Source: Peribacillus sp. FSL P2-0133 (lineage in GTDB: Bacteria; Bacillota; Bacilli; Bacillales; DSM-1321). From it: DNA of 64,000 nt. The stretch spans positions 4,834,001-4,898,000 of the forward strand of contig NZ_CP150254.1 of NCBI RefSeq assembly GCF_037975445.1. Direction: 5' to 3'. The notes under the pieces were generated by a model. The model was not told the origin of the DNA and made no database searches. It saw nothing but the letters and a program-made list of their open reading frames with translations. This document shows, in pieces, positions 1 through 64,000 of the stretch. Both the position numbers and the translations under genes were made by a program. Position 1 is the stretch's first letter; each line of letters begins with the position of its first letter.

Positions 1-761
1 TCTATACCCCGCTTTTTTAGCGCTTTTGCATAGTCTTCACTTGATTCAATGGCTCCTTGAACAGTAGCAAAATCATCCAGAATTAACATGCCATGAACGC
101 CGTCCATTTCATTCCATGAAACTAGTTTTTTTGATGATATATTCACTTCACCCTCAATAACTTGTTTGCCATTCAATGCAATGAACTCTGCTTTTCTTGT
201 AAATGCGTTGTCTTTTTTCTCTTTATCGTACTCCCACTCCCACACTTTCTTTTTTTCGGGAAGCTTCAGTGTAATTTCTGTAAAACGAAGAGTATCTTTA
301 TATTTCCCTGCCTCTTTGATTACATTAACCACCGCTTTAATTTCTTTAGGAGTTAAAGGATCTAAAGGATGATAAGCTTCTTTTATTTTAGCTGTTTGCT
401 TGATGTTAGGGAGAACTTCATTCACAAAATGATCAGTTACGTAGATTTTCTCATCTTTTTCTATCACGTTTGATTCAAGTGTAATCGCTTTTCCATTAAT
501 ATACGCTTTATCAGAATCAGGTATTATTTTTATGACCGTATCATCTTTTTCGATGGTGATTTTTTTTGTAAAAAAACTCCAAAAATCAGATTTAACAGTT
601 GCACCAGTACCTTCTAAAGCTGTTTCTAGCTTAATTAATTCCACTTCACTGCCATGAGCAGAAGCATTGTTATTATGAATTAGTGAATAAGGAGAGAATA
701 TGAAAGTTAGTGCAGTCATTACAAAAATTGCTGCTTTGAAAGTTCTTTGCTTTGTTTTCAT
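1..761 (-). CDS. tynA: Copper amine oxidase (tyramine/phenethylamine oxidase), 3' part outside window
   Basis: Read directly on the minus strand from an ATG at 761, preceded by GAAAGGAAA. The first 253 codons are present and the gene runs off the left edge. Residues 1-36 are a Sec signal peptide ending at an Ala-His pair. Residues about 37-115 are the N-terminal copper amine oxidase domain D1 found in E. coli TynA. After it comes the HPLDPLTPKEI segment that opens the N2 domain and then the N3 region (WEWEYD, LVSWNEMDGVHGM, ILDDF). The catalytic domain with the topaquinone Tyr and copper His residues lies outside the window. The family oxidises primary aromatic amines to aldehydes, releasing ammonia and hydrogen peroxide, on the outer face of the membrane. 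It lies 53 bp downstream of the aldehyde dehydrogenase gene, so the amine-to-aldehyde-to-acid steps are co-transcribed. Similarity to TynA is judged from memory. Confidence 0.88.
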   Translation of the reverse strand, partial: MKTKQRTFKAAIFVMTALTFIFSPYSLIHNNNASAHGSEVELIKLETALEGTGATVKSDFWSFFTKKITIEKDDTVIKIIPDSDKAYINGKAITLESNVIEKDEKIYVTDHFVNEVLPNIKQTAKIKEAYHPLDPLTPKEIKAVVNVIKEAGKYKDTLRFTEITLKLPEKKKVWEWEYDKEKKDNAFTRKAEFIALNGKQVIEGEVNISSKKLVSWNEMDGVHGMLILDDFATVQGAIESSEDYAKALKKRGI

Positions 762-814
762 AGAATGTTTCCTTTCATTATTTATTTTTAACTTTCATTT
801 GCTAAATACTAGTC

Positions 815-2278
815 TTAGCCACCGTACCAATTTAAGCCTTTTTCACCTAAATCAATCCATACACTCTTTGAGTGTGTATACATATCCATGGCTTGTACCC
901 CTAATTCTCTACCAAATCCACTTTGTTTCATTCCTCCAAAAGGAGTTGTACTATCTAGCATACTGTACGTATTCACATAGACAGTTCCTGCTTGGATACC
1001 ACGCGCCATACGATGAGCTCTTTTTAAGTCATTGGTCCATATCCCTGAAGCTAAACCGTAAATAGTATCATTTGCTTGTCGTAGAGCATCCTCTTCATCT
1101 TTGAAGCGAATAACCGACACAACTGGTCCAAATATCTCTTCACGCGCAATTGTCATTTCGTTGGTTACATCTCCAAAGATGGTAGGTGTGAAATAATATC
1201 CATTTTTCTTGCCTCTTTGGCCACCTGTCACTAATTCCGCACCTTCTTCAAGACCAACCGCTACATACTTTTCAATCGTCTTTAACTGTTGTGCGGAAAC
1301 TTGTGGACCCATTTGTGTTGTCGCTTCAAGGGGATTTCCTACCCGTATTGATTGTACTTTACTAGCAAAAAGATCCATAAATTTATCATAAATACTTTCT
1401 TGGACAAATAAACGAGAACCAGAAGCACAAACTTGACCTTGTGCAAAGTAAATGCCAAACATCGCTCCATTAACTGCATCTTCAAGAGTGGCATCGTCAA
1501 ATACAATGTTAGGTGATTTCCCTCCCAGTTCTAACGAAACTGGTTTCAAGTTTTTTGTAGCTGCTTGCATAATTAAGCGACCCGTGTCCGTTGACCCCGT
1601 AAAAGCAATTTTATCGACGTCTGGATGGGAAGCTAAACCAGATCCCACGGTTGAACCTGGACCGGGTACAATATTAATCACCCCATCAGGAATACCGACT
1701 TCTTGGAACAGTTTAGCCAGTTCTAAAATACTTGTTGATGTTTCTTTTGCTGGCTTAATAACAATTGTATTTCCAGCAGCTAGAGCAGGAGCTAATTTCC
1801 ACATCGTCAGCATTAAAGGAAAGTTCCAAGGGACAATGGCGCCAATTACACCTAATGGTTCTTTTAGTGTGTAGTTGAAACGATTGTGAGGTGATGCTAA
1901 TGTATCACCCTGAACCTTATTTGCAAGTCCTGCATAGAACTCCAGTACATCTATGGTAGAAGGAAGCGCTATATGCTTGGTTTCATTGATTGGTAAACCA
2001 TTATCTTTTGATTCTACTTCCGCTAAAAAGTCTGAATTCTCCCACATTTTCTGAGCTGCTTTATACAGAAGTCTACCTCGGTCACTAGGAGACATAGTCG
2101 CCCATGGTCCGGATTCGAACGCTTTTCGAGCTGCTTTAACTGCATGGTTTAAATCTTCCTCGCCCCCTTGTGAAACAAGGGCATGAACTTCTCCTGTGCC
2201 AGGATTAATCGTTTCAAATGTTTCTCCTGAGAGTGAATCTGTCCATTTTCCATCGATAAATAGTTGATATTTTTTCAT
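815..2278 (-). CDS. feaB: Aldehyde dehydrogenase, phenylacetaldehyde dehydrogenase-like
   Basis: A 487-residue NAD(P)-dependent aldehyde dehydrogenase of usual family length. Visible motifs are PWNFP (catalytic Asn about 152), the general base Glu about 250 in LELGGK, the nucleophile Cys about 284 in GQVCASGS, and the late EEIFGPV motif. A GTG nine bases upstream is also open, but it overlaps the ribosome binding site GAGGTGGAG, so the ATG at 2278 is the better start. Lying immediately upstream of the copper amine oxidase, it should oxidise the aldehyde product (phenylacetaldehyde or hydroxyphenylacetaldehyde) to the arylacetate. Betaine or another aldehyde cannot be excluded from sequence; the assignment rests on the neighbour. 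Confidence 0.82.
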   Translation of the reverse strand: MKKYQLFIDGKWTDSLSGETFETINPGTGEVHALVSQGGEEDLNHAVKAARKAFESGPWATMSPSDRGRLLYKAAQKMWENSDFLAEVESKDNGLPINETKHIALPSTIDVLEFYAGLANKVQGDTLASPHNRFNYTLKEPLGVIGAIVPWNFPLMLTMWKLAPALAAGNTIVIKPAKETSTSILELAKLFQEVGIPDGVINIVPGPGSTVGSGLASHPDVDKIAFTGSTDTGRLIMQAATKNLKPVSLELGGKSPNIVFDDATLEDAVNGAMFGIYFAQGQVCASGSRLFVQESIYDKFMDLFASKVQSIRVGNPLEATTQMGPQVSAQQLKTIEKYVAVGLEEGAELVTGGQRGKKNGYYFTPTIFGDVTNEMTIAREEIFGPVVSVIRFKDEEDALRQANDTIYGLASGIWTNDLKRAHRMARGIQAGTVYVNTYSMLDSTTPFGGMKQSGFGRELGVQAMDMYTHSKSVWIDLGEKGLNWYGG

Positions 2279-2421
2279 TTTCTCCACCTCTTATTTATTT
2301 TTTTGTTAAAACTTCGAAATTACTAACCATACAATTTTGAAAAACATAGGTTGCTAGGTTTCCTTATGTGATGCGTATCTTGAATAAGCTAAAAGCTCCT
2401 AACTTTGTTTACACGCAGCGT

Positions 2422-2437
2422 TGGAAAGCGATTACAT
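2422..2437. promoter_or_regulatory. Candidate catabolite-responsive element (cre)
   Basis: TGGAAAGCGATTACAT fits the CcpA cre consensus WTGNAANCGNWNNCAW with one mismatch at the second position. It lies about 145 bp upstream of the aldehyde dehydrogenase start, inside the leader shared with the amine oxidase. Carbon catabolite control of an amine-catabolic operon is plausible; the call is by motif only. Confidence 0.4.
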
Positions 2438-2499
2438 TTTTGTGGTTTTTCAACATGGATAATGAACTCTAAATTCTTGTTTTTGGTAAATGGCATCCA

Positions 2500-2657
2500 T
2501 TAAAAATGAATGTCATCAGGAGTAATCCCTAGCTCTTTAAACTTCGTACGATAAACTCTATATTCAGATAGATATGTCATAATGTAGTCTGAAATCTGCT
2601 CATTTATAGTGCTTCTATTTCAGCACGAGTTAGCGTTTCAATTTCTGAATTGTACAT
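2500..2657 (-). pseudogene. paaK: Remnant of phenylacetate-CoA ligase (paaK) 5' end
   Basis: A good ribosome binding site (GGAAGAGGT) precedes an ATG at 2657 that reads MYNSEIETLTRAEIEAL and then stops. Shifting frame by one base continues with YRVYRTKFKELGITPDDI before another stop. Phenylacetate-CoA ligases begin with a very similar segment (a Glu-Thr-Leu-x-Arg opening, then a FYRxKFxELGIxPDDI motif about 30 residues later), so this is the first ~50 codons of paaK with a frameshift and everything downstream lost. The gene would have activated the phenylacetate made by the two downstream enzymes. The remnant suggests the operon once ran paaK-feaB-tynA and lost its last step here. Family assignment is from remembered motifs. 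Confidence 0.6.
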
Positions 2658-2993
2658 GAATGCATACCTCTTCCATTATTTTATTGATTTTTTTAAAGAG
2701 ATAGAGTAATTAGCAACTCTAAAAAACACATAAATATACCCAAAAATTTAACAACCGTTACAAAAACGTTATATAAATAAACATTACTCTCCTTCAATTA
2801 ACCTTAAATCAATAACTCAAAAGTGTACTATGCATCCACTTATTCAGTTTTGATAAGGAGATGTTTATTTTCCTACCTCATACACTTCCGTTTCTTTCAT
2901 CTCCTTAGGTTAATTTAAAAAAGTCTTTCTAATTTATTAACTATTACATGTAATTATTTTATATTATCCAGAAAAATGAGAAAATTTACTATT

Positions 2994-3005
2994 ACCCAAA
3001 TGGGT
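2994..3005. promoter_or_regulatory. Inverted repeat, possible LuxR-type operator
   Basis: ACCCAAATGGGT has 5-bp arms ACCCA/TGGGT around AA, in an otherwise very A+T-rich stretch 77 bp upstream of the LuxR-type regulator. Position and symmetry suit an operator in the divergent control region. The rest of 2658-3081 is A+T-rich leader with no other gene visible. Confidence 0.3.
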
Positions 3006-3081
3006 CATTTTATATCAAAAAGTAATTCATTTTATTTTAAAATGTTATATAATCAAAAAAAGTTAACATGGAGGAAAGCCT

Positions 3082-3867
3082 ATGAAGGATATGTCTAACC
3101 CCAGCTACAAAAAAATTTTATCTTTTATGGATGAAATTACTTTTTCTAATGAAAATTTCCGTGAAAAAGTACTACAGACCTTTGAGAATTTATTTGGTTA
3201 CTGCCAATCTATTTTTTGGTTATGTGATGATAATAATGACTTGTTCGAACCTATTACGTTAAATATAGATAAATATGTTATGGATGATTATCTTAATAAC
3301 TTTTATCAATTAGATTTGCTAGTCCCAAAATATAATATGCAAAAAGCAAGTAAACAAAATGTTATAAAAAACCTTGATTTACTTCCGCCTGAATTATATG
3401 AAAAAAGTGTATACTACAATGACTTCATGTTAAAATATGGATTTTATTATGATGTGGGTGTTTTTTTATATGATAGAAACAGTATTAAAGGTGTTCTGAA
3501 CTTCGTTAGATCCAAAAAGGAGAAGCCTTTTAGTACATCCGATATTATGTGTTTAGAGGTTATTTCTAGGTTCTTATCGCAAAAAACAAGCGATTTCCCT
3601 TATCATTCTGTAAGCGTTCCCAAAGAAAACCTAATTAATCCTTTGAAAAATAAGATTCTGGCTAGTTCTCAAGATCTCAGACAACCAGATTTAACATTAA
3701 AAGAAGCAGAAATATTACAACTGGTTCTAAAAGGGCATACCAATATCACCATTGCCAGCGAACTGTTTATTAGTGTTAACACAGTAAAAAGACATTTGCA
3801 AAATCTTTATAGAAAGTTTGATGTCTCAAACCGAACAAGTTTATGCTATAAAATTGTTAAACCTTAA
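3082..3867 (+). CDS. LuxR-family transcriptional regulator with GAF-like N-terminal region
   Basis: A 261-residue protein starting at an ATG seven bases after GGAGGAAAG. Residues about 15-170 form a mixed alpha/beta region that looks like a GAF-type ligand sensor (LFGYCQSIFWLCDD near the start, then VGVFLYDRNSIKGVLNFVRS). The C-terminal 60 residues are a clear GerE/LuxR helix-turn-helix: LTLKEAEILQLVLKGHTN followed by IASELFISVNTVKRHLQN. There is no receiver domain, so it is probably ligand-responsive and not phosphorylated. It is transcribed divergently from the amine oxidase operon, which makes it the likely local regulator; the ligand might be the amine or aldehyde, which is inference. Confidence 0.8.
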   Translation: MKDMSNPSYKKILSFMDEITFSNENFREKVLQTFENLFGYCQSIFWLCDDNNDLFEPITLNIDKYVMDDYLNNFYQLDLLVPKYNMQKASKQNVIKNLDLLPPELYEKSVYYNDFMLKYGFYYDVGVFLYDRNSIKGVLNFVRSKKEKPFSTSDIMCLEVISRFLSQKTSDFPYHSVSVPKENLINPLKNKILASSQDLRQPDLTLKEAEILQLVLKGHTNITIASELFISVNTVKRHLQNLYRKFDVSNRTSLCYKIVKP

Positions 3868-3880
3868 ACACAATCAAAAA

Positions 3881-3914
3881 AACCAGAAGGTCCCCAACAC
3901 CCTTCTGGTTTTCA
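3881..3914 (+). terminator. Rho-independent terminator after luxR-type gene
   Basis: AACCAGAAGG and CCTTCTGGTT form a perfect 10-bp stem with a short loop, followed by a T-rich run. It lies 14 bases after the regulator stop codon. Confidence 0.85.
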
Positions 3915-4136
3915 TATTAATTGCCTTACAAGTAATTTTTTTCTTCGTCATTTACAATGAAAAAATCCTTATTATAAAGATTGCCCCACCCTTATTGATG
4001 GGAGAATCACTTATGTACTGCCGTATCCAATCAGGCGTTTCTCCATGTCTTTTCAAAATATAAGAAAGCTGTATAGAATCTTTAATAGGAAGTTACCTCT
4101 TGTGCTTAATAAGAATCCACACATCACTCTTTCCAA

Positions 4137-5432
4137 TTAGTTCTGCAGCTGTTCATAACGATTCCAGTTCACCGATTTTTCCAGCACGATTGATATCAAT
4201 ACGCCCATTATGAGCCCATTCGTCAAAAATGGCTGTAAAAGCGTGGGAACGTTCGAAAATGCATTAGGCAGGATGTTCATCAAGCTCACTCCAATCAATA
4301 CTGGTACGGCAAGCCTGAATATCGTGTCTGAAGTGAAATGCTGGCCCTTGACGCTATTGAAAGCCGTACCGAACAGCTGAAGGTAAGCAACGAACAATAC
4401 TGCATTCCCGACTGTTATCGGCATGGTGGCCAGGAAAGCGATGAAAGGAGGAATGAGCCCAATTATGGTCAATAACATGCCTCCAAGTAAGAAGGGCCTT
4501 CGCTCATAGATTTGTGTGCTCTGCAAAAATCCGATGGATGAAGTAAAAGGTGTATACGGAACAAGTCCAAGAAACGGAGCGAAAATGGTAAAACCGCCAG
4601 TCATGAATAAAGAATTTCGATACTGCTTGTGTTCAGCTTCATCACCGATTAATTCCGATGCGGCTTGAATGGAAGCGAACGTGTTACACAAATTCAGTAA
4701 TCCTGCAAAAAAGGAAATCGCTATGATCCCGAATTCCAGGTTTGGAGCACCTAATGGGAAAAATGAAAATGAAGCACCCGTCGATCCCATTTCTCCCCCG
4801 GCCTCCGGAAATAGCAGCTCGTAAAAAATCCATCCCACCATAATCCCGATCAATATGGAGAAATTGCTTATGGTCCTTGGTCCTTTTATCTTTAATATAC
4901 TTACTAAAAGTACAATCCCCACTGATAGGAAACTGACCGGGATGTTAATTTCCCCATTCTCCGTAATCCCCAGCATCCCCTTGAAAAAGACAAAGATGAG
5001 CTGGAACGTCAGAAGGAATAAATAAACCGTCATGACCATGGGGGTGAAAATCTTCTGGACAAAAGAAATTAGGTTGAAGGCAGCAATAATGAGGGTCACG
5101 ACACCAGCAGCAATGAGGCCAGTAGCAATTCCCCCTCCAATCTCAGCATAACCGAGCCCTATGGATGGTGCTGATAACCCTAAATTCAGCATCACTCCCC
5201 ACAATAGACCGGAGTGCCCTTCCATAAGTGGATACTTATGCCCCTTCCACCCCTGAAACACGCAAGCGATCCCGGTGAAAATGAGCGAGCTTCTCATGGT
5301 CATTTCCGTAACATTGGGAGGAAGATCAAAAGCTGCGCCAATCGATATGGGCACTACTACCGTATTTGCAAAAATAAAAAACAACCATTGAAAAGAAGAA
5401 AATAGAGTCACAGAAGAACTCCAACTTTTCAT
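4137..5432 (-). CDS. NCS2-family nucleobase/heterocycle permease
   Basis: A hydrophobic protein of 431 residues with about 12-14 membrane segments. It has the family's N-terminal signature (FIFANTVVVPISIGAAF) and the conserved middle segment FFAGLLNLCNTFASIQAASE in the position of the NCS2 substrate-contact region. NCS2 carriers import uracil, xanthine, urate or related heterocycles with protons. The start is taken at the ATG at 5432, which sits nine bases from AAAGGAG; the ATG at 5441 touches that site. It is the distal gene beside three amidohydrolases and probably supplies a heterocyclic substrate. The C-terminal part has typical permease segments but I see no residue set that decides substrate. 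Confidence 0.8.
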   Translation of the reverse strand: MKSWSSSVTLFSSFQWLFFIFANTVVVPISIGAAFDLPPNVTEMTMRSSLIFTGIACVFQGWKGHKYPLMEGHSGLLWGVMLNLGLSAPSIGLGYAEIGGGIATGLIAAGVVTLIIAAFNLISFVQKIFTPMVMTVYLFLLTFQLIFVFFKGMLGITENGEINIPVSFLSVGIVLLVSILKIKGPRTISNFSILIGIMVGWIFYELLFPEAGGEMGSTGASFSFFPLGAPNLEFGIIAISFFAGLLNLCNTFASIQAASELIGDEAEHKQYRNSLFMTGGFTIFAPFLGLVPYTPFTSSIGFLQSTQIYERRPFLLGGMLLTIIGLIPPFIAFLATMPITVGNAVLFVAYLQLFGTAFNSVKGQHFTSDTIFRLAVPVLIGVSLMNILPNAFSNVPTLLQPFLTNGLIMGVLISIVLEKSVNWNRYEQLQN

Positions 5433-5605
5433 AGATTCCATCTCCTTTGAACATGATACTTTTGAAGCTCATGGTGAATTTCAATTGCCCTTCCGTTGAA
5501 AAAGGCGATAAGACCGCACCATGCTATAAACGCGGTTACAGGATGGTCTGCTGCCATTGCTGGACAAATGGTCAATGTCATATGACCTTTGCAGACGCAT
5601 TCAAA

Positions 5606-5621
5606 ATGATAACGTTACCAT
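5606..5621. promoter_or_regulatory. cre-like palindrome upstream of NCS2 permease
   Basis: ATGATAACGTTACCAT matches the cre consensus with one mismatch and is almost perfectly palindromic around AACGTT. It lies about 175 bp before the permease start codon. A purine-type operator cannot be excluded. Confidence 0.35.
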
Positions 5622-5841
5622 TAATAGTAACAAAGACTGCGGCTCCCTGCTAATTTGTTTGCTTGACTAAGGCTGCAAGGCAAATGGACAAGCAGAAGCC
5701 AATCCGTTAAAAATATTTCGGTGGAATATGATAATGACATGGGAGGAAGTCCTTAACCAATATAGAAAAAAATCACTTCCACAGCATATAACATAAGTAA
5801 GTAAAAGTACATGGAATCGAAAGCCGTTCCATAACCAAAAC

Positions 5842-5878
5842 GAAAAAGGAAATCCGGAAGTATCCAGAAATCCTTTTT
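5842..5878 (-). terminator. Probable terminator of the three-amidohydrolase operon
   Basis: On the minus strand GGATTTCTGG and CCGGATTTCC pair at eight of ten positions around a six-base loop and are followed by TTTTT. It begins about ten bases after the stop of the last amidohydrolase gene. Confidence 0.5.
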
Positions 5879-5887
5879 GGTTTAGTC

Positions 5888-7135
5888 TTACCGTTCAATT
5901 GATTGCTTTTGTTTATATAGTGAACCGGAAACCAAGTTTCCTTTGTAAATGACCGCTTTACGTTCAGAACGCCTGGCAATCGCCTCTGCAGAACAGCTTG
6001 CGTCAACTAACACCAGACTTGCGGCATCTCCCGCTTTCGGCCATACCTGGTTCCCCTTTTCGTCCAATGGGGTTTTTCCGCCGGTTATATACCCGAGTGT
6101 TCGGGAAAGTGAGACTTCATCAATCCATTTGAAACGTTCTGCGAGCCTTCCTGCTCTCTCCAAGATGTCACCATTCCCAAGTGGGGACCATACATCAAAG
6201 ATATTATCATTTCCTACTGATACTTCAACCCCTCTTTCATGTAATAAATCAACAGGGGGCATCTGCCTGTTAATAGGGACACTGGTGACGATGGAAATCC
6301 CTGCATCCCTAAGAATGTCAGCCAAATCATAGGCTTCTTCCTTAGATAAGTCCCCGATACCGAAAGCATGGCTTAATGCTACCCTGCCTTCCCAGCCCGC
6401 CTGCTTGGTCAGAGCTGCTAAACGTTTCATTGTGAACGTGCCCAGATGGCCTGGATCATGCAAATGCAAGTCCACATCAGCGTTCGCTTCCACTGCTAAA
6501 TCCATCAATTGAACCAGCGATGCTTCAATATTGTTATCGACTGTGGCTGGATCCACCGCCCCGACAATTCCTGCTCCGTTTCGCAATGCCTCCCTGACAA
6601 GCTTGACAGAACCGGAACGCAATAATCCGTGCTGCGCAAATGCGACGATTTCTGAACTGAGTCTATGAGAATATCCAGCAAGCGCCTGTTGTACCTGCTC
6701 TAAGTTTTGCAACCCCACTTCCGGATAAATATCAACATGAGTCCGTATATGTGCAGAGCCAGAAGCTAAAAGGATTTCCAGTAAAGATTCAGCACGTTTA
6801 CATGTGCTTGTTGCAATGGAAGGCAAAACCCTCTTCTCATTTTCAAAGCGTTCAATGACACTTGAAGAAGGAGTGCACGCTCTCCAAACATCCCCCATCA
6901 GTGTCTTATCAAGATGAACATGCTTTTCGATGAAGGATGGTAACGCCAGCAATCCTTTTGCATCTTCCACCGGCAAATCTTCATGTATGGCTTCCCCATC
7001 TTTGACAATCTTCGTGATCCTTCCATCCTCCATCAACAGATGAAATAGCCCGGTCATCGTTCCTGTAACTCTTTCATTCTCTTTCCGGTAACCACATTCC
7101 AAACGAACATTCTTTAACCAATAGATTGTGTTCAT
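5888..7135 (-). CDS. YahJ/CodA-like amidohydrolase, paralogue 1
   Basis: 415 residues from the ATG at 7135 (GAAGGGATG at suitable spacing; a second ATG at 7144 touches the site). Amidohydrolase-superfamily metalloenzyme: metal-binding HVHLDK near residue 72, AFAQHGLL in mid-protein, HLHDPGHLG, SHAFG, and the late metal Asp in VGNDNIFDVWSPLG. The layout and length match E. coli YahJ and more distantly cytosine deaminase CodA; where CodA has the proton-shuttling HCDE, these proteins have HLHD. Reaction: hydrolysis of a cyclic amide, amidine or exocyclic amine, substrate unknown. Last gene of a tandem of three paralogues on one transcript. The C-terminal DASCSAEAIARRSERKAVI segment is shared by all three. 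Confidence 0.8.
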   Translation of the reverse strand: MNTIYWLKNVRLECGYRKENERVTGTMTGLFHLLMEDGRITKIVKDGEAIHEDLPVEDAKGLLALPSFIEKHVHLDKTLMGDVWRACTPSSSVIERFENEKRVLPSIATSTCKRAESLLEILLASGSAHIRTHVDIYPEVGLQNLEQVQQALAGYSHRLSSEIVAFAQHGLLRSGSVKLVREALRNGAGIVGAVDPATVDNNIEASLVQLMDLAVEANADVDLHLHDPGHLGTFTMKRLAALTKQAGWEGRVALSHAFGIGDLSKEEAYDLADILRDAGISIVTSVPINRQMPPVDLLHERGVEVSVGNDNIFDVWSPLGNGDILERAGRLAERFKWIDEVSLSRTLGYITGGKTPLDEKGNQVWPKAGDAASLVLVDASCSAEAIARRSERKAVIYKGNLVSGSLYKQKQSIER

Positions 7136-7163
7136 GATCTTCATCCCTTCTTGAAATAGACCT

Positions 7164-8411
7164 TCAATTCGACTTCAAGGCAGATTCGCGATCGAGTCCG
7201 CCGTAAACCAGATTTCCATTGACCATAACCGCAGCACGTTTCGATCTCCTGGCAACCGCCTCGGCAGCACATGATGCATCCACAAAAACCATACTTGCAT
7301 CATTTCCCACTTGCGGCCATAAACGATTTCCTTCAGGGTCCAGTGTCTTGACCCCTCCCGTAATGAATTGGAGCGATTGAGACAATGCATACTCGTCCTT
7401 CCAGTTGTACCTCTCGGCCAATCGGCCTGCCTTTTCCAGCATATCTCCTGTACCGAACGGGGACCAGGAGTCATAAAAGCCATCGCATCCGAGAGCAACA
7501 TGAACATTTTTTTCATGCAGTGAATCAATCGGGGGAATGACCCTGTTGATCGGAACTGTAGACATGATGGCTACCCCCAGGTTAGATAATTCACTGGCCA
7601 GTTCATTTGATTCTCCTATTGAAACATCACCAAGCGCAAAAGCATGACTGATGGCCGCTCTGTTTTTCCACCCTGCTTCATCGATCAAAGAAGCCAGTTT
7701 CTTGATCGTATATAAACCTAGATGACCGGGATCATGTATATGAATATCAATATCTGCATCAAATTCAACGGCCAAATCGACCATTTCAAATAGGGAAGCT
7801 TCTATATTATTATCCACGCCGCCAGGATCCAGGCCGCCCACCAAAGACGCCCCTTTCATCGCTTGTCTCATCAACCCTTTTGAATTCGTTCTTAGCAGTC
7901 CATGCTGCGGGAAAGCCACGATCTCGTATGTCATTTTCCCTTTGAAACGATATAATGCGCTTTGAATCTCTTCCAAGTTCTTCATACCGATGTATGGATC
8001 GATGTTAACATGCGTCCTTACATGCGTCGCCCCGCCGCTTAACAATAATTGAAGCATCCGTTCAGCCCGGAGCCGACCGGTTTCAGCCAGTTCAGCAAGC
8101 TCTTTTGCTTCTAACTTTAAGCGTTCGATTAAATTCGGAACCGGAGTGCATGACTTCCATGGCAGTCCTAAATAAGTCTTGTCAAGATGGTTATGCATCT
8201 CCTTAAAAGGAGGAAGTGCAAGCAGCTTTCCCGCGTCGTGAACAGGATCATCCGTTTTCAAAGGCATACTTGAAGCCAATTGCAATTCCTTTATGATCCC
8301 ATTTTTTATATACATGTTGTATGCAGCTGTCTTCGTCCTATCAATTCGTTCATTCTCAAAAACAAATCCACTATCAAGTGTAACGTTTGTAAGCCAGTAT
8401 GCTTCATTCAT
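7164..8411 (-). CDS. YahJ/CodA-like amidohydrolase, paralogue 2
   Basis: 415 residues from the ATG at 8411 after AGAGAGTGATTTG; a TTG one codon upstream is open but unlikely. Metal motif is HNHLDK, with Asn between the two His. Other landmarks are AFPQHGLL, IHIHDPGHLG, SHAFALGD, and the distal LGCDGFYDSWSPFG metal Asp. Sequence similarity to both neighbours is strong along the full length, so the trio arose by tandem duplication, but divergence at the substrate-facing loops after the HxH and before the last Asp suggests they differ in substrate or in step. It lies 28 bp upstream of paralogue 1 and 24 bp downstream of paralogue 3. Confidence 0.8.
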   Translation of the reverse strand: MNEAYWLTNVTLDSGFVFENERIDRTKTAAYNMYIKNGIIKELQLASSMPLKTDDPVHDAGKLLALPPFKEMHNHLDKTYLGLPWKSCTPVPNLIERLKLEAKELAELAETGRLRAERMLQLLLSGGATHVRTHVNIDPYIGMKNLEEIQSALYRFKGKMTYEIVAFPQHGLLRTNSKGLMRQAMKGASLVGGLDPGGVDNNIEASLFEMVDLAVEFDADIDIHIHDPGHLGLYTIKKLASLIDEAGWKNRAAISHAFALGDVSIGESNELASELSNLGVAIMSTVPINRVIPPIDSLHEKNVHVALGCDGFYDSWSPFGTGDMLEKAGRLAERYNWKDEYALSQSLQFITGGVKTLDPEGNRLWPQVGNDASMVFVDASCAAEAVARRSKRAAVMVNGNLVYGGLDRESALKSN

Positions 8412-8435
8412 CAAATCACTCTCTTTAAAAGAAGA

Positions 8436-9683
8436 TTAAACACCTGTCGTCTCAAAAGATGAAATAGATCCGCTAACAACATTGCCCCTGAAGATGACAG
8501 CGGCCCGCTTTGCCCTTCTAGCCACCGCTTCCGCAGAACAACTGGCATCAAGCAACACGATATTCGCCTCATCACCGACATTAGGCCATGCCTTGACCCC
8601 GTCTTGGTTTAATGGGGTCTTCCCTCCTGTTATGAATTGTAGGCTTTGCGCTAAGGATCGTTCTTCAATCATGCGAAACCTCTCGGCAAGGCGACCGGCC
8701 TTTTCCAGATTGTCCCCGATGCCAAAGGGTGTCCAATGATCATTGATGCTGTCATTACCTAATTCGACTTTCACCCCTTTTTCATGAAGCAGGGGGATGG
8801 GAATCGTTCTGAAGATCGGCACTGTGGATGTAATCGATATTCCTGTTTCCGAAAACCTTTCGGCTATGCCTGTTGCGTCCGGGACTGAAAGATCTGCCAA
8901 ACCGCTTGCGTGGCTAACCGTGACCCTTCCTTGCCAGCCTGCGTCTTCAGTCAGTGAAGCGAGGCGCTGCATCGTGAAGAGTCCAAGGTGATCCGGATCA
9001 TGTAAATGGACATCGATATCGGAATTATATTCAACCGCGATATCCATGATTGTTTCAAGTGATCGCTCTATGTTTTCATCAATGGTGGCGGGATCCACGC
9101 CGCCTACCAGATTCGCGCCATTCTTCATGGCCTCCCTTATCAAACCGACGGAATTGCTGCGTAATAGTCCATGCTGTGGGAATGCGACGATTTCATACGT
9201 CAATTTATCCTTATATCCTTCCAGTGCCTGAATGGTGGCTTCCAAGTTTTTCAGACCTATAACGGGGTCAATGTTGCAATGTGTGCGTATATGGGTAGAT
9301 CCGAAGTCCAATAATAAATCCAGCATTTTTTCCGCTCTTACTTTAGCAGTAGGCAATAATTCTGGCAGTAAGACCTGCTCTTCTTCTATCCGGGTTTTCA
9401 CGCCATTAATGGCAGGCATGCAAGCCTTCCACGGACCGCCATAGTAGGTTTTATCAATGTGGATATGCATTTCCTTAAACGAGGGGACCATCAGGAGACC
9501 GTGAACATCATGCTGTGGATCCTGATCCGTTATCGATTCCTTCGCTAATAAAATCGAGGATATTTTTCCATTTTCAATCTTGATGTGGTAATTTCCGGTT
9601 TCAGTGCCGGTGATCGTTTCATTTTCATTATAAGTAAAACCATTTTCCAAGCGTACATTCGTCAACCAATACGATTGAGACAT
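8436..9683 (-). CDS. YahJ/CodA-like amidohydrolase, paralogue 3 (first gene of operon)
   Basis: 415 residues from the ATG at 9683 (GAAGGGTGAGTTTA before it). Metal ligands HIHIDK at about residues 73-78, AFPQHGLL, VHLHDPDHLG, SHASGLAD, and LGNDSINDHWTPFG near the end. The segment around HIHIDKTYYGGPW is, from memory, very close to the matching segment of E. coli YahJ, an amidohydrolase of unknown substrate. As the promoter-proximal gene it carries the island's repeat-type promoter at 9726-9789. The protein has no signal peptide and should act in the cytoplasm on an imported compound. Confidence 0.82.
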   Translation of the reverse strand: MSQSYWLTNVRLENGFTYNENETITGTETGNYHIKIENGKISSILLAKESITDQDPQHDVHGLLMVPSFKEMHIHIDKTYYGGPWKACMPAINGVKTRIEEEQVLLPELLPTAKVRAEKMLDLLLDFGSTHIRTHCNIDPVIGLKNLEATIQALEGYKDKLTYEIVAFPQHGLLRSNSVGLIREAMKNGANLVGGVDPATIDENIERSLETIMDIAVEYNSDIDVHLHDPDHLGLFTMQRLASLTEDAGWQGRVTVSHASGLADLSVPDATGIAERFSETGISITSTVPIFRTIPIPLLHEKGVKVELGNDSINDHWTPFGIGDNLEKAGRLAERFRMIEERSLAQSLQFITGGKTPLNQDGVKAWPNVGDEANIVLLDASCSAEAVARRAKRAAVIFRGNVVSGSISSFETTGV

Positions 9684-9725
9684 TAAACTCACCCTTCCAC
9701 TCCAGATTGAATATGCATCACTTTC

Positions 9726-9789
9726 ATTATAGTTCTAAAAATCAACAAATAATTTCAGAATTTTTACTCGTTTTTATGTTATTTTTACT
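9726..9789 (-). promoter_or_regulatory. Island promoter A: -10 plus two TTTACT repeats 21 bp apart
   Basis: A perfect TATAAT on the minus strand at 9731-9726 is followed upstream by 29 bp and then by TTTTTACT (plus-strand reading) at 9761-9768 and again at 9782-9789. The conserved TTCTGAAA between repeat and -10 covers the -35 position, where no good -35 box exists. The same geometry occurs at promoters B and C. Two half-sites in direct repeat two helical turns apart suit an AraC-type dimer; the response regulator at 21071 is the candidate. Confidence 0.7.
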
Positions 9790-9802
9790 TATTACGGCAA
9801 AG

Positions 9803-9834
9803 AAAAAAAGCTCACCCTATTGGATGAACCTTTT
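9803..9834 (-). terminator. Terminator of first substrate-binding-protein gene
   Basis: On the minus strand AAAGGTTCATCC pairs with GGGTGAGCTTT with one bulge, followed by a run of T. It ends the lipoprotein unit just upstream of promoter A, so the lipoprotein gene and the amidohydrolase trio are separate transcripts. Confidence 0.6.
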
Positions 9835-9849
9835 CTTCTTATTTCCCCA

Positions 9850-11415
9850 TCACTTTATCGTTACGTCATTTATTTCCAGATAGCCTGAAGGGCTGATTGA
9901 AAATCCTTTTACTTCTTTAGCGACTGCAGCAACATTTTCTATGACCCTTACAGGAATATACGGGGTGTCACCCATCTCGATTTCCTGTGCCTCTGCGTAC
10001 AGTTCTTTGCGTTTCCCTTCTTCTTTTTCCTTCCTGGCGGCATCTATTAAACGATCAACCTTTTCATTACTGTAAAAGAATGTATTTCCTGCCGCTCCCT
10101 GTGATTCCGTATGAAATAGATTATATTGATTATAATCGGCATCACCGGTCGCGTTTCTCCAACTGATGATGAACATTTCCGATTGCCCTTTATTCACTTG
10201 TTCAACGAACGAACCGTACTCCATCACCTGCACCTTCAAATTAATCCCGATACCTTTTAGTTGGGATTGCAGGACCTCGGCCAAGTTAACTCTTTCTTTA
10301 CTGTCCATTGTCAGGATGGTTGCATCCAAGCCTTCTGAATATCCAGCTTCGGCCATCAGTTTCTTCGCTTCCTTCAGATTGTAATCATAAGCTTCGAGAT
10401 CTTCGTTGTAACCGAATACTTTAGAGCCCATCAAGGAGTTCGCCTTCACTCCCACATTATTAAAGACACCCTTGATGATCGAGTCCATTTCAATGGCATG
10501 GGCGATGGCTTTACGGACCCTTACATCATTGAACGGTTCTTTATTGACATTGAAACCTAAATATTCGGTACCATACCCTTCACTGCGGTAAACATCCATT
10601 GCCGGTGAAGATTCAACCTGGTCCATGACAGCTACAGGAAGAGGCTCTGCGATTTGCGCTTCACCGGTTTCAATCATCGATATCCTCGTGGAGTCTTCCG
10701 GGACGACCTTGAAGATGACCTTGTCCACTTTTGGCTCGTCTCCCCAATAGCTGTCGTTTTTCGTCAATGTGATTTCCTGCCCTGGGGACCATGAATCAAA
10801 AACGAAAGGACCGGTTCCATTCGGTTCCTGGATGATCTTTTTTCCATACTTTTCAATCGTTTTCGGACTGATGATTCCGCCTTCGTGATTCGCCAATATG
10901 GAAAGGAGAGGGGAAAATGGCTCCTTTAAAATGAATTGCACGGTAAATTCATCAACCGGTTTCACCTCTTTTACCATTTCGAACACTACTGCCCTGGGAG
11001 AAGCTACCTTCGGATCTAATAGTCGATCAAACGTCTTTTTTACTGCGTCTGCATTAAATGGCGTGCCATCATGAAACTTTACATCTTCCCTAAGCTTGAA
11101 TTCCCAGGTCGTGTCATTTATTTGCTTCCATTTTTCTGCTAGCATTGGCTGTATCTCACTATTCTCATCCCGTTGTACAAGACCTTCATAGACTTTATGG
11201 TGAGTGACGCTAGCGGCGTTAATCGTGGACATGAACTGCTGATCCAAATTCTCAGCGTCGGATAAGCGGGCAATGACCAATGTCCCCCCTTTGTTTGATG
11301 CCCGGTTCGGATCACTTGCCGTTGTGTTTACGTCATTGTTAGAAGAACAGCCCGTAATGATGATAGCCATGATCATGACTAGAAAAAGCTTACCTGTCCC
11401 ACGTTTTAACCCCAT
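9850..11415 (-). CDS. ABC importer substrate-binding lipoprotein (SBP_bac_5), copy 1
   Basis: 521 residues with a lipoprotein signal: a hydrophobic stretch ending in the lipobox ITGC at about residues 20-23. The body is a typical cluster-C (Opp/Dpp/nickel type) binding protein with the early EGLVQRDENSEIQPMLAEKW and the FHDGTPFNADAV segment. Start at the ATG at 11415 after GGGAGGTAGAAGACC. It captures a peptide, opine or amide-like solute outside the membrane and hands it to the permease pair. No permease gene lies beside it on this strand; it is a paralogue of the copy at 14592 and presumably shares the translocator encoded at 16359-20218. It has its own promoter (B) and terminator. Confidence 0.88.
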   Translation of the reverse strand: MGLKRGTGKLFLVMIMAIIITGCSSNNDVNTTASDPNRASNKGGTLVIARLSDAENLDQQFMSTINAASVTHHKVYEGLVQRDENSEIQPMLAEKWKQINDTTWEFKLREDVKFHDGTPFNADAVKKTFDRLLDPKVASPRAVVFEMVKEVKPVDEFTVQFILKEPFSPLLSILANHEGGIISPKTIEKYGKKIIQEPNGTGPFVFDSWSPGQEITLTKNDSYWGDEPKVDKVIFKVVPEDSTRISMIETGEAQIAEPLPVAVMDQVESSPAMDVYRSEGYGTEYLGFNVNKEPFNDVRVRKAIAHAIEMDSIIKGVFNNVGVKANSLMGSKVFGYNEDLEAYDYNLKEAKKLMAEAGYSEGLDATILTMDSKERVNLAEVLQSQLKGIGINLKVQVMEYGSFVEQVNKGQSEMFIISWRNATGDADYNQYNLFHTESQGAAGNTFFYSNEKVDRLIDAARKEKEEGKRKELYAEAQEIEMGDTPYIPVRVIENVAAVAKEVKGFSISPSGYLEINDVTIK

Positions 11416-11456
11416 GGTCTTCTACCTCCCAATTTCATTTTTCGAACATTTATCTA

Positions 11457-11520
11457 ATTATAGGAAATATTCTGACTACTTATTTCGAATATCTTTACTA
11501 TGTTTTTCATTTTCTTTACT
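11457..11520 (-). promoter_or_regulatory. Island promoter B: -10 plus TTTACT repeats
   Basis: TATAAT on the minus strand at 11462-11457, then 29 bp, then TCTTTACT at 11492-11499 and TCTTTACT at 11513-11520 (plus-strand reading), again 21 bp apart. A weaker third copy TCTGACT starts at 11471, a further 21 bp along. The outer repeat overlaps the last codons of the upstream amidohydrolase gene. Confidence 0.7.
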
Positions 11521-13015
11521 TGTTGTCATAAATCGCTTCCGTCTCGCTTAACGATTCCACGACCTTGAATGATGGCTTAAACAATTCTTTCTCGGGAAGC
11601 TCCTGATAATCTCTTTCCATATATCCTCTTCTCATCTTCTTATAATATTGTTGTCCCTTATATTTGATTTCCGTTAAATCCAGATTGGGGATTATTTGAT
11701 CCTTCATGACTACCTTTCCATTTATGATGGATAATTTAACGTCCCTTCCAGACCCGCTTACGAACATGGTTCGAATGGGATCATCGATTACCCCCATATG
11801 AAAACTGTCCAAGTCAATCGCGATGATATCCGCCTTGGCCCCCGCTGCGATGCGTCCTAAATCGTTCCTGCCAAGAAAAGCGGCCGCATCAATTGTGGCT
11901 GACCGAAAGAAATCGGCATAGACAGAGCCTTCCGTTTCTCCTTCCACCATCCGCGAGAGCATGCTGCCTGTCCTGACATTCTGGAACATATCAGGAGGGA
12001 ATGTGTCCGTTCCAAGGGCGATATTGATCCCAGCCCGTTTATATTTAGCAAAAGATTCCAACGCCTCCCCATGCCTCCCAATGATCAGAGGGCAATGAAT
12101 CACCGTTGTATTCGTTTCAGCAAGCAGCGCCAAGTCATCACCCTGTCCATATTTCGCTTTACTATATCCTGAAACAAAGTGGGCATGCGGGATCCCTGTT
12201 CTTGGACCGAGAAAGCCAAGGTCGTACAAATATCTGATCGGTGTAACTTGATGGGCTTTCCAGATGGTGTTGAATTCAAAACTTCCTTGTGCAGCATGCA
12301 GCTTTATCGGTACGTCCAATTTTTCGCCGTAATATTTAATCTGCTTTAATTGATCTGCCGTTTGGGACTCTATCCGTTCTGGGGCAAGCATCCCTCTGAC
12401 CATGCCATCATAAGCTCCATCGAATTTTTCTACAAACTCGACCGCTTTCCGTAATCCCGCTTCCCCGGCTTTTTCATCCCAATGCAGTTTAATATTCCCG
12501 TTAGGCTGGACGACTCTCATTCCTGATTGGAAACTCGGACCAAGGTAAATCCTTAACCCCAATCCAGCTGCATGTTCTGCCGCAGCTGCCAATTCATCAT
12601 AGGTTTCTGCCCAGCTTTTATAAAAAACGGAAGTAATGGGCATCGCCGTCGTCACGCCATGAAGGATGAGTTGTGAATAAGCATATAGTGATTTAAAAGC
12701 TTCTTCTTCCTCTGTCATTAATTCAGGATGTCCGCTTTTTATATAATTCTCTGACCAGAGAAGGTTTTTCTGTCTGGCGGCATCGGCTTCAAAATGTAAA
12801 ATATCATGGTCAATGTCCCCTAATGCATTTAAATCTATGAACCCGGGACTGATAATGGCATTACCGGCATCCATTACCTCGTCCACTTCTTCTGGATAAT
12901 TTTTTCCCACATACAGAATCGTGTCTTTTTCATAAATGATTTCTGCGTTTTCCAAAATGACATGATCGCATCCATCATACCCAATTACATATCTTCCTTT
13001 AAGCTTGGTTTTCAT
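11516..13015 (-). CDS. Amidohydrolase-superfamily protein with altered N-terminal metal motif
   Basis: 499 residues, ATG at 13015 after AAAGGGGAATAAG. The fold is recognisable from the N-terminal strands, ISPGFID, IKLHAAQGS, HAHFVSGYS, IHCPLIIGRHG, LGTDTFPPD and the closing GAKADIIAIDL/SIINGKVV segments of the TRZ/ATZ (chlorohydrolase, guanine-deaminase) group. The usual HxH pair that follows PGFID is absent: the segment reads DLNALGDIDH, with Asn and Leu at the metal positions, though a His follows at about residue 70. The later His and Asp ligands look retained. Either the metal site is rearranged or the protein has a distinct chemistry. It follows the next amidohydrolase gene by one base and is co-translated with it. 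Confidence 0.75.
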   Translation of the reverse strand: MKTKLKGRYVIGYDGCDHVILENAEIIYEKDTILYVGKNYPEEVDEVMDAGNAIISPGFIDLNALGDIDHDILHFEADAARQKNLLWSENYIKSGHPELMTEEEEAFKSLYAYSQLILHGVTTAMPITSVFYKSWAETYDELAAAAEHAAGLGLRIYLGPSFQSGMRVVQPNGNIKLHWDEKAGEAGLRKAVEFVEKFDGAYDGMVRGMLAPERIESQTADQLKQIKYYGEKLDVPIKLHAAQGSFEFNTIWKAHQVTPIRYLYDLGFLGPRTGIPHAHFVSGYSKAKYGQGDDLALLAETNTTVIHCPLIIGRHGEALESFAKYKRAGINIALGTDTFPPDMFQNVRTGSMLSRMVEGETEGSVYADFFRSATIDAAAFLGRNDLGRIAAGAKADIIAIDLDSFHMGVIDDPIRTMFVSGSGRDVKLSIINGKVVMKDQIIPNLDLTEIKYKGQQYYKKMRRGYMERDYQELPEKELFKPSFKVVESLSETEAIYDNK

Positions 13016-13016
13016 C

Positions 13017-14525
13017 TTATTCCCCTTTCACCATTGCGGCAGCGTCTTCTCTTTCGTCATATCGCTTTTCATCTACATATGCCCTGGCATGGCCCCAGAA
13101 ATATTTCGTCGGTTGCATATACTTTTCAAGCCCCGCACGCTTTATCGTTGAAAAGGCCTCCTCATTCGCTTCATCAAGCACTGTACTTTCATGGACCGTC
13201 CGTACATTCCTCCCTTCCATGATTAATTTCCCATCCACGATGACATGCTCCACATCATTCGCCACTGCTTGAAATACAAGCCGGTGTACATGCATGAATT
13301 CAGGGGTCAGATGAGGCTGATGCAGATTGACCGTAATGACATCCGCTTTTTTCCCGATCTCAATGGAGCCTATTTCATCATCCCAGCCAATGCATTTCGC
13401 AGCATCTATCGTGATCATTTCCAAAAGCTTGCCTGGCGGTAAATAATAGTAGTCCCTAAGCGCTGCCTGGTGAACAAACTGTGTTTTCCTCATTGCCTGA
13501 AACATATCGAAACTTGTGGAAGGGGAAGTCCCATCCGTGGAGATTGCCACAGTTGCACCCATCTCCAATAATTCAGTTATCGGGGTACGGGCATGAACCT
13601 GGCCAAATCCAGGTGATGCACTGACGTTGGTACCTGTTTCTGCCAGTATTCTTGCCTCATCGAAGGAAATGCCCCGACAGTGCTGTAAATGGACATCTGG
13701 ACCCAATAGGGCATTTTCCTTATCCTGTATCGCTAAATGAATCATTCCGCCAAAGGCATCAGAGTGAATGCGTGTGTTATATTTCCTGGCAATCTCCCTT
13801 ATTTTCTTCGCTTGATAAAGGTCATGATCAGTCAGCCCATAAAGCCTGTCAGGAGATGTGGGATTCGAGGGATCCACGGATGTCACGATGACAAATGGTG
13901 TAATGAAGGCTCTCGTGCGGTCTTCATTCGCATGGTTCAGCGCCTCGATTACAGCTTCCGCCCCCTGTAGCACTTCTTCATAAGAAACTTCCTTTACCAC
14001 TCTCTTTCCGTCAATCCACCGGCTGAACGAATGGGGCCATGGGGGGTTGCAAGGACCCGTGCATACCACTTCCCTGATCCCCACTTCGGCGTATGCTTTT
14101 GCATGATTGATGGCAAAAATCGGTTCATCGGACCGCGGCATCGATCCTAACACGCTCACCCCAGTTGTCACGCCCGCCTTTAATCTCTCAAGTGAGGATA
14201 GCTTTCCTTCGTAATACCAAAAGTCATCTGTAACAAAATGCTTGTACGCATTCGTCATGATGGGCATCCAAAAATCAATATTCTCCATTGCGATCGTTTT
14301 GAACATGGAATGTCCCCCATGCCCATGAACATCTATCAACCCCGGCAATATGCATTGATGGCTGCAATCGATGACTTTTACAGCCTCATACTGCAATTTC
14401 AGATTTTCGGTGGAATCAACGGCTAAAATCCTTCCTTGATGTATGGCGACGGCGCCATCCGGCAGAATTCTCCTGTTTTGATCCATGGTTATCACGGTCC
14501 CATGGATTAGCAGTAAATCTATCAT
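13017..14525 (-). CDS. TRZ/ATZ-family amidohydrolase
   Basis: 502 residues from the ATG at 14525, well placed after AGGAGGG; an in-frame ATG ten codons upstream lacks such a site. A full metal-binding set is visible: LPGLIDVHGHGGH (HxH), RIHSDAFGG, LQHCRG and the late Asp in ISTDGTSPS. Family members deaminate or dechlorinate triazines and purines or open related rings; the substrate here is unknown. The C-terminal region ends with a Glu/Asp/Arg-rich tail. It sits between the second lipoprotein gene (67 bp upstream, with a hairpin between) and the unusual amidohydrolase (1 bp downstream), so the three form one operon from promoter C. Confidence 0.82.
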   Translation of the reverse strand: MIDLLLIHGTVITMDQNRRILPDGAVAIHQGRILAVDSTENLKLQYEAVKVIDCSHQCILPGLIDVHGHGGHSMFKTIAMENIDFWMPIMTNAYKHFVTDDFWYYEGKLSSLERLKAGVTTGVSVLGSMPRSDEPIFAINHAKAYAEVGIREVVCTGPCNPPWPHSFSRWIDGKRVVKEVSYEEVLQGAEAVIEALNHANEDRTRAFITPFVIVTSVDPSNPTSPDRLYGLTDHDLYQAKKIREIARKYNTRIHSDAFGGMIHLAIQDKENALLGPDVHLQHCRGISFDEARILAETGTNVSASPGFGQVHARTPITELLEMGATVAISTDGTSPSTSFDMFQAMRKTQFVHQAALRDYYYLPPGKLLEMITIDAAKCIGWDDEIGSIEIGKKADVITVNLHQPHLTPEFMHVHRLVFQAVANDVEHVIVDGKLIMEGRNVRTVHESTVLDEANEEAFSTIKRAGLEKYMQPTKYFWGHARAYVDEKRYDEREDAAAMVKGE

Positions 14526-14547
14526 ATTTTTCCCTCCTAATTGAGAA

Positions 14548-14572
14548 GACAGCATAACATCCTTATGCTGCC
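14548..14572 (-). terminator. Hairpin between lipoprotein and amidohydrolase genes (attenuator)
   Basis: GGCAGCATAA and TTATGCTGTC form a near-perfect 10-bp stem with a five-base loop, followed only by TTCTTCT. A leaky terminator here would give more lipoprotein than enzyme, a common arrangement for binding-protein genes. Confidence 0.6.
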
Positions 14573-14591
14573 TTCCTTTTGTGATGAATTC

Positions 14592-16148
14592 CTACTTCAC
14601 GGTTACGTCATCAAGCATTAAATAATTTGCCGGATTCAGCCAAAGTCCTTTAACCGTTTCGCCATATACGGCCAGGTGTTCATAGTTACGGATAGGAACA
14701 TATGGAACTTCTTCCCTTTCAATTGCTTGTGCCTTGGAATATAGTTCCTTACGTTTATCGCCATCCGATTCTTTACGTGCATTTTCAATCAATTTATCCA
14801 CTTCCGGGTTGCTGTAGAATGAACTATTTCCCGCAGCTCCTTGGGATTTGCTATTGAAAAGATTGAATTGATTATAATCTCCATCCCCGGTGGCATTGCC
14901 CCAGCCGCCTATCGCTACCTGGTGCTCGCCCTTGGCTGTCGCGTCAATGTAAGCCCCATACTCAAGGACTTCAATCTTGACCTTGATTCCAATTCCTTTT
15001 AACTGGGATTGAATCACCTCGGCCATATTGATCCTTTCCTTACGATCACTCGTCGTCAGTGTAAACTCCAAACCATCCTTGACCCCCGCTTCAGTCAAGA
15101 GCTTCTTCGATTCATTAATATCGTAGTCGTAGCCTTTTATATCCGGATCATAACCAAACACCTTTGGGCTCATTGTTGAATTCGCCCTCGTACCGACGTC
15201 GTTATAAACCCCTTTGATAATGGAATCGACCTCGATGGCATGAGCGACCGCCTTACGGACCCGTACATCATCAAAAGGTTTTTTCTTAACATTGAAGCTT
15301 AAGTATTCAACGGCAAGTCCCTCCGTGCGATATAAATCCATCGTGCCCGACGCTTCGATCCTATCAATCTCGGTAACTGGCACTTGATCTGTCACATGTG
15401 CTTCACCCGTTTCAATCATCGCAATCCTCGTGGCATCTTCAGGGACAACCTTGAATACCACCCCATCGATCTTAGGCTTATCTCCCCAGTAATCCTTGTT
15501 TTTCGAAAGTGTGATTTCTTCACCAGGCTTCCACGATTTAAAAACGAATGGCCCTGTCCCAACGGGGTTTTGTGCCAATTTGTCACTATTTTCCTTAATC
15601 GCTTTAGGGCTGATGATGCTTCCTTCATTACTCACTAAAATCGATAACAGCGGAGCATAAGGATATTTCAGCTTGAATTGTACGGTCGTTTCGTCAACGA
15701 CTTTAATTTCTTTGATCATTTCCAATTTACCAGCCTGCGGCGAAGCTGTTGCCGGGTCCAGTATCCTGTCGAAATTTGTTTTCACCGCTTCGGCATTGAA
15801 TGGGGCCCCATCATGGAATTTGACTCCCTCCTGCAATTTAAACTCCCAAGTGACATCATCCAGCTGTTTCCACTCTTTTGCGAGCAGCGGTTTAGGATTC
15901 ATGTTTTTGTCAGGAATGACCAATGTTTGATAAACCTTTTCATAAATGACGTTTGCAGATGGAATGTCTGTTATGAAATGAGGGTCCAGGGTAGTCGCGT
16001 CAGATAATCGCGCGACGATTAGCGTTCCTCCTTCTTTCGCTTTTTCCTCTGTTTCCTTGCTGCCGGTTTGTTCTGTTGCACATCCTGATAAAACGGATGA
16101 GATGCCTAATAAAGAGGCAAAAAGCAACCCAATCATACCTTTTCTCAT
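14592..16148 (-). CDS. ABC importer substrate-binding lipoprotein (SBP_bac_5), copy 2
   Basis: 518 residues from the ATG at 16148, well spaced after AAAGGGAGGAAA; longer open frame upstream is not needed. The signal ends in lipobox LSGC at about residues 19-22. The mature protein matches copy 1 segment by segment (EWKQLDDVTWEFKLQEGVKF, FHDGAPFNAEAV, GTGPFVF, VRKAVAHAIE). The two should differ in ligand range while using the same inner-membrane complex. It heads the operon that continues into the two TRZ/ATZ amidohydrolases and is divergent from the translocator operon. Confidence 0.88.
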   Translation of the reverse strand: MRKGMIGLLFASLLGISSVLSGCATEQTGSKETEEKAKEGGTLIVARLSDATTLDPHFITDIPSANVIYEKVYQTLVIPDKNMNPKPLLAKEWKQLDDVTWEFKLQEGVKFHDGAPFNAEAVKTNFDRILDPATASPQAGKLEMIKEIKVVDETTVQFKLKYPYAPLLSILVSNEGSIISPKAIKENSDKLAQNPVGTGPFVFKSWKPGEEITLSKNKDYWGDKPKIDGVVFKVVPEDATRIAMIETGEAHVTDQVPVTEIDRIEASGTMDLYRTEGLAVEYLSFNVKKKPFDDVRVRKAVAHAIEVDSIIKGVYNDVGTRANSTMSPKVFGYDPDIKGYDYDINESKKLLTEAGVKDGLEFTLTTSDRKERINMAEVIQSQLKGIGIKVKIEVLEYGAYIDATAKGEHQVAIGGWGNATGDGDYNQFNLFNSKSQGAAGNSSFYSNPEVDKLIENARKESDGDKRKELYSKAQAIEREEVPYVPIRNYEHLAVYGETVKGLWLNPANYLMLDDVTVK

Positions 16149-16224
16149 TCTATTTCCTCCCTTTTCAACCTGCCTTTGTTTATCCAAGTAACTTTCAGCT
16201 ATGAGTACATCGGGCTTACTGTAA

Positions 16225-16288
16225 ATTATAAAAAAAAACCGAATTTTATATTTTCAGAATCTTTACTCATTTTTTAATTATCTTTACT
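16225..16288 (-). promoter_or_regulatory. Island promoter C: -10 plus TTTACT repeats, divergent region
   Basis: TATAAT on the minus strand at 16230-16225, 29 bp, then TCTTTACT at 16260-16267 and 16281-16288 (plus-strand reading). The conserved TTCTGAAA next to the inner repeat is identical to promoter A. An additional TATTTACT at 16303-16310 continues the series. The same sites lie 71-99 bp before the plus-strand permease operon and could serve both directions. Confidence 0.72.
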
Positions 16289-16358
16289 GCTTTTCCGCAT
16301 CATATTTACTTCAATCCCTTTTTTGAATAAATTGAATGAAAGAAAAGGAGGAAATCCA

Positions 16359-17261
16359 ATGAAGCCAGAGGTCGTCATCAATAATACCGAATTGAATGTA
16401 AAAGAAAGAAAATCTCCGAAACTAAGACACTGGAAAGCCTTTTATAAAAAATTCAAGCGAAATAAATTGGCATTGGTAGGCGGGTACATCGTACTTTTTT
16501 ATATTTTATTGGCTATCTTTGCACCTTTGATCTCACCGCAGGATCCGTATGAAATTGATTTAGTCAACAAACTCCAGCCTCCGTCAGCCGAGCATTGGAT
16601 GGGTACGGATGATAAGGGAAGGGATATTTTAAGCCGATTATTATATGGAACACGGCTTTCATTAACGGTTGGATTTGTCTCTGTATTTTTCGGGGCGTTC
16701 ATTGGCATACTCCTCGGGTTAACAGCTGGTTATTACGGAAAATGGATTGATACCGTCATTATGAGGATTGTCGATGTTCTGCTGGCTTTCCCGGGAATAC
16801 TGCTTGCTCTTGCCATCATTAGTGCCCTTGGTCCGAGTTTAATCAATGTAATGGTAGCGGTCGGCGTCTTTTCGATACCGATGTTTGCCCGGATTGTACG
16901 GGGTTCCACATTGTCAGTCAGGAAGCTGGAATATATCGATGCCATTCGTGCATTGGGAGCGACTGACTTCACGATCATATGCAAACATATTTTTCCGAAT
17001 ATTCTATCACCTGTCATCGTTCAAGCTACGTTACGTCTGGCAACGGCCATTCTGTCGGCAGCCGGATTGTCATTCCTGGGACTGGGAGCCCAGCCGCCCT
17101 CTCCAGAATGGGGAGCGATGCTGAGCAGCGGTCGGGATTATTTGTTCAGTGCCCCCCACATCGCTTTGTTTCCGGGGATAGCGATATCAACACTGGTACT
17201 TGGCTTCAACATCTTCGGGGACGGACTTAGAGATGCCCTGGATCCAAGAATGAAAAAATAA
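16359..17261 (+). CDS. ABC importer permease, DppC/OppC type
   Basis: 300 residues from the ATG at 16359, after AGGAGG; a TTG twelve codons upstream precedes that site and is rejected. N-terminal cytoplasmic stretch, then a first membrane segment and the FAPLISPQDPYE and HWMGTDDKGRD motifs typical of DppC/OppC proteins. The transmembrane core carries the EAA-like loop (DAIRALGATDFTIICKHIFPN) that docks on the ATPase. Imports the ligand of the two neighbouring lipoproteins as one half of the channel. Confidence 0.92.
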   Translation: MKPEVVINNTELNVKERKSPKLRHWKAFYKKFKRNKLALVGGYIVLFYILLAIFAPLISPQDPYEIDLVNKLQPPSAEHWMGTDDKGRDILSRLLYGTRLSLTVGFVSVFFGAFIGILLGLTAGYYGKWIDTVIMRIVDVLLAFPGILLALAIISALGPSLINVMVAVGVFSIPMFARIVRGSTLSVRKLEYIDAIRALGATDFTIICKHIFPNILSPVIVQATLRLATAILSAAGLSFLGLGAQPPSPEWGAMLSSGRDYLFSAPHIALFPGIAISTLVLGFNIFGDGLRDALDPRMKK

Positions 17262-17273
17262 GGAGGAGAGAAA

Positions 17274-18194
17274 ATGTTCGTATTCATTATCCGACGGGTA
17301 CTTCAAACGATACCGGTATTACTGGGAGTAAGTCTTGTTGTTTTCCTCATCATGCAAATGGTCCCGGGAGATCCGGCAACACTGCTTGCAGGTGAAGGAG
17401 CGACTAAAGAAACAATTGAATCGCTGCGGCATGAGCTTGGCTTGGATCGTCCAATCCTCTATCAATATGTTGACTATGTCCTTCATGCCGTTCAAGGTGA
17501 CTTTGGGGAATCACTCCGCAGCAGCCGCCCTGTTTTGGACGAAATCATGGTCCGCTTGCCCATCACCCTTGAACTGGCACTTGCCAGCATATTCATAACC
17601 GTTGTGCTTGGAATGATCGCAGGAATCATCTCGGCTACCAAGCAATACTCGGCAGCTGACATTTCCATCATGATCGTTGCTTTATTGGGAATCTCGTTAC
17701 CTAGTTTTTGGCTGGGCCTCATGCTTATCTACTTCTTTTCCGTGAACCTTCATTTGTTTCCGGTTTCAGGTTGGGGAACTTTCAGCCACATGATTCTCCC
17801 TGCCATAACCCTTGGGGCCGGAGGGGCGGCCATTGTAGCCAGGATGACCAGGTCGAGCATGCTTGAAGTCGTTCGCCAGGACTACATCCGGACCGCGAGA
17901 GCCAAGGGATTGAAAGAATATATCATCATTTATAAACACGGCCTGAAAAATGCGCTCATCCCCGTCATTACCGTCGTTGGCCTTCAGTTCGGTGCACTCC
18001 TTGGCGGCACGGTATTGACAGAGTCCGTTTTTGCCATCAATGGACTTGGGAGATTGATAGTCGATGCAATCAGAACGAGGGATTTGCCGATGGTCCAAGG
18101 CGGGGTCCTCATCGCTTCCGTTATCTTCGTATTCATGAACTTGGCAGTGGATGTCCTCTATCGATACTTTAACAAAAGAATAGACTTGAACTAA
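17274..18194 (+). CDS. ABC importer permease, DppB/OppB type
   Basis: 306 residues, ATG 4 bases after AAGGAGGAGAG. The N-terminal sequence (IIRRVLQTIPVLLGVSLVVF) and the MVPGDPA and LGLDRPI motifs identify the DppB/OppB half of the channel. The EAA loop (YIRTARAKGLKEYIIIYKHG) is present. Twelve bases separate it from the preceding permease, so the pair is translationally linked. Confidence 0.92.
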   Translation: MFVFIIRRVLQTIPVLLGVSLVVFLIMQMVPGDPATLLAGEGATKETIESLRHELGLDRPILYQYVDYVLHAVQGDFGESLRSSRPVLDEIMVRLPITLELALASIFITVVLGMIAGIISATKQYSAADISIMIVALLGISLPSFWLGLMLIYFFSVNLHLFPVSGWGTFSHMILPAITLGAGGAAIVARMTRSSMLEVVRQDYIRTARAKGLKEYIIIYKHGLKNALIPVITVVGLQFGALLGGTVLTESVFAINGLGRLIVDAIRTRDLPMVQGGVLIASVIFVFMNLAVDVLYRYFNKRIDLN

Positions 18195-18206
18195 GGAGGT
18201 ATGATG

Positions 18207-19229
18207 ATGAAACAGGTTGCTGATAAAATACTGGAGGTAAAAAACCTGCAGACCCACTTTTTCACTGATGAAGGAACGAGTAAAGCAGTCAATGGGATCA
18301 GTTTCTCCCTTAATAAAGGGGAAACGCTTGGAATCGTCGGGGAGTCGGGAAGCGGGAAAAGCATAACATCGCTCTCATTGTTAAGGCTCATTCCAGCGCC
18401 ACCCGGCAAGATTGCCGGTGGCAGCATCCTTTTTAAAGGGGAGGATTTGCTTACGAAGTCTGAAAAACAGATGCGGTCCATACGCGGGAATGAAATTTCG
18501 ATGATTTTTCAGGAGCCGATGACATCATTGAATCCCGTATATTCAGCGGGCGAGCAAATTGCGGAAGCGATCCGGCTCCATCAAAAGCTGGGAAAAAAGG
18601 AAGCATGGAATAAAGCCGTCGACATGCTTCGGCTCGTCGGGATCCCCTCACCTGAAAAGAGGGCAAAACAGGAGCCGCATGAGCTAAGCGGCGGAATGAG
18701 GCAAAGGGTCATGATTGCGATGGCACTTGCCTGCCACCCTGAAGTTTTAATAGCGGATGAACCTACAACAGCACTGGATGTGACGATCCAAGCCCAAATC
18801 CTCGAACTGATCAAGACGCTGCAAAAGGATTTCGGGACGGCTGTCATTTTGATTACACATGATTTGGGTGTCGTATACGAAACCTGTGATCGGGTTGCCG
18901 TCATGTACGCAGGGAAAATCGTTGAATACACCTTGGCCAAGGAAATATTCACAAACCCAAAACATCCTTACACCATTGGTTTATTGAACTCCCTTCCGCG
19001 TCTGGACATGGACCAGGAAGAACTGACTACAATTCCCGGGACCGTTCCAAGTCCTTACAACATGCCCAAGGGATGCAGCTTCGCTCCCCGCTGCGCACAT
19101 GCGAGGGGCATTTGTGAACAGGCCGTACCGGATCTCCAGGCTATCGGCCCAAGCACCGAGGTCAGCTGTTGGATGTTCACCCCCCAATGGGAGAAGGAAT
19201 ATGACGCTCAAGAGAAGGTGGGAATTTAA
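18207..19229 (+). CDS. ABC importer ATPase, DppD/OppD type
   Basis: 340 residues. Three ATG codons follow AAGGAGGT directly; the third, at 18207, has normal spacing and is preferred. Walker A is GESGSGKS, signature LSGGMRQR, Walker [13 protein letters not shown], with the switch His in ITHDLG. The C-terminal oligopeptide-transporter extension with clustered Cys ([17 protein letters not shown]) is present. One of two non-identical nucleotide-binding subunits of the importer. Confidence 0.93.
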
Positions 19230-20218
19230 TGATGGGTGTACCAGCTGCAGAGAAAAAGGTTCTGCTTAAAGTGGATCAATTGAAACAATATTTTCCGATC
19301 AAGGGCGGGTTTTTCGGAAGAACCATCAATCATGTTAAAGCCGTTGATGATATTACCTTCGATATCCATCAGGGCGAGACCTTAAGCATAGTCGGCGAAT
19401 CCGGCTGCGGAAAATCGACTACCGGAAGGGCCATCCTTCGTTTGGATGAACCAACAAGCGGGAGCATTCACTTTCAGGATAAGGATTTACTGAGTTTAGG
19501 AAAAAAAGAAATGAGGCGTACCAGGAAGGATCTGCAAGTCATTTTTCAAGATCCATTTGCCTCCCTTAATCCGAGACAGACGATCGGCAAAATTCTCGGA
19601 GAAGCTTTGGCCATCCAAAATGTAGTACCTAAAGAAAACCGAAAGAGCCGGATTGAAGACTTATTGGGACATGTCGGGCTGAGACCGGAATCCATGGAAA
19701 GATACCCGCATGAATTCAGCGGCGGCCAGAGACAGCGGATCGGCATTGCGCGGGCTCTGGCAGTGGACCCAAAATTGATCATATGTGACGAAGCTGTATC
19801 TGCACTGGATGTCTCCATTCAAGCGCAAGTGCTGAATTTATTAAAATCCTTACAGCGCCAGTTCGACCTTACCTTTCTTTTCATCTCACATGATTTAGGC
19901 GTGGTCAGACATATCTCGGATCGGGTAATGGTCATGTATCTCGGAAAGATAGTCGAAATAGCAGATAAAAAGTCCATTTTCGAACAGCCGCAGCATCCAT
20001 ATACAAGGGCATTGCTATCGGCCATCCCAGTACCGAATCCTGTGCATGAAAGAGAACGGATCCTATTGACGGGTGATGTCCCCTCACCCATCGACCCTCC
20101 AAGCGGCTGCCGCTTCCATACACGGTGTCCTTTTGTACAGGATATCTGCAAAACACAGCTGCCTGAACTAAAAAGATCGGCACAAAATCATCAAGTGGCT
20201 TGTCACATTGTGTCATAA
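19229..20218 (+). CDS. ABC importer ATPase, DppF/OppF type
   Basis: 329 residues; its ATG shares a base with the preceding TAA, giving translational coupling. Walker [10 protein letters not shown], signature FSGGQRQR, Walker [13 protein letters not shown], switch HDLG, and the Cys-containing C-terminal extension ([15 protein letters not shown]). Completes a permease-permease-ATPase-ATPase set without its own binding-protein gene on the same strand; the two lipoproteins on the other strand fill that role. Confidence 0.93.
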
Positions 20219-20241
20219 CCTGTAGATTTCCGAAGGGGTCT

Positions 20242-20256
20242 TTAGTATGATACTAA
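20242..20256. promoter_or_regulatory. Perfect inverted repeat before the two-component genes
   Basis: TTAGTATGATACTAA is a perfect 7-bp inverted repeat around one base, 50 bp upstream of the kinase gene. TATGAT inside it could serve as a -10. It may be an operator or start region for the kinase-regulator-symporter unit; no strong terminator separates it from the ABC operon. Confidence 0.35.
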
Positions 20257-20306
20257 TAAACAGAATAATTCAAGTTATTTAAAAATATAACCAGCAGAGG
20301 TTCTCC

Positions 20307-21074
20307 ATGCTAAGTTACGAAGGATTCACATTAATTATCATGCTCTTCATTTTAGCTCCCATCATGGGAGCTATCGCTCTTTTATTTCTATTCATATTCG
20401 AGAAAAGGATCGACCTTCTTGAAAATAAAAACAAAGAGATCCGCCTGGAGCAAGCACTGCAAGAAGCACAGTATAATAAATTGAACCAGCAAATCCAGCC
20501 ACACTTTTTGTTCAATACACTGAACGTCATACTGGGCTTGGCCCGCCTGAACAGGACGGCTGAATTGATACGGGCCTTAGAGGCATTTTCGCAATTCCTG
20601 AAATTCAAATATAAAGTATCAGAACCGTTGATCCCCCTTTCCCAGGAAATCCAGTATACCCAGCATTATCTCGACATCCAGACCCTTCGCTTCGGTGATC
20701 GGCTCAAGATTGACATGGAGTGCCCAGAACCATTATCAATCGCACTGGTCCCACCCTTCATTCTCCAGACATTGGTGGAGAATTCGTTTAAACACGGTTT
20801 GGAAAAAAAAGTGGGTGAAGCCCTGCTGCATATCCGGTTTTACCTGGATTCGCAGATAGTATATCTGGAAGTGGCGGATAATGGATTAATGGGAAATGAA
20901 TCTTCCGTTACGGACGAAGGCGGCCATGGCCTGGATAATATCCAAAAACGTTTATATTTGTATTTTAATGACCGTGCACAATTGAATATAGCTTCTAATG
21001 AATCGGGAACTAAGGTAGAGGTATCATGGCCACTGGTTTTTGATAAGAAATTGGAGGAGGCGGAGCCGGAATGA
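20307..21074 (+). CDS. LytS/YesM-type sensor histidine kinase with minimal membrane anchor
   Basis: 255 residues, much shorter than usual YesM kinases. Residues about 8-31 form one hydrophobic segment, followed by a short coiled linker. The His_kinase dimer motif QQIQPHFLFNTLN places the phospho-acceptor at His 66. The ATPase domain follows, with N-box LVENSFKHG and G-box GGHGLDNIQKRL. No extracellular or PAS sensor domain exists, so the input must come through the membrane segment or a partner. It overlaps the response-regulator gene by four bases (ATGA) and lies two genes before a symporter, which suggests sensing through that transporter. Confidence 0.85.
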   Translation: MLSYEGFTLIIMLFILAPIMGAIALLFLFIFEKRIDLLENKNKEIRLEQALQEAQYNKLNQQIQPHFLFNTLNVILGLARLNRTAELIRALEAFSQFLKFKYKVSEPLIPLSQEIQYTQHYLDIQTLRFGDRLKIDMECPEPLSIALVPPFILQTLVENSFKHGLEKKVGEALLHIRFYLDSQIVYLEVADNGLMGNESSVTDEGGHGLDNIQKRLYLYFNDRAQLNIASNESGTKVEVSWPLVFDKKLEEAEPE

Positions 21075-21769
21075 ATGTATTATTAGTTGATGACGAACCA
21101 TTGGTCCTTGAACAAATGGAATATATGATTCAGTCCATCTACCCTTTTTGGAAGTTTTACAAAGCTGCTGATGCCTGTCAGGCACTGACCCTCAACCAAA
21201 ATCATAAAATCAACCTCGCTTTCCTGGATATTAATCTACCGGGGCGATCTGGTCTTGAATTTGGTGAAGACCTAAGGGCACTGAACAAAGAAGTCGAAAT
21301 CATAATGGTGACCGCGCATCAAAGTTTCGATTATGCCCAGCAATCCATCAGGATAGGCGTTGTTGATTATTTAACGAAACCCGTAATAGAAAGTGATTTG
21401 CATAAAGTCCTGGCCAAGTATGACAAAAGGGAATCTTCTCATAACTATTCCACCCTTATTCACCATTCGCTTTCATTCATTCATGAAAATTATGCCGAAA
21501 AACTCTCCCTTTCGGACATCGCTCGTGAAGTGCATACCAATCCGACTTATTTAAGCAGGAAATTCCATGAAGAAGTCGGCACTTCCTTTTCGGAATATTT
21601 AATGCACTATAGAATAAAGGCCGCTAAAAGGGCCTTAACCAATAACACCAGCTGGAGCATATCAGACGTCGCTGAAAACTCGGGTTTCAATAGCCAGCAT
21701 TATTTCAGCACTTTATTCCGGAAGATAGAGGGAATCACACCCAAGGAGTTCCGCGAGAAAGGAAAATGA
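21071..21769 (+). CDS. YesN-type response regulator (receiver plus AraC HTH)
   Basis: 232 residues. The receiver domain (VDDEP near the start, phospho-acceptor Asp 53 in FLDINLPG, VTAHQSF, and Lys in LTKP) is followed by a C-terminal AraC/XylS double helix-turn-helix from about residue 130 (LSLSDIAREVHTNPTYLSRKF, ISDVAENSGFNSQHYFSTLFRK). AraC-type regulators often bind direct repeats on one face of the helix. The repeated TTTACT sites at 9761, 11492 and 16260 are the likely targets, which would make this the activator of the whole amidohydrolase island. That link is inference from proximity and site type. Confidence 0.9.
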   Translation: MNVLLVDDEPLVLEQMEYMIQSIYPFWKFYKAADACQALTLNQNHKINLAFLDINLPGRSGLEFGEDLRALNKEVEIIMVTAHQSFDYAQQSIRIGVVDYLTKPVIESDLHKVLAKYDKRESSHNYSTLIHHSLSFIHENYAEKLSLSDIAREVHTNPTYLSRKFHEEVGTSFSEYLMHYRIKAAKRALTNNTSWSISDVAENSGFNSQHYFSTLFRKIEGITPKEFREKGK

Positions 21770-21772
21770 ACA

Positions 21773-23101
21773 TTGCGATCACGTACATTTCAAGAATACG
21801 TACAAGGCCCCATTCAAATCGGGATGGGTTTAGGGATCATCTCCCTCCTGGCACGCTGGGTGACAGGAACCACAATATTATCCTCCCCTGAATCGATGGT
21901 GAAATATGGAGTTTTCGGAGGGATCGGATACGCCCTGATGGGAGCGATCGCCCTGTCCATGTTCAGCTTCATCGGGAAAAGGGTTCGGCAGGATTTCCCA
22001 GTGGGGTTGACCATCGGGGACTATTTAAAAGCCCGGCTTCACCCCCTCGGATATTGGATATTGATCGTGATTCTGGTCATAACCAGTTTACACATCTTAT
22101 TCATTCAGGGAATGGCTGCGTCCACCCTATGTCAGTTTCTTTTCGATACCCCGCTCTATGTCGGATTGTTCTTTTTTTTCGGTTTTTGTGTCCTTTATGC
22201 TGGATTCGGCGGGTTAAAGCTCATTCATGGATTCGCCGCTTTTCAAGTCATCTTCATGTTTGCCGCGGTAATCTTGATTCCTTTATACTTTTTCGTCAAG
22301 GAAGGGATTCAGCCTGTTTATGATGGGATTCGTTTATACCATCCATACATGCTCGTAATCAATAAGTATGATCTATGGAGTTTTCTTTTAGCAGGACTTC
22401 TTGTCGGGTTCGGCCAGTTTTTCTTTGACCTGACATCATGGCAGCGATTATTCATGATGGAAATGAAAAAGGTTCCCTTAACATTCTCTTTATCCGGCCT
22501 TATCTGGATCATATTCCCGCTCTCCTTTTCATCCCTGTTCATCATGGTTATCTTTACGGGCGGCTTCACTGATATACACTCGATCCTGGCTGGATTGGCA
22601 AACAAAATAACGACACCATTCTTTTTCATCCTTTTTGTGCTATGCGCTTTCAGTGCAATCACCTCAACATTCGGTGCCTGCCTGCATTCATTGGTAAGCC
22701 TGATCGTAGCCAATATTCTTGAACCACTAAAAACAAAAAAAAGCGACCAGCAAAAAATAAGGATGGCCTGCCTGCTTTCAATCTGTATCGGAGGATTGGT
22801 TTTCGTTGCTACACTCTTCTATTCCCCAAACCTATTAGAGCTCTTATTTTATTCAGGCAATATATATTCAGCATTGCTGGCCCCAATCCTGGTTATCGTA
22901 TTCAGCAAAGGGAAAGTCGCTGATTACATACCGATAAGCGCGGTCCTGGCCATTGTGGCTTCATACATCATCCGGCCTTATGTAAGTGAATTCCAAAGCA
23001 TATGGTTTAGCGGATTGGCTTCATTGACGATCATGGTGATTTGTATGATCCTTACCCTCATCAAGAACAAATGGAGGTCCGTGAAAACAAAACGGGATTA
23101 A
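21773..23101 (+). CDS. Sodium:solute symporter-family permease
   Basis: 442 residues with about 12 membrane segments and the SSS-like pattern (GPIQIGMGLGIISLLARWVTG near the start, GFGGLKLIHG, FDLTSWQRLFMM, FSAITSTFGACLHS in the fifth-to-eighth segments). Start is a TTG at 21773, three bases after the response-regulator stop, with GAAAGG upstream; no in-frame ATG gives a full first helix. Third transporter type in the island, after NCS2 and ABC. Its position behind a kinase with no sensor domain suggests it imports, and perhaps senses, the inducing substrate. Confidence 0.8.
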   Translation: MRSRTFQEYVQGPIQIGMGLGIISLLARWVTGTTILSSPESMVKYGVFGGIGYALMGAIALSMFSFIGKRVRQDFPVGLTIGDYLKARLHPLGYWILIVILVITSLHILFIQGMAASTLCQFLFDTPLYVGLFFFFGFCVLYAGFGGLKLIHGFAAFQVIFMFAAVILIPLYFFVKEGIQPVYDGIRLYHPYMLVINKYDLWSFLLAGLLVGFGQFFFDLTSWQRLFMMEMKKVPLTFSLSGLIWIIFPLSFSSLFIMVIFTGGFTDIHSILAGLANKITTPFFFILFVLCAFSAITSTFGACLHSLVSLIVANILEPLKTKKSDQQKIRMACLLSICIGGLVFVATLFYSPNLLELLFYSGNIYSALLAPILVIVFSKGKVADYIPISAVLAIVASYIIRPYVSEFQSIWFSGLASLTIMVICMILTLIKNKWRSVKTKRD

Positions 23102-23118
23102 GAAGGCGGATGGCAAAG

Positions 23119-23146
23119 TGGTTACATAACAAACTATGTAATCACC
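23119..23146. terminator. Hairpin after symporter gene
   Basis: GTGGTTACAT and ATGTAATCAC pair over ten bases around an eight-base loop, 17 bases after the symporter stop. No T-run follows, so termination is plausible but not certain. Confidence 0.4.
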
Positions 23147-23250
23147 TCTGCGTGTATTTGGCTCCGCAGGTCTTGAGAGAATTCAATATCACACAAATAA
23201 AAAAAGCCTAATCTTTATAGATCAAGACAGTTTGTAGAAAAAAGCTAAGT

Positions 23251-23376
23251 TAATTGAACGGAAGGTGCGAGACTCCTGCTTAGAAAAGCGCGTCCAAGGG
23301 AGACCCCGCAGGCGCAAGAAGCGCCGAGGAGGCTCCCGGACCGCCCGCGGAAAGCGAGTGCCTGGAGTGGAAATCA
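23251..23376 (+). repeat. G+C-rich intergenic repeat, copy 1
   Basis: A noncoding segment much richer in G+C than its surroundings, with blocks GACTCCTGCTTAGAAAAGCG, GAGACCCCGCAGGCGCAAG, GCCGAGGAGGCTC and AAAGCGAGTGCCTGGAG. The same blocks occur in the same order, inverted, at 43003-43126, and in decayed form at 40540-40650. Repeats of this kind are widespread between genes in Bacillus genomes; no ORF is present. It lies between converging transcription units. Confidence 0.85.
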
Positions 23377-23448
23377 AAATAGCAAAATCAAAGACTCTTA
23401 CCCTTTAAATCAAGGTTCATCGCAAAATATCCAAATCAAGTGCCTCTA

Positions 23449-24036
23449 TTAGCTTGCCACCTTTCTGAAATACCGATAAACCTTTTCCAGCTTTTGAGTC
23501 TGTTTCCCCTTTGGGCTTTCCATATTACCGAATTCGAAAAACTTCACTTTTTTGATTCCGACAAAATTGAATAACGCTCTTTTCATCAAGATTTTATGCG
23601 CATCATTCAACCAGAGAAGTGGATACTTTGCAGGTCCCTTCATCGTGGACACACATACGACCGACTTTCCCTTTAGAAGACCCTCTGGGAACAAGCCCTT
23701 TTTATCCCTGTAAGCAAAATTCGCAGAAAATAATTGATCAATGTATCCCATTAGCATTGCCGGAGGCCTCCCCCACCAGATTGGATAGACAAAGACAATC
23801 TTGTCGGACCAGGTAATTTGATTTCTATATTTTTCAAGCTGAGGATCACGATGCATATCACGCCTTCGTTTATGCTCATTGAACTCCAAGAGCGGATTAA
23901 AGCCCTCTTCATATAAATCCAAGACCTGCAGTCCCTTTATGTTGGGGTTCTCGTTACTGCCTTTGATGACTTTTTCTAAAAAAGCATGGCTTAAGCTTTC
24001 ATGATTTGGATATGTGTAGATGACCAGCACGTTCAT
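23449..24036 (-). CDS. NAD(P)H dehydrogenase (quinone), flavodoxin-like fold
   Basis: 195 residues of the Flavodoxin_2 family (NQO1/MdaB/YwrO type). The FMN-binding start MNVLVIYTYPNHESLSHAF, the WSDKIVFVYPIWWGRPPAMLMGYIDQ core and the VVCVSTMKGP loop are clear. It reduces quinones or other electrophiles by two electrons in the cytoplasm. It is divergent from a MarR regulator 121 bp away, the usual arrangement for electrophile-inducible oxidoreductases. Confidence 0.85.
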   Translation of the reverse strand: MNVLVIYTYPNHESLSHAFLEKVIKGSNENPNIKGLQVLDLYEEGFNPLLEFNEHKRRRDMHRDPQLEKYRNQITWSDKIVFVYPIWWGRPPAMLMGYIDQLFSANFAYRDKKGLFPEGLLKGKSVVCVSTMKGPAKYPLLWLNDAHKILMKRALFNFVGIKKVKFFEFGNMESPKGKQTQKLEKVYRYFRKVAS

Positions 24037-24157
24037 GACGTCCCCCCCCTATTTACTTATCAATTAATAACAATAATATAACAGCGCCATTTTTGTTGTC
24101 AAATGATAATTGTATTTTGATAACTCTTTTGATATCTTCACAAGAGAGGTGAAAGTT

Positions 24158-24586
24158 ATGGACAAAAAAGCTCTTTTTGAAAAAATGGTCACATTTACAA
24201 CTTCCGTACATCAAGTGACACACGAATTGACCCAAAACGCCAAATCCGATTCCATCACGCCGGTACAATATAAAATTCTTGAATATATAACAGTCAGTCA
24301 GCCTGTCACACCAAGTGAAATCAGTGACTGTCAGCACATCTCCATGCCTAACACGAGCCGTGAACTGAAAAAATTAAGCGAAAAGAATTTAATTGAAAAA
24401 ATAAGTGATTCGGAAGATAGACGGAAACAATACATCCGCCTCTCCAAAGAGGGGGAAATGATGATGAACGAGGCTTTTGCAATCGTGGAATCCCGTTTCC
24501 AAAGCCGGCTGCAACATGCATCAAAGGAAGATTTAGCGGATATTGACCGTGCCCTGGACATTCTTCAAACAAAACTTTTTTACTAA
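24158..24586 (+). CDS. MarR-family transcriptional regulator
   Basis: 142 residues from the ATG at 24158 after AGAGGTGAAAG; the longer open frame upstream covers the promoter region and is rejected. Winged helix visible as VTPSEISDCQHISMPNTSRE, the recognition helix, then EKISDSEDRRKQYIRLSKEG, the family wing motif. Divergent from the flavodoxin-fold oxidoreductase, which it probably represses in the absence of a quinone-like or oxidative signal. One or more Cys residues near the HTH could sense oxidation (inference). Confidence 0.88.
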   Translation: MDKKALFEKMVTFTTSVHQVTHELTQNAKSDSITPVQYKILEYITVSQPVTPSEISDCQHISMPNTSRELKKLSEKNLIEKISDSEDRRKQYIRLSKEGEMMMNEAFAIVESRFQSRLQHASKEDLADIDRALDILQTKLFY

Positions 24587-24599
24587 ATAAACAAAAACG

Positions 24600-24646
24600 G
24601 CTCCCGAGATTGAAGTTGACAAAGAATCAACTTCAATCTCGGGAGC
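24600..24646. terminator. Strong bidirectional terminator
   Basis: GCTCCCGAGATTGAAGTTGA and its complement form a 20-bp perfect stem with a seven-base loop between the convergent marR-type and selO genes. T-rich sequence lies on the selO-distal side. Confidence 0.9.
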
Positions 24647-24668
24647 TCCTTCATAATCTCCATTATAA

Positions 24669-26126
24669 TTAGGTACCGCAAAAGGTCCGGTATGGTTTTG
24701 TTGACTCAGGCAGTGCGGCGTATTCAGCTTGTTCCTCGCAGTGTGCATAAGGTTTTGCAAGAACATCCAAAAGCCGTTCCATCACACTGTAGTCCCCTTG
24801 TTCCACTGCCGCTTCCAACGCCTCTTCCACCCGGTGGTTCCGTGGGATCACTGCAGGATTGCTGTTCTGCATCAATTGATTCGAAGATTCTTTCGATTCC
24901 TTCTGCCTGCCCAGTCTTGCCTGCCAAAGCTCTTGCCACTGAGCGAATTCCGGTGTACCGAAAAGGACCGTGTCCTCCACTTTATCAAAGGTCAAAGCAC
25001 GGAACGTATTGGTATAGTCGGCACCATGCTTCTTCATCATACTGAGGATGCCATTAATAAGGGCTTCATCCTGAGTCTCTTCGTTGAATATCCCCAGTTT
25101 CGCCCTCATTCCTGCTAACCAATTAGCGTGATACAGATCATTAAAAACAGAAATCTTATCCTGGGCCAGTGTAACGGCCTGATCTTGGTCATCATGCAAC
25201 AGCGGCAATAGGGACTCAGCGAATCGTGCAAGATTCCATCCCCCAATAACCGGCTGGTTACCATAGGCATAGCGGCCTTGTCTATCAATTGAACTGAATA
25301 CCGTTGCAGGATCATAGGCATCCATGAAGGCGCAAGGGCCATAATCGATGGTTTCCCCGCTAATCGTCATGTTGTCGGTGTTCATCACCCCATGAATGAA
25401 GCCAACCAGCTGCCATTGGGCGATAAGCTCAGCCTGACGCTTGACCACTTCCTGCAGCAGCGAGAGATAACGGCTTTCATCGGCTTCAATGTCTGGAAAA
25501 TGACGCTTAATGGCATAGTCGGCAAGTGTCCGGAGTTCCTCGAGCGTGCCCCATTTTGCAGCGAATTGAAAGGTTCCGACACGAAGATGACTCGAAGCCA
25601 CACGGGTCATGATGGCACCAGGCAGCCCGGTTTCACGGATTACCGTTTCACCTGTCGTCACCACAGCCAAACTTCGGGTGGTAGGAATGCCGAGCCCGTG
25701 CATCGCCTCACTGATGATGTATTCGCGCAGCATCGGTCCAAGCGCAGCCCGGCCATCGCCCCCGCGGGAGTATGGCGTTCTTCCTGGACCCTTCAGCTGG
25801 ATATCGACCCTCTCGCCATCTGGCAAGACCTGCTCGCCAAGCAATATCGCCCGGCCGTCCCCTAACATGTTAAAATGACCGAATTGATGCCCAGCATATG
25901 CTTGTGCAAGAGGCGAAGCACCTTCGGGAATCTCGTTTCCGGCAAACACCGCCACACCATCTTCGCTTTGAAGCTTTTGAACGTTTAAACCAAGAGAATC
26001 CGCCAAAGGTTCATTCAGAATGATCAACTCCGGTGAACGTACAGGAGTCGGGTTCGTGCTTGTGAAAAACTTTTCCGGAAGACGCGCATAGCTATTGTCT
26101 AAATTCCATCCTGTTTCATTAGTCAT
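24669..26126 (-). CDS. selO: Protein adenylyltransferase SelO
   Basis: 485 residues from the ATG at 26126, after AAAGGAGAAACC; a longer open reading upstream is unnecessary. Pseudokinase-fold AMP transferase: [48 protein letters not shown], the [25 protein letters not shown] catalytic and metal-binding segment, and [17 protein letters not shown]. The family AMPylates proteins involved in redox homeostasis using ATP. The gene stands alone, convergent with the MarR gene. Confidence 0.95.
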
Positions 26127-26449
26127 GGTTTCTCCTTTTCTTATTTTGACTTTTGTATAAATGTTCTTTCTCTCAAGATTCATATTAAAACACGCGATAA
26201 AACTCAGTTGCAGTCCATATTAATGTCTACTTCTGCCAATTAATTATACCGTTTCTGCATAAAAATGGCTCTTTTAAAGTCATGTAAAATCATTGGCGCC
26301 TTCCGGGATTTCATAAAACGATTGTGTAAAGCGCCAATAACCTCCCTGTCCCTTAGAAATAAAGAAAGCAGGTACCCTTACTGGGTTCCTGCTTAAGAAT
26401 ATCTTAGTCGATTCCCGTTTAAAATTGTGATACGGCTCAGCGTGATTAT
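26127..26449. other. Intergenic region before a truncated phosphotransferase gene
   Basis: No gene is supported. It contains inverted repeat ATTGGCGC ... GCGCCAAT (26292-26328, 21-base separation) and a second small hairpin at about 26367-26393 (AGCAGG ... CCTGCT). Neither has a clear T-run; their role is unknown. Confidence 0.5.
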
Positions 26450-26827
26450 ATGGATGAAACCCTCATTGGGATTGAAGTGGATGGTCCATGCGTAGTTCAT
26501 ATGGACTTTCGTCCAGGTAACATATTAGTTCTTAATGAATCAAAGATATCTGGGCTTATTGATTTTGAAAGTGCGCATGGAGGTCCATCTAAAATAGACT
26601 TCACAAAGATAAAGCAATATGTATGGGACGTGTACCCAGAGACTAAAGAGGAATTTATATTGGGATACAAAAGCATCCGGACCTTGCCAAATTTAGAAAC
26701 TTTTCTACCTTTTTATTCTTTTTACCACGCATTTAGTGGAGTAGCTTGGTGCAAAAAACGTGGTATTGAAAAGAACAAAGAATTCCTTGCCGAAAATATA
26801 CAAACATTGATAAATATTGTTGGATGA
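26450..26827 (+). pseudogene. C-terminal fragment of an aminoglycoside-phosphotransferase-like kinase
   Basis: 125 codons starting just inside the catalytic half of an APH/choline-kinase fold. Brenner's motif is intact (VVHMDFRPGN: His 17, Asp 19, Asn 24) and the metal-binding Asp follows in GLIDFESAHGG. Members are normally 250-300 residues, with the ATP-binding N-lobe first; here an in-frame TAA lies ten codons upstream and no N-lobe is visible in any frame. The ATG used lacks a good ribosome binding site. I read it as a 5'-truncated, non-functional gene. A terminator follows. Confidence 0.65.
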
Positions 26828-26880
26828 TATGTGCTCCTAGTTTTGCAATGGTTTACTTAAATGTAATTTCATTTTGATTA

Positions 26881-26922
26881 AAAAATCTGATTGCCCTTAG
26901 AGTAGGGCTAATCAGATTTTTG
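26881..26922 (+). terminator. Rho-independent terminator after kinase fragment
   Basis: AAAATCTGATT.GCCCT and AGGGCTAATCAGATTTT pair with one bulged base, followed by T. The retained terminator supports a formerly active gene upstream. Confidence 0.8.
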
Positions 26923-26957
26923 TTCCAAATATTGTCTTAGCGTATATTTTTGTTAAA

Positions 26958-27157
26958 ATGTTGGCTGTACCCCTTGATAAGCTAAATCCGGAAATGGATA
27001 CAATCCTAAAAGTTGAAAAGGATAACCTTAAAAACTTGGCATGAAGGCAAAAACGCTGACGTTGGTTACTTTAAAACTTTGGATCCACACTGTTCACTAA
27101 TCTATATCCGAATGCCTTGGTACCAGGAATTAATTTTTTGTCTCCATTGATTTATTA
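26958..27157 (+). pseudogene. Possible frameshifted small gene, unidentified
   Basis: An ATG at 26958 opens 28 codons (MLAVPLDKLNPEMDTILKVE...) and ends at TGA; another frame overlapping that stop then runs 40 codons without a stop (TWHEGKNADVGYFKTLDP, then a Tyr/Trp-rich end). Joined by one frameshift they would give about 65 residues of protein-like composition. I do not recognise the family, and the rest of this 360-bp gap holds nothing else. Confidence 0.25.
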
Positions 27158-27189
27158 CCTTGATTGCATCAAAGTATAAATAAAACTTA

Positions 27190-28671
27190 TTATTTCGACT
27201 CCCAGGTAAAAGTAACAGCACTTTTAGGAGGAAGAGTATAAGTAAAGAATGCCCCTCCATCATTCACTTGAAATTCTTGATCTTTTTCACTTGGATTTGA
27301 GGCAATTAAAACGTTAGAGTGATCAGGGTTTTGATAGGCTACAGTTTCAATTGTTCTCAGGTATGTGGTGGAGGCAATCCGAACGGCATCAGACCCAACA
27401 AATTTACTGGCGTGTCCAATGGCGTAGTATTCTACATTCTTCTTAACTTCACCGGTTGCTTGATTAATAGTTACAACCCCACGGCAGTTCTCGCAGCCGC
27501 CATTTGTGGGCCCTCCATTTTCGTCGAGTGCGATATTCCACATCAATACGTTTTTTGCCCAATTCCGAGGGGCGCCAATAATAATATTGGACATTTGCCA
27601 GCTTAAATTATCCCCAAAGTCTTCGCTCCATTCCCCGCTGCTACATTCGGTAAAATAAATATTTTTATCAGGAAAATTTGTATGGACTTGGGTCATTGCA
27701 GCCGGAGTACCTTCATAACAGTGAAGCGCAGTACCATCTGTATATTTTTTTGCGTCCTCATTTTGAAACAAAGCTGTAGTATAATCTAAAGCCCCCTCCC
27801 AATTATGATCATAGGAGATGATTTTCGTTTCGATACCGTTCGACTCAAATACTGGACCTAAATAATGTCCAATGAATTTCGCCTGTTCTTCTGCACTCAT
27901 GCTCATCGTCGGATAATTGGGTGAAGTAAATTCAGGCTCATTTTGAATGGTAATGCTATCAATAGGAATCCCTTTTTGTTCGTAGGCCTGTACATAACGA
28001 ACAAAATAATTAGCATAGGCTCTATATATTTCCTCATTGGTATAGTCTAAGTACCAGCCATTGAATATTTTTACACCATATTTCATCCAGGGTGGGGCTG
28101 TCCATGGAGATCCAACAATCTTAATATCTCTTTTCTTTGCCAGGACAGCCTGAAAGGTAGTAATTACATCTTGATCTTTTTCGATGGAAAAATGGTTTAG
28201 TTCCAAATCCAGCTCACCATTTGTATCATTATATGTGTAGCTGCTTGGATTCCCATTCTCATCTACAGAAAAATCAGAAGCCCCAATGGTATGCCGAATA
28301 TAGTTGATATTAATTCCGTTAGAGGTGAATAAGTCATTTAATAAATATTCCCGCTTCGATTCATCCATTTTTTTTTGAATCAAATAGGCAGAAGAACCAG
28401 TAATGGCTGCTCCAAAACCGTCCATTGTTTGATAAGTTGTATTACGATCAATTGTTATAGTTTGTACATTTGTTTTTTCCTTGTCTGAAAAAAGAATAGG
28501 GGATTTACTAGTTAACAAGTTCTTTTGATCACCAGTCGTAAGCCAAACAGAAACTTCTTTTTCCTGCCAAATTTCTTCCCTTTCAAGATAAGAATTGAAT
28601 CGACTAATAAACATTATTAATAACACCAGGAGAAGGAGGATTAAGATCGTTCTTTTCCGATAGGAATTCAT
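27190..28671 (-). CDS. GH30-family glycosidase (beta-1,6-glucanase / glucosylceramidase type)
   Basis: 493 residues, ATG at 28671 after GAGGTGAG. An N-terminal hydrophobic segment (residues 9-22) acts as signal or membrane anchor. A (beta/alpha)8 domain follows with GFGAAITGSSAYL, the acid/base Glu 245 in TIQNEPEF and the nucleophile Glu 342 in YFTECSSGEWS; a short beta domain ends the protein. Members cleave beta-1,6-glucan or glucosyl-lipids outside the cell. It is 61 bp downstream of a secreted GH3 beta-glucosidase, so oligosaccharides released by one enzyme can be trimmed by the other. Fungal or algal beta-glucan is a reasonable target, not proven. Confidence 0.88.
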   Translation of the reverse strand: MNSYRKRTILILLLLVLLIMFISRFNSYLEREEIWQEKEVSVWLTTGDQKNLLTSKSPILFSDKEKTNVQTITIDRNTTYQTMDGFGAAITGSSAYLIQKKMDESKREYLLNDLFTSNGININYIRHTIGASDFSVDENGNPSSYTYNDTNGELDLELNHFSIEKDQDVITTFQAVLAKKRDIKIVGSPWTAPPWMKYGVKIFNGWYLDYTNEEIYRAYANYFVRYVQAYEQKGIPIDSITIQNEPEFTSPNYPTMSMSAEEQAKFIGHYLGPVFESNGIETKIISYDHNWEGALDYTTALFQNEDAKKYTDGTALHCYEGTPAAMTQVHTNFPDKNIYFTECSSGEWSEDFGDNLSWQMSNIIIGAPRNWAKNVLMWNIALDENGGPTNGGCENCRGVVTINQATGEVKKNVEYYAIGHASKFVGSDAVRIASTTYLRTIETVAYQNPDHSNVLIASNPSEKDQEFQVNDGGAFFTYTLPPKSAVTFTWESK

Positions 28672-28732
28672 TTTCTCACCTCATCTGAAAAAAATTCCCC
28701 ACATGAACGTAAATTCATTGTGGGGAAAAGGA

Positions 28733-31534
28733 TTATCTTCTAGATAGACTGTCCCTATTACTTGAGTTAATACGTTTGTTTTTGTTTGCTTTATTCGTGT
28801 TTGCTTTTGCTAGATTATTTTTATCTGAATTTGCATTGCTCACTTGATTAAAATTCTTACTGTTATCATTGGAAACAGTAATACTACCTTCTAAGCGAAT
28901 ATCAGCAGAAGAACTACCAACGTAAATAGGTACTTGACCCGAAGGCATTACCCATTCATTTTTCTCTTCATCATAATAAGCGAAGGCTTTTGCATCGAGT
29001 TTAATAGTTACTCTTTCTTGTTTACCAGGCTTTAATTCTACCTTCTGGAAGCCTGCTAATTGTTTTGGCGCAGTCTCTACGTCTGTTGGCAGTTTGCCAG
29101 TATACACTTGTACAACCTCTGATCCGGTTACATCGCCTGTATTACGTAAGTTTAATGATACTTTAAAGGTAGGTTCTTCTGAGTCTTTTGAAGAGGTTAC
29201 CTTTGTTTTTAAATTCTTGTAGCCAAATTCTGTATAAGATAAACCATGTCCAAAGGAGAAGGCTGGCTTTATCCCAGCTTTTTCAAAGCCACGATACCCT
29301 ACAAAAATACCTTCCGTGTATTTTGACACTTCGTCGATACCAGGGTATTGTTCTTCCGATGATACTGGTGTTGAATCTTCATCGACTGGGAAAGTAACAG
29401 GTAATTTACCTGATGGATTTACATCTCCAAATAATACGTCAGCAATAGCATTCCCCTGTTCTTGTCCGGGATACCAAGCTTGTACAATAGAAGCAACATT
29501 ATCTTTCCAAGCTCCCATTTCAATAGCAATACCACTTTCATTTACAACAACCACATTCTTATTCACTTTTGCAACTTCTTTGATAAGTTGTTCTTGGTTA
29601 TTTGTTAATTCCATATCGGAACGATCTACATAACCTTCACTATCAAACGTTCTTGTTACTATAACAGCTACATCTGATTTTTTCGCCAGCTCAACTGCAT
29701 TAGCAATATTATCATCTACAACATCGTCAGCAGCTTCCCAGCCGAAACGTAATTGACCGCCATCATCATTTCTAGAAGCATTTGGATAATCTGTTTTATA
29801 TTCAATCTTAACATCATAGTTTTTATCTGCTTCTAATGTTACAGTTTTCTCTTCAGTGCCAAGTTCTTCTCCAGCATTATCTATAACGAGATTGCCATCA
29901 ATATATACTTTACTAGAACCATAGCTAGTGGTAGAAAGTTTGTACTCACCAGATTTTGGTACGTTGATTACTCCTGTATAGCTTGCCGACATCATGCCAT
30001 TTAAATTTGTAGGAAGTTTATCTAATTTAGAAGATTGAGCATTAAAGCCTTCGAAATTATAAAATCCTAGATTTAAGTTAACTTGTTTTGTTGTATGTTC
30101 AAAGACCGGGTCGCCTTCCATATTTTTATTCGACCAGTATTCTGCTTTTAATCCATTCTCTATTGCATCAGCTGATGGCTTTAGGAATGCAGATGGTACA
30201 GAATTTGGTCCTGGAAGAATATCTCCCGCACTAATTGGATCTGTTCCAGCCGCATATTCTACTTTTACATTTTTCCCTGCACGGTTTTTAATCCCTTCAA
30301 GTGGGCTTACAGTATAAGTAGGATTCACAAGAGAACTACCCCCACCCGCAGCAGAAGCAGTATCTGCATCCGGTCCGATTACAGCAATTGAATCTAGTTT
30401 TTCCGTATTTAACGGTAAGACATCTTTTTTATTTTGAAGTAAAACCATTGCTTCTGCAGCGATTTGTCGAGCAATTGCACCATGTGCTTTTGCGTCAATT
30501 TCATTATTTTGCACAGGGTTATCAAATAAACCTTTATCAAACATTTGATATAAAATGCGATACGTACTTTGGTTTATTGTTTCTTCACTTACCTTTCCGT
30601 TCTTCACTGCTTGTACTAAGTGATCGCCCCATAAACCATTAGGGTCTCCAGGCGTTTCAAGATCCAACCCAGCATTAATTGATTCTGAAGTACTTACGTT
30701 TGCCCCGTAATCACTCATGACAAAGCCAGCAAAATTTAGATTTCCTCTCAATAGTTTCGTTAGGATATCTTCATTTTCACAAGCATACATACTATTTACT
30801 TGGTTAAAGGAACACATCACACTACCTAAATCTGCATCTTTTATCACACTTGCGAAAGGTCTTGCATATATTTCGTTTATTGCTCTCTCACTTGCTTGTG
30901 AATCACTTGTGAAGCGATCTTTTTCTTGATTGTTTAATAGAAAATGCTTCGCTGTAACTAATACATTGTTGTTTTGAACCGCATTCACATAATTTGTAGC
31001 CATTTGTGATTGTAAGTATGGATCTTCTCCTAAGGATTCAAAGTTCCTTCCTCCAAAAGCATTTCTAGCAATATCTAATCCAGGTCCTAACAATACATTG
31101 TGTGTTGTATTAAATGCTTCATTCCCAAGTAATTCCCCATATTTTTTAGCCGTTTCCGTATTCCAGGTTGCAGCTAATCCAATCGCAGCAGGCAAAGCAG
31201 TTGATTGTTTATTCTGCACATCCGGATTTGCAATCCGGACCCCGACAGGCCCATCTGCCATTGTTAACGCGGGAATCCCATATTTCTCTTCTCCCTTATT
31301 ATAAAAGCCATAATAATTGTTCAAATTACCGGTGATAAAATGTACTTTATCCTCCAGTGTCATTGCATCCACCAACAAATTAGTTCTTTCTTCAGCAGAA
31401 AGTTCCTTGTTCATCCACGGAAACGAATTTGCCTCAGCAGATGTCGTCAGTGGAATAGTTACCATACTAAGAACTAAAGTAAAAATAAGGCTTAGTACGG
31501 TAAGTTTCCGTTTCCCATCTAATAAACCAACCAT
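28733..31534 (-). CDS. Secreted GH3 beta-glucosidase with PA14 insert and Fn3-like domain
   Basis: 933 residues with a signal peptide (residues 8-33, TTSAEA cleavage region). GH3 N-terminal barrel with LTMADGPVGVR, TAKHFLLNN (Lys 196-His 197), and nucleophile Asp 275 in GFVMSDYGA. The second alpha/beta domain is interrupted by a PA14 beta-barrel at about 465-610 (LKAEYWSNKNM, YTGVINVPKSGEYKLSTTS, VYIDGNLVIDN). A fibronectin-III-like domain lies at about 760-870, then an Asn/Lys/Ser-rich tail of about 45 residues without LPXTG. PA14 inserts in GH3 enzymes help select oligosaccharides. First gene of a two-gene operon; possible operator repeats lie upstream at 31598. Confidence 0.92.
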   Translation of the reverse strand: MVGLLDGKRKLTVLSLIFTLVLSMVTIPLTTSAEANSFPWMNKELSAEERTNLLVDAMTLEDKVHFITGNLNNYYGFYNKGEEKYGIPALTMADGPVGVRIANPDVQNKQSTALPAAIGLAATWNTETAKKYGELLGNEAFNTTHNVLLGPGLDIARNAFGGRNFESLGEDPYLQSQMATNYVNAVQNNNVLVTAKHFLLNNQEKDRFTSDSQASERAINEIYARPFASVIKDADLGSVMCSFNQVNSMYACENEDILTKLLRGNLNFAGFVMSDYGANVSTSESINAGLDLETPGDPNGLWGDHLVQAVKNGKVSEETINQSTYRILYQMFDKGLFDNPVQNNEIDAKAHGAIARQIAAEAMVLLQNKKDVLPLNTEKLDSIAVIGPDADTASAAGGGSSLVNPTYTVSPLEGIKNRAGKNVKVEYAAGTDPISAGDILPGPNSVPSAFLKPSADAIENGLKAEYWSNKNMEGDPVFEHTTKQVNLNLGFYNFEGFNAQSSKLDKLPTNLNGMMSASYTGVINVPKSGEYKLSTTSYGSSKVYIDGNLVIDNAGEELGTEEKTVTLEADKNYDVKIEYKTDYPNASRNDDGGQLRFGWEAADDVVDDNIANAVELAKKSDVAVIVTRTFDSEGYVDRSDMELTNNQEQLIKEVAKVNKNVVVVNESGIAIEMGAWKDNVASIVQAWYPGQEQGNAIADVLFGDVNPSGKLPVTFPVDEDSTPVSSEEQYPGIDEVSKYTEGIFVGYRGFEKAGIKPAFSFGHGLSYTEFGYKNLKTKVTSSKDSEEPTFKVSLNLRNTGDVTGSEVVQVYTGKLPTDVETAPKQLAGFQKVELKPGKQERVTIKLDAKAFAYYDEEKNEWVMPSGQVPIYVGSSSADIRLEGSITVSNDNSKNFNQVSNANSDKNNLAKANTNKANKNKRINSSNRDSLSRR

Positions 31535-31597
31535 TTTTCCAGCTCCTCTTTCAAAATTTTTATTGCCTTCTAAAGGTTACAGAACAATATTTAATAT

Positions 31598-31630
31598 ATA
31601 TGGTATAATTAGTAGTTATTTGGTATAATT
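31598..31630. promoter_or_regulatory. Direct repeats 20 bp apart upstream of GH3 gene
   Basis: TGGTATAATT occurs at 31601-31610 and again at 31621-31630, with matching flanks AT(A/T). Two identical 10-mers spaced exactly two helical turns, 67-96 bp before the GH3 start codon, suit an AraC-type operator; the divergent AraC-family gene at 31965 is the candidate partner. The rest of 31631-31964 is A+T-rich without a supported gene. Confidence 0.5.
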
Positions 31631-31964
31631 TCAAGGTGTCGAAGGAAACAGGTGAAAATGCCTAACTTTGCTTCATAATCCTTATTATTTGTCAAAACTG
31701 GACTTTGGTGAAATGAAAGGGTTTTATATTAAAGGTTAGTAAGTTGAAAATTATACAGATTTTATAAAAAACGGGTCAAAATAATCATTCGAAGAATTTA
31801 GAAAGAGTATTATTTCCGACTTATTGGCGCGGAAAAGGTAGAGTTCTATAAATCAATAATAGGCTATTCCATTATCTATGGGGCTTGGATCTTTTACAGT
31901 AAGCTAATGTTATTTTGATATATCTATTTAAAACAAATAAGTTATCTAAAAAAAGGCAAGTGAT

Positions 31965-33212
31965 ATGAAAATGAATAGAATGGTTAATAGGAAGGATATT
32001 CCATATATTTGCAATCTTATGTTCAAAACATTCGACTTACCTGTTTTTTATTTAAATGAGAATAAAAAAGTCACAATTAAATTACCTGAAACTTTTAAAG
32101 CTAATCCCTTATTCGAAGGGATTGAAGAGCTTCTTGGTGAAATTACACATTTTTACCAAGGAACTTTATTGCCGGCTATCCATATGACTAATTTTTTGGA
32201 GCACTTTCTTATTCTACGCCTGCCTGGTCATCCATCTTTGGGAACCATTGTGATTGGACCATCTTTCTATAAAGGATTAACCGAGGAATCCAAAAAAATC
32301 CTTATAATAGATAACAAGGTGCCAGGCAACCATCATGATCAGTGGTTCCAATATTACGAGAATATCCCAGTGATTAACCAAAAGAGGCTGGCTTATATCG
32401 GAACGCTCCTCTATTACCTTGTTTGTGGGAAAACTCTTAAGGTGAACGAAGTATTGGAGCAGTCATATATCTATTCACCCAAAGTTACCCCAACCGACCA
32501 TCTTGATGTCATAGTGTCGAATCAGCGTGAAAACAAATTCTTCCATATGGATCCGAGTTTTGAGAAAAATTTGTACCACCTCATTAAGGTTGGAAAAAAG
32601 GATGAAGCGTTAAAGGCCTATCTGTCTTTCCCTAAGGAAGAGATTGGAACTTTATCCAAACAAAGCTATTTAAGAAGCAGGAAGAATTTTGCCATAACTG
32701 CTGTTACGCTTTGGACACGAGCCGCTATAAACGGAGGTTTAGACTGGGAAACCGCATATACAATGAGTGATATGCACATTCAACATATTGAAGAATTAGA
32801 AGCAATCTATAAGGTAGAAAATGCCATTATTGACGTACTTCTTGAATTTGTTGATGTCGAGCGAAGAAATAAGGGGCAAATTGTTTCTAAACCGGTATTG
32901 TCCTGTCAAAATTATATTTTTAAGCATTTATATAGGAAGATAACCCTGGAAAACCTTGGTGAGCACACCGGATTAAATCCAAGCTATTTGTCACAGTTAT
33001 TCATAAAGGAAACGGGTATTCCAGTAAGTGAATATATTCAGAGGCAGCGTATCGAGGAAGCAAAAAGGCTTCTAATTCTTACCGATTATACTGTATCAGA
33101 GATAAGTTTCATACTTAATTTTAATGACCAGAGTTACTTTACAAAAGTATTCAAAAAACATACAGACGTTACGCCAAGACAGTTCAGGAATAGCCACGAA
33201 TTTGAAATCTAG
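31965..33212 (+). CDS. AraC-family regulator of the beta-glucosidase operon
   Basis: 415 residues. A long N-terminal region (1-300) with no receiver domain includes a segment resembling the sensory part of YSIRK-associated AraC regulators (VGKKDEALKAYLSFP, LWTRAAINGGLDWETAYTMSD). The C-terminal 100 residues are a standard AraC double HTH (ITLENLGEHTGLNPSYLSQLF, VSEISFILNFNDQSYFTKVFKK, VTPRQFRNS). Divergent from the GH3-GH30 operon, so it probably activates it in response to a glucan-derived sugar. Start is the ATG at 31965 after AAAAGGCAAGTG. Confidence 0.85.
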   Translation: MKMNRMVNRKDIPYICNLMFKTFDLPVFYLNENKKVTIKLPETFKANPLFEGIEELLGEITHFYQGTLLPAIHMTNFLEHFLILRLPGHPSLGTIVIGPSFYKGLTEESKKILIIDNKVPGNHHDQWFQYYENIPVINQKRLAYIGTLLYYLVCGKTLKVNEVLEQSYIYSPKVTPTDHLDVIVSNQRENKFFHMDPSFEKNLYHLIKVGKKDEALKAYLSFPKEEIGTLSKQSYLRSRKNFAITAVTLWTRAAINGGLDWETAYTMSDMHIQHIEELEAIYKVENAIIDVLLEFVDVERRNKGQIVSKPVLSCQNYIFKHLYRKITLENLGEHTGLNPSYLSQLFIKETGIPVSEYIQRQRIEEAKRLLILTDYTVSEISFILNFNDQSYFTKVFKKHTDVTPRQFRNSHEFEI

Positions 33213-33300
33213 TTAACAGTTTTTCTTGTTACTTTTCTAATGACAAGGGTCGTATTGAGGAATTTAGCCTACTAAAAACAGCGTGAGTATTCTGCTAAAA

Positions 33301-33352
33301 AGTACCCTATAGAGTAGACACTAAAAAAGTCTACCTATAGGGTACTTTTTTG
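33301..33352 (+). terminator. Rho-independent terminator after araC-type gene
   Basis: AGTACCCTATAG.GTAGAC pairs with GTCTAC.TATAGGGTACT (18 pairs, one mismatch) and is followed by six T. Confidence 0.9.
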
Positions 33353-33390
33353 TATAATGGGGTACCGCCACATGCCCATCAAGCTAACCC

Positions 33391-33474
33391 AACGTGATTG
33401 CTGTCGCGGATACTATTAAAGAAACCTCTCAAAAAGCGATTGAAAGGTTAAAAAATATGGGTCTTGATGTTTTC
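33391..33474 (+). pseudogene. Short remnant of a copper-type P-ATPase (copA)
   Basis: An internal frame without start codon reads NVIAVADTIKETSQKAIERL followed by KNMGLDVF. This is nearly the CopA/heavy-metal P-type ATPase segment that precedes the TGDN motif in the P/N-domain hinge. Only about 28 codons remain and TGDN itself is lost. It documents past deletion of a metal-efflux gene at this site. Confidence 0.6.
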
Positions 33475-33532
33475 ACCATGCTCCCCCACCTTTTTCTGTC
33501 TTCTTCTTTCCCTCTTCCAATCCAGGATAGAC

Positions 33533-33676
33533 TTAATTCAGTAAAGTCAGGCTGATAAAGGCAATGCCAAATATACAGTACAGAATGAGGGTAAAGGGCT
33601 GGGGAAAAATAATATATACTATCATACTAATGATCATCAGCAGGATGCTGAAGGCATTTATCCTATCTCTCCACAT
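33533..33676 (-). CDS. Small membrane protein, 47 residues
   Basis: ATG at 33676 with AAAGGTGAG at ideal spacing. The product starts MWRDRINAFS and then has two hydrophobic stretches (about residues 9-25 and 29-46) separated by the Pro-Gln-Pro turn IFPQPF. I do not recognise the family. Composition and the ribosome binding site support a real two-span membrane peptide. Confidence 0.55.
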   Translation of the reverse strand: MWRDRINAFSILLMIISMIVYIIFPQPFTLILYCIFGIAFISLTLLN

Positions 33677-33826
33677 ACTCACCTTTGGTCAACTCCTTTT
33701 CCACAAGCGTAAGGTACATTTTCATCGCAAACTTCTTCCGGTGCTGCCTGGCCGGCTTTGAGGAAGCACTCCTCCCACAGTCAAAGCCAACATCAGCAAA
33801 AATAGAGTTTCTTCTTCATCCTTCAT
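33663..33826 (-). other. Two very short overlapping frames upstream of the 47-residue gene
   Basis: A 34-codon frame (ATG 33826, MKDEEETLFLLML...) overlaps by ATGA a 20-codon frame (ATG 33725, MKMYLTLVEKELTKGEYVER), which in turn overlaps the start of the 47-residue gene. Stepwise overlaps resemble coupled translation, but neither frame has a convincing ribosome binding site or family. They may instead be fragments of one frameshifted gene. Confidence 0.25.
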
Positions 33827-34000
33827 TCACTTTGTTATAATGGCTTTGTGCCTAATTTGTATTTTTTCATTTTTCGTTAGTAAGTAAGCGACTGATAATT
33901 TATAATTATAAAATTGAATCCACTAAACAGCCATGTAGCCAAAATGATAAATCTATAAAAATAATTTAAATATTCAGACTTTTTAAGGAGTATGAAGTGA

Positions 34001-34693
34001 ATGATCTATAAAACTTTCAAGGTTGTATTAAGAGCCTTGCACAAAGGCCAAACCGAGGAATTCGCTTATGTTTTTGAAGGGAAAAGCTTGCTGATCGGCC
34101 GTGCAAGCCAACACTCCAAAGCTGATTTCAAGCTTTACAATGACTTCGTTTCCAGGGAACATTGCCGGATTTATATGGAGGAAGGACAACTCTTCATTGA
34201 GGATTTGGCAAGCAAACACGGTACCTCGGTGAACCAGATGCCGCTCGTACCGGGAAATCCCCGTCACATTGAACCGGGGGATTCCATTACTTTGATCAAT
34301 GGACTGATTGAATTCATGATTTCCATCGACAACGATTTAACACGGGATTTCACTCCGGTGAACCCCGATTTCCAGCAAACCGTCACTATCAATGAGCACC
34401 TTCAGACCGTGATCATCAATGAAGAAGCACCCATTAAAATGCCGACAAAGGAATTCAATTGCTTTAAGCTGCTTTATGAAAATTTGGACAACCTTATTTC
34501 AAAAGAAGAGATTGTCCAGCATGTATGGCCAGAGAGAGTCGGTGATCCCGAGCAAATTGTGACGGCAGAAGAAATCGCTTCACTGCTGTACCGGGTGCGG
34601 AAACGGATAAATGGGCACTTCGCAATAAAAGCCGTCATTCAAAAAGGATATTATATGGAATCCATCCATTCATTCAATCTATCGGACTTATAA
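34001..34693 (+). CDS. FHA-domain protein with C-terminal OmpR-type winged helix
   Basis: 230 residues. Residues about 28-108 are an FHA phosphothreonine-binding domain with the signature Gly 33-Arg 34, Ser 51-Arg 52-Glu 53-His 54 and HGT at 73-75. Residues about 145-222 look like a Trans_reg_C winged helix (MPTKEFNCFKLLYENLDNLI, SKEEIVQHVWPE, RVRKRI..., VIQKGYYM), as in OmpR/PhoB output domains. This order (FHA first, wHTH last) is the reverse of EmbR. It implies a DNA-binding protein switched by a Ser/Thr kinase; no kinase gene is nearby. Start at the ATG at 34001 after AAGGAG. The neighbour downstream on the other strand is a large membrane protein. Confidence 0.82.
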   Translation: MIYKTFKVVLRALHKGQTEEFAYVFEGKSLLIGRASQHSKADFKLYNDFVSREHCRIYMEEGQLFIEDLASKHGTSVNQMPLVPGNPRHIEPGDSITLINGLIEFMISIDNDLTRDFTPVNPDFQQTVTINEHLQTVIINEEAPIKMPTKEFNCFKLLYENLDNLISKEEIVQHVWPERVGDPEQIVTAEEIASLLYRVRKRINGHFAIKAVIQKGYYMESIHSFNLSDL

Positions 34694-34718
34694 TGACAAT
34701 CATTCGAAGACATGAAAA

Positions 34719-34752
34719 AAAGCATTGCTGATAACAATGCTTTTTTTTTCAT
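34719..34752 (+). terminator. Rho-independent terminator after FHA gene
   Basis: AAAAAGCATTG and CAATGCTTTTT form an 11-bp stem followed by a long T-run; it also lies just beyond the convergent membrane-protein gene. Confidence 0.9.
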
Positions 34753-34795
34753 GTTTATATCGAGGACGGCAAGCAGGTATCCACCCGGTCCATTA

Positions 34796-36598
34796 TCATT
34801 TCTTTGGCAAGTCCAGATTAGTGAATTCATCGACTGGAACGATGTCTTCTTCCATATCCATCACCTTCAGCACAACCCGGTCTCCTACATTCGTCAACAC
34901 AATATCAGATAGCGCGTTGACCCCAGGGTCCACCGAGAACCTCTTGGCATTGCCTTCGACGATCAAATGGAATACGTATCCATTTGAAAGATTGGCATCA
35001 TTGATCCTTATTACCTTCCCCTTTATTTCTTTCATCTCAAAGCCTTTTTGAGGCGTCACACCACTCACTTTCCCTAAAGAGGCAATCAGTTTTTTATAAT
35101 TGCGGAAAGCTTCGTCTTTCGTTTTCCCAAAGACCACTTGGGGATTATCGCTATTGGCGTAAACGATCGCCACACCTTGGAACTTGCTGCCCTTTGTAAC
35201 CGGAATTACATAAGTGGGAGCACCGTAAATCGTATAGAAAATTCCATTAGTGGCTTTCCAGCCTGGATATTTAGACAAAAACTCACTCGCATTTGCGTTG
35301 GATTTTGCCTCCTTTCCAGTCAGAACGGACGTAACGCCTTTATAGTACGTCATTTCACCGGTTTTGGCATTGAAAACACCATAACCTACAAGGGTTTTGG
35401 AGTTGCCTTTTGATTTAGCCCGGGTAAAATCCACTACATAAATCAATTCGCCTTTTTCGTTAAACGTAACTTGCATATTATCCTCATTAGGAATCAGGAC
35501 ATCTTTCTTCGGCCCAATCAAGGACTGGTTTTTCCATCCGTGAACATATTTTCCCCAGTAGGTCCAATATTCCAGGGCTGTTTCCAATGTGAAAGTCCGA
35601 TCTACCCAATTAGGTTCTTTTCCTTTTGGATAGTATTTCGTGTCCCCCGTTTCCGGATTTACCAATACCACCCCGTCGACTACGGGACCGCTGCGGTATT
35701 TCAAATAATGTCCGACTGAAGCTACGAAGAAAGGCTTTCCATCTTCGTTCGGTTCCAAATATGAATCATGGATGATTTTATTCGGATATGCCTTGCGGAT
35801 GGTTCTTTCCAAATCATGATCGAGGTACTGTGAGGGAGCATACAGCATCTTCCCTTTGACAGTACTTGCCCCTTTATCCGTCGATACGGCGGAAATCAGA
35901 TTATAACCTGGCGTGTATTCCGCTTTCCCGGCTTTCAAAAACCCGTCCATTTCAATGGGTGATGTATAAGCCAATTCATCATTGATATTGGTTAGACGGT
36001 ATTCGCCTTCAGTGAAATATGATGCATTTTCTATTTTATTAATCGCTGCATCGCCTTTTGCGTCAGCCATTTTCACTGTAACAAGCGGCATGGTTTTTAT
36101 ATCTTGAACTTCTTCCAGCTCTTTTTTCTTATCGACCTTCGCCAACCCATGCAGATCAGCGGCAAAAGTGATGGAGTAAAACTGCATGATGCCCCATGCT
36201 AATATCAAAACGACACCTATCAAACTGTTGAAATGTACGTTCCAAGGTGTTTTTGGTTGCATCAAAGCTTCATTTCCCCTCCGATTCCGTCGGGTACTTG
36301 AAGATTCACTGGCACTGTACATATACATTCTTGAATCGATGATGAGAATGAGCCCTAGAATAATGGCAAAACTCGAAAAGAATGCAGCGGCAGTAAGATC
36401 CAGCAGCATGATATCGATAACGAAAAACAGTACGGTAGCAGAAACTAAAAGTCTCAGCACCTGTTCAATGAAAAAAGGTATTTCCTTTTTGGTGATTGCG
36501 TTTATCCATCTCTGCGGAATCAAGGAAAGTCCCAATATGGCAAATGGCATTTTCAATAAAATTCCTTTCAAGATGAAAACGAGTAGTGAAAGTATCAT
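34796..36598 (-). CDS. Large membrane protein of unknown function
   Basis: 600 residues, ATG at 36598 preceded by AAGGAGAG at 12-base spacing. Three to four membrane segments occupy residues about 1-90 and one more about 125-145 (IGVVLILAWGIMQFYSI). The remaining 450 residues are predicted outside the membrane and contain repeated short units built around VNPETGDTKYY, NEKGELIYVVDF and NAKTGEMTYYKG, which resemble PepSY-like or beta-propeller-like repeats. A C-terminal beta-rich segment (EIKGKVIRINDANLSNGYVF, VGDRVVLKV) looks like a small OB-type domain. No catalytic motif is seen. Convergent with the FHA gene. Confidence 0.7.
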   Translation of the reverse strand: MILSLLVFILKGILLKMPFAILGLSLIPQRWINAITKKEIPFFIEQVLRLLVSATVLFFVIDIMLLDLTAAAFFSSFAIILGLILIIDSRMYMYSASESSSTRRNRRGNEALMQPKTPWNVHFNSLIGVVLILAWGIMQFYSITFAADLHGLAKVDKKKELEEVQDIKTMPLVTVKMADAKGDAAINKIENASYFTEGEYRLTNINDELAYTSPIEMDGFLKAGKAEYTPGYNLISAVSTDKGASTVKGKMLYAPSQYLDHDLERTIRKAYPNKIIHDSYLEPNEDGKPFFVASVGHYLKYRSGPVVDGVVLVNPETGDTKYYPKGKEPNWVDRTFTLETALEYWTYWGKYVHGWKNQSLIGPKKDVLIPNEDNMQVTFNEKGELIYVVDFTRAKSKGNSKTLVGYGVFNAKTGEMTYYKGVTSVLTGKEAKSNANASEFLSKYPGWKATNGIFYTIYGAPTYVIPVTKGSKFQGVAIVYANSDNPQVVFGKTKDEAFRNYKKLIASLGKVSGVTPQKGFEMKEIKGKVIRINDANLSNGYVFHLIVEGNAKRFSVDPGVNALSDIVLTNVGDRVVLKVMDMEEDIVPVDEFTNLDLPKK

Positions 36599-36799
36599 GG
36601 TTTTAAAAATCTCTCCTTGTCATGTATGTTTCCATTTACCTATTTTATCACTTTTGTACAACTAATTTACTATTTTTAAAATATATCGAAATAACGTAAA
36701 AAAACTACCAATATTATTTACTCCTACGATGCTACTTTTATCGATTTAATATTTATATAGACTCTAGAAAAGGATAGATGCCAAAGGGGGCGAAGCCTT

Positions 36800-38191
36800 A
36801 TGATTTATGAAGAAACTTACCAATACCTATTAAGGAATGTATCTTCTACTGAATTCGATACGTGTTTGTATGCCTTGCTCCACAGTGATTGGGACGGGGT
36901 CATCCAGAGCCCGCTTCATATGATGGCCCGAGGAGTAGGAACGACAGAAAAGTACTTAAGGCAGATCATCAATAAATTCACCGCACCACAAGGATCACTA
37001 AAAAAAGTGTTTGTGCCTGTTCATCAAGGTGAAGATACTTTATATAAGTTTAACCTCGGTCCTGCAAGTAATCTTGGCTATAACAGGAAGACGGACCGTT
37101 ATTGCAAGAAATACCGTTTCTTTTATTGCGATGCTTTCAAAACCTTAACGATTCATGGAAAACGGCTGCTGCTTATGGGCGCTTTCCGAATGTCTGTTTT
37201 GAAGTCTGAAGAAGTTCTATTCGATTATAATGAAATCGTTCCTGATTCCAGCTCGCCATTCACGAGAAAGCGCTTATTGGATGCAGTCGATGCCATCCAT
37301 GACGCTTTAGGCCATTTAGTGACGATTTCTTTTGCAAGCAGGGCTTTTTCAAAGAAAGAAATTCTGGTATTCACCTTTACCGAAGGCGTCTTGGAGCAAT
37401 ATAAGGAAAATAGGGCGGAACGGACATGGTTGCGGAGAACGATTTTCAACTCTGGCTACATTGGGCATATCAATGATTCTGTATGCAAGGAATTGGAACG
37501 GGCAGGCAAATATATTTTCCGTTCATTTCTGCAGGAAACGAAAAACATCTCCAATGATATCCAAAAGGAACTGCAGAAGTTAGCCCGTTTCGTCTATTCT
37601 CATTCCCTTAAGAAATTTGGCCAGGCGATTTCTGCCAATGAGCAGTTACTTCTTGCCCCAAAACAAGCCTCTGCTTATTTAAGCAAGATCATGTACAATG
37701 AAACATTGGAACAGATGGTCAAGTATGCCCACCAGGCAGAATCCATCAAAAGCCTGCTTGAACGCGTTCATTTTCATAGAAACATCTCCGAGAAAGCTCT
37801 CTGCCGGGAAGTGAATGAATTGGAAATGGCTGAACATATCAAGCCCATTCTCCAAAAGTACCATCAAGCAGACTTCATCCGTCATGTGCTGAACGACTGG
37901 TGCGAAACATGGCTCATTTCCCGTGTAAAGACAGTAACAGAAGAATTCCGGGCAGAAGGAAAAAGGAAAAGTACCGATTATGATAAGCAGGTCGCGGCCG
38001 AATATATGACGCGCATTAGAAACGATACATATGACCAGTTGGACAGGCTGTTGACCTTGCTGCTTAAATTCAGCAATCATGCAGTGGCCCCGACTGTCCG
38101 GGACTTCCCTCTCACTAAGAAAAAGGAAACCCTCCAATCCTATTTTGCAATCCAAAAGGAACGTCTCGGCGTTCTCTCCATTTCCTCTTAA
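36800..38191 (+). CDS. Unknown 463-residue protein with N-terminal winged-helix-like region
   Basis: Starts at the ATG at 36800 after AAAGGGGGCG. Residues 30-60 (PLHMMARGVGTTEKYLRQII) look like a helix-turn-helix and 110-200 like a second winged helix (FKTLTIHGKRLLLMGAFRMS, DALGHLVTISFA). The C-terminal half is long, charged and helical, with many Lys, Glu and Gln. No membrane segment or signal. I do not recognise a family; the shape recalls replication or DNA-binding proteins but no catalytic residues are visible. A terminator follows, and DnaA-box-like sequences lie 110-180 bp further on. Confidence 0.65.
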   Translation: MIYEETYQYLLRNVSSTEFDTCLYALLHSDWDGVIQSPLHMMARGVGTTEKYLRQIINKFTAPQGSLKKVFVPVHQGEDTLYKFNLGPASNLGYNRKTDRYCKKYRFFYCDAFKTLTIHGKRLLLMGAFRMSVLKSEEVLFDYNEIVPDSSSPFTRKRLLDAVDAIHDALGHLVTISFASRAFSKKEILVFTFTEGVLEQYKENRAERTWLRRTIFNSGYIGHINDSVCKELERAGKYIFRSFLQETKNISNDIQKELQKLARFVYSHSLKKFGQAISANEQLLLAPKQASAYLSKIMYNETLEQMVKYAHQAESIKSLLERVHFHRNISEKALCREVNELEMAEHIKPILQKYHQADFIRHVLNDWCETWLISRVKTVTEEFRAEGKRKSTDYDKQVAAEYMTRIRNDTYDQLDRLLTLLLKFSNHAVAPTVRDFPLTKKKETLQSYFAIQKERLGVLSISS

Positions 38192-38232
38192 AATCAGACG
38201 GTTTAAGCCTTTTTATATGTCATTTGTTTTCC

Positions 38233-38260
38233 AAGAGAACGGATCCGTTCTCTTTTTTTT
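38233..38260 (+). terminator. Rho-independent terminator after the 463-residue gene
   Basis: AGAGAACG GATC CGTTCTCT is a perfect palindrome followed by eight T. Confidence 0.92.
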
Positions 38261-38299
38261 GCTTGTAACGAAAACCGACTGTGAATTGCAGAATGACGA

Positions 38300-38372
38300 T
38301 TGTGGTTTGGCAATTGGCACATTGTGGATTTCTCCCCTGAATTCGTGTGTTGCATATGGATCTTGTGGATAA
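38300..38372. other. Cluster of DnaA-box-like sequences
   Basis: TGTGGATAA at 38364-38372 is the reverse complement of a perfect DnaA box. TGTGGATTT (38323-38331) and TGTGGTTTG (38301-38309) are weaker relatives on the same strand. A single perfect 9-mer is expected by chance in tens of kilobases, so this is only suggestive. The rest of 38261-38589 shows no gene; a small hairpin AAATGGG/CCCATTT lies near 38553. Confidence 0.25.
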
Positions 38373-38589
38373 GGGAACTTGGGCAGAAGTTTTTTTTGAC
38401 GGCAGGCCATGACCCCTGCATGGGCGAGGGCATTTATATGGAGTTATTCTAAGGGTCTAAGAATGGGTCTATATAAAGGAACTGAAAAAGGTTTTGATCA
38501 TCAGTATGAATAAGGGGTTGAATCTAGGCAGGCCGCTATACGGGTAAAAGAAATGGGCCCCATTTAGAATGGAAAGCCCTCATGACTTG

Positions 38590-39558
38590 TTATGGCATTA
38601 ATAATATTTTCCCCGAACTTTTCCGGCTTTCAAGAAGTCTATGTGCATCCGCCCCATTTTCCAACGAGAAAAGAGTCGGTTCTTTGATGAGGATTTCCCC
38701 TGACAGAATCCATTGGAACAGCTCTGCTGTTCTTCTTGTCCGTTCTTCATGGGTAGTCAGGACGTTCCAAAGGTCTCCACCTATTAATGCTTTCGATGTA
38801 TCCATTAACATTCTTGGATCGATTTTCTCAGGATCACCGCCTGCCATCCCAAAAAATACAACAGTTCCTCCAGTCTTGGTCGCCTTGAAACTATCCATCA
38901 AGGTTTGTCCCACTGATTCATAAACGACATCAACGCCTTTACCGCCGGTTACATCCATAATGGAATCCACCCAGTCCGATCCGTAAAGGAAAACATGAGC
39001 CGCACCCATTTGTTTAGCAACAGCCGCTTTATCATTTGATGAGGTCAAGCCAATGACCTGACCGCCCTTCATCTTGATCATCTGTGTCAGTAATTGACCG
39101 ACTCCACCAGCAGCAGCATGGACCAGAATGGTTTCACCTGCTTTAACTTGATGACTGTCATGAGTTAAATATTGGGCAGTCAATCCTTGAAGTAAAACGG
39201 ATGCGGCCGTTTCAAAGGAAATGCCCTCAGGCAGCGGTAACAGTTTATCAGCTGGAACTGAAACCCGCTCCGCATTGGCATGGGGAACATCAGCGAACCC
39301 GACACGATCACCGACTTTCACATGATGGACATCTTCCCCAACATATTCGATGACCCCTGCCCCCTCATAACCTAGAATGAATGGGGGATCACCCACCAAA
39401 TGATAATTCCCTTTCCTTCTATATACATCAGCAAAATTCAATCCGATTGCTTTCATTCGAACGATCACGGCTGATTTTGAATGTTCAGGTTCTGCAATTT
39501 CCCTTACAGACAGGACTTCCGGCCCGCCGAAATCTTCAAAGACAAGTGCTTTCATCAT
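38590..39558 (-). CDS. Quinone oxidoreductase-like MDR enzyme (zinc-free)
   Basis: 322 residues from the ATG at 39558 after AAGGGAG; an in-frame ATG follows immediately and either may be used. Medium-chain dehydrogenase/reductase fold: FEDFGGPEVL, RMKAIGLNFADVYRRKG, LGYEGAG, and the NADPH loop HAAAGGVGQLLTQ. It lacks the Cys-rich structural zinc loop, as expected for QOR-type enzymes, which reduce quinones or enones. Stands alone with a hairpin on each side. Confidence 0.88.
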   Translation of the reverse strand: MMKALVFEDFGGPEVLSVREIAEPEHSKSAVIVRMKAIGLNFADVYRRKGNYHLVGDPPFILGYEGAGVIEYVGEDVHHVKVGDRVGFADVPHANAERVSVPADKLLPLPEGISFETAASVLLQGLTAQYLTHDSHQVKAGETILVHAAAGGVGQLLTQMIKMKGGQVIGLTSSNDKAAVAKQMGAAHVFLYGSDWVDSIMDVTGGKGVDVVYESVGQTLMDSFKATKTGGTVVFFGMAGGDPEKIDPRMLMDTSKALIGGDLWNVLTTHEERTRRTAELFQWILSGEILIKEPTLFSLENGADAHRLLESRKSSGKILLMP

Positions 39559-39629
39559 CCTAACTCCCTTCAATGCTTCTTCATTCTTTAAGATATAGGA
39601 TGAACCCTTTGCTGGCAAGAAATACAAAT

Positions 39630-39660
39630 AACCGCCCTCCCTTAAAGGCAAGAGCGGTCA
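39630..39660 (-). terminator. Terminator after small spore-former gene
   Basis: On the minus strand ACCGCTCTTGCC pairs imperfectly with GGGAGGGCGGT, followed by TTATTTGTATTTC. Confidence 0.6.
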
Positions 39661-39670
39661 CTAAGTTTAC

Positions 39671-39817
39671 TCAATCTGTATTGGAACCAGGGCCGTTCTT
39701 TCGTTTATTCGCAGAATATTCCTTACCGTGTGCTTCATGTTCTGCAATGATGTCCGCTTTCGGAATATGGTTATTCTTTTTCGGTGAACCGGTACGGTTA
39801 CGATGTTTTTTTCCCAT
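39671..39817 (-). CDS. Small basic protein, 48 residues, unassigned
   Basis: ATG at 39817 preceded by GAAGGGGAGA at good spacing. The product begins MGKKHRNRTGSPKKNNHIPK and ends with an Asn/Lys/Gly-rich tail (NKRKNGPGSNTD). Rich in Lys, Arg, His and Asn, with no hydrophobic segment; it looks like the many small hydrophilic proteins of spore formers (SASP-like or coat-associated), but I cannot name the family. A terminator follows. Confidence 0.6.
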   Translation of the reverse strand: MGKKHRNRTGSPKKNNHIPKADIIAEHEAHGKEYSANKRKNGPGSNTD

Positions 39818-39974
39818 GATCTATCTCCCCTTCATTCAATGCTATTTATGTTGAACTATTGTTAGCTTGTCCGATTACCACCGAAAATACCGGCAAAATA
39901 AGCGCTTCATAATAAAGGAAAAACCATCGCGGAGACCGAATAGATGTAAAACTGATATATAAGGAGGGAAAAAA

Positions 39975-40499
39975 ATGTTTCCTGTATTGAACACAGAAAG
40001 GTTACGCTTTCGGGAAATTCGTGAAAGTGATGCGGAAGCTGTTTTCCAATGCTTATCAAAAGATGAAGTCACCCGCTTTTATGGCCAGGATTCTTTGAAA
40101 AATGTCGAACAGGCGAAGGACATCATAACGTCTTTTGCGAAAAACTATCTTGAAAAACGAGCAATCCGATGGGGGATTGAAAGAAAAGATACACAGGAAT
40201 TGATTGGTACCATCGGTTTTCATGCCCACAGTCCCAAATACAGACGGGCGGAAATCGGTTATGAAATCCATCCAGTACATTGGCGTAAAGGATTTGCGTC
40301 AGAAGCTCTTAAAGAAATTATCGCTTACGGTTTCAACGACCTTGATTTAACCCGCATCGGCGCGGTCGTTTTCCTGGAAAACGAGCCATCAAGTGAGCTC
40401 TTGCTTAAGCTGGGCTTCATCCAGGAAGGAATATTAAGGAGCTATATTTACCAAAACGGTATCCCTCATGATACATATGTGTATTCTTTGCTGAAGTGA
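39975..40499 (+). CDS. GNAT-family N-acetyltransferase (RimJ/RimL type)
   Basis: 174 residues, ATG after AAGGAGG. Acetyltransf_3 layout: LNTERLRFREIRESDAEAVF, IGTIGFHAHSPKYRRAEIGYEI, the acetyl-CoA loop HWRKGFASEALKEI, and LENEPSSELLLKLGF. It transfers an acetyl group to an amine, possibly a ribosomal-protein N-terminus or a small molecule. Single-gene unit. Confidence 0.88.
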   Translation: MFPVLNTERLRFREIRESDAEAVFQCLSKDEVTRFYGQDSLKNVEQAKDIITSFAKNYLEKRAIRWGIERKDTQELIGTIGFHAHSPKYRRAEIGYEIHPVHWRKGFASEALKEIIAYGFNDLDLTRIGAVVFLENEPSSELLLKLGFIQEGILRSYIYQNGIPHDTYVYSLLK

Positions 40500-40539
40500 A
40501 ATAAAGAAAACCTCTTTAGAGGGTTCCATTGAAGAAATT

Positions 40540-40710
40540 TGCGACACTCCTACCGAATAACTGGCTAGCCAAGACCCCGGATACGTTTGCTTTGATGAGG
40601 CTTGGCAGACAGTCGGCGGAAAGGGAGCGGATTTCTGAAAACAGCTGGTACTTTTTTTAATGAAAATGAAAAACTGTAGGCAAACTGGATTTTCTTCTAC
40701 AGTCTGTAAC
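40540..40710 (+). repeat. G+C-rich intergenic repeat, decayed copy 2, with hairpin
   Basis: GCGACACTCC, AAGACCCCG, GATGAGGCT, GTCGGCGGAAAG and GAGCGGATTTCTG recall the blocks of the copies at 23251 and 43003 in the same order but with many changes. It is followed by the hairpin ACTGTAGGCAAACT ... CTACAGT (40672-40705), which matches a hairpin next to the third copy. The 375-bp gap 40500-40875 holds no gene. Confidence 0.6.
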
Positions 40711-40839
40711 CCTCTTCATATTGATACCAAGCTCATTCGGTTCAACGGCATCGGAGCATCCGTTTCCCCATTCCATTTACTTATCCGAGTCGAAAAAAAC
40801 AGCAAAACCATTTCCTTAATATTCCAAATTACCTATAAA

Positions 40840-40866
40840 AAAAAGTCACCAAAACATGGCGACTTC
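40840..40866 (-). terminator. Terminator after STAS-domain gene
   Basis: On the minus strand AAGTCGCC and GGTGACTT form a stem (one G-T pair) followed by eight T. Confidence 0.85.
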
Positions 40867-40875
40867 ACCTCACGA

Positions 40876-41703
40876 TTAGGTGACTACAAGATAGTCCTTC
40901 AAGGCCTGCTGCAGCGTACCCTTTGTTTCTGCTCTATTCTCGATTTGAACCCCTGAACGGATCATTTTCGTTACCACTTCAGGGCGTAATCCTGTCACTA
41001 CAGCTTTACACCCCATCATTGCCGTTCCATCGAGGATTTTCAATAAATCATTAATGATTTCAACTTCCATTTCGATGATACCGGATAAATCCAAGATCAA
41101 GGTCTGTATCCGCAGTTTACCTATCTCCTGCAATACTTTTTCCTCGATTATCTGTATACGTGTATTATCGATTGTACCAATTAACGGAAGGACGCAGGTA
41201 GTGGAAGTGACTGGAATGATCGGGACGGATAGATTTTCCACCAAGTTTTGCTGAGCCAGAATCAATTTGTCTTTGTAATCGGAGTAGCTGACGAAAAAGG
41301 ATTTAAGAAATACATCAACCTTTTCATTAACTTTTTTCTCTAATTCAAAAAAGGTTTTGGATTCACTGAACACTACTTTTGCACTTTCGAACTTATAAAG
41401 AAATGTCCAAAGCGTTCTGCGGATGGCCTGAATCCATTCCAGCTTGAATGAAAGCGTCAAAGAGTGGGTTGCCCACGTAACTCCCTCTTGTTCGGCAAAT
41501 GCAATCATATCCGTTTCATTCTGTTCCACTATATAACGGATGAGCTTATGGGCATTATTCAAAAGGTCGACATTTCCAATCAGCAGAATTTCTTCAATTT
41601 TACCCCTGACATTGACAGCTTCTGATAAAAGATATTCTTCAAACTCACTTTTATTCTGCAAAAGGAATTCCATTATCTTTTCTTCCTCATAAACAAAACT
41701 CAC
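40876..41703 (-). CDS. RsbR-like STAS-domain stressosome protein
   Basis: About 265-275 residues. Two starts are possible: GTG at 41703, or ATG at 41673 with GAGGAAG before it. The N-terminal half (to about 150) is a helical non-haem globin-like sensor region as in RsbR paralogues. The C-terminal half is a STAS domain (SVPIIPVTSTTCVLPLIGTI, LILDLSGI, MGCKAVVTGLRPEV, TLQQALKDY). RsbR-type proteins form the stressosome that controls sigma-B. A Ser lies in the DLSG motif where RsbR/RsbS proteins are phosphorylated. Confidence 0.85.
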   Translation of the reverse strand: MSFVYEEEKIMEFLLQNKSEFEEYLLSEAVNVRGKIEEILLIGNVDLLNNAHKLIRYIVEQNETDMIAFAEQEGVTWATHSLTLSFKLEWIQAIRRTLWTFLYKFESAKVVFSESKTFFELEKKVNEKVDVFLKSFFVSYSDYKDKLILAQQNLVENLSVPIIPVTSTTCVLPLIGTIDNTRIQIIEEKVLQEIGKLRIQTLILDLSGIIEMEVEIINDLLKILDGTAMMGCKAVVTGLRPEVVTKMIRSGVQIENRAETKGTLQQALKDYLVVT

Positions 41704-41830
41704 TCTTCCCCACTCCCTTTTTGAACTCCAACTGTGATTTTTGTTACTAATTACTTTCTATATGGGTGGAGTTTTTTCCTGCTAATTGCTCCTATATTAA
41801 AAATACGGATAGTAAATGGGTTAAAACCGG

Positions 41831-42271
41831 TTACATCTCCTCGCCTGAAAAAATATTTTTCGATGCGGAAGAAAATATCAGATGGGTGGACGATTTCCCA
41901 TATTTAATGGCTTCATCGACGAAGTCTTCCAGCGTTTCCATGGAAAATGTACTTATTTTAACCAAATAACTGTATTGACCGGCTAACCGGTGGCATTCCA
42001 GTACTTCCGGATGGTTCAAGCTAAATTGATAAAAGTCTTTGCATCTATCCGTTTCGAATAATATGAATGCCGTTATGCTCCTATCAAGTTTTTCAAGTGA
42101 TATTTCCGTTTTATATCCTTTTATCACTCCGCTTTCCTCTAATTTATTCACACGTTCTTTCGTTGCTGGAGCCGTTAAGGAAACTTCCTGTGCCAGTTCT
42201 TTCATGGACATGCGCCCATTATTCTCCAGCAAGGAAAGTATCTTTTTATCCGTTCGATCCAATTCAATCAC
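41831..42271 (-). CDS. Lrp/AsnC-family regulator
   Basis: About 146 residues. The N-terminal helix-turn-helix is clear (DRTDKKILSLLENNGRMSM, VSLTAPATKERVNKLEESG, IKGYK), followed by the RAM ligand-binding domain (FYQFSLNHPEVLECHRLAGQYSYLVKI). The start is uncertain among GTG at 42277, GTG at 42271 and TTG at 42262, all near GTGGGAG. Divergent from the DJ-1/PfpI gene 135-140 bp away, which it may control. Confidence 0.85.
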   Translation of the reverse strand: MIELDRTDKKILSLLENNGRMSMKELAQEVSLTAPATKERVNKLEESGVIKGYKTEISLEKLDRSITAFILFETDRCKDFYQFSLNHPEVLECHRLAGQYSYLVKISTFSMETLEDFVDEAIKYGKSSTHLIFSSASKNIFSGEEM

Positions 42272-42411
42272 TCCCACTTTTTATTATTAATAGAATTCAC
42301 CTAAATACATTATAAAATAAACAGAAAAGAAATGATTACGTAATTTATCGTATGTATTAGGGAATTCGCTTTTTATATAATAAATACAAATATAAATAAG
42401 GGGGATTCACG

Positions 42412-42996
42412 ATGAAAAAAGTATTGATGCTGCTATCCAATGGATTCGAAGCGGTTGAAGCAAGTGTGTTTACAGATGTATTGGGCTGGAATAAATTAGA
42501 GGGTGATGGTACGACTGATCTGGTTACGGTAGGACTTCATGAACAATTGAAATGCACATGGAATTTCATCGTGCAGCCGGAATTGACCCTCGATCAAGTG
42601 AACCTTGATGACTTCGATGCTTTGGCCATTCCAGGAGGTTTTGAAGAAGCCGGTTTCTATGAGGATGCTTATGATCAGAGGTTTCTTGATGTGATCAAGT
42701 ATTTTCATGATAAAAACAAAATCATAGCAACCATTTGTGTAGGCTCTCTACCACTAGGAAGAAGCGGGATATTGAATGGAAGAAAGGCCACTACATACAA
42801 TCATCCAACCAGTAAGAGACAGGGGCAGCTAAAAGATTTTGGTGCGATTGTCGTTAATGAACCGATTGTCGTCACGGACAATATCATTACATCCTACAAT
42901 CCTTCCACAGGATTCGACGTTGCCTTTACGCTCTTGGAAATGCTCACTTCCAAAGATAATTGTAAACATGTGAAGGAATTGATGGGCTTCCATTAA
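42412..42996 (+). CDS. DJ-1/PfpI-family protein
   Basis: 194 residues, ATG at 42412 after AAGGGGG. Class I glutamine-amidotransferase-like fold with LAIPGGFEEAGF and the nucleophile-elbow Cys 109 in ATICVGSLPLGRSG, plus the Glu near residue 13-16 (GFEAVE). Members include chaperones, proteases and glyoxalase-like deglycases; which applies here is not decidable. A TATAAT lies at 42376-42381. Divergent from the Lrp gene. Confidence 0.85.
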   Translation: MKKVLMLLSNGFEAVEASVFTDVLGWNKLEGDGTTDLVTVGLHEQLKCTWNFIVQPELTLDQVNLDDFDALAIPGGFEEAGFYEDAYDQRFLDVIKYFHDKNKIIATICVGSLPLGRSGILNGRKATTYNHPTSKRQGQLKDFGAIVVNEPIVVTDNIITSYNPSTGFDVAFTLLEMLTSKDNCKHVKELMGFH

Positions 42997-43002
42997 GGTT
43001 GA

Positions 43003-43184
43003 TTTCCGCTCCAGGCACTCGCTTTCCTCGGCGGTCGGGGAGCCTACTCGGCTTGCGCCTGCGGGGTCTCCCCTGGACGCGCTTTTCTAAGCAGGTTTCT
43101 CGAACACCCGCTCCAATCAACTGAAACTTTTTTCAACTAAAAAAACTGCAGGCAAACTCGTTTTTTTCGAGTTCATCTACAGTC
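43003..43184 (-). repeat. G+C-rich intergenic repeat, copy 3 (inverted), with hairpin
   Basis: Reverse complement of the segment at 23251-23376, with blocks CTGCTTAGAAAAGCGCGTCC, GAGACCCCGCAGGCGCAAG and GGAAAGCGAGTGCCTGGAG nearly identical. Next to it lies ACTGCAGGCAAACTCG ... CGAGTTCATCTACAGT, an imperfect hairpin related to the one at 40672. No ORF. Confidence 0.85.
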
Positions 43185-43186
43185 AG

Positions 43187-43216
43187 GGGTTCCGAATGAA
43201 TTCGGAACCTTTTTCA
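43187..43216 (+). terminator. Terminator between DJ-1 gene and hyuB
   Basis: GGTTCCGAAT and ATTCGGAACC form a 10-bp stem followed by TTTTT in plus orientation, touching the hyuB stop codon. It can end plus-strand transcription through the repeat. Confidence 0.75.
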
Positions 43217-43218
43217 CG

Positions 43219-45201
43219 TTACTTCCAATAAGCCAATGAACGGGTTTTCATTGATTCACGGAACTGTTTTGTTGATTCTGGCAGGACTTTATTCGTTGCA
43301 TAATCGATGATGACACCATACTGGCGAATGACATCCAGACTATCCAGCTCGCCATTGGCGAATTTATCTTCCACGCTTTCTATGTTTTCCTCAAGCCATT
43401 GTTTACGGTTGTTCCTGATATACGCCCTAGCTTGTTCTGTTGCTTCAACATCTATTTCGAATAAATCGAGATCTTTATCGATTTCCTTGATCACGACTCC
43501 ATAGTCTTTTTTGGCTCGCTCAATTGAAACATACTCATCGATAACATCTTCCAAGACATCTTCGGGACTTCTTTCAAGCGGATCTCCCAGTCCCCCGCCC
43601 CCAGCGGATGGGCGTACAAAGGAATCTCCTTGCTGCACCTTCACATTTGAGAAAATCGCACCTAAATATCGTTCGTCTTCCTTACCAGGATTCAGCCATG
43701 CTCCATGCGGGGAAGAAGGAAGCCCTCCAAAAATCCCCCATGTTATTGAACGGGAACGGTCACAGCAATAGGACATGACGGTGTTTTTGACATTCGTGAG
43801 TGTTCCACCCTTTTCTACGCCGCACCCGCCGCGGTATTTCCCAGGCCCGGCAGAGTCGGTGATGATTTCATGCTTCATCGTCACGACTGGTGACAATCTT
43901 TCTTGCCCTTCGCAAGGCTGTACACTGAGGCCCAAACCGAATGTCGGCGAAGTGGCGTTCACACCATCCCGGTCATAGCGTCCTCCATGACCGCCGGCCA
44001 TCCAGTCATACCACATGAAGTATTTATCTTGCTCCTGGCGTTGATCCCAACCGCCGATAAGTAAATACTCCAGGTTAAATGAGCATGCGATCGCTCTTTC
44101 CGGCATGATGTTGGACCAGAGCTCGAAGCACGCACTCATGATTTTTTCATAGGCCCCTGAACAAAAACCGGTTACGGCAATCGGTGCCGGGGCATTGACG
44201 ACGGAGTTTTCCGGCAGTTCGATCTTCACCACTCTGTAAAAGCCGGAGTTCAAAGGTATTTCAGGAAAGAATGTCTTGGTTCCCGAGTATGCTGCTGATA
44301 AAGATGCCCCGAAACCGGCATTCAAAAAGCAGCCGATATAAGAATGCGATCCAGAAAGATCATAATGGATCTCGTCATCCGTGATGGTCATCTTAACCCG
44401 GATCGGGATCAGACCGTCTCCGGCTTCCGGGTCCATATCAATATAATCAACGGTCTCCCAGGTTCCATTCGGTAAAGCCGCAACCTTGGCCCTTGCCAAT
44501 CGCTCCACATAATTCTGAACTTCCGTAAAGGCAGACAAAGTCGTATCGATTCCATACTTCTCGATGATGGCAAACAACTGGCGCTCGCCTACCTTGGCCG
44601 CTTCCACTTGAGCACGAAGATCGCCGACACGTTCCTCAGGGACGCGCATGTTCGAAACGAGCACATTGACGACATCTTTTAAAAATGTTCCTTTACTATA
44701 TATCCTTAGCGGCGGAATCCTTACTCCCTCGCCGAAATGTTCCTTGGCATTGATATCAAAGGAGCCAGGTGTCGAGCCCCCCATGTCGGCCCAGTGGCCA
44801 TTCGTCTGCATGAACGCAATGAGCTTGTTCTCATGAAAGACTGGCAAGAGAACCCGTGTGTCATTGAAATGAGTACCGCCCCGATACGGGTCATTGACCA
44901 AGAATACGTCCCCGGGATGGATATCACCATCGAAGTCCTCGAGCACCGCCTTTGCCGTTAGATGCAGTGTTCCTACATGAACCGAAATATCCTGCGTCCC
45001 TTGCATGACTGTATTTCCTTCTGCATCACAAAGCGCACAGCTGAAATCCCGATTATAAATGACGAAGGAATAGCATGTCCGAAGGATTTGTTCAGCCATC
45101 TGATCTACAAGGTTAACGAAGCCATTTTTTATCACTTCAAATGTCACCGGATCTAAACCTGTTCCAACTCCAGATTGGTCAATTAACTGTTTATTCGACA
45201 A
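43219..45201 (-). CDS. hyuB: Hydantoinase B/oxoprolinase-family subunit
   Basis: 660 residues. Start is TTG at 45201, nine bases after GAGGTGG. HyuB fold from DPVTFEVIKNGFVNLVDQM, SCALCDAEGNTVMQGTQDI, HPGDVFLVNDPYRGGTHFND, GHWADMGGSTPGS, and the glycine-rich PSAGGGGLGDPLERSPE near the C-terminus. Forms an ATP-dependent enzyme with HyuA that opens hydantoins, 5-oxoproline or carboxylates acetone-like ketones. Sixteen bases downstream of hyuA. Whether it is linked to the amidohydrolase island 20 kb away is open. Confidence 0.92.
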   Translation of the reverse strand: MSNKQLIDQSGVGTGLDPVTFEVIKNGFVNLVDQMAEQILRTCYSFVIYNRDFSCALCDAEGNTVMQGTQDISVHVGTLHLTAKAVLEDFDGDIHPGDVFLVNDPYRGGTHFNDTRVLLPVFHENKLIAFMQTNGHWADMGGSTPGSFDINAKEHFGEGVRIPPLRIYSKGTFLKDVVNVLVSNMRVPEERVGDLRAQVEAAKVGERQLFAIIEKYGIDTTLSAFTEVQNYVERLARAKVAALPNGTWETVDYIDMDPEAGDGLIPIRVKMTITDDEIHYDLSGSHSYIGCFLNAGFGASLSAAYSGTKTFFPEIPLNSGFYRVVKIELPENSVVNAPAPIAVTGFCSGAYEKIMSACFELWSNIMPERAIACSFNLEYLLIGGWDQRQEQDKYFMWYDWMAGGHGGRYDRDGVNATSPTFGLGLSVQPCEGQERLSPVVTMKHEIITDSAGPGKYRGGCGVEKGGTLTNVKNTVMSYCCDRSRSITWGIFGGLPSSPHGAWLNPGKEDERYLGAIFSNVKVQQGDSFVRPSAGGGGLGDPLERSPEDVLEDVIDEYVSIERAKKDYGVVIKEIDKDLDLFEIDVEATEQARAYIRNNRKQWLEENIESVEDKFANGELDSLDVIRQYGVIIDYATNKVLPESTKQFRESMKTRSLAYWK

Positions 45202-45217
45202 TGAAATCCACCTCTTT

Positions 45218-47257
45218 TTATTTATTTTGGGAAAGAATCAAGTTTCTGTATTTATCAACTTTTGCCGTGAAATTTGGCGGAATGACAGTCGTTGTATCAA
45301 GCTGATCCACTATGGCAGGTCCCGAGATTTCAGAAAAGGCCGGAATGAGTTCCCGGTTATACACGTTCGTATTCACATACCCTTCCTCTTCGAAATAGAC
45401 ATCACGCGTTTCCTTCAAGGCATCAGCAAGTGTGCCCCCTGGTTCATAAGTCGGGAATTCAGGTTTTGGCACAGTTCCGATAGCCGTAACGAGCAGCCCG
45501 TAGATTTCCACAGTCTGTTCTTTATCGGAGAAAGAAAATTCCCGTTCATGCTCTTGATGGAAACGGTCAAGGGTCTCTTCCAATGAAGAAATCGGGCAAT
45601 CGACTTCTATCGCCAATGAACGCCACTGTCCCAAATACCTCATGTCAATATAGCGCACCAATGTGGAAGCTTCCTTAGCGACCCCTTCTTCTTGCAATAA
45701 CTCCGCTGCCTCTTTTTCCATTCCGATGAATTCCTTCTCTAAATCCTTTAACGATACATCCTTGACGTTCTTGACATAGGTTTTGGATATATCATGACGA
45801 ACATCGACCAACAGGCATCCCATTGCGGCGGCAACACCCGGATGCGGCGGGATGATGACAGTCGGGATTTCCATTTCCTTGGCCAGGTACGCTCCATGCA
45901 AGGGTCCAGCCCCGCCGAAAGCCACAAGTGCAAAGTCGCGGGGGTCGTATCCCCTTCTGACTGAGATCAGCCTTAACGCATCACACATATTGGCATTGGC
46001 CACCCGTGTGATGGCATTCGCCGCTTCTTCAATCGTATAATCGAATTTCTTGGCGATCTTATCCACGACTTCAATCGCTTTTTGTTTATCAAGTTCCATT
46101 TGTCCATCCAATAGTTTTGTGCCAAGCCGTCCCAATACAATATTGGCATCGGAATTGGTCGGTTCCACGCCACCCCTGCTATAGCAAGCAGGTCCAGGAA
46201 CCGCGCCTGCACTTTGAGGGCCATTGCGTAAGGAACCGCCTTCATCCACCCAAGCTAAGCTTCCGCCTCCTGCTCCTATCGTCAAGATTTCGATACTTGG
46301 GAATCCAATCGGATATCCATACTCGATATACCAATCTTTAGTAATCCGCAAATCACCTTCATGCATCAAGGAAATATCGGTGCTCGTTCCTCCCATATCC
46401 AGCCCAATTGCATTATTGAACCCGCAAAGCTGGGCGATATGTTTACTGGCAATAGCACCTGCAGCGATTCCGGAACTTGCCAGCCTTGCCGCATAACGGG
46501 GTACGGTTTGGGATGTCATTACCCCTCCGCCGGAGTGAAGCACTAATATGTCATCTTCATACCCCCGTTTATTCATTTCACCTTCAAGGGTTTTAATATA
46601 GTTGCTGACAGTCGGTCCTAAAACCGCATTGACGATCGTCGTACTCATGCGCTCATGCTCAAAAATCTCAGGAAGGACTTCACTTGAAATGCATATATAG
46701 ACTTCCGGGAGTTCCTCCTGGATGATTCGTTTCACTTTCGCCTCATTGCTTCCATTTACATACGAGTTCATGAAGCAAACCGCAATTGATTCGGTACCGC
46801 GTCTTTTTAGTTTCCTTGCCAGTGACCGTACTTCCTCTTCATTGATTTCCGTCAAGACATTCCCTGCAAAATCGATGCGCTCTTCCACTTCAAAACGGTC
46901 TCTTCTTTGGATATACGGTTTGGCTACATCATCATATGTATCCCATAACTCAAGCTTGGTTCCTCGGCGGATTTCCGATACATCCCGAAATCCAGCGGAT
47001 GTGATCAATGCTGTCTTTGGCAATTTCCTTTCAATCAAGGCATTGGTGCCCACTGTTGTACCATGGGAAAACACTTTAATATTTTCACAATCTATTTCCG
47101 CCTTTGCAATTCCATCCAAAATGCCGATTTCTGGATTCAGAGGAGTCGACGACGTTTTCGTGATTGAAATTTCCTTCGTGCTTTCATCAAAAACGAACAC
47201 ATCCGTAAATGTTCCTCCTACATCAATTGCGAGCCTAGTTTGCTTCGTACCTATCAT
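45218..47257 (-). CDS. hyuA: Hydantoinase A/oxoprolinase-family ATPase subunit
   Basis: 679 residues, ATG at 47257 after GGGGTGGGA. The ASKHA-type nucleotide fold is seen in RLAIDVGGTFTDVFVF, SHGTTVGTNALIER, IGLDMGGTSTDISL, TIGAGGGSLAWVD and AFGGAGPLHGAYLA. It supplies the ATP-driven activation for the HyuB reaction. Closest subfamily (N-methylhydantoinase, 5-oxoprolinase, acetone or acetophenone carboxylase) cannot be fixed by eye. An inverted repeat lies upstream at 47322. Confidence 0.92.
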   Translation of the reverse strand: MIGTKQTRLAIDVGGTFTDVFVFDESTKEISITKTSSTPLNPEIGILDGIAKAEIDCENIKVFSHGTTVGTNALIERKLPKTALITSAGFRDVSEIRRGTKLELWDTYDDVAKPYIQRRDRFEVEERIDFAGNVLTEINEEEVRSLARKLKRRGTESIAVCFMNSYVNGSNEAKVKRIIQEELPEVYICISSEVLPEIFEHERMSTTIVNAVLGPTVSNYIKTLEGEMNKRGYEDDILVLHSGGGVMTSQTVPRYAARLASSGIAAGAIASKHIAQLCGFNNAIGLDMGGTSTDISLMHEGDLRITKDWYIEYGYPIGFPSIEILTIGAGGGSLAWVDEGGSLRNGPQSAGAVPGPACYSRGGVEPTNSDANIVLGRLGTKLLDGQMELDKQKAIEVVDKIAKKFDYTIEEAANAITRVANANMCDALRLISVRRGYDPRDFALVAFGGAGPLHGAYLAKEMEIPTVIIPPHPGVAAAMGCLLVDVRHDISKTYVKNVKDVSLKDLEKEFIGMEKEAAELLQEEGVAKEASTLVRYIDMRYLGQWRSLAIEVDCPISSLEETLDRFHQEHEREFSFSDKEQTVEIYGLLVTAIGTVPKPEFPTYEPGGTLADALKETRDVYFEEEGYVNTNVYNRELIPAFSEISGPAIVDQLDTTTVIPPNFTAKVDKYRNLILSQNK

Positions 47258-47321
47258 TTAATTCCCACCCCTGCTACAAGATTTAAAATAATTTATACCT
47301 TTTGACATTGCTTCGTGCCCA

Positions 47322-47344
47322 TTTCACCGCTTAATTGGGTGAAA
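47322..47344. promoter_or_regulatory. Inverted repeat upstream of hyuA
   Basis: TTTCACC and GGTGAAA are perfect 7-bp arms nine bases apart, 65-87 bp before the hyuA start. Symmetry and position suit an operator; no local regulator gene of the hyuAB unit was found. Confidence 0.4.
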
Positions 47345-47410
47345 GAGTGTCAGCCAGCCGCTGGATTTTCTTAGGCCAAAAAAGGGACAAGATGAATGAT
47401 GAAATAAAAA

Positions 47411-47455
47411 AAACCAGTCATATCAATAAAAAATCATTGATATAACTGGTTTTTG
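47411..47455. terminator. Hairpin with T-runs on both sides
   Basis: AAACCAGT.ATATCAAT pairs with ATTGATAT.ACTGGTTT over 16 bp; A/T runs flank both arms. It separates hyuA's leader from the small gene to the right. Between 47456 and 47721 I see only a stop-free stretch of about 38 codons on the minus strand without a start codon, and nothing recognisable. Confidence 0.7.
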
Positions 47456-47721
47456 ATCTAGGTTTAGCTTCGCTGGGCGGCGAAGTCTATTAGATTCGAC
47501 AGTTATTATAGAATTCATCTTTTAAATCACCAAGTCCATTTAAGGCGATGGCAGAGTAGTATTTGCTAGATAAAACTACCTGTTCACTATGGCTATATAC
47601 TTTATCTTACGTCAATCCACCATAAAGTCAAGGGTATTTTTTAGAATAGTCAAACAACTTACAAGGGTAAGAAGTTTACAAAAATAAGTAAAATTAAGGA
47701 ACCATAACTGTTTCGCTATGC

Positions 47722-47898
47722 TTACACAACATTATCAGGTGTTTCCGATGTGCCTTCCTCACTGTTTTTGAGGTAAACTTCAGAAATTCCATTCATGCCT
47801 TCCGATAGTTGTGCTTTAGTATATTCCATACTGCCAACCAGTTTATGAAGCTTCTTATCATCATTCTCGTCTGTAAGTTTAGATTCTGAATCAGTCAC
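47722..47898 (-). CDS. Small hydrophilic protein, 58 residues, unknown
   Basis: GTG start at 47898 with a strong GGAGGTG eight bases upstream. The product (starts MTDSESKLTDENDDKKLH, then LVGSMEYTKAQLSEGM) is acidic at both ends with one amphipathic helix. No family recognised. Transcribed toward hyuA and divergent from yjlC. Confidence 0.5.
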   Translation of the reverse strand: MTDSESKLTDENDDKKLHKLVGSMEYTKAQLSEGMNGISEVYLKNSEEGTSETPDNVV

Positions 47899-48149
47899 AT
47901 TTTTTCACCTCCATCATTTAGGATGGCAAATCAAGATGGAAATATGTATGACAGGCGATGATGATAGACACCCTCAAAGTCCATTTTAGGTAAAGAATGG
48001 AACCTTCCAGCAGAATCTGTACTTAAATAAGCGAGAAAAGATTATTTTATGAATCTTTTTTTAAAAATCAGCTGTTTTCATGGAACTAAAGGGATATACT
48101 ATAGTTTAGCTTTTATTACATTTTTGTTAGTATTTTTTCTTGCCACACA

Positions 48150-48167
48150 TTGTGTAATATTTTACAA
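48150..48167. promoter_or_regulatory. Rex-like operator upstream of yjlC-ndh
   Basis: TTGTGTAATATTTTACAA is an imperfect 18-bp palindrome (seven of nine pairs) matching the Rex pattern TTGTGAA ... TTCACAA. In B. subtilis the yjlC-ndh operon is controlled by the NADH-sensing repressor Rex, so site and operon agree. It lies 50 bp before the yjlC start. Confidence 0.6.
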
Positions 48168-48216
48168 GTTTTTCTATTTACATCAACAAAATGCTTATTG
48201 CAAAGGAGAATTGGAT

Positions 48217-48648
48217 ATGTCAGAAACGATTACCCAATCACAAACTGAACAACTTAATGCCAGCCAAAAACAATTAGATGTACTGGACCAATTATTAAAC
48301 CCTGAGGTTCAGGAATCATTGAACACTTTAGTTGAGCAGTTACCAAAACTAACTGAGTTAGTGAATATTTTAACAAAGTCTTATGATTTCGCTCAATCGG
48401 TTGCGACTGATGATGTTTTGAAAAACGATACGGTCAGCGCCATTTCGGAGATCGCGACACCTGTAGTCGATTCAGTGAAAGGGCTTGCGGTTACTGCCAT
48501 CGAAGCTAAGGATCGTGCTGAAGTGAATCATGACGTGATCGGTCTTTTTGGTCTGTTAAGAATGATGAAAGACCCTCAAGCACAAAAACTTTTCCGTTTC
48601 GCCCAAGCTTTTCTTGAAGTCTCTTCAGAACGTAAAAACCAAAAATAA
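48217..48648 (+). CDS. yjlC: DUF1641 protein YjlC
   Basis: 143 residues from the ATG at 48217, after AAAGGAGAA; a longer frame starting at 48049 covers the promoter and Rex-like site and is rejected. DUF1641 features: LLNPEVQESLNTLVEQLPKL, then VIGLFGLLRMMKDPQAQKLF near the C-terminus. Function unknown, but in Bacillus it is co-transcribed with ndh and the same order holds here, with 39 bases between them. Confidence 0.88.
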   Translation: MSETITQSQTEQLNASQKQLDVLDQLLNPEVQESLNTLVEQLPKLTELVNILTKSYDFAQSVATDDVLKNDTVSAISEIATPVVDSVKGLAVTAIEAKDRAEVNHDVIGLFGLLRMMKDPQAQKLFRFAQAFLEVSSERKNQK

Positions 48649-48687
48649 TTTGATAAACTTTCAATCAGTAAGGACGGGGGATTAACT

Positions 48688-49869
48688 ATGTCAAAACAAA
48701 TCGTCATCTTAGGTGCAGGTTACGCTGGATTGCTATCTGCCTTATCCGTACGTGAATATTACAAAAAAGATGAAGTACAGGTTACAGTGGTGAACCAATT
48801 TCCAACACACCAAATCATCACTGAATTGCACCGTCTTGCAGGCGGATCCATTTCTGAACAAGCTGTTTCCATTCCGTTGGAAAAACTTTTCAAAGGAAAA
48901 GATATCGACCTTATCATTTCCAAAGTGGATTCTTTCTCAGTCGATAACAAAGAAGTGAAACTTGCCAATGGTTCCACTTTATCTTATGATGCCCTGGTTG
49001 TTGCTTTAGGAAGCCAAACAGGATTCTTCGGCATTCCGGGACTTGAGGAAAACAGCATGGTCTTGAAATCCGTAAACGATGCAAACAAGATTTACAAACA
49101 TATCGAAGATCGCATCCGCGAATATGCACAAACGAATAATGAAGCGGACGCAACCATCGTGATCGGCGGCGGCGGATTGACGGGCGTCGAGTTAATCGGT
49201 GAAATCGTGGATCATTTCCCTAAAATCGCCAAAAAATTCGGAGTGGACTTCAAGGACTTGAAAATCAAGCTTGTAGAAGCTGGTCCAAAAATCCTTCCGG
49301 TCCTGCCTGACCACTTGATCGAACGTGCGATGACAAGCTTGGAAGCACGCGGCGTTGAATTCTTGACAGGTCTGCCTGTAACGGGTGTTAAAGGAAATCA
49401 AATCGAATTGAAAGATGGACAAACGATAACGGCCAATACACTTGTTTGGACAGGCGGAGTTGCGGCTCTTCCTATCGTAGGCGAATCAGGCCTTGAAGTG
49501 GATCGCGGCAAAGCGACCGTTAATGAGTATTTGCAATCCAAATCCCATAATGACGTATTCGTTGTCGGGGACAGTGCCGTTGCGTTCCCTCCAGAAGGCG
49601 GCCGTCCATACGCTCCTACTGCACAAAATGCTTGGCAAATGGGTGAGCTTGTTGGATACAACCTATATGCAGCCTTTGAAGGCAAGAAACTTGAAGAATT
49701 TTCACCTGTAAACTCAGGTACACTTGCGAGCCTTGGCCGTAAGGATGCGGTGGCAACCGTTGGGGCCAATAACACTTCCCTTAAAGGCCTTCCGGCTACA
49801 TTGATGAAAGAAGCAAGTAATGTTCGCTATCTATCACACATCAAAGCCCTATTTAGCCTGGCTTATTAA
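48688..49869 (+). CDS. ndh: Type II NADH dehydrogenase (NDH-2)
   Basis: 393 residues. FAD-binding GAGYAGL near residues 9-15, the NADH-binding GGGGLTGVEL near 156, and the second flavin motif VFVVGDSAVAF near 295. The C-terminal membrane-contact segment is short (LSHIKALFSLAY). Oxidises cytoplasmic NADH and passes electrons to menaquinone without proton pumping. Distal gene of the yjlC-ndh operon under the Rex-like site, followed by a strong terminator. Confidence 0.95.
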   Translation: MSKQIVILGAGYAGLLSALSVREYYKKDEVQVTVVNQFPTHQIITELHRLAGGSISEQAVSIPLEKLFKGKDIDLIISKVDSFSVDNKEVKLANGSTLSYDALVVALGSQTGFFGIPGLEENSMVLKSVNDANKIYKHIEDRIREYAQTNNEADATIVIGGGGLTGVELIGEIVDHFPKIAKKFGVDFKDLKIKLVEAGPKILPVLPDHLIERAMTSLEARGVEFLTGLPVTGVKGNQIELKDGQTITANTLVWTGGVAALPIVGESGLEVDRGKATVNEYLQSKSHNDVFVVGDSAVAFPPEGGRPYAPTAQNAWQMGELVGYNLYAAFEGKKLEEFSPVNSGTLASLGRKDAVATVGANNTSLKGLPATLMKEASNVRYLSHIKALFSLAY

Positions 49870-50121
49870 TTTATTATAGCCGTGACGTGACATCCAGTTC
49901 ATTGATATGTCCGCGGTACATGCCCTTTCTTCCCGGTCATCGGGATTAAAGGGCATTTTTTTCATGAATTTATTATAATGCCTGATCATGATGCAATGAT
50001 TGACGAAAGATGTTAACAATGGACGGTACTCCATTTTGTTGCTTATCCATTCTATAAATCTCCTGGGATTAGGCAACTCTCCTAAATCCTCTCCGTTAAT
50101 TTTTATTAGCCCGTTTGTCAT
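49849..50121 (-). CDS. Possible 90-residue protein, unassigned
   Basis: An open frame on the minus strand that overlaps the last 21 bases of ndh and runs through the ndh terminator. Its product has ordinary protein composition (LPNPRRFIEWISNKMEYRPL, NHCIMIRHYNKFMKK) but the ATG lacks a ribosome binding site; a TTG start after AGGAG at about codon 15 is possible. No family recognised. It may be a real convergent gene or chance. Confidence 0.4.
   Translation of the reverse strand: MTNGLIKINGEDLGELPNPRRFIEWISNKMEYRPLLTSFVNHCIMIRHYNKFMKKMPFNPDDREERACTADISMNWMSRHGYNKLISQAK
49921..49963 (+). terminator. Rho-independent terminator after ndh
   Basis: TGCCCTTT ... AAAGGGCA with an inner CCCG/CGGG stem, followed by seven T. 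Clear plus-strand terminator. Confidence 0.88.
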
Positions 50122-50150
50122 TAACTGACGCTCAAGTATGTACGATACTG

Positions 50151-50159
50151 CATATCATA
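50151..50159 (+). promoter_or_regulatory. Sporulation-type -10 element (sigma-K/sigma-E-like)
   Basis: CATATCATA fits the sigma-K -10 consensus CATANNNTA exactly and resembles the sigma-E -10. It lies 30 bases before the start of the small Ser/Thr/Gly-rich gene. No convincing -35 is seen at standard spacing, so this is suggestive of mother-cell expression only. Confidence 0.4.
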
Positions 50160-50188
50160 AAATTAATCTTATTAAAGGAGGAGTTTGT

Positions 50189-50308
50189 ATGCCGAAAGGG
50201 AAAAAAGGAAAAGCAGCTTCATCTGGCAGTTCATCTACCGGTAGCACTTCTACTGGTAGCACTTCTACTGGCAGTAATTCCACTGGCAATAAATCCACTG
50301 GAAAATAA
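50189..50308 (+). CDS. Small Ser/Thr/Gly repeat protein with Lys-rich N-terminus
   Basis: ATG at 50189 five bases after a very strong AAAGGAGGAG. The 39-residue product starts MPKGKKGKAASSG and continues as pentapeptide units of the form (T/N/K)STG(S/N/K), encoded by a 15-bp repeat, ending at TAA 50306-50308. Past that stop the same frame continues with the same repeat to 50440 and a basic end (GRGKKRRR). No membrane segment or known fold. It is upstream of the CotH-SET gene, and Ser/Thr/Lys content makes it a possible substrate of both domains (inference). Confidence 0.6.
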   Translation: MPKGKKGKAASSGSSSTGSTSTGSTSTGSNSTGNKSTGK

Positions 50309-50440
50309 TCTACTGGCAGCACAACTACTGGCAACACAGCTACTGGTATCATAACTACTGGTATCACATATACAACAACAACATCTACTTCATCAAGTTC
50401 AAGCTCGTCCACTGGACGTGGCAAAAAAAGAAGAAGATAG
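50189..50440 (+). pseudogene. Full 83-residue repeat frame interrupted by one TAA
   Basis: The complete frame of 84 codons has a single in-frame stop (codon 40) in the variable position of the repeat unit, where other units have ACT, AAT or AAA. After it the units become (T/A/I)(T)TG(S/N/I), then a run of Thr and Ser and the basic end GRGKKRRR. It could be a recent nonsense mutation in a fuller coat-type protein, or the short form could be sufficient. The antisense strand is also open but is a low-complexity shadow. Confidence 0.55.
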
Positions 50441-50452
50441 ATAGTTTAAATA

Positions 50453-50503
50453 TAAAATGCTTCAGCTTGATTAATCCCTGATTGATCAAGTGGAAGTATT
50501 TTA
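50453..50503 (+). terminator. Imperfect terminator after small repeat gene
   Basis: AAAATGCTTC.GCTTGAT pairs with ATCAAGTGGAAG.ATTTT with mismatches around a 12-base loop. It would place the small gene and the CotH-SET gene on separate transcripts or give partial read-through. Confidence 0.55.
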
Positions 50504-50572
50504 TGATATTACGGCTTCATTAAGGTCAAGACTGTCCATAAAACATCTTATACAAGGAAGGAAGGTGAGTGT

Positions 50573-52093
50573 ATGTCTTATCATATTCCATCTTATTTCT
50601 TAATGATAGAAGAAGAAGATCTAGAAGATTTACGTGCGGATATTTGGAGCGATGACCCTATTCCCGCCCATTTGAAAGTAGAAAACGACATTTATGTTAT
50701 CGATATTGCCTATCGGGGCTCTTATACCCGCAAATTCCGGAAAAGATCCTATTGGATTGATTTCATCGAGCCAGAACGATTCTTTGGCGCCCACAAAATC
50801 CATCTCAATGCAGAATACAGGGATCCTTCCCTCATTCGCAATAAACTCTCACTCGATTTCTTTCAAGACCTTGGTGTCCTTTCCCCTCATAGCCAACACA
50901 TCAACCTATTCCGAAATGGCACGTTTAAAGGTGTGTATTTACAATTGGATTCCGTCGATGGGGTTTTTTTAGAAAAAAGAGGACTTCCTGCCGGCCCGAT
51001 TTATTATGCTGTCAACAATAATGCCAACTTTTCATTGGAAAGGGACGGGAAAGCGAAAGACTCCCTTACGTCAGGCTATAAACAAGCGTTTGGCAAACCC
51101 GCCGATGATGAATATCTAATCGAATTCATCAAAAAAATCAACACCACCCCACTTGCAAAGTTTCCTGAAGTAGTCTCGCAGCATCTTGATATCCATAAAT
51201 ACTTACGCTGGCTGGTTGGAGCCGTTTGCACCATGAATAACGACGGTTTCACTCATAACTATGCACTATATCGCAATAGTAAAACGAAGTTATTTGAAAT
51301 CATTCCTTGGGATTACGATGCCACTTGGGGACGCAAAGTCAGTGGGGGGATCATGGAGCACACATATGTCCCTATCGGAGGGAAAAAGACAAACCACCTT
51401 ATTCCTCTGCTCTTGCAGGTTCCGGAATACAGTAAGTTCTACAAAGACCTCTTGGTTGAAACATTGGAAACCACATTTACTGTGAAGCATATGGAAAATA
51501 AAGTATTACCACTGCACCAGGGCATACGCCCCCACATCCTTCTTGATCCATATAAAAAGAGAAAGATTGATCTATTCGACAAAGAACCGGAATTCATCTT
51601 CGAATTCATCCGCAAACGCAGTGATTACTTAAATAAGCACCTTGGTGGCCTAGATGAAAAAAATGCCACGACACAACTGATAGCCAAACAGGACCGAAAA
51701 GGGGGAGTTGCTTCCGTGTCACCAATCTGCATTAAAAATACGGGGAAGTATGGCAGGGGAGTATATGCTACAAGGGATATTAAAAAAGATGAACTTATTG
51801 AGGTATCACCTGTCATCATTTCACCCAAACATGAATGGAAATATCTAAAGAAAACCGCACTCTTTCCTCACTGTTTCTATTGGGGAGATGACGATGAAAC
51901 TGTCATTGCCTTAGGAAATGGTTCACTATTCAATCATTCATACACTCCAAATGCGACATTCGATAATAATTTAGAAGATTTAACGATAGACTTTTATGCA
52001 CATAAAGATATAAAGGCTGGCGAGGAAATAATGATCAATTACAATGGTGAACCTGATAATAAATCCCCGTTATGGTTCGATGTCATCGAGTAG
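50573..52093 (+). CDS. CotH kinase domain fused to SET lysine-methyltransferase domain
   Basis: 506 residues, ATG at 50573 after GGAAGGTGAG. Residues about 40-355 are a CotH spore-coat protein kinase: RGSYTRKFRKRSYWIDF (48-64), NKLSLDFFQDLGV, FKGVYLQLDSVDGVFLEKRG, catalytic Asp 224 in MNNDGFTHNY, and metal-binding Asp 247/Asp 249 in PWDYDATWG. Residues about 383-503 are a complete SET domain: GKYGRGVYATRDIKKDE (SAM-binding Gly 391, 394, 396), SLFNHSYTPNA (454-460, the NHSxxPN motif), and GEEIMINYNG (Tyr 490). CotH enzymes phosphorylate Ser in repetitive coat proteins such as CotG/CotB; bacterial SET proteins methylate Lys. I know of no described fusion of the two. Both active sites look intact. 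Confidence 0.9.
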   Translation: MSYHIPSYFLMIEEEDLEDLRADIWSDDPIPAHLKVENDIYVIDIAYRGSYTRKFRKRSYWIDFIEPERFFGAHKIHLNAEYRDPSLIRNKLSLDFFQDLGVLSPHSQHINLFRNGTFKGVYLQLDSVDGVFLEKRGLPAGPIYYAVNNNANFSLERDGKAKDSLTSGYKQAFGKPADDEYLIEFIKKINTTPLAKFPEVVSQHLDIHKYLRWLVGAVCTMNNDGFTHNYALYRNSKTKLFEIIPWDYDATWGRKVSGGIMEHTYVPIGGKKTNHLIPLLLQVPEYSKFYKDLLVETLETTFTVKHMENKVLPLHQGIRPHILLDPYKKRKIDLFDKEPEFIFEFIRKRSDYLNKHLGGLDEKNATTQLIAKQDRKGGVASVSPICIKNTGKYGRGVYATRDIKKDELIEVSPVIISPKHEWKYLKKTALFPHCFYWGDDDETVIALGNGSLFNHSYTPNATFDNNLEDLTIDFYAHKDIKAGEEIMINYNGEPDNKSPLWFDVIE

Positions 52094-52120
52094 GCGTTTT
52101 TTGCTTCCATTTTATTTTGA

Positions 52121-52168
52121 AAGAATCCATTTTGAAGGAGAATTGATCAAAATGGATTCTTTTTTTAT
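52121..52168 (+). terminator. Rho-independent terminator after CotH-SET gene
   Basis: AGAATCCATTTTG and CAAAATGGATTCT form a 13-bp stem with an intervening loop, followed by seven T. Confidence 0.9.
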
Positions 52169-52202
52169 TCAGTTTTCTTCGCTAATGCAAGGACTCTTTA
52201 AC

Positions 52203-53882
52203 TTACATTTTATTCGGCGCTGAAATTCCCAATAAACTTAGCGCATCCTTTAATACAATCGCTACGGAAAAAGCGAATGAGAGCTTCATTTGTTTCCATT
52301 CATCTTCAACCAAGATTTTCGTATGTGCATAATACTTATTGAATGCACGCGATAAATGCAAGCTGAATTTCGCGATTTGTGATGGATCGGCTTGTTCAAA
52401 TGATTTTTGGACAATGATCGGGTATTGCTCCAACATCTGGATGACCGGCCACGCATATTCTCCTAAAGCTTCAAAAGTGATGGCCTGCTCTTTAAATTCA
52501 CCTTTTTCAAGCAATGAGGAAATACGCGCAAATGTGTACTGTACATATGGACCCGTTTCTCCCTCAAAATTCATCATTTGCTCTAATGAAAAATCAATAT
52601 CGTTCATGCGGTTATTTTTTAAATCATTAAAGATTACCGCTCCGACACCAACCTGTCTTGCAACCAGTTCTTTCTGTTCAAGCGCTTGATTTTTTTCTTC
52701 AATATTGCGCTTCGCAGTTTCGATTGCCTCTGCCAATACATCCGCAAGCAGCACGACTTTCCCTTTACGTGTCGACATTTTCTTGCCGTCTTTTAACATC
52801 ATGCCAAATGCTACGTGCTGCAAATCTTTTGACCAATCATATCCCATTTTTTCAACGACGTTAAAAAGTTGCTTAAAGTGCAGGGATTGTTCGTTCCCGA
52901 CAACATAAAATGTTTTCTTCGCCCCGTACTGTTTTTTACGATACATGGCTGCAGCCAAATCACGCGTCGCATAAAGTGTCGCCCCATCGGTTTTCGTAAT
53001 CAAACAAGGCGGCATATCTTCCAATTGCACGACATAGGCACCTTCGGATAGGGTAAGCAAGCCCTTTTCTTTTAGTTCCCCGACAACAGCATCCATTTTG
53101 TCATTGTAAAACGCTTCTCCGGCATAGGAATCAAAACGGATGCCCAATAAATCATAAATCGTCTCAAATTCTTTTAAGGACGCATCCCTGAACCATTTCC
53201 ATAATGCCAGTGCTTCCTCATCCCCATCTTCAAGCGACTTGAAGCTTGCGCGTGCTTGTTCATTCAACGATTCATCCGTTTCAGCTATTTCATGGAACTT
53301 CACATAGATTTTCAATAATTCCTGAATCGGCGAAGCTTCAATTGCCTCTTTGTCGCCCCACAGCTTATACGCGACGATCAACTTGCCGAATTGCGTGCCC
53401 CAATCTCCTAAATGATTAATACGCACGGCATTGTAGCCATTTTTTTCGGCAATGTTAGCCAGTGCATTCCCTATGACCGTTGAGCGTAAGTGCCCCATGG
53501 AAAAAGGCTTGGCAATATTCGGGGATGAGTAATCAATCACGACATTTTCCTGTACAGGCTGCAGTGAACCATACTGATCCTTTTCCCTTAATATCGTTTG
53601 CAGAACGTTTTCCGTCACCATCTGTTGATTGACGAAAATATTCAGATAACCACCCACAACGTTCACTTCTTGGATCAACTCACTGTTTAATTGTTGGGCT
53701 ATTTCAGATGCAATCACTTGAGGCGATTTTTTGAATTTTTTTGCAAGAGTAAAACACGGAAAGGCGACATCACCTAACTCCATCAATTTAGGCTTTTCCA
53801 TTAATTTTTCTATTTCACTTGCTGGCATTTCATTGTTCAAAGCAGTTGAAATCAATTCTGCAATTGGTTTATTCATCGACAT
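52203..53882 (-). CDS. argS: Arginyl-tRNA synthetase (T-box-regulated paralogue)
   Basis: 559 residues. Class I motifs are SPNIAKPFSMGHLRST (HIGH variant) and KKMSTRKGKVVL (KMSKS variant), with the N-terminal Add-1 domain and the C-terminal DALR anticodon-binding domain (FSLHLSRAFNKYYAHTKIL). Charges tRNA-Arg. The ATG at 53882 follows AGGAGGGAAA; a second ATG at 53876 is possible. Because it has a T-box leader and the short form of the enzyme, it resembles the amino-acid-responsive argS paralogues seen in several Bacillaceae. Confidence 0.95.
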   Translation of the reverse strand: MSMNKPIAELISTALNNEMPASEIEKLMEKPKLMELGDVAFPCFTLAKKFKKSPQVIASEIAQQLNSELIQEVNVVGGYLNIFVNQQMVTENVLQTILREKDQYGSLQPVQENVVIDYSSPNIAKPFSMGHLRSTVIGNALANIAEKNGYNAVRINHLGDWGTQFGKLIVAYKLWGDKEAIEASPIQELLKIYVKFHEIAETDESLNEQARASFKSLEDGDEEALALWKWFRDASLKEFETIYDLLGIRFDSYAGEAFYNDKMDAVVGELKEKGLLTLSEGAYVVQLEDMPPCLITKTDGATLYATRDLAAAMYRKKQYGAKKTFYVVGNEQSLHFKQLFNVVEKMGYDWSKDLQHVAFGMMLKDGKKMSTRKGKVVLLADVLAEAIETAKRNIEEKNQALEQKELVARQVGVGAVIFNDLKNNRMNDIDFSLEQMMNFEGETGPYVQYTFARISSLLEKGEFKEQAITFEALGEYAWPVIQMLEQYPIIVQKSFEQADPSQIAKFSLHLSRAFNKYYAHTKILVEDEWKQMKLSFAFSVAIVLKDALSLLGISAPNKM

Positions 53883-53896
53883 TTTCCCTCCTAAAC

Positions 53897-54130
53897 AAAA
53901 AAGCCCTCGCCTCTAAATAAGAGACGAGAGCATGAATTCCCGTGGTACCACTCTAGTTGCCACAATTGTGACCACTTTCCATTGTTAACGAGGTGACTCC
54001 CCGATGTTCCCTACTAAACGTTTCAAGAAATTTCTCCAAAGTGCGCTTCATTCATCCGTCCTGCATTAGGCTCCCACCATCCCTAACTCGCTTTCCATTT
54101 CGAAATGAACTACTCTCTTCATCACAGAAT
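53897..54130 (-). promoter_or_regulatory. T-box riboswitch leader of argS
   Basis: On the minus strand the leader contains AGAGAGTAG near its start (stem I region), the conserved T-box AGAGTGGTACCACGGGA (53954-53938), and then a G+C-rich terminator hairpin GCTCTCGTCTC ... GAGGCGAGGGC followed by TTTTTT (53931-53897). The bulge TGGT would pair with the ACCA end of an uncharged tRNA. A TATAAT for the leader lies at 54143-54138. Uncharged tRNA-Arg should favour antitermination; the specifier codon was not resolved by eye. Confidence 0.9.
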
Positions 54131-54201
54131 TTTCAATATTATAATTTAATCCATCGTACACAATTTAAAAAAACGTGTCAACAGGATTTAGGAAACAAAT
54201 C

Positions 54202-54747
54202 CTAACCAGCCGGTAACTTCATTTTGTCCTTGATGGTCGAAAAATATTTCCTTACGGTCCCTATTGTGTTGCTTTGCTTATTAGACGGTTCCATTTTGGA
54301 TTGACCATCGGCTAACAGCCCTAAAACTCCCATTTCCCGGCCATTATTGCTGGGAGACTCATCTATAAGTTCTGGGGAGTATATTCGCTTGCCGTCCATT
54401 ATGCCGCGAATCGAGCAGGCTAACTCTTCACCCGGGCTATCCTTCAATAAATAACCACTTACATTAGCTTTTAATGCGAGTTGAAAATAACCAGTCCTTC
54501 GAAATGTCGTTAAAATGACCACTTTGCATTCAAATGACTTTAATGCTTCTGCTGCCTCAAATCCGCTCATTACAGGCATCTCCATATCCATGATACACAC
54601 ATCAGGCTGTAATTGGTGTACAAGGGCCATCGCTTCTTCTCCATTACTGGCTTGCCCGACAATTTCTATATCTTCTTCAAGATTGAGTAGAGAACTTATT
54701 GCCTCTAACAGCATTTGCTGATTCTCTGCAATGACAATTCGAATCAT
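54202..54747 (-). pseudogene. desR: DesR-like response regulator with decayed DNA-binding domain
   Basis: The receiver domain matches B. subtilis DesR almost residue for residue as I remember it: LLEAISSLLNLEEDIEIVGQ, phospho-acceptor Asp 54 in CIMDMEMP, ILTTF, GYLLKDSPGEELA, GKRIYSPELIDE. The acidic pocket reads EN at residues 8-9 where DesR has ED. After residue 130 the LuxR-type HTH is degenerate (REMGVLGLLADGQSKMEPSN, then IGTVRKYFSTIKDKMKLPAG and stop), missing the recognition helix and about 20 C-terminal residues. The thermosensor kinase gene desK, which normally lies between des and desR, is absent. Probably non-functional. Confidence 0.7.
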
Positions 54748-54787
54748 TTAAAGTTCTCTCCTTTATCGAGTTCCTTATATGAAGCAA

Positions 54788-54823
54788 AGACTCCCCCAAA
54801 TCCAAGGATTATTAAGGGAGTCT
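54788..54823 (-). terminator. Terminator between des and desR remnant
   Basis: On the minus strand AGACTCCC pairs with GGGAGTCT around a 20-base loop, followed by TTGCTTC. It isolates the remnant from the desaturase transcript. Confidence 0.65.
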
Positions 54824-54840
54824 GGAATGATACATGAACG

Positions 54841-55872
54841 TTACAGTTCAGATTTCACTTGAACGGGAACACTTTTTTTCGTTAAATATTTAATGTCTTT
54901 GAAGCTAACAAAATTCTTGGAATCCTCATCCCATAAACGGAATCGGAGTGAGCGCAAGCTTGTCGCAAGAGTAATCGTTGGAACGTTCTCTAAAGGCTGC
55001 GTATTATTGTGCGCCATTTCCAATTTATAGTTAGGTACCCTTGGACTTAAATGGTGAACATGATGGTAACCGATATTACCAGTAAGGAACTGCATCAGTT
55101 TTGGAAGCTTATAAAAAGAACTTCCTTCCACTGCCGCCAATACATATTCCCACTCCTCATTCTCTTCAAAATAAGAGTCCTCGAATGTATGCTGGACGTA
55201 AAACAGCCAAATGCCCACTGAACCAGAAATCATGAAGATGGAACCTTGTACCAGAAGGAATGACTGCCAGCCTACTGCCAGGCAAAGCAATGCCACTAAA
55301 GCGACGATTATTACATTCGTCAAATACGTATTCATTTTTTCCTTCTTTCTAGCACCTTTACGGTTAAATCTGTTTTTAAGAAGGAAAACATAAATTGGTC
55401 CCAAACCAAACATAACCAATGGATTGCGATAAAAACGATAGGCAAAACGAAGTTTAAGCGGTGCAGCCAAATACTCATCCACCGTAAGGGTCCAAATATC
55501 CCCTGTACCCCGCTTATCCAAATTACCGCTTGTCGCGTGATGCACAGAATGCTCATGTCCCCATTGATCAAACGGGAATAAAGTCAAAACACCCATGATC
55601 GTACCGACTATTCTATTCGCACGGCGGTTTTTGAAAAATGAATGATGCGTACAATCATGAAAAATGATGAATATCCTTGTCAAGAAGCCAGCAGCAAACA
55701 CAGCTGGAATTAAAGCTAACCAATAAGAAACGGAAAGACTTATATATGCTAGGTACCATAAAATAATGAACGGCCCCAAGGTATTGACGATCTGCCATAT
55801 ACTTTGCTTTGTCGTTGATTGTTCAAAAGGAGCAATTTGTTTTTTCAAGTTTTTTGTATTTTGCAAGGTCAT
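54841..55872 (-). CDS. des: Membrane fatty-acid (phospholipid) desaturase Des
   Basis: 343 residues with four to six membrane segments and the three His boxes of acyl-lipid desaturases: HDCTHH (72-77), HEHSVHH (106-112) and HHVHH near 275 in GYHHVHHLSPRVPNY. Introduces a double bond into membrane acyl chains using reduced ferredoxin-type donors, adapting fluidity to cold. Closest in layout to B. subtilis Des (delta-5). Starts at the ATG at 55872. A likely DesR-type operator remains upstream although desK is gone and desR has decayed, so expression may now be constitutive or otherwise controlled. Confidence 0.92.
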   Translation of the reverse strand: MTLQNTKNLKKQIAPFEQSTTKQSIWQIVNTLGPFIILWYLAYISLSVSYWLALIPAVFAAGFLTRIFIIFHDCTHHSFFKNRRANRIVGTIMGVLTLFPFDQWGHEHSVHHATSGNLDKRGTGDIWTLTVDEYLAAPLKLRFAYRFYRNPLVMFGLGPIYVFLLKNRFNRKGARKKEKMNTYLTNVIIVALVALLCLAVGWQSFLLVQGSIFMISGSVGIWLFYVQHTFEDSYFEENEEWEYVLAAVEGSSFYKLPKLMQFLTGNIGYHHVHHLSPRVPNYKLEMAHNNTQPLENVPTITLATSLRSLRFRLWDEDSKNFVSFKDIKYLTKKSVPVQVKSEL

Positions 55873-55962
55873 TATTTAATTGCACTTCCTTTTATTTGTC
55901 GTTATTTCATATTATAAAGAAATCAACCTGAAATTATTAGTACCAGGTGTCATGACTAGAAG

Positions 55963-55976
55963 ATGACAAATGTCAT
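55963..55976. promoter_or_regulatory. Candidate DesR operator upstream of des
   Basis: ATGACAAATGTCAT has perfect 6-bp arms ATGACA/TGTCAT around AA, about 91 bp before the des start. CATGAC and AAGTCAT half-site-like sequences flank it. It resembles the DesR-bound region of the B. subtilis des promoter as I recall it. The rest of 55873-56296 shows no other gene. Confidence 0.5.
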
Positions 55977-56296
55977 GTACAAGTCATTTTCAACGGCAAG
56001 CGTAAAAAAGGCCAACCAGGAAAAACTGATTAACCTGTTCATATGTAAAGGATTTCGTTATCTTGAAATAACAGGTAGCCTTACTTTAAGAACGGGACTG
56101 TCAATATCAGGCTTACATTCCCAGCAGTAAACAAAAATAATTCGACCTGCCCTAGAGTGGAACTACAACAGAAGAATCGTAATTAGATTCCCTATTTTCT
56201 TCTATATAGGGCCTTTCCACAATGTACCTCTATTTTATAGCGATTCTCCATAGTAAACTGGTAAAGTTAAATTTTACAAAGGGGAATAAAATAATT

Positions 56297-57814
56297 GTGA
56301 AAAAATTCTTTGGATGTTTTATTATATTAAGCCTTCTTTGTGCATGTCTATTTCCAACTAACGGTAATTCATCAAACAAAACCCTTTACATAGGTTCTGT
56401 TAAAGTGGACAATACAAAAGTTTTTAGTTCTCCTAAATTAGGTTCCACTCAATTAAAGCCCTTAAAAAAGGGCGAGGAGTTTCCCGTCATTTCTTCTTCC
56501 GTTGGGGATTCCGCGGGGCCTATTATCCATAAAGTAAAGGCTGGAAACACATTATGGAAAGTAGCAAATCAATATGGTGTTTCAGTAAGTGAGTTACAAA
56601 AAGAAAATAAATTAACTTCGACCGAAATAAATGTTGGCCAAAACCTGAAGATTCCCCAGAAATATAAGATCCATAAGGTTGTATCAGGAGATACATTGTG
56701 GAAGATTTCTACTAAATATAAGGTAACCACAAGTGATTTGACGAAATTAAACAACTTACATACGGTTACCCTTAAAGTTGGCCAAAAATTGAAGATTCCT
56801 GATTATTACTACCAAGTTCAATTGCTTGATGGTAAAAAGGGATGGATAAAGACATCCCAGCTTCAAAAAAAGGCGCAAAAACCTATCGTCATGAGCTGGA
56901 CGCATAATGGATCGAAAGAAAACTACACCCAACAAATTAAACAACCTAATTTAAATGTAGTATCTCCCCGTTCCTATACGCTGAAGGATTCCGGTAATTT
57001 CGTTTCCGTTTCTGCGGATGCAAAATTCGTCCAAAACGCCCATAAACAAGGAAAACAAGTTTGGCAGCTTATCGGAAATCAATTTGACCCTGTTTTAACT
57101 GGTTCTGTACTAGGCAATACAAAAAAACGCCAGAAATTAGTTTCAACTTTATGTGATTCACTTGTTAAAACTAAAAGTGATGGAATAAATGTAGACTTTG
57201 AAAACATCGATCCAAAAAACAAGAAGGACTTTGTTCTTTTCATAGGCGAACTGAAAAAGGCACTAAAACCGCATGGAATTAAAGTATCCGTGGATGTCAC
57301 CCGAGAAAATGAAGACCCTTTTTGGTCAAAAAGTCTGGATAGGAAAGCACTTGGCAAAATAGCAGACTACATCATCATAATGGGTTATGACGAGCATTGG
57401 GGAGGGAGCCCAGTAGCCGGGTCCGTTTCCTCGTTACCTTGGATCAAAGAAGGAACTAAGCTTTTAATGAAAGAAGTACCCGCCCATAAGATCATATTGG
57501 CTGTACCATTTTATACGAGAGAATGGGTAACCGATTTATCGACCAAAAAAGTGAAAAGCCATGACCGTACCATGGCAGAGGTCAACAAAATCATTTCATC
57601 TCATAAACTTAAGAAGGTATGGGATAAAAAGACTCAACAAAATTACGTGGAGTATACTTCCAAAGGGGAAAAGCATCAAATATGGATAGAAGATAAAAAA
57701 TCGATGAAGCTCCGTATTGACCTGGTAAAACAAAATCATCTAGGCGGTGTATCTGCTTGGTACCTTGGATCAGAAACCCCCGACATTTGGGATGTATATC
57801 ATTTTAATCAATAG
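56297..57814 (+). CDS. Secreted LysM-GH18 glycosidase with split SH3-like domain
   Basis: 505 residues. Start taken at GTG 56297 (VKKFFGCFIILSLLCACLF signal), after AAAGGGG; the longer frame upstream is unlikely. An N-terminal half-SH3 (SVKVDNTKVFSSP ... LKKGEEFPVISS) is interrupted by two LysM modules (HKVKAGNTLWKVANQYGVSV, HKVVSGDTLWKISTKYKVTT). The rest of the SH3 follows (YYYQVQLLDGKKGWIKTSQL). Residues from about 220 form a GH18 barrel with the catalytic DGINVDFENID (DxxDxDxE type) and closing SAWYLGSETPDIW. Similar to spore-cortex or cell-wall N-acetylglucosaminidases of the YaaH/SleL/YvbX type. Confidence 0.88.
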   Translation: MKKFFGCFIILSLLCACLFPTNGNSSNKTLYIGSVKVDNTKVFSSPKLGSTQLKPLKKGEEFPVISSSVGDSAGPIIHKVKAGNTLWKVANQYGVSVSELQKENKLTSTEINVGQNLKIPQKYKIHKVVSGDTLWKISTKYKVTTSDLTKLNNLHTVTLKVGQKLKIPDYYYQVQLLDGKKGWIKTSQLQKKAQKPIVMSWTHNGSKENYTQQIKQPNLNVVSPRSYTLKDSGNFVSVSADAKFVQNAHKQGKQVWQLIGNQFDPVLTGSVLGNTKKRQKLVSTLCDSLVKTKSDGINVDFENIDPKNKKDFVLFIGELKKALKPHGIKVSVDVTRENEDPFWSKSLDRKALGKIADYIIIMGYDEHWGGSPVAGSVSSLPWIKEGTKLLMKEVPAHKIILAVPFYTREWVTDLSTKKVKSHDRTMAEVNKIISSHKLKKVWDKKTQQNYVEYTSKGEKHQIWIEDKKSMKLRIDLVKQNHLGGVSAWYLGSETPDIWDVYHFNQ

Positions 57815-57835
57815 ATTGATAGAAAAACCATAAAG

Positions 57836-57868
57836 AAAAAAGGCCTCACATTGTGTGCGGCCTTTTTT
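57836..57868. terminator. Bidirectional terminator between GH18 and EamA genes
   Basis: AAAAAAGGCC ... GGCCTTTTTT with a TCACA/TGTGTG-containing loop. The EamA gene's stop codon lies within it. Confidence 0.88.
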
Positions 57869-58742
57869 GCATGACATCCTTTTCAGTCGGTCTTGTCGTC
57901 TTAAGTGAATAGAGCACCCCAATAAATATCAAAGAAATACCCAAGATTTGAATCCTGTCCGGCTGAAATCCTGAAAGCAGAATATCCAAAAGGATGGCCA
58001 CTGCCGGATCGACAAAAATCATGAAAGATACTACATTTGTAGGCAAATGGCGGATACTATTAAAAAACAGAAGATACACGACGCCTGTATGGATGATGCC
58101 GGTAAGTACAGTATAAAACCATTCGGAAGATTTTAGCGTTGTGTAGACTGAAAAATCAACAAAAGGAATCAGTAATAGAAATCCAATGAACATTTGCAGA
58201 AAAGTTGTCGCGTATACACTTGTCTTTGAAATGCTCTTTCCTAAAAGCATCGTTGCCGCATAGAAAAATGCAGCAATGATCCCATAAATGATCCCTTCCC
58301 ATTCAGGGGTTGATGATCGAAATCCATCTGTTCCCATAATGAATAATGTGCCAATGAAGCAAAGTGAAATGGCCAGGATGGAAAATAAACTCATTTTCTC
58401 CCTAAAGATGAAGCTCCCGATAATGAGTACAATGATCGGGGCTAGATGATAGAGCGAAATGGCTATTGTCACGGATATCAGTTCGAAAGATTTAAAAAGG
58501 AATATCCAGTTTAACAAGTTGGTCACTGCGCAAAAAATGATGAGCATTACCTCTCTGGAATTCCATATTTCGTTCTTGAAATGTCCAGTAATCATCCATG
58601 CTGCACATAAGAAAATGGCAGCACAGATGCAGCGAACAAAAACCAGTTCCAATGCCGGAAGTCCTGATAGTTCTGAAAAGAAACCGACAGAACCAAAGAT
58701 CGTCATGGCTAGAGACAGTTGAAGAAGTGCTATTTTATTCAT
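57846..58742 (-). CDS. EamA-family (DMT) transporter
   Basis: 298 residues with about ten membrane segments in two EamA repeats (first about 5-135, second about 150-285: AFFYAATMLLGKSISK, PAVAILLDILLSGFQPDRIQ). Exports or exchanges small metabolites such as amino acids or their catabolites; the substrate is unknown. ATG at 58742 after AGGGGAAA. The last residues share the terminator stem. Confidence 0.85.
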   Translation of the reverse strand: MNKIALLQLSLAMTIFGSVGFFSELSGLPALELVFVRCICAAIFLCAAWMITGHFKNEIWNSREVMLIIFCAVTNLLNWIFLFKSFELISVTIAISLYHLAPIIVLIIGSFIFREKMSLFSILAISLCFIGTLFIMGTDGFRSSTPEWEGIIYGIIAAFFYAATMLLGKSISKTSVYATTFLQMFIGFLLLIPFVDFSVYTTLKSSEWFYTVLTGIIHTGVVYLLFFNSIRHLPTNVVSFMIFVDPAVAILLDILLSGFQPDRIQILGISLIFIGVLYSLKTTRPTEKDVMQKRPHTM

Positions 58743-58782
58743 TTAATTTCCCCTCAAGAAATTCCCATTTTTTACATTCATA

Positions 58783-59919
58783 CTAACATTTCTCGGGCAT
58801 GCCGTCACGTGTGATGATATTCGCCCACATTTGATCTGGAATCATTAATGTACACCTGCTATCGCGCGGCAATGTCGTCATGATCTCGTCTTCCCTGCCC
58901 TCTTTTATTTTGGCGGCCCAGTCCGGTTCCATCAGCAATTCTCTTCCTAATGCGAAAAGCGGTATATTTTTCTCAAGCACAGCATTTGCTTCCTCTGGAG
59001 TATGAATCGATCCAAGTGATATGAAACTGGTCCTGCCAGCGATGATATCACGGATGATTTCGGTCCTTGTTAACCCCATGTTCAATCCGCTTCTGGGGAT
59101 GGACCAGACATTTTTAACAGAAAGATGTATATAGGAAAGCTCTTGACTTGCCAATTTATCCACCAATGCAGCTGTGTCATCCATTTTCAATCCGCCTTCT
59201 TCCGGTTCTTCGGGGGAGAAGCGATACCCAATAATGAATTCCTTGTCTGCGTATAGGTCACGGATCCGCTTCACCTCCGCGATGACGGCAAGTGGAAAAT
59301 GCATTCTTTTCTCCAAATTCCCGCCCCAATGATCTCTCCGTCTGTTAGAGTGTGGTGAGAAAAACTGCTGAAGGAGATATCCATTCGCTCCATGGATTTC
59401 GACGCCATCGAATCCTGAACGAATGGCATGGCGGGTGGCTCTTCCAAAGTCTTGAATAGTGGATAGAATCTCAGTGTGGCTCATTGTCCTAGGAATGTAT
59501 TCCCCGCCCATTTCTTTATAAACGCTTGCGATGATGCCACTCGGACTAACCATTTTTTCTCCGCCTGTACAGCTTGGAAGGCTCTCGCTTCCGCCATGAT
59601 GAAGCTGGAGAATGGCTTTTGCACCTTTTGATTTGATTGTTTTTGAAAGCTGTGTGAGTCCTGCGATGCTTTGTTCATCATATACTTTCATTTGCCGGGG
59701 AAAGCTTGTAGCAACAGGGGAAATGGCGGCAGCGGCAGTAATGAACATGGCAGGTCCATCTGCCCTTCTTTTATAGTAAGTTAATTCCTGGTCAGAAACC
59801 AAGCCATCCTCTTGACCAGAATAAGTGGTCATGGGCGCAACTACAATCCTGTTTTTAAGAGCCGTTCCATTAGAAAGCGTGTATGGTGAAAAAATTCGCT
59901 CGTATTTCCGTTTCATCAT
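58783..59919 (-). CDS. NADH:flavin oxidoreductase, Old Yellow Enzyme family
   Basis: About 378 residues from the ATG at 59919 (GGTGAT upstream; a third ATG at 59934 is less likely). FMN barrel with [51 protein letters not shown] (His/Asn substrate-binding pair), and [12 protein letters not shown] with [11 protein letters not shown] at the phosphate-binding end. Reduces alpha,beta-unsaturated carbonyls or nitro compounds with NAD(P)H. Divergent from the LysR gene at 60057. Confidence 0.9.
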
Positions 59920-60056
59920 TTTTCCATCACCCATTCGTATTTTATTTTTGTAATCTTATTGTATTCTCGGCCACATCATAAGTAAAATGAATGTTTTTCA
60001 TTACTTGGATTAGAGATTCTCATGTATAATTTATTTACAAGAAAGGTGTGGGGCAT

Positions 60057-60923
60057 ATGAATTTTTTCCAGTTGGAAGTGTTTTTACATGTTGTTGAACA
60101 CGGAAGTTTTACGAAAGCGGGAGACCGGATCGGACTGACTCAATCAGGTGTGAGCCATAACATTACAGCGCTTGAAGCGGAGCTTGGTGTGACTTTATTA
60201 AAGCGTGACCGAAAAGGTGTAACACTCACGACTGCGGGAGAGCAGGTAATTCCACATATGCGGGCCATCGCTGCCAACCTCGCACATATCGAACAAAAAA
60301 TTGCAGCTGTGAATGGAATGGAAATCGGGAAAATAACGATTGGCAGTTTTCCAAGCTTCACTGCCAGATTCATACCGCAGCTATTCTCTGCCTTTAAAGA
60401 AAAATACTCTAATATCGAATTGCTGATTCATGAAGGTGGATATGAGGAAATCTTAAAATGGATCGAAGAAGGAACAGTGGATATCGGCTTTGCAGCTAAA
60501 CCAGTGAAGAACGTGGAATTCATCCATCTGCTAACAGATCCTTTATCAGCTGTCGTGTACGAAGGCCATCCACTTTCAGGGAAAACCGTAATTAACCTAG
60601 AGGACTTCGTTGATGAACCATTCATCATGCTGCGATCCGGCTGTGAAACACTCATAGAAGATAGATTCCTTGAAGCCAAGCTAAAACCAAACATTTCATA
60701 CGACATTAAAGACAATCAAACGGTGCTCTCAATGGTAGCAGGAAAATTAGGCATCACGATAATGCCCGACCTTGCATTACCGGAAAAGCCCGAACAGATC
60801 AAAAGCCTGCCCTTGAATCCGGAACTTACCCGGGAGATTGGATTGGTCATGAAGTCGTCTAAAGACCTTTCACCCGTCGCAAAGGAATTTTCAAAAGTCG
60901 TTCAAGACCATTTCACTGGATAA
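60057..60923 (+). CDS. LysR-family regulator
   Basis: 288 residues from the ATG at 60057 after AAAGGTG; a GTG three codons upstream is open but overlaps that site. N-terminal winged helix (FFQLEVFLHVVEHGSFTKAG, LTQSGVSHNITALEAELG, LLKRDRKGVTLT) and the type-2 periplasmic-binding-like effector domain from about 90. Divergent from the OYE gene by about 140 bp, the classic LysR arrangement, so it probably controls that gene. Confidence 0.9.
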   Translation: MNFFQLEVFLHVVEHGSFTKAGDRIGLTQSGVSHNITALEAELGVTLLKRDRKGVTLTTAGEQVIPHMRAIAANLAHIEQKIAAVNGMEIGKITIGSFPSFTARFIPQLFSAFKEKYSNIELLIHEGGYEEILKWIEEGTVDIGFAAKPVKNVEFIHLLTDPLSAVVYEGHPLSGKTVINLEDFVDEPFIMLRSGCETLIEDRFLEAKLKPNISYDIKDNQTVLSMVAGKLGITIMPDLALPEKPEQIKSLPLNPELTREIGLVMKSSKDLSPVAKEFSKVVQDHFTG

Positions 60924-60947
60924 TGAGCTGACTTTATGAAAAAAACA

Positions 60948-60976
60948 AGAATCCCCTTTGAAAAAGGGGATTCTTT
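60948..60976 (+). terminator. Rho-independent terminator after lysR-type gene
   Basis: AGAATCCCC and GGGGATTCT form a stem with TTTGAAAAA in the loop and TTTTC after; it also stands at the 3' end of the zinc-ribbon gene. Confidence 0.85.
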
Positions 60977-60987
60977 TCGCGCAGTGA

Positions 60988-61191
60988 TCATCCGAAGAAT
61001 AGATCCAGCAGATTACTGCCTGCAGATGATTGCTTATTATAAAACTCCGAATAACCGCAATTCTTGCAATACACAACCGTAAATTGATTATTCTGGACAT
61101 CGAACATTTTTGACAATCCTGTTCCTGTCATGGCTACGTCCTTCTTAGCAGCATCATTGCTTCCGCATTTCATGCAACCCTTTTCGTTCAT
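60988..61191 (-). CDS. Small zinc-ribbon protein
   Basis: 67 residues with two CxxC pairs: Cys 6/Cys 9 (GCMKCG) and YCKNCGYSEFYN later. The pattern and length match the small bacterial zinc-ribbon proteins annotated as nucleic-acid-binding; the central segment is beta-rich (QNNQFTVVYC). Good ribosome binding site GAAGGATC. Specific function unknown. Confidence 0.75.
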   Translation of the reverse strand: MNEKGCMKCGSNDAAKKDVAMTGTGLSKMFDVQNNQFTVVYCKNCGYSEFYNKQSSAGSNLLDLFFG

Positions 61192-61378
61192 GATCCTTCA
61201 TCTCCCAATCTATATATAAATACCGGTCCAGCGCCGTACATAATTAAATATACGGATAAAGTAATGAATGGTTTCAGAACTTATAAAAAAGTGGAAATTA
61301 ATTCCTATAATCTACTCTTTATCGCATCGCTTTCTTATACAGTCAAACCTATTAATCGAGGACACTCGAGAAAAAACA

Positions 61379-61921
61379 TTACATGACCTCTGCATCATCC
61401 AATCGTATTTCAGCAACCCTTCCACCTTGAACACACCAAAATTCTAAAGTAATATTCTGTTTATGGTCAATGTAGCCGATAATATCCGCTCCCTGTTCAT
61501 AACTTTTATAATAATGATCTCCATACTTCGAAAGAACGTCCGCTTTCTTACTTCCTAATTTAATACCTTTGCTTGTTTGTAGGGAGTTTTCAAATAGATC
61601 GTCGTCCGTACTTAAAATGATTAACCGCTTAATCTTCCCTTTATCCTCGTCTGTATTGATAGAGGCCGTTTTTAACCCGCCTTTCCAATAATAATAATCA
61701 TATGCATTATTATTATCTTGATCGATGGGTTCTCCATATTCCCTAATAAATTCTGGACTCGATATGCTATCCAAAACCTTAAATCCCCCGATAGATTCAT
61801 CGGACAAATCTGTTGATTTTGTCAATTTTTCAGAGAATGCCGAGTACACATAGAAACCTAATGCTGTTCCAATAATAATAAGTACAATTATTAACTTTCG
61901 TTTATCATGCATTTTTCCCAT
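61379..61921 (-). CDS. Unknown membrane-anchored protein, 180 residues
   Basis: An N-terminal hydrophobic helix (residues about 9-27) acts as signal anchor; the rest is predicted outside. The external part is beta-rich with Asp/Glu and Tyr (YGEPIDQDNNNAYDYYYWKG, KGIKLGSKKADVLSKYGDHY) and closes with VAEIRLDD. The KxADVLxxYG pattern resembles BLA-associated or DUF-type exported proteins that recur in Bacillus, but I cannot name one. Two starts are possible (61921 and the ATG three codons later). Confidence 0.65.
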   Translation of the reverse strand: MGKMHDKRKLIIVLIIIGTALGFYVYSAFSEKLTKSTDLSDESIGGFKVLDSISSPEFIREYGEPIDQDNNNAYDYYYWKGGLKTASINTDEDKGKIKRLIILSTDDDLFENSLQTSKGIKLGSKKADVLSKYGDHYYKSYEQGADIIGYIDHKQNITLEFWCVQGGRVAEIRLDDAEVM

Positions 61922-61985
61922 CTTTGAATCTACTCCATCTCTATCGGATTATTTCCGTGGGTCGACTATTCTGTAAATGGAGCTG

Positions 61986-62138
61986 CTAACTAGCGAACAG
62001 GTAGGAACTGATTCCCATTATGAATCCTCCGCCTATCCCGATCACTACGCCAACAATTGTCCATTGTGAAATGATCATGCCTAGTAGAAATAAAGAGAAT
62101 CCTATAAGCCCAATTAACAGAACCTTATTTTTTTTCAT
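61986..62138 (-). CDS. Small membrane protein, 50 residues
   Basis: ATG at 62138 after GGGGTG. Product starts MKKNKVLLIGLIGFSLFLLG and has two hydrophobic helices joined by SQWTI, ending in SSYLFAS; rich in Gly. No family recognised. The gap 61922-61985 to the preceding gene suggests separate or loosely coupled translation. Confidence 0.6.
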   Translation of the reverse strand: MKKNKVLLIGLIGFSLFLLGMIISQWTIVGVVIGIGGGFIMGISSYLFAS

Positions 62139-62250
62139 TTTACACCCCTATACCCTACTAAATATCCTCATATTATCTTATACGGATAAATTTGGATAAA
62201 GGTTTCACTTTATCCAGCAGCAACTGGCTCATGCATTCTATATTGCATAA

Positions 62251-62285
62251 GAAAAACCGAAATCAGCTACTGATTTCGGTTTTTC
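62251..62285 (-). terminator. Terminator of the ABC-2 exporter operon
   Basis: AAAAACCGAAATCAG and CTGATTTCGGTTTTT form a 14-15-bp stem with T on both sides, about 15 bases after the permease stop. Confidence 0.88.
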
Positions 62286-62299
62286 CGGTAATTGACTGT

Positions 62300-63259
62300 T
62301 TAATTAGTGATATCTTTTTTCTGGAAGAAGAAGAAAGTTAGCGCTAAAAAGATAAGGTAATAGATGCCGAGTACACTCATTGAAAATCCAAGTGTAGCTC
62401 CATCGAACATTTCCATGGTTCCGGAAATATAGCCCCTTAAATCAAGGTGGGGGAATAGAACGAATTTTAACCACTCGTATTTGCCGATGAATGATTGAAT
62501 GACCATATTTAATGTCGAGGAAGCAAATAGGATGAAAATGGATATACCTACTGCAAGTGCTTGGTTTTTAAATAATGTGCTTAGCATGAAAGCGATGGTC
62601 GTGATGACCAGGAATCCTGGTATCCAGTAAACGATCATGTCCACGAAATATTCGCCGACCACCACCGGACTGAATTCACCGAAAGATGCGGGATCCATGA
62701 TTTTGTCTGAATACGAGCCATTGCCAAAGAATATGATTCCGATTAGATAACTGAATATAAGTAGGCTCGCAAGTAATAACGCTGCAAATAACAAGGATGT
62801 AATATATTTGGAAAGTAGGATCTTCCAACGTTTATAAGGCCTGATCAACAGTTGTTTAATGGTGCCGTCCGAAAATTCCGAGGAAACGAGCGAGCTGCAA
62901 ACAATAACGACGAATAAAGTGACAAATGATGTTAATGATGTAGTCCATTCCGCCATATAGGTCCAATTCGTGTTCAAGTCAGGGTTTATATTATCAGCCA
63001 ACAGTTGCTTGTTGAGATTGATTTCATCCATGATCGCGGCTTTTTCATCTTCACTGATTTCCTTAGCTTCCAAAGCCTTTTCCTGTTCTTGTATATCTGC
63101 CTTTAATTCTTGCTTCCAATCTTTACCCGATTCTTCGGGACTTAGTTTATAATCGATGACTGCAGCTCCTAATGCTGCCAATAAAAGAAAAGCGATGAAT
63201 ATATAAGTTGATACTTTTGAAAAGATTTTCATCCATTCATTTTTTACTAAGGACATCAT
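62300..63259 (-). CDS. ABC-2 type exporter permease
   Basis: 319 residues with six membrane segments. An extracytoplasmic, strongly charged loop (residues about 38-95, rich in Glu and Lys) follows the first segment. The conserved SSLVSSEFSDGTIKQLLIRPYKRWKILLSKY coupling helix is typical of bacitracin/lantibiotic-type ABC-2 permeases. Overlaps the ATPase gene by four bases. Likely exports or confers immunity to a peptide or other cell-envelope-active compound. Confidence 0.88.
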   Translation of the reverse strand: MMSLVKNEWMKIFSKVSTYIFIAFLLLAALGAAVIDYKLSPEESGKDWKQELKADIQEQEKALEAKEISEDEKAAIMDEINLNKQLLADNINPDLNTNWTYMAEWTTSLTSFVTLFVVIVCSSLVSSEFSDGTIKQLLIRPYKRWKILLSKYITSLLFAALLLASLLIFSYLIGIIFFGNGSYSDKIMDPASFGEFSPVVVGEYFVDMIVYWIPGFLVITTIAFMLSTLFKNQALAVGISIFILFASSTLNMVIQSFIGKYEWLKFVLFPHLDLRGYISGTMEMFDGATLGFSMSVLGIYYLIFLALTFFFFQKKDITN

Positions 63260-64000
63260 ACAGACTCCCTCATTTCCTGCTCAGTGATTTCAAAGAATTT
63301 ATCTTCCAGTGATTTTCTAGTAATGCCAATTTCATAGACATCGAGTTGATTTTCAATAAAACTCCTATTAATTTTGGCCGTTTGTTCTCGAGTTGCCGAT
63401 ACGGAGATTGTCTTCGCATCATATTTCAGAATCGTAATATCCACAGACTGTTCTTGAAGGATTTTATTAGCTAGCTTCCCATCACTGACAGTGAATGAAA
63501 CTTCATTGATCGTTTCGGTTTTTTCATCTAAAATATGTTCTTTCGTATGTATCAGTTTTCCCTTTTCGATAACGGCAAAACTATCACACATCAATTGCAT
63601 TTCCGATAGTAAATGTGATGAAATCAATATCCCGACGCCTTCACTCGCAAGTACTTTCAAATAATCACGAAACTCGCGAATCCCTTGTGGATCCAAGCCA
63701 TTCGTCGGTTCATCAAAAATCAATAACGACGGTTTATGTAAAATGGCCTGTGCCACGCCAAGGCGCTGACGCATTCCTAATGAATAGGTTTTAACCTTCT
63801 TATCGATGGCATGATCCAGTTTGACAAGCTTGATGACCTCTTCTATTCTCTCATTGGATATGTCATTGGATGACATTCGGGCATAATGCAGGATATTCTT
63901 TCTGCCTGTCATGTACTTATAAAACTCTGGGTTTTCAACAATGGCCCCCAATTGGTTCATCGCGCCTTCGAAATCATTATCGAGGTCACTGCCATTGATC
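63256..64000 (-). CDS. ABC exporter ATPase, 5' end outside window
   Basis: At least 248 codons are visible; the frame remains open to the right edge, so the start and Walker A lie beyond 64000. Signature YSLGMRQR, Walker B SLLIFDEPTNGLDPQG and the switch His in ISSHLLSEM are present. BcrA-like ATPase paired with the ABC-2 permease downstream. Last four bases overlap the permease start. Confidence 0.9.
   Translation of the reverse strand, partial: INGSDLDNDFEGAMNQLGAIVENPEFYKYMTGRKNILHYARMSSNDISNERIEEVIKLVKLDHAIDKKVKTYSLGMRQRLGVAQAILHKPSLLIFDEPTNGLDPQGIREFRDYLKVLASEGVGILISSHLLSEMQLMCDSFAVIEKGKLIHTKEHILDEKTETINEVSFTVSDGKLANKILQEQSVDITILKYDAKTISVSATREQTAKINRSFIENQLDVYEIGITRKSLEDKFFEITEQEMRESV

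Follow-up and report, generated by a model that had tools for sequence, protein, structure and literature searches.

A CotH-type kinase fused to a SET methyltransferase domain in Peribacillus: a lineage-specific step within an older conserved gene cassette

A single frame of Peribacillus sp. FSL P2-0133, a soil bacterium near Peribacillus simplex, joins a kinase domain of the CotH type to a SET lysine methyltransferase domain. The window analyzed here, the whole stretch of 64,000 nucleotides that contains this frame, also holds a short repeat gene upstream of it, and the locus offers a concrete candidate target and a partner for a SET enzyme inside a bacterium. The features are collected in Table 1.

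Table 1. Features of the CotH-SET locus (window positions)
Feature	Position	Strand	Details
Possible -10 element of a sporulation (sigma-K-like) promoter, ahead of the repeat gene	50151..50159	+	CATATCATA
Ribosome-binding site of the repeat gene	50174..50183	+	AAAGGAGGAG
Candidate substrate (repeat) gene	50189..50308	+	39 aa; MPKGKKGK, then STG repeats; ends at in-frame TAA
Continuation of that frame past the TAA	50309..50440	+	Ends TGRGKKRRR; belongs to the same gene in an 88%-identical fused clade
CotH-SET fusion gene	50573..52093	+	506 aa, single frame
CotH kinase half, residues 1-358	50573..51646	+	Asp-224 codon 51242-51244; PWDYD 51305-51319
Linker, residues 359-383	51647..51721	+	AAAGGGGGAG...GTG at 51698-51718
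SET methyltransferase half, residues 384-506	51722..52090	+	NHSYTPN 51932-51952; Asn-489-Tyr-490 52037-52042

Two domains and a linker in one frame

The preliminary description of the window had claimed a complete CotH signature and a complete SET domain in one uninterrupted frame, and had named a profile search of both halves as the way to check them. Both claims were borne out. The CotH half matches PF08757 with 259.6 bits against a curated cut-off of 23.8 (E 6e-77, profile positions 1-322 of 322) and carries the active-site motifs RGxxxR, NxDGFxHNY, and PWDYD at residues 48, 222, and 245, and the SET half matches PF00856 with 62.1 bits against a cut-off of 22.4 (E 7e-17). The SET fold was found with its SAM and catalytic motifs kept, and the loss of SAM-binding residues, which the same description had named as a ground for giving up the assignment, is not seen. 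Tyr-490 of the window SET aligns with Tyr-105 of vSET, which we take to be the catalytic residue. In a set of 48 distinct SET cores scoring at least 135 bits, which takes in some free SET proteins, the GxG-type and NHS[YF]xPN motifs are present in all 48 and EExxxNY in 45, the remaining 3 retaining NY. This conservation and the position of Tyr-490 make it improbable that the SET half has given up catalysis and now serves CotH as a dock or scaffold for holding a lysine-rich substrate, although its fusion to a kinase through a flexible linker would fit a role in binding. In the CotH half, Asp-224 would be the equivalent of Asp-228 of Bacillus subtilis CotH, of which the mutant D228Q is reported to be inactive (PMC7821199).

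The linker is best read as a one-time intergenic region that is now translated. The stretch AAAGGGGGAG...GTG within it looks like the former start signals of a separate SET gene. In other fused genomes the RBS-like stretch and the GTG are eroded, with GTA at this codon in 3 of 11 rows, and a conserved internal restart yielding free SET was rejected on this ground. Structure prediction, proposed earlier for the region around residues 360-390, gave pLDDT values below 50 at residues 364-383, within the linker; the SET half of the full-length model is of low quality. Compared with the 88%-identical clade, CotH and SET each give a dN/dS of 0.12-0.16 and the linker gives 0.40-1.08; in this comparison both halves are constrained and the linker is drifting. 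Against three close relatives, where changes are few, the values are 0.22-0.31 for CotH and 0.14-0.41 for SET.

Distribution of the fusion and of the unfused pair

The same fusion had been proposed as something to search for in other genomes, and the whole protein was found in one stop-free frame in 9 of 36 genomes of the genus. Because these genomes carry it uninterrupted, a sequencing artefact is ruled out, and the fusion is confirmed as real. The preliminary description had coupled such an artefact with split orthologues as the grounds on which the fusion would fall; orthologues are indeed split in other genera, and only the artefact is refuted. Named records with the fusion include Peribacillus simplex RUG2-6 and Peribacillus sp. 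Bi96, some of the named fusion loci probably being the same genomes as others in the sample. A draw of 199 genomes from the order contained the uninterrupted fusion in 2, both from the genus. In each of two trees the fused rows group as a single clade, with 8 of 44 rows for SET (100/97) and 9 of 109 rows for CotH (100).

The unfused pair is spread more widely. Among 39 named loci retrieved with the fusion protein, 4 are fused, 19 have CotH and SET as two ORFs on one strand, and 16 have CotH without SET within the stretch fetched. Eight other named genera keep CotH and SET as separate neighbors, namely Domibacillus, Psychrobacillus, Rummeliibacillus, Sporosarcina, Solibacillus, Neobacillus (N. 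fumarioli), Ornithinibacillus, and Aneurinibacillus, and two strains named Bacillus also have the split form. In 17 split loci SET lies behind CotH, its first start codon falling between -8 and 197 nt relative to the CotH stop, and in 2 Domibacillus SET comes first. In the family of genome G467, a linked-type SET was found at E 1e-55 in 18 of 261 genomes and adjoins CotH in 18 of 18, these comprising 9 already among the named loci, G467 itself, which had come up before, and 8 that are new. An even draw of the class, of 398 genomes, gave SET profile scores above 220 bits in 3, the next score being 177, and in all 3 the SET adjoins or is fused to CotH.

Free SETs of another kind are common across the order, and the window genome has one (L006). 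It is about 56% identical to the window SET over the SET core. On the SET tree the free SETs branch separately from those linked to CotH (99/95), and they have no CotH neighbor in the loci examined. Two unlinked SET rows, L108 and L112, fall inside the CotH-linked group. On the CotH tree, linked CotHs lie in one 46-row clade (20 adjacent, 9 fused, 17 without SET), and three more, from G022, G002, and G003 (3 of the 36 genomes of the genus), lie outside it in a distant CotH clade. In these three a SET of the linked clade stands directly behind a CotH that is about 50% identical to the window CotH; at L109 the first SET start codon lies 13 nt past the CotH stop. The CotG-type partners of the distant-clade pairs are lysine-rich (K17 R2 at L056, K16 R1 at L066, K11 R0 at L070), and K/(K+R) of the CotG-type partner is 0.00-0.49 in 15 genus loci without SET; as a single event, the lysine-rich partner of the second CotH clade is only suggestive.

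This distribution bears on whether a chance read-through joined unrelated neighbors with no joint function. The resemblance of the linker to an old intergenic region, and its drift, would suit such an accident, but it is made very improbable by CotH-SET linkage in the eight other genera, the 18 of 18 adjacency in the G467 family, the swapped order in two Domibacillus, and the re-association of SET with a second CotH clade. The two genes were fused late and in one lineage, within a cassette that is older and conserved.

The upstream repeat gene and its lysine head

The repeat gene of the window has a strong RBS, and its 39-residue product, as judged from sequence, is probably the target of the fusion enzyme; the continuation of the frame past the stop is probably untranslated here. 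In the 88%-identical clade the gene is uninterrupted and encodes 67-115 residues with a GKK(K)RRR tail. The stop is present in the window and in five close relatives, in two of which (possibly one genome) the later part is out of frame. A counterpart lies at the same place in relatives, and the typical upstream protein is small, with Ser/Thr-rich repeats and often a lysine head (MPKGKKGK, MPKGKKAR). Of 32 SET-linked loci, 28 yielded an upstream repeat protein, as did 49 of 77 loci without SET, by a rule that may choose the wrong frame (L085, L088, L095, L097, L098, and L101 look wrong) and that misses L012, L029, L049, and L066 among the SET-linked loci, L049 and L066 in fact carrying short repeat proteins. 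On the CotH tree, co-occurrence of SET with any repeat protein was not significant, with 3-5 independent pairs. Two tandem copies of the repeat gene lie beside CotH-SET in Sporosarcina sp. P13 (L245, 3091-3333 and 3488-3736, minus strand), and at L244 (2207-5224, minus strand) a repeat gene is flanked by two CotH genes, with SET behind the second.

The lysine head occurs in 18 of 26 SET-linked repeat proteins with a start and in 1 of 43 others (Fisher p 1.5e-9, kinship ignored). The pattern was picked after inspection, and it is present in 6 of 8 loci first seen after it was fixed. At L108, a SET of the linked clade stands without CotH, and the next gene on the same strand begins MPKKGKKSP and has no S/T repeats; in Rossellomorea L035 and L036, which have no SET, the S/T repeats are kept and the heads contain more arginine (MPPRKPKKH and MPPKRRKKH). 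That the head goes with SET and the repeat with CotH is the best clue to which enzyme may act where. The association has exceptions: L020 has a lysine head and no SET, and SET occurs without the head at L015, L016, L018, L019, L030, L031, L237, L244, and L245 (the same record as L015), most of which have other lysine blocks. At L020, L037, and L108 the lysine head is followed by an apparent folded domain, for which a profile scan of the L108 protein returned no Pfam match.

Lysine content in general is a less specific feature. The mean K/(K+R) of the repeat proteins is 0.68 for the 28 linked to SET and 0.33 for the 49 without it (p 5.6e-6), a large raw difference that comes down to 2-3 independent contrasts, and a lysine-rich substrate was dropped as a marker of SET; many lysine-rich CotG-type proteins occur without SET. 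An N-terminal GKK DNA pattern in the window genome gave counts of 84 versus 107 and 98 versus 79 in reversed-pattern controls; since these counts are close to the controls and are not resolved to gene starts, we claim no background rate.

The SET might instead act on another protein, such as CotH itself, canonical CotG or CotB, or a mother-cell protein, its neighborhood reflecting shared sporulation expression. Several SET-linked repeat proteins do lack the GKK head, and at L112 (G004, 2493-3577) the SET ORF is intact next to a fragmented CotH and a degenerate repeat gene. Such a target is nevertheless rather unlikely, since most SET-linked repeat proteins carry lysine blocks and a lysine head adjoins SET at L108, where CotH and S/T repeats are both absent.

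With regard to expression, 8 of 14 lineages have, at 37-40 bp ahead of the repeat gene, the pattern ATA[CT]NAT[AG], an 8-mer related to CATATCATA that presumably resembles the sigma-K -10 element (0.80 expected; a count that none of 500 shuffles reached). The pattern was chosen after the sequences had been looked at. The element CATANNNTA precedes the SET-linked repeat gene in 3 of 14 lineages (0.44 expected; a count reached in 2 of 500 shuffles). Among 43 repeat proteins that lack SET, the former precedes 7 (1.97 expected) and the latter 17 (1.42 expected); CATANNNTA is therefore no mark of the SET cassette and was ruled out as one. The cassette may be expressed late, in the mother cell, under control of the sigma-K type.

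The proposed cassette and its relation to known systems

The explanation that we favor, at a probability of about 0.6, is a spore-coat modification cassette in which one protein would receive phosphate on its repeats from CotH and methyl groups on its lysine blocks from SET. It builds on the domains and motifs, the conserved neighborhood, the split-to-fused history, and the constraint on both halves, all of which are observed; its substrate, chemistry, and location in the coat are inferred, as follows. A small disordered protein with Ser/Thr-Gly repeats, a lysine-rich head, and usually a basic tail would be made in the mother cell late in sporulation together with a CotH-type kinase and a SET lysine methyltransferase. 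CotH would phosphorylate the Ser/Thr repeats, as its B. subtilis counterpart does with CotG and CotB, and SET would methylate lysines in the GKKGK-type blocks, and the two modifications, made by one enzyme assembly, would set the charge and the assembly of the repeat protein. In one Peribacillus lineage, loss of the CotH stop would have placed both activities on one flexible two-domain polypeptide. Against this model, the window's own repeat gene is stopped after 39 codons, lysine head and SET occur one without the other in the exceptions listed above, and SET outlasts the decayed CotH and repeat gene in L112. The occurrence of CotH and SET as neighbors in relatives suggests that some spores carry a phosphorylated and methylated structural protein, and a coat substrate bearing both modifications, as the preliminary description proposed, is the best-supported reading of these loci. 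That description is partly supported; it did not take in the older cassette, the candidate substrate gene at 50189, or the ordinary CotG/CotH pair of the genome. The broader proposition is that spores of several Bacillales genera contain a histone-tail- or silaffin-like coat protein whose Ser/Thr phosphorylation and Lys methylation are the work of a dedicated enzyme pair, fused in Peribacillus, with a modification code on a bacterial structural protein and a native job away from chromatin for a bacterial SET enzyme; it appears to us evenly balanced. Fused, split, and order-swapped loci, loci with SET re-associated with another CotH, and loci missing SET or CotH provide a natural test series. 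If the cassette model is true, lysine methylation would join a coat-assembly pathway so far described for phosphorylation only in the literature covered. Elsewhere in the window (56222-57814, plus strand), a 530-residue protein has, by eye, LysM-like repeats and a glycosyl hydrolase-like part and is possibly a spore-wall enzyme.

The preliminary description knew of no CotH-SET fusion, and a literature search over titles and the starts of abstracts, with few subscription journals, likewise found no paper on a CotH-SET pairing; the same titles and abstract starts yielded none on lysine methylation of spore-coat proteins. The matches at this level included two fungal papers naming CotH and a SET domain and a metaproteomics paper. 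In the portion of a review of bacterial SET proteins that was covered, effects on host chromatin dominate the presentation, CotH receives no mention, and a B. anthracis SET protein, whose clade is not placed here, is described as dispensable for forming spores and for their germination (PMC3980110), a point against the model. Extension of the CotG/CotH module by a lysine methyltransferase is conserved and, within the reach of these searches, undescribed.

In the B. subtilis cotB/cotG/cotH module, as in the Peribacillus locus, a CotH-type kinase adjoins the gene for a repetitive, Ser-/Lys-rich, and highly charged coat protein (PMC7821199, PMC9765600). CotG and CotB are reported to be phosphorylated by CotH, and phosphorylation of CotG to balance its charge and permit its assembly (PMC9765600, PMC7821199). 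In contrast to this module, the Peribacillus locus has a SET added or fused, and its repeat gene is co-directional and short with a lysine head, whereas canonical CotG is divergent with its own N-terminal region. A Ser/Thr-rich repeat gene cut by a stop is present beside cotH in the window, and the divergent CotG type is absent there; the locus would work like a CotG/CotH module and is not a canonical member. The window genome has an ordinary divergent CotG/CotH pair elsewhere (L001, G000:C1 around 1403418), with a strongly Arg-rich CotG and no SET, and a third, distant CotH-domain protein in a 596-codon open frame (L003/L004, G000:C1:5764700-5765836). Schizosaccharomyces pombe Set7 and PBCV-1 vSET share with the window SET the compact fold and the GxG-type, NHSxxPN, and catalytic-Tyr motifs, and the window SET differs from them in being linked or fused to a spore-coat kinase, with no histone substrate implied. 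Diatom silaffins, which function in silica deposition, carry phosphoserine together with modified lysine on a repetitive basic protein. By analogy only, the Peribacillus cassette would, if the model is right, resemble them in placing phosphoserine and modified lysine on one repetitive basic protein.
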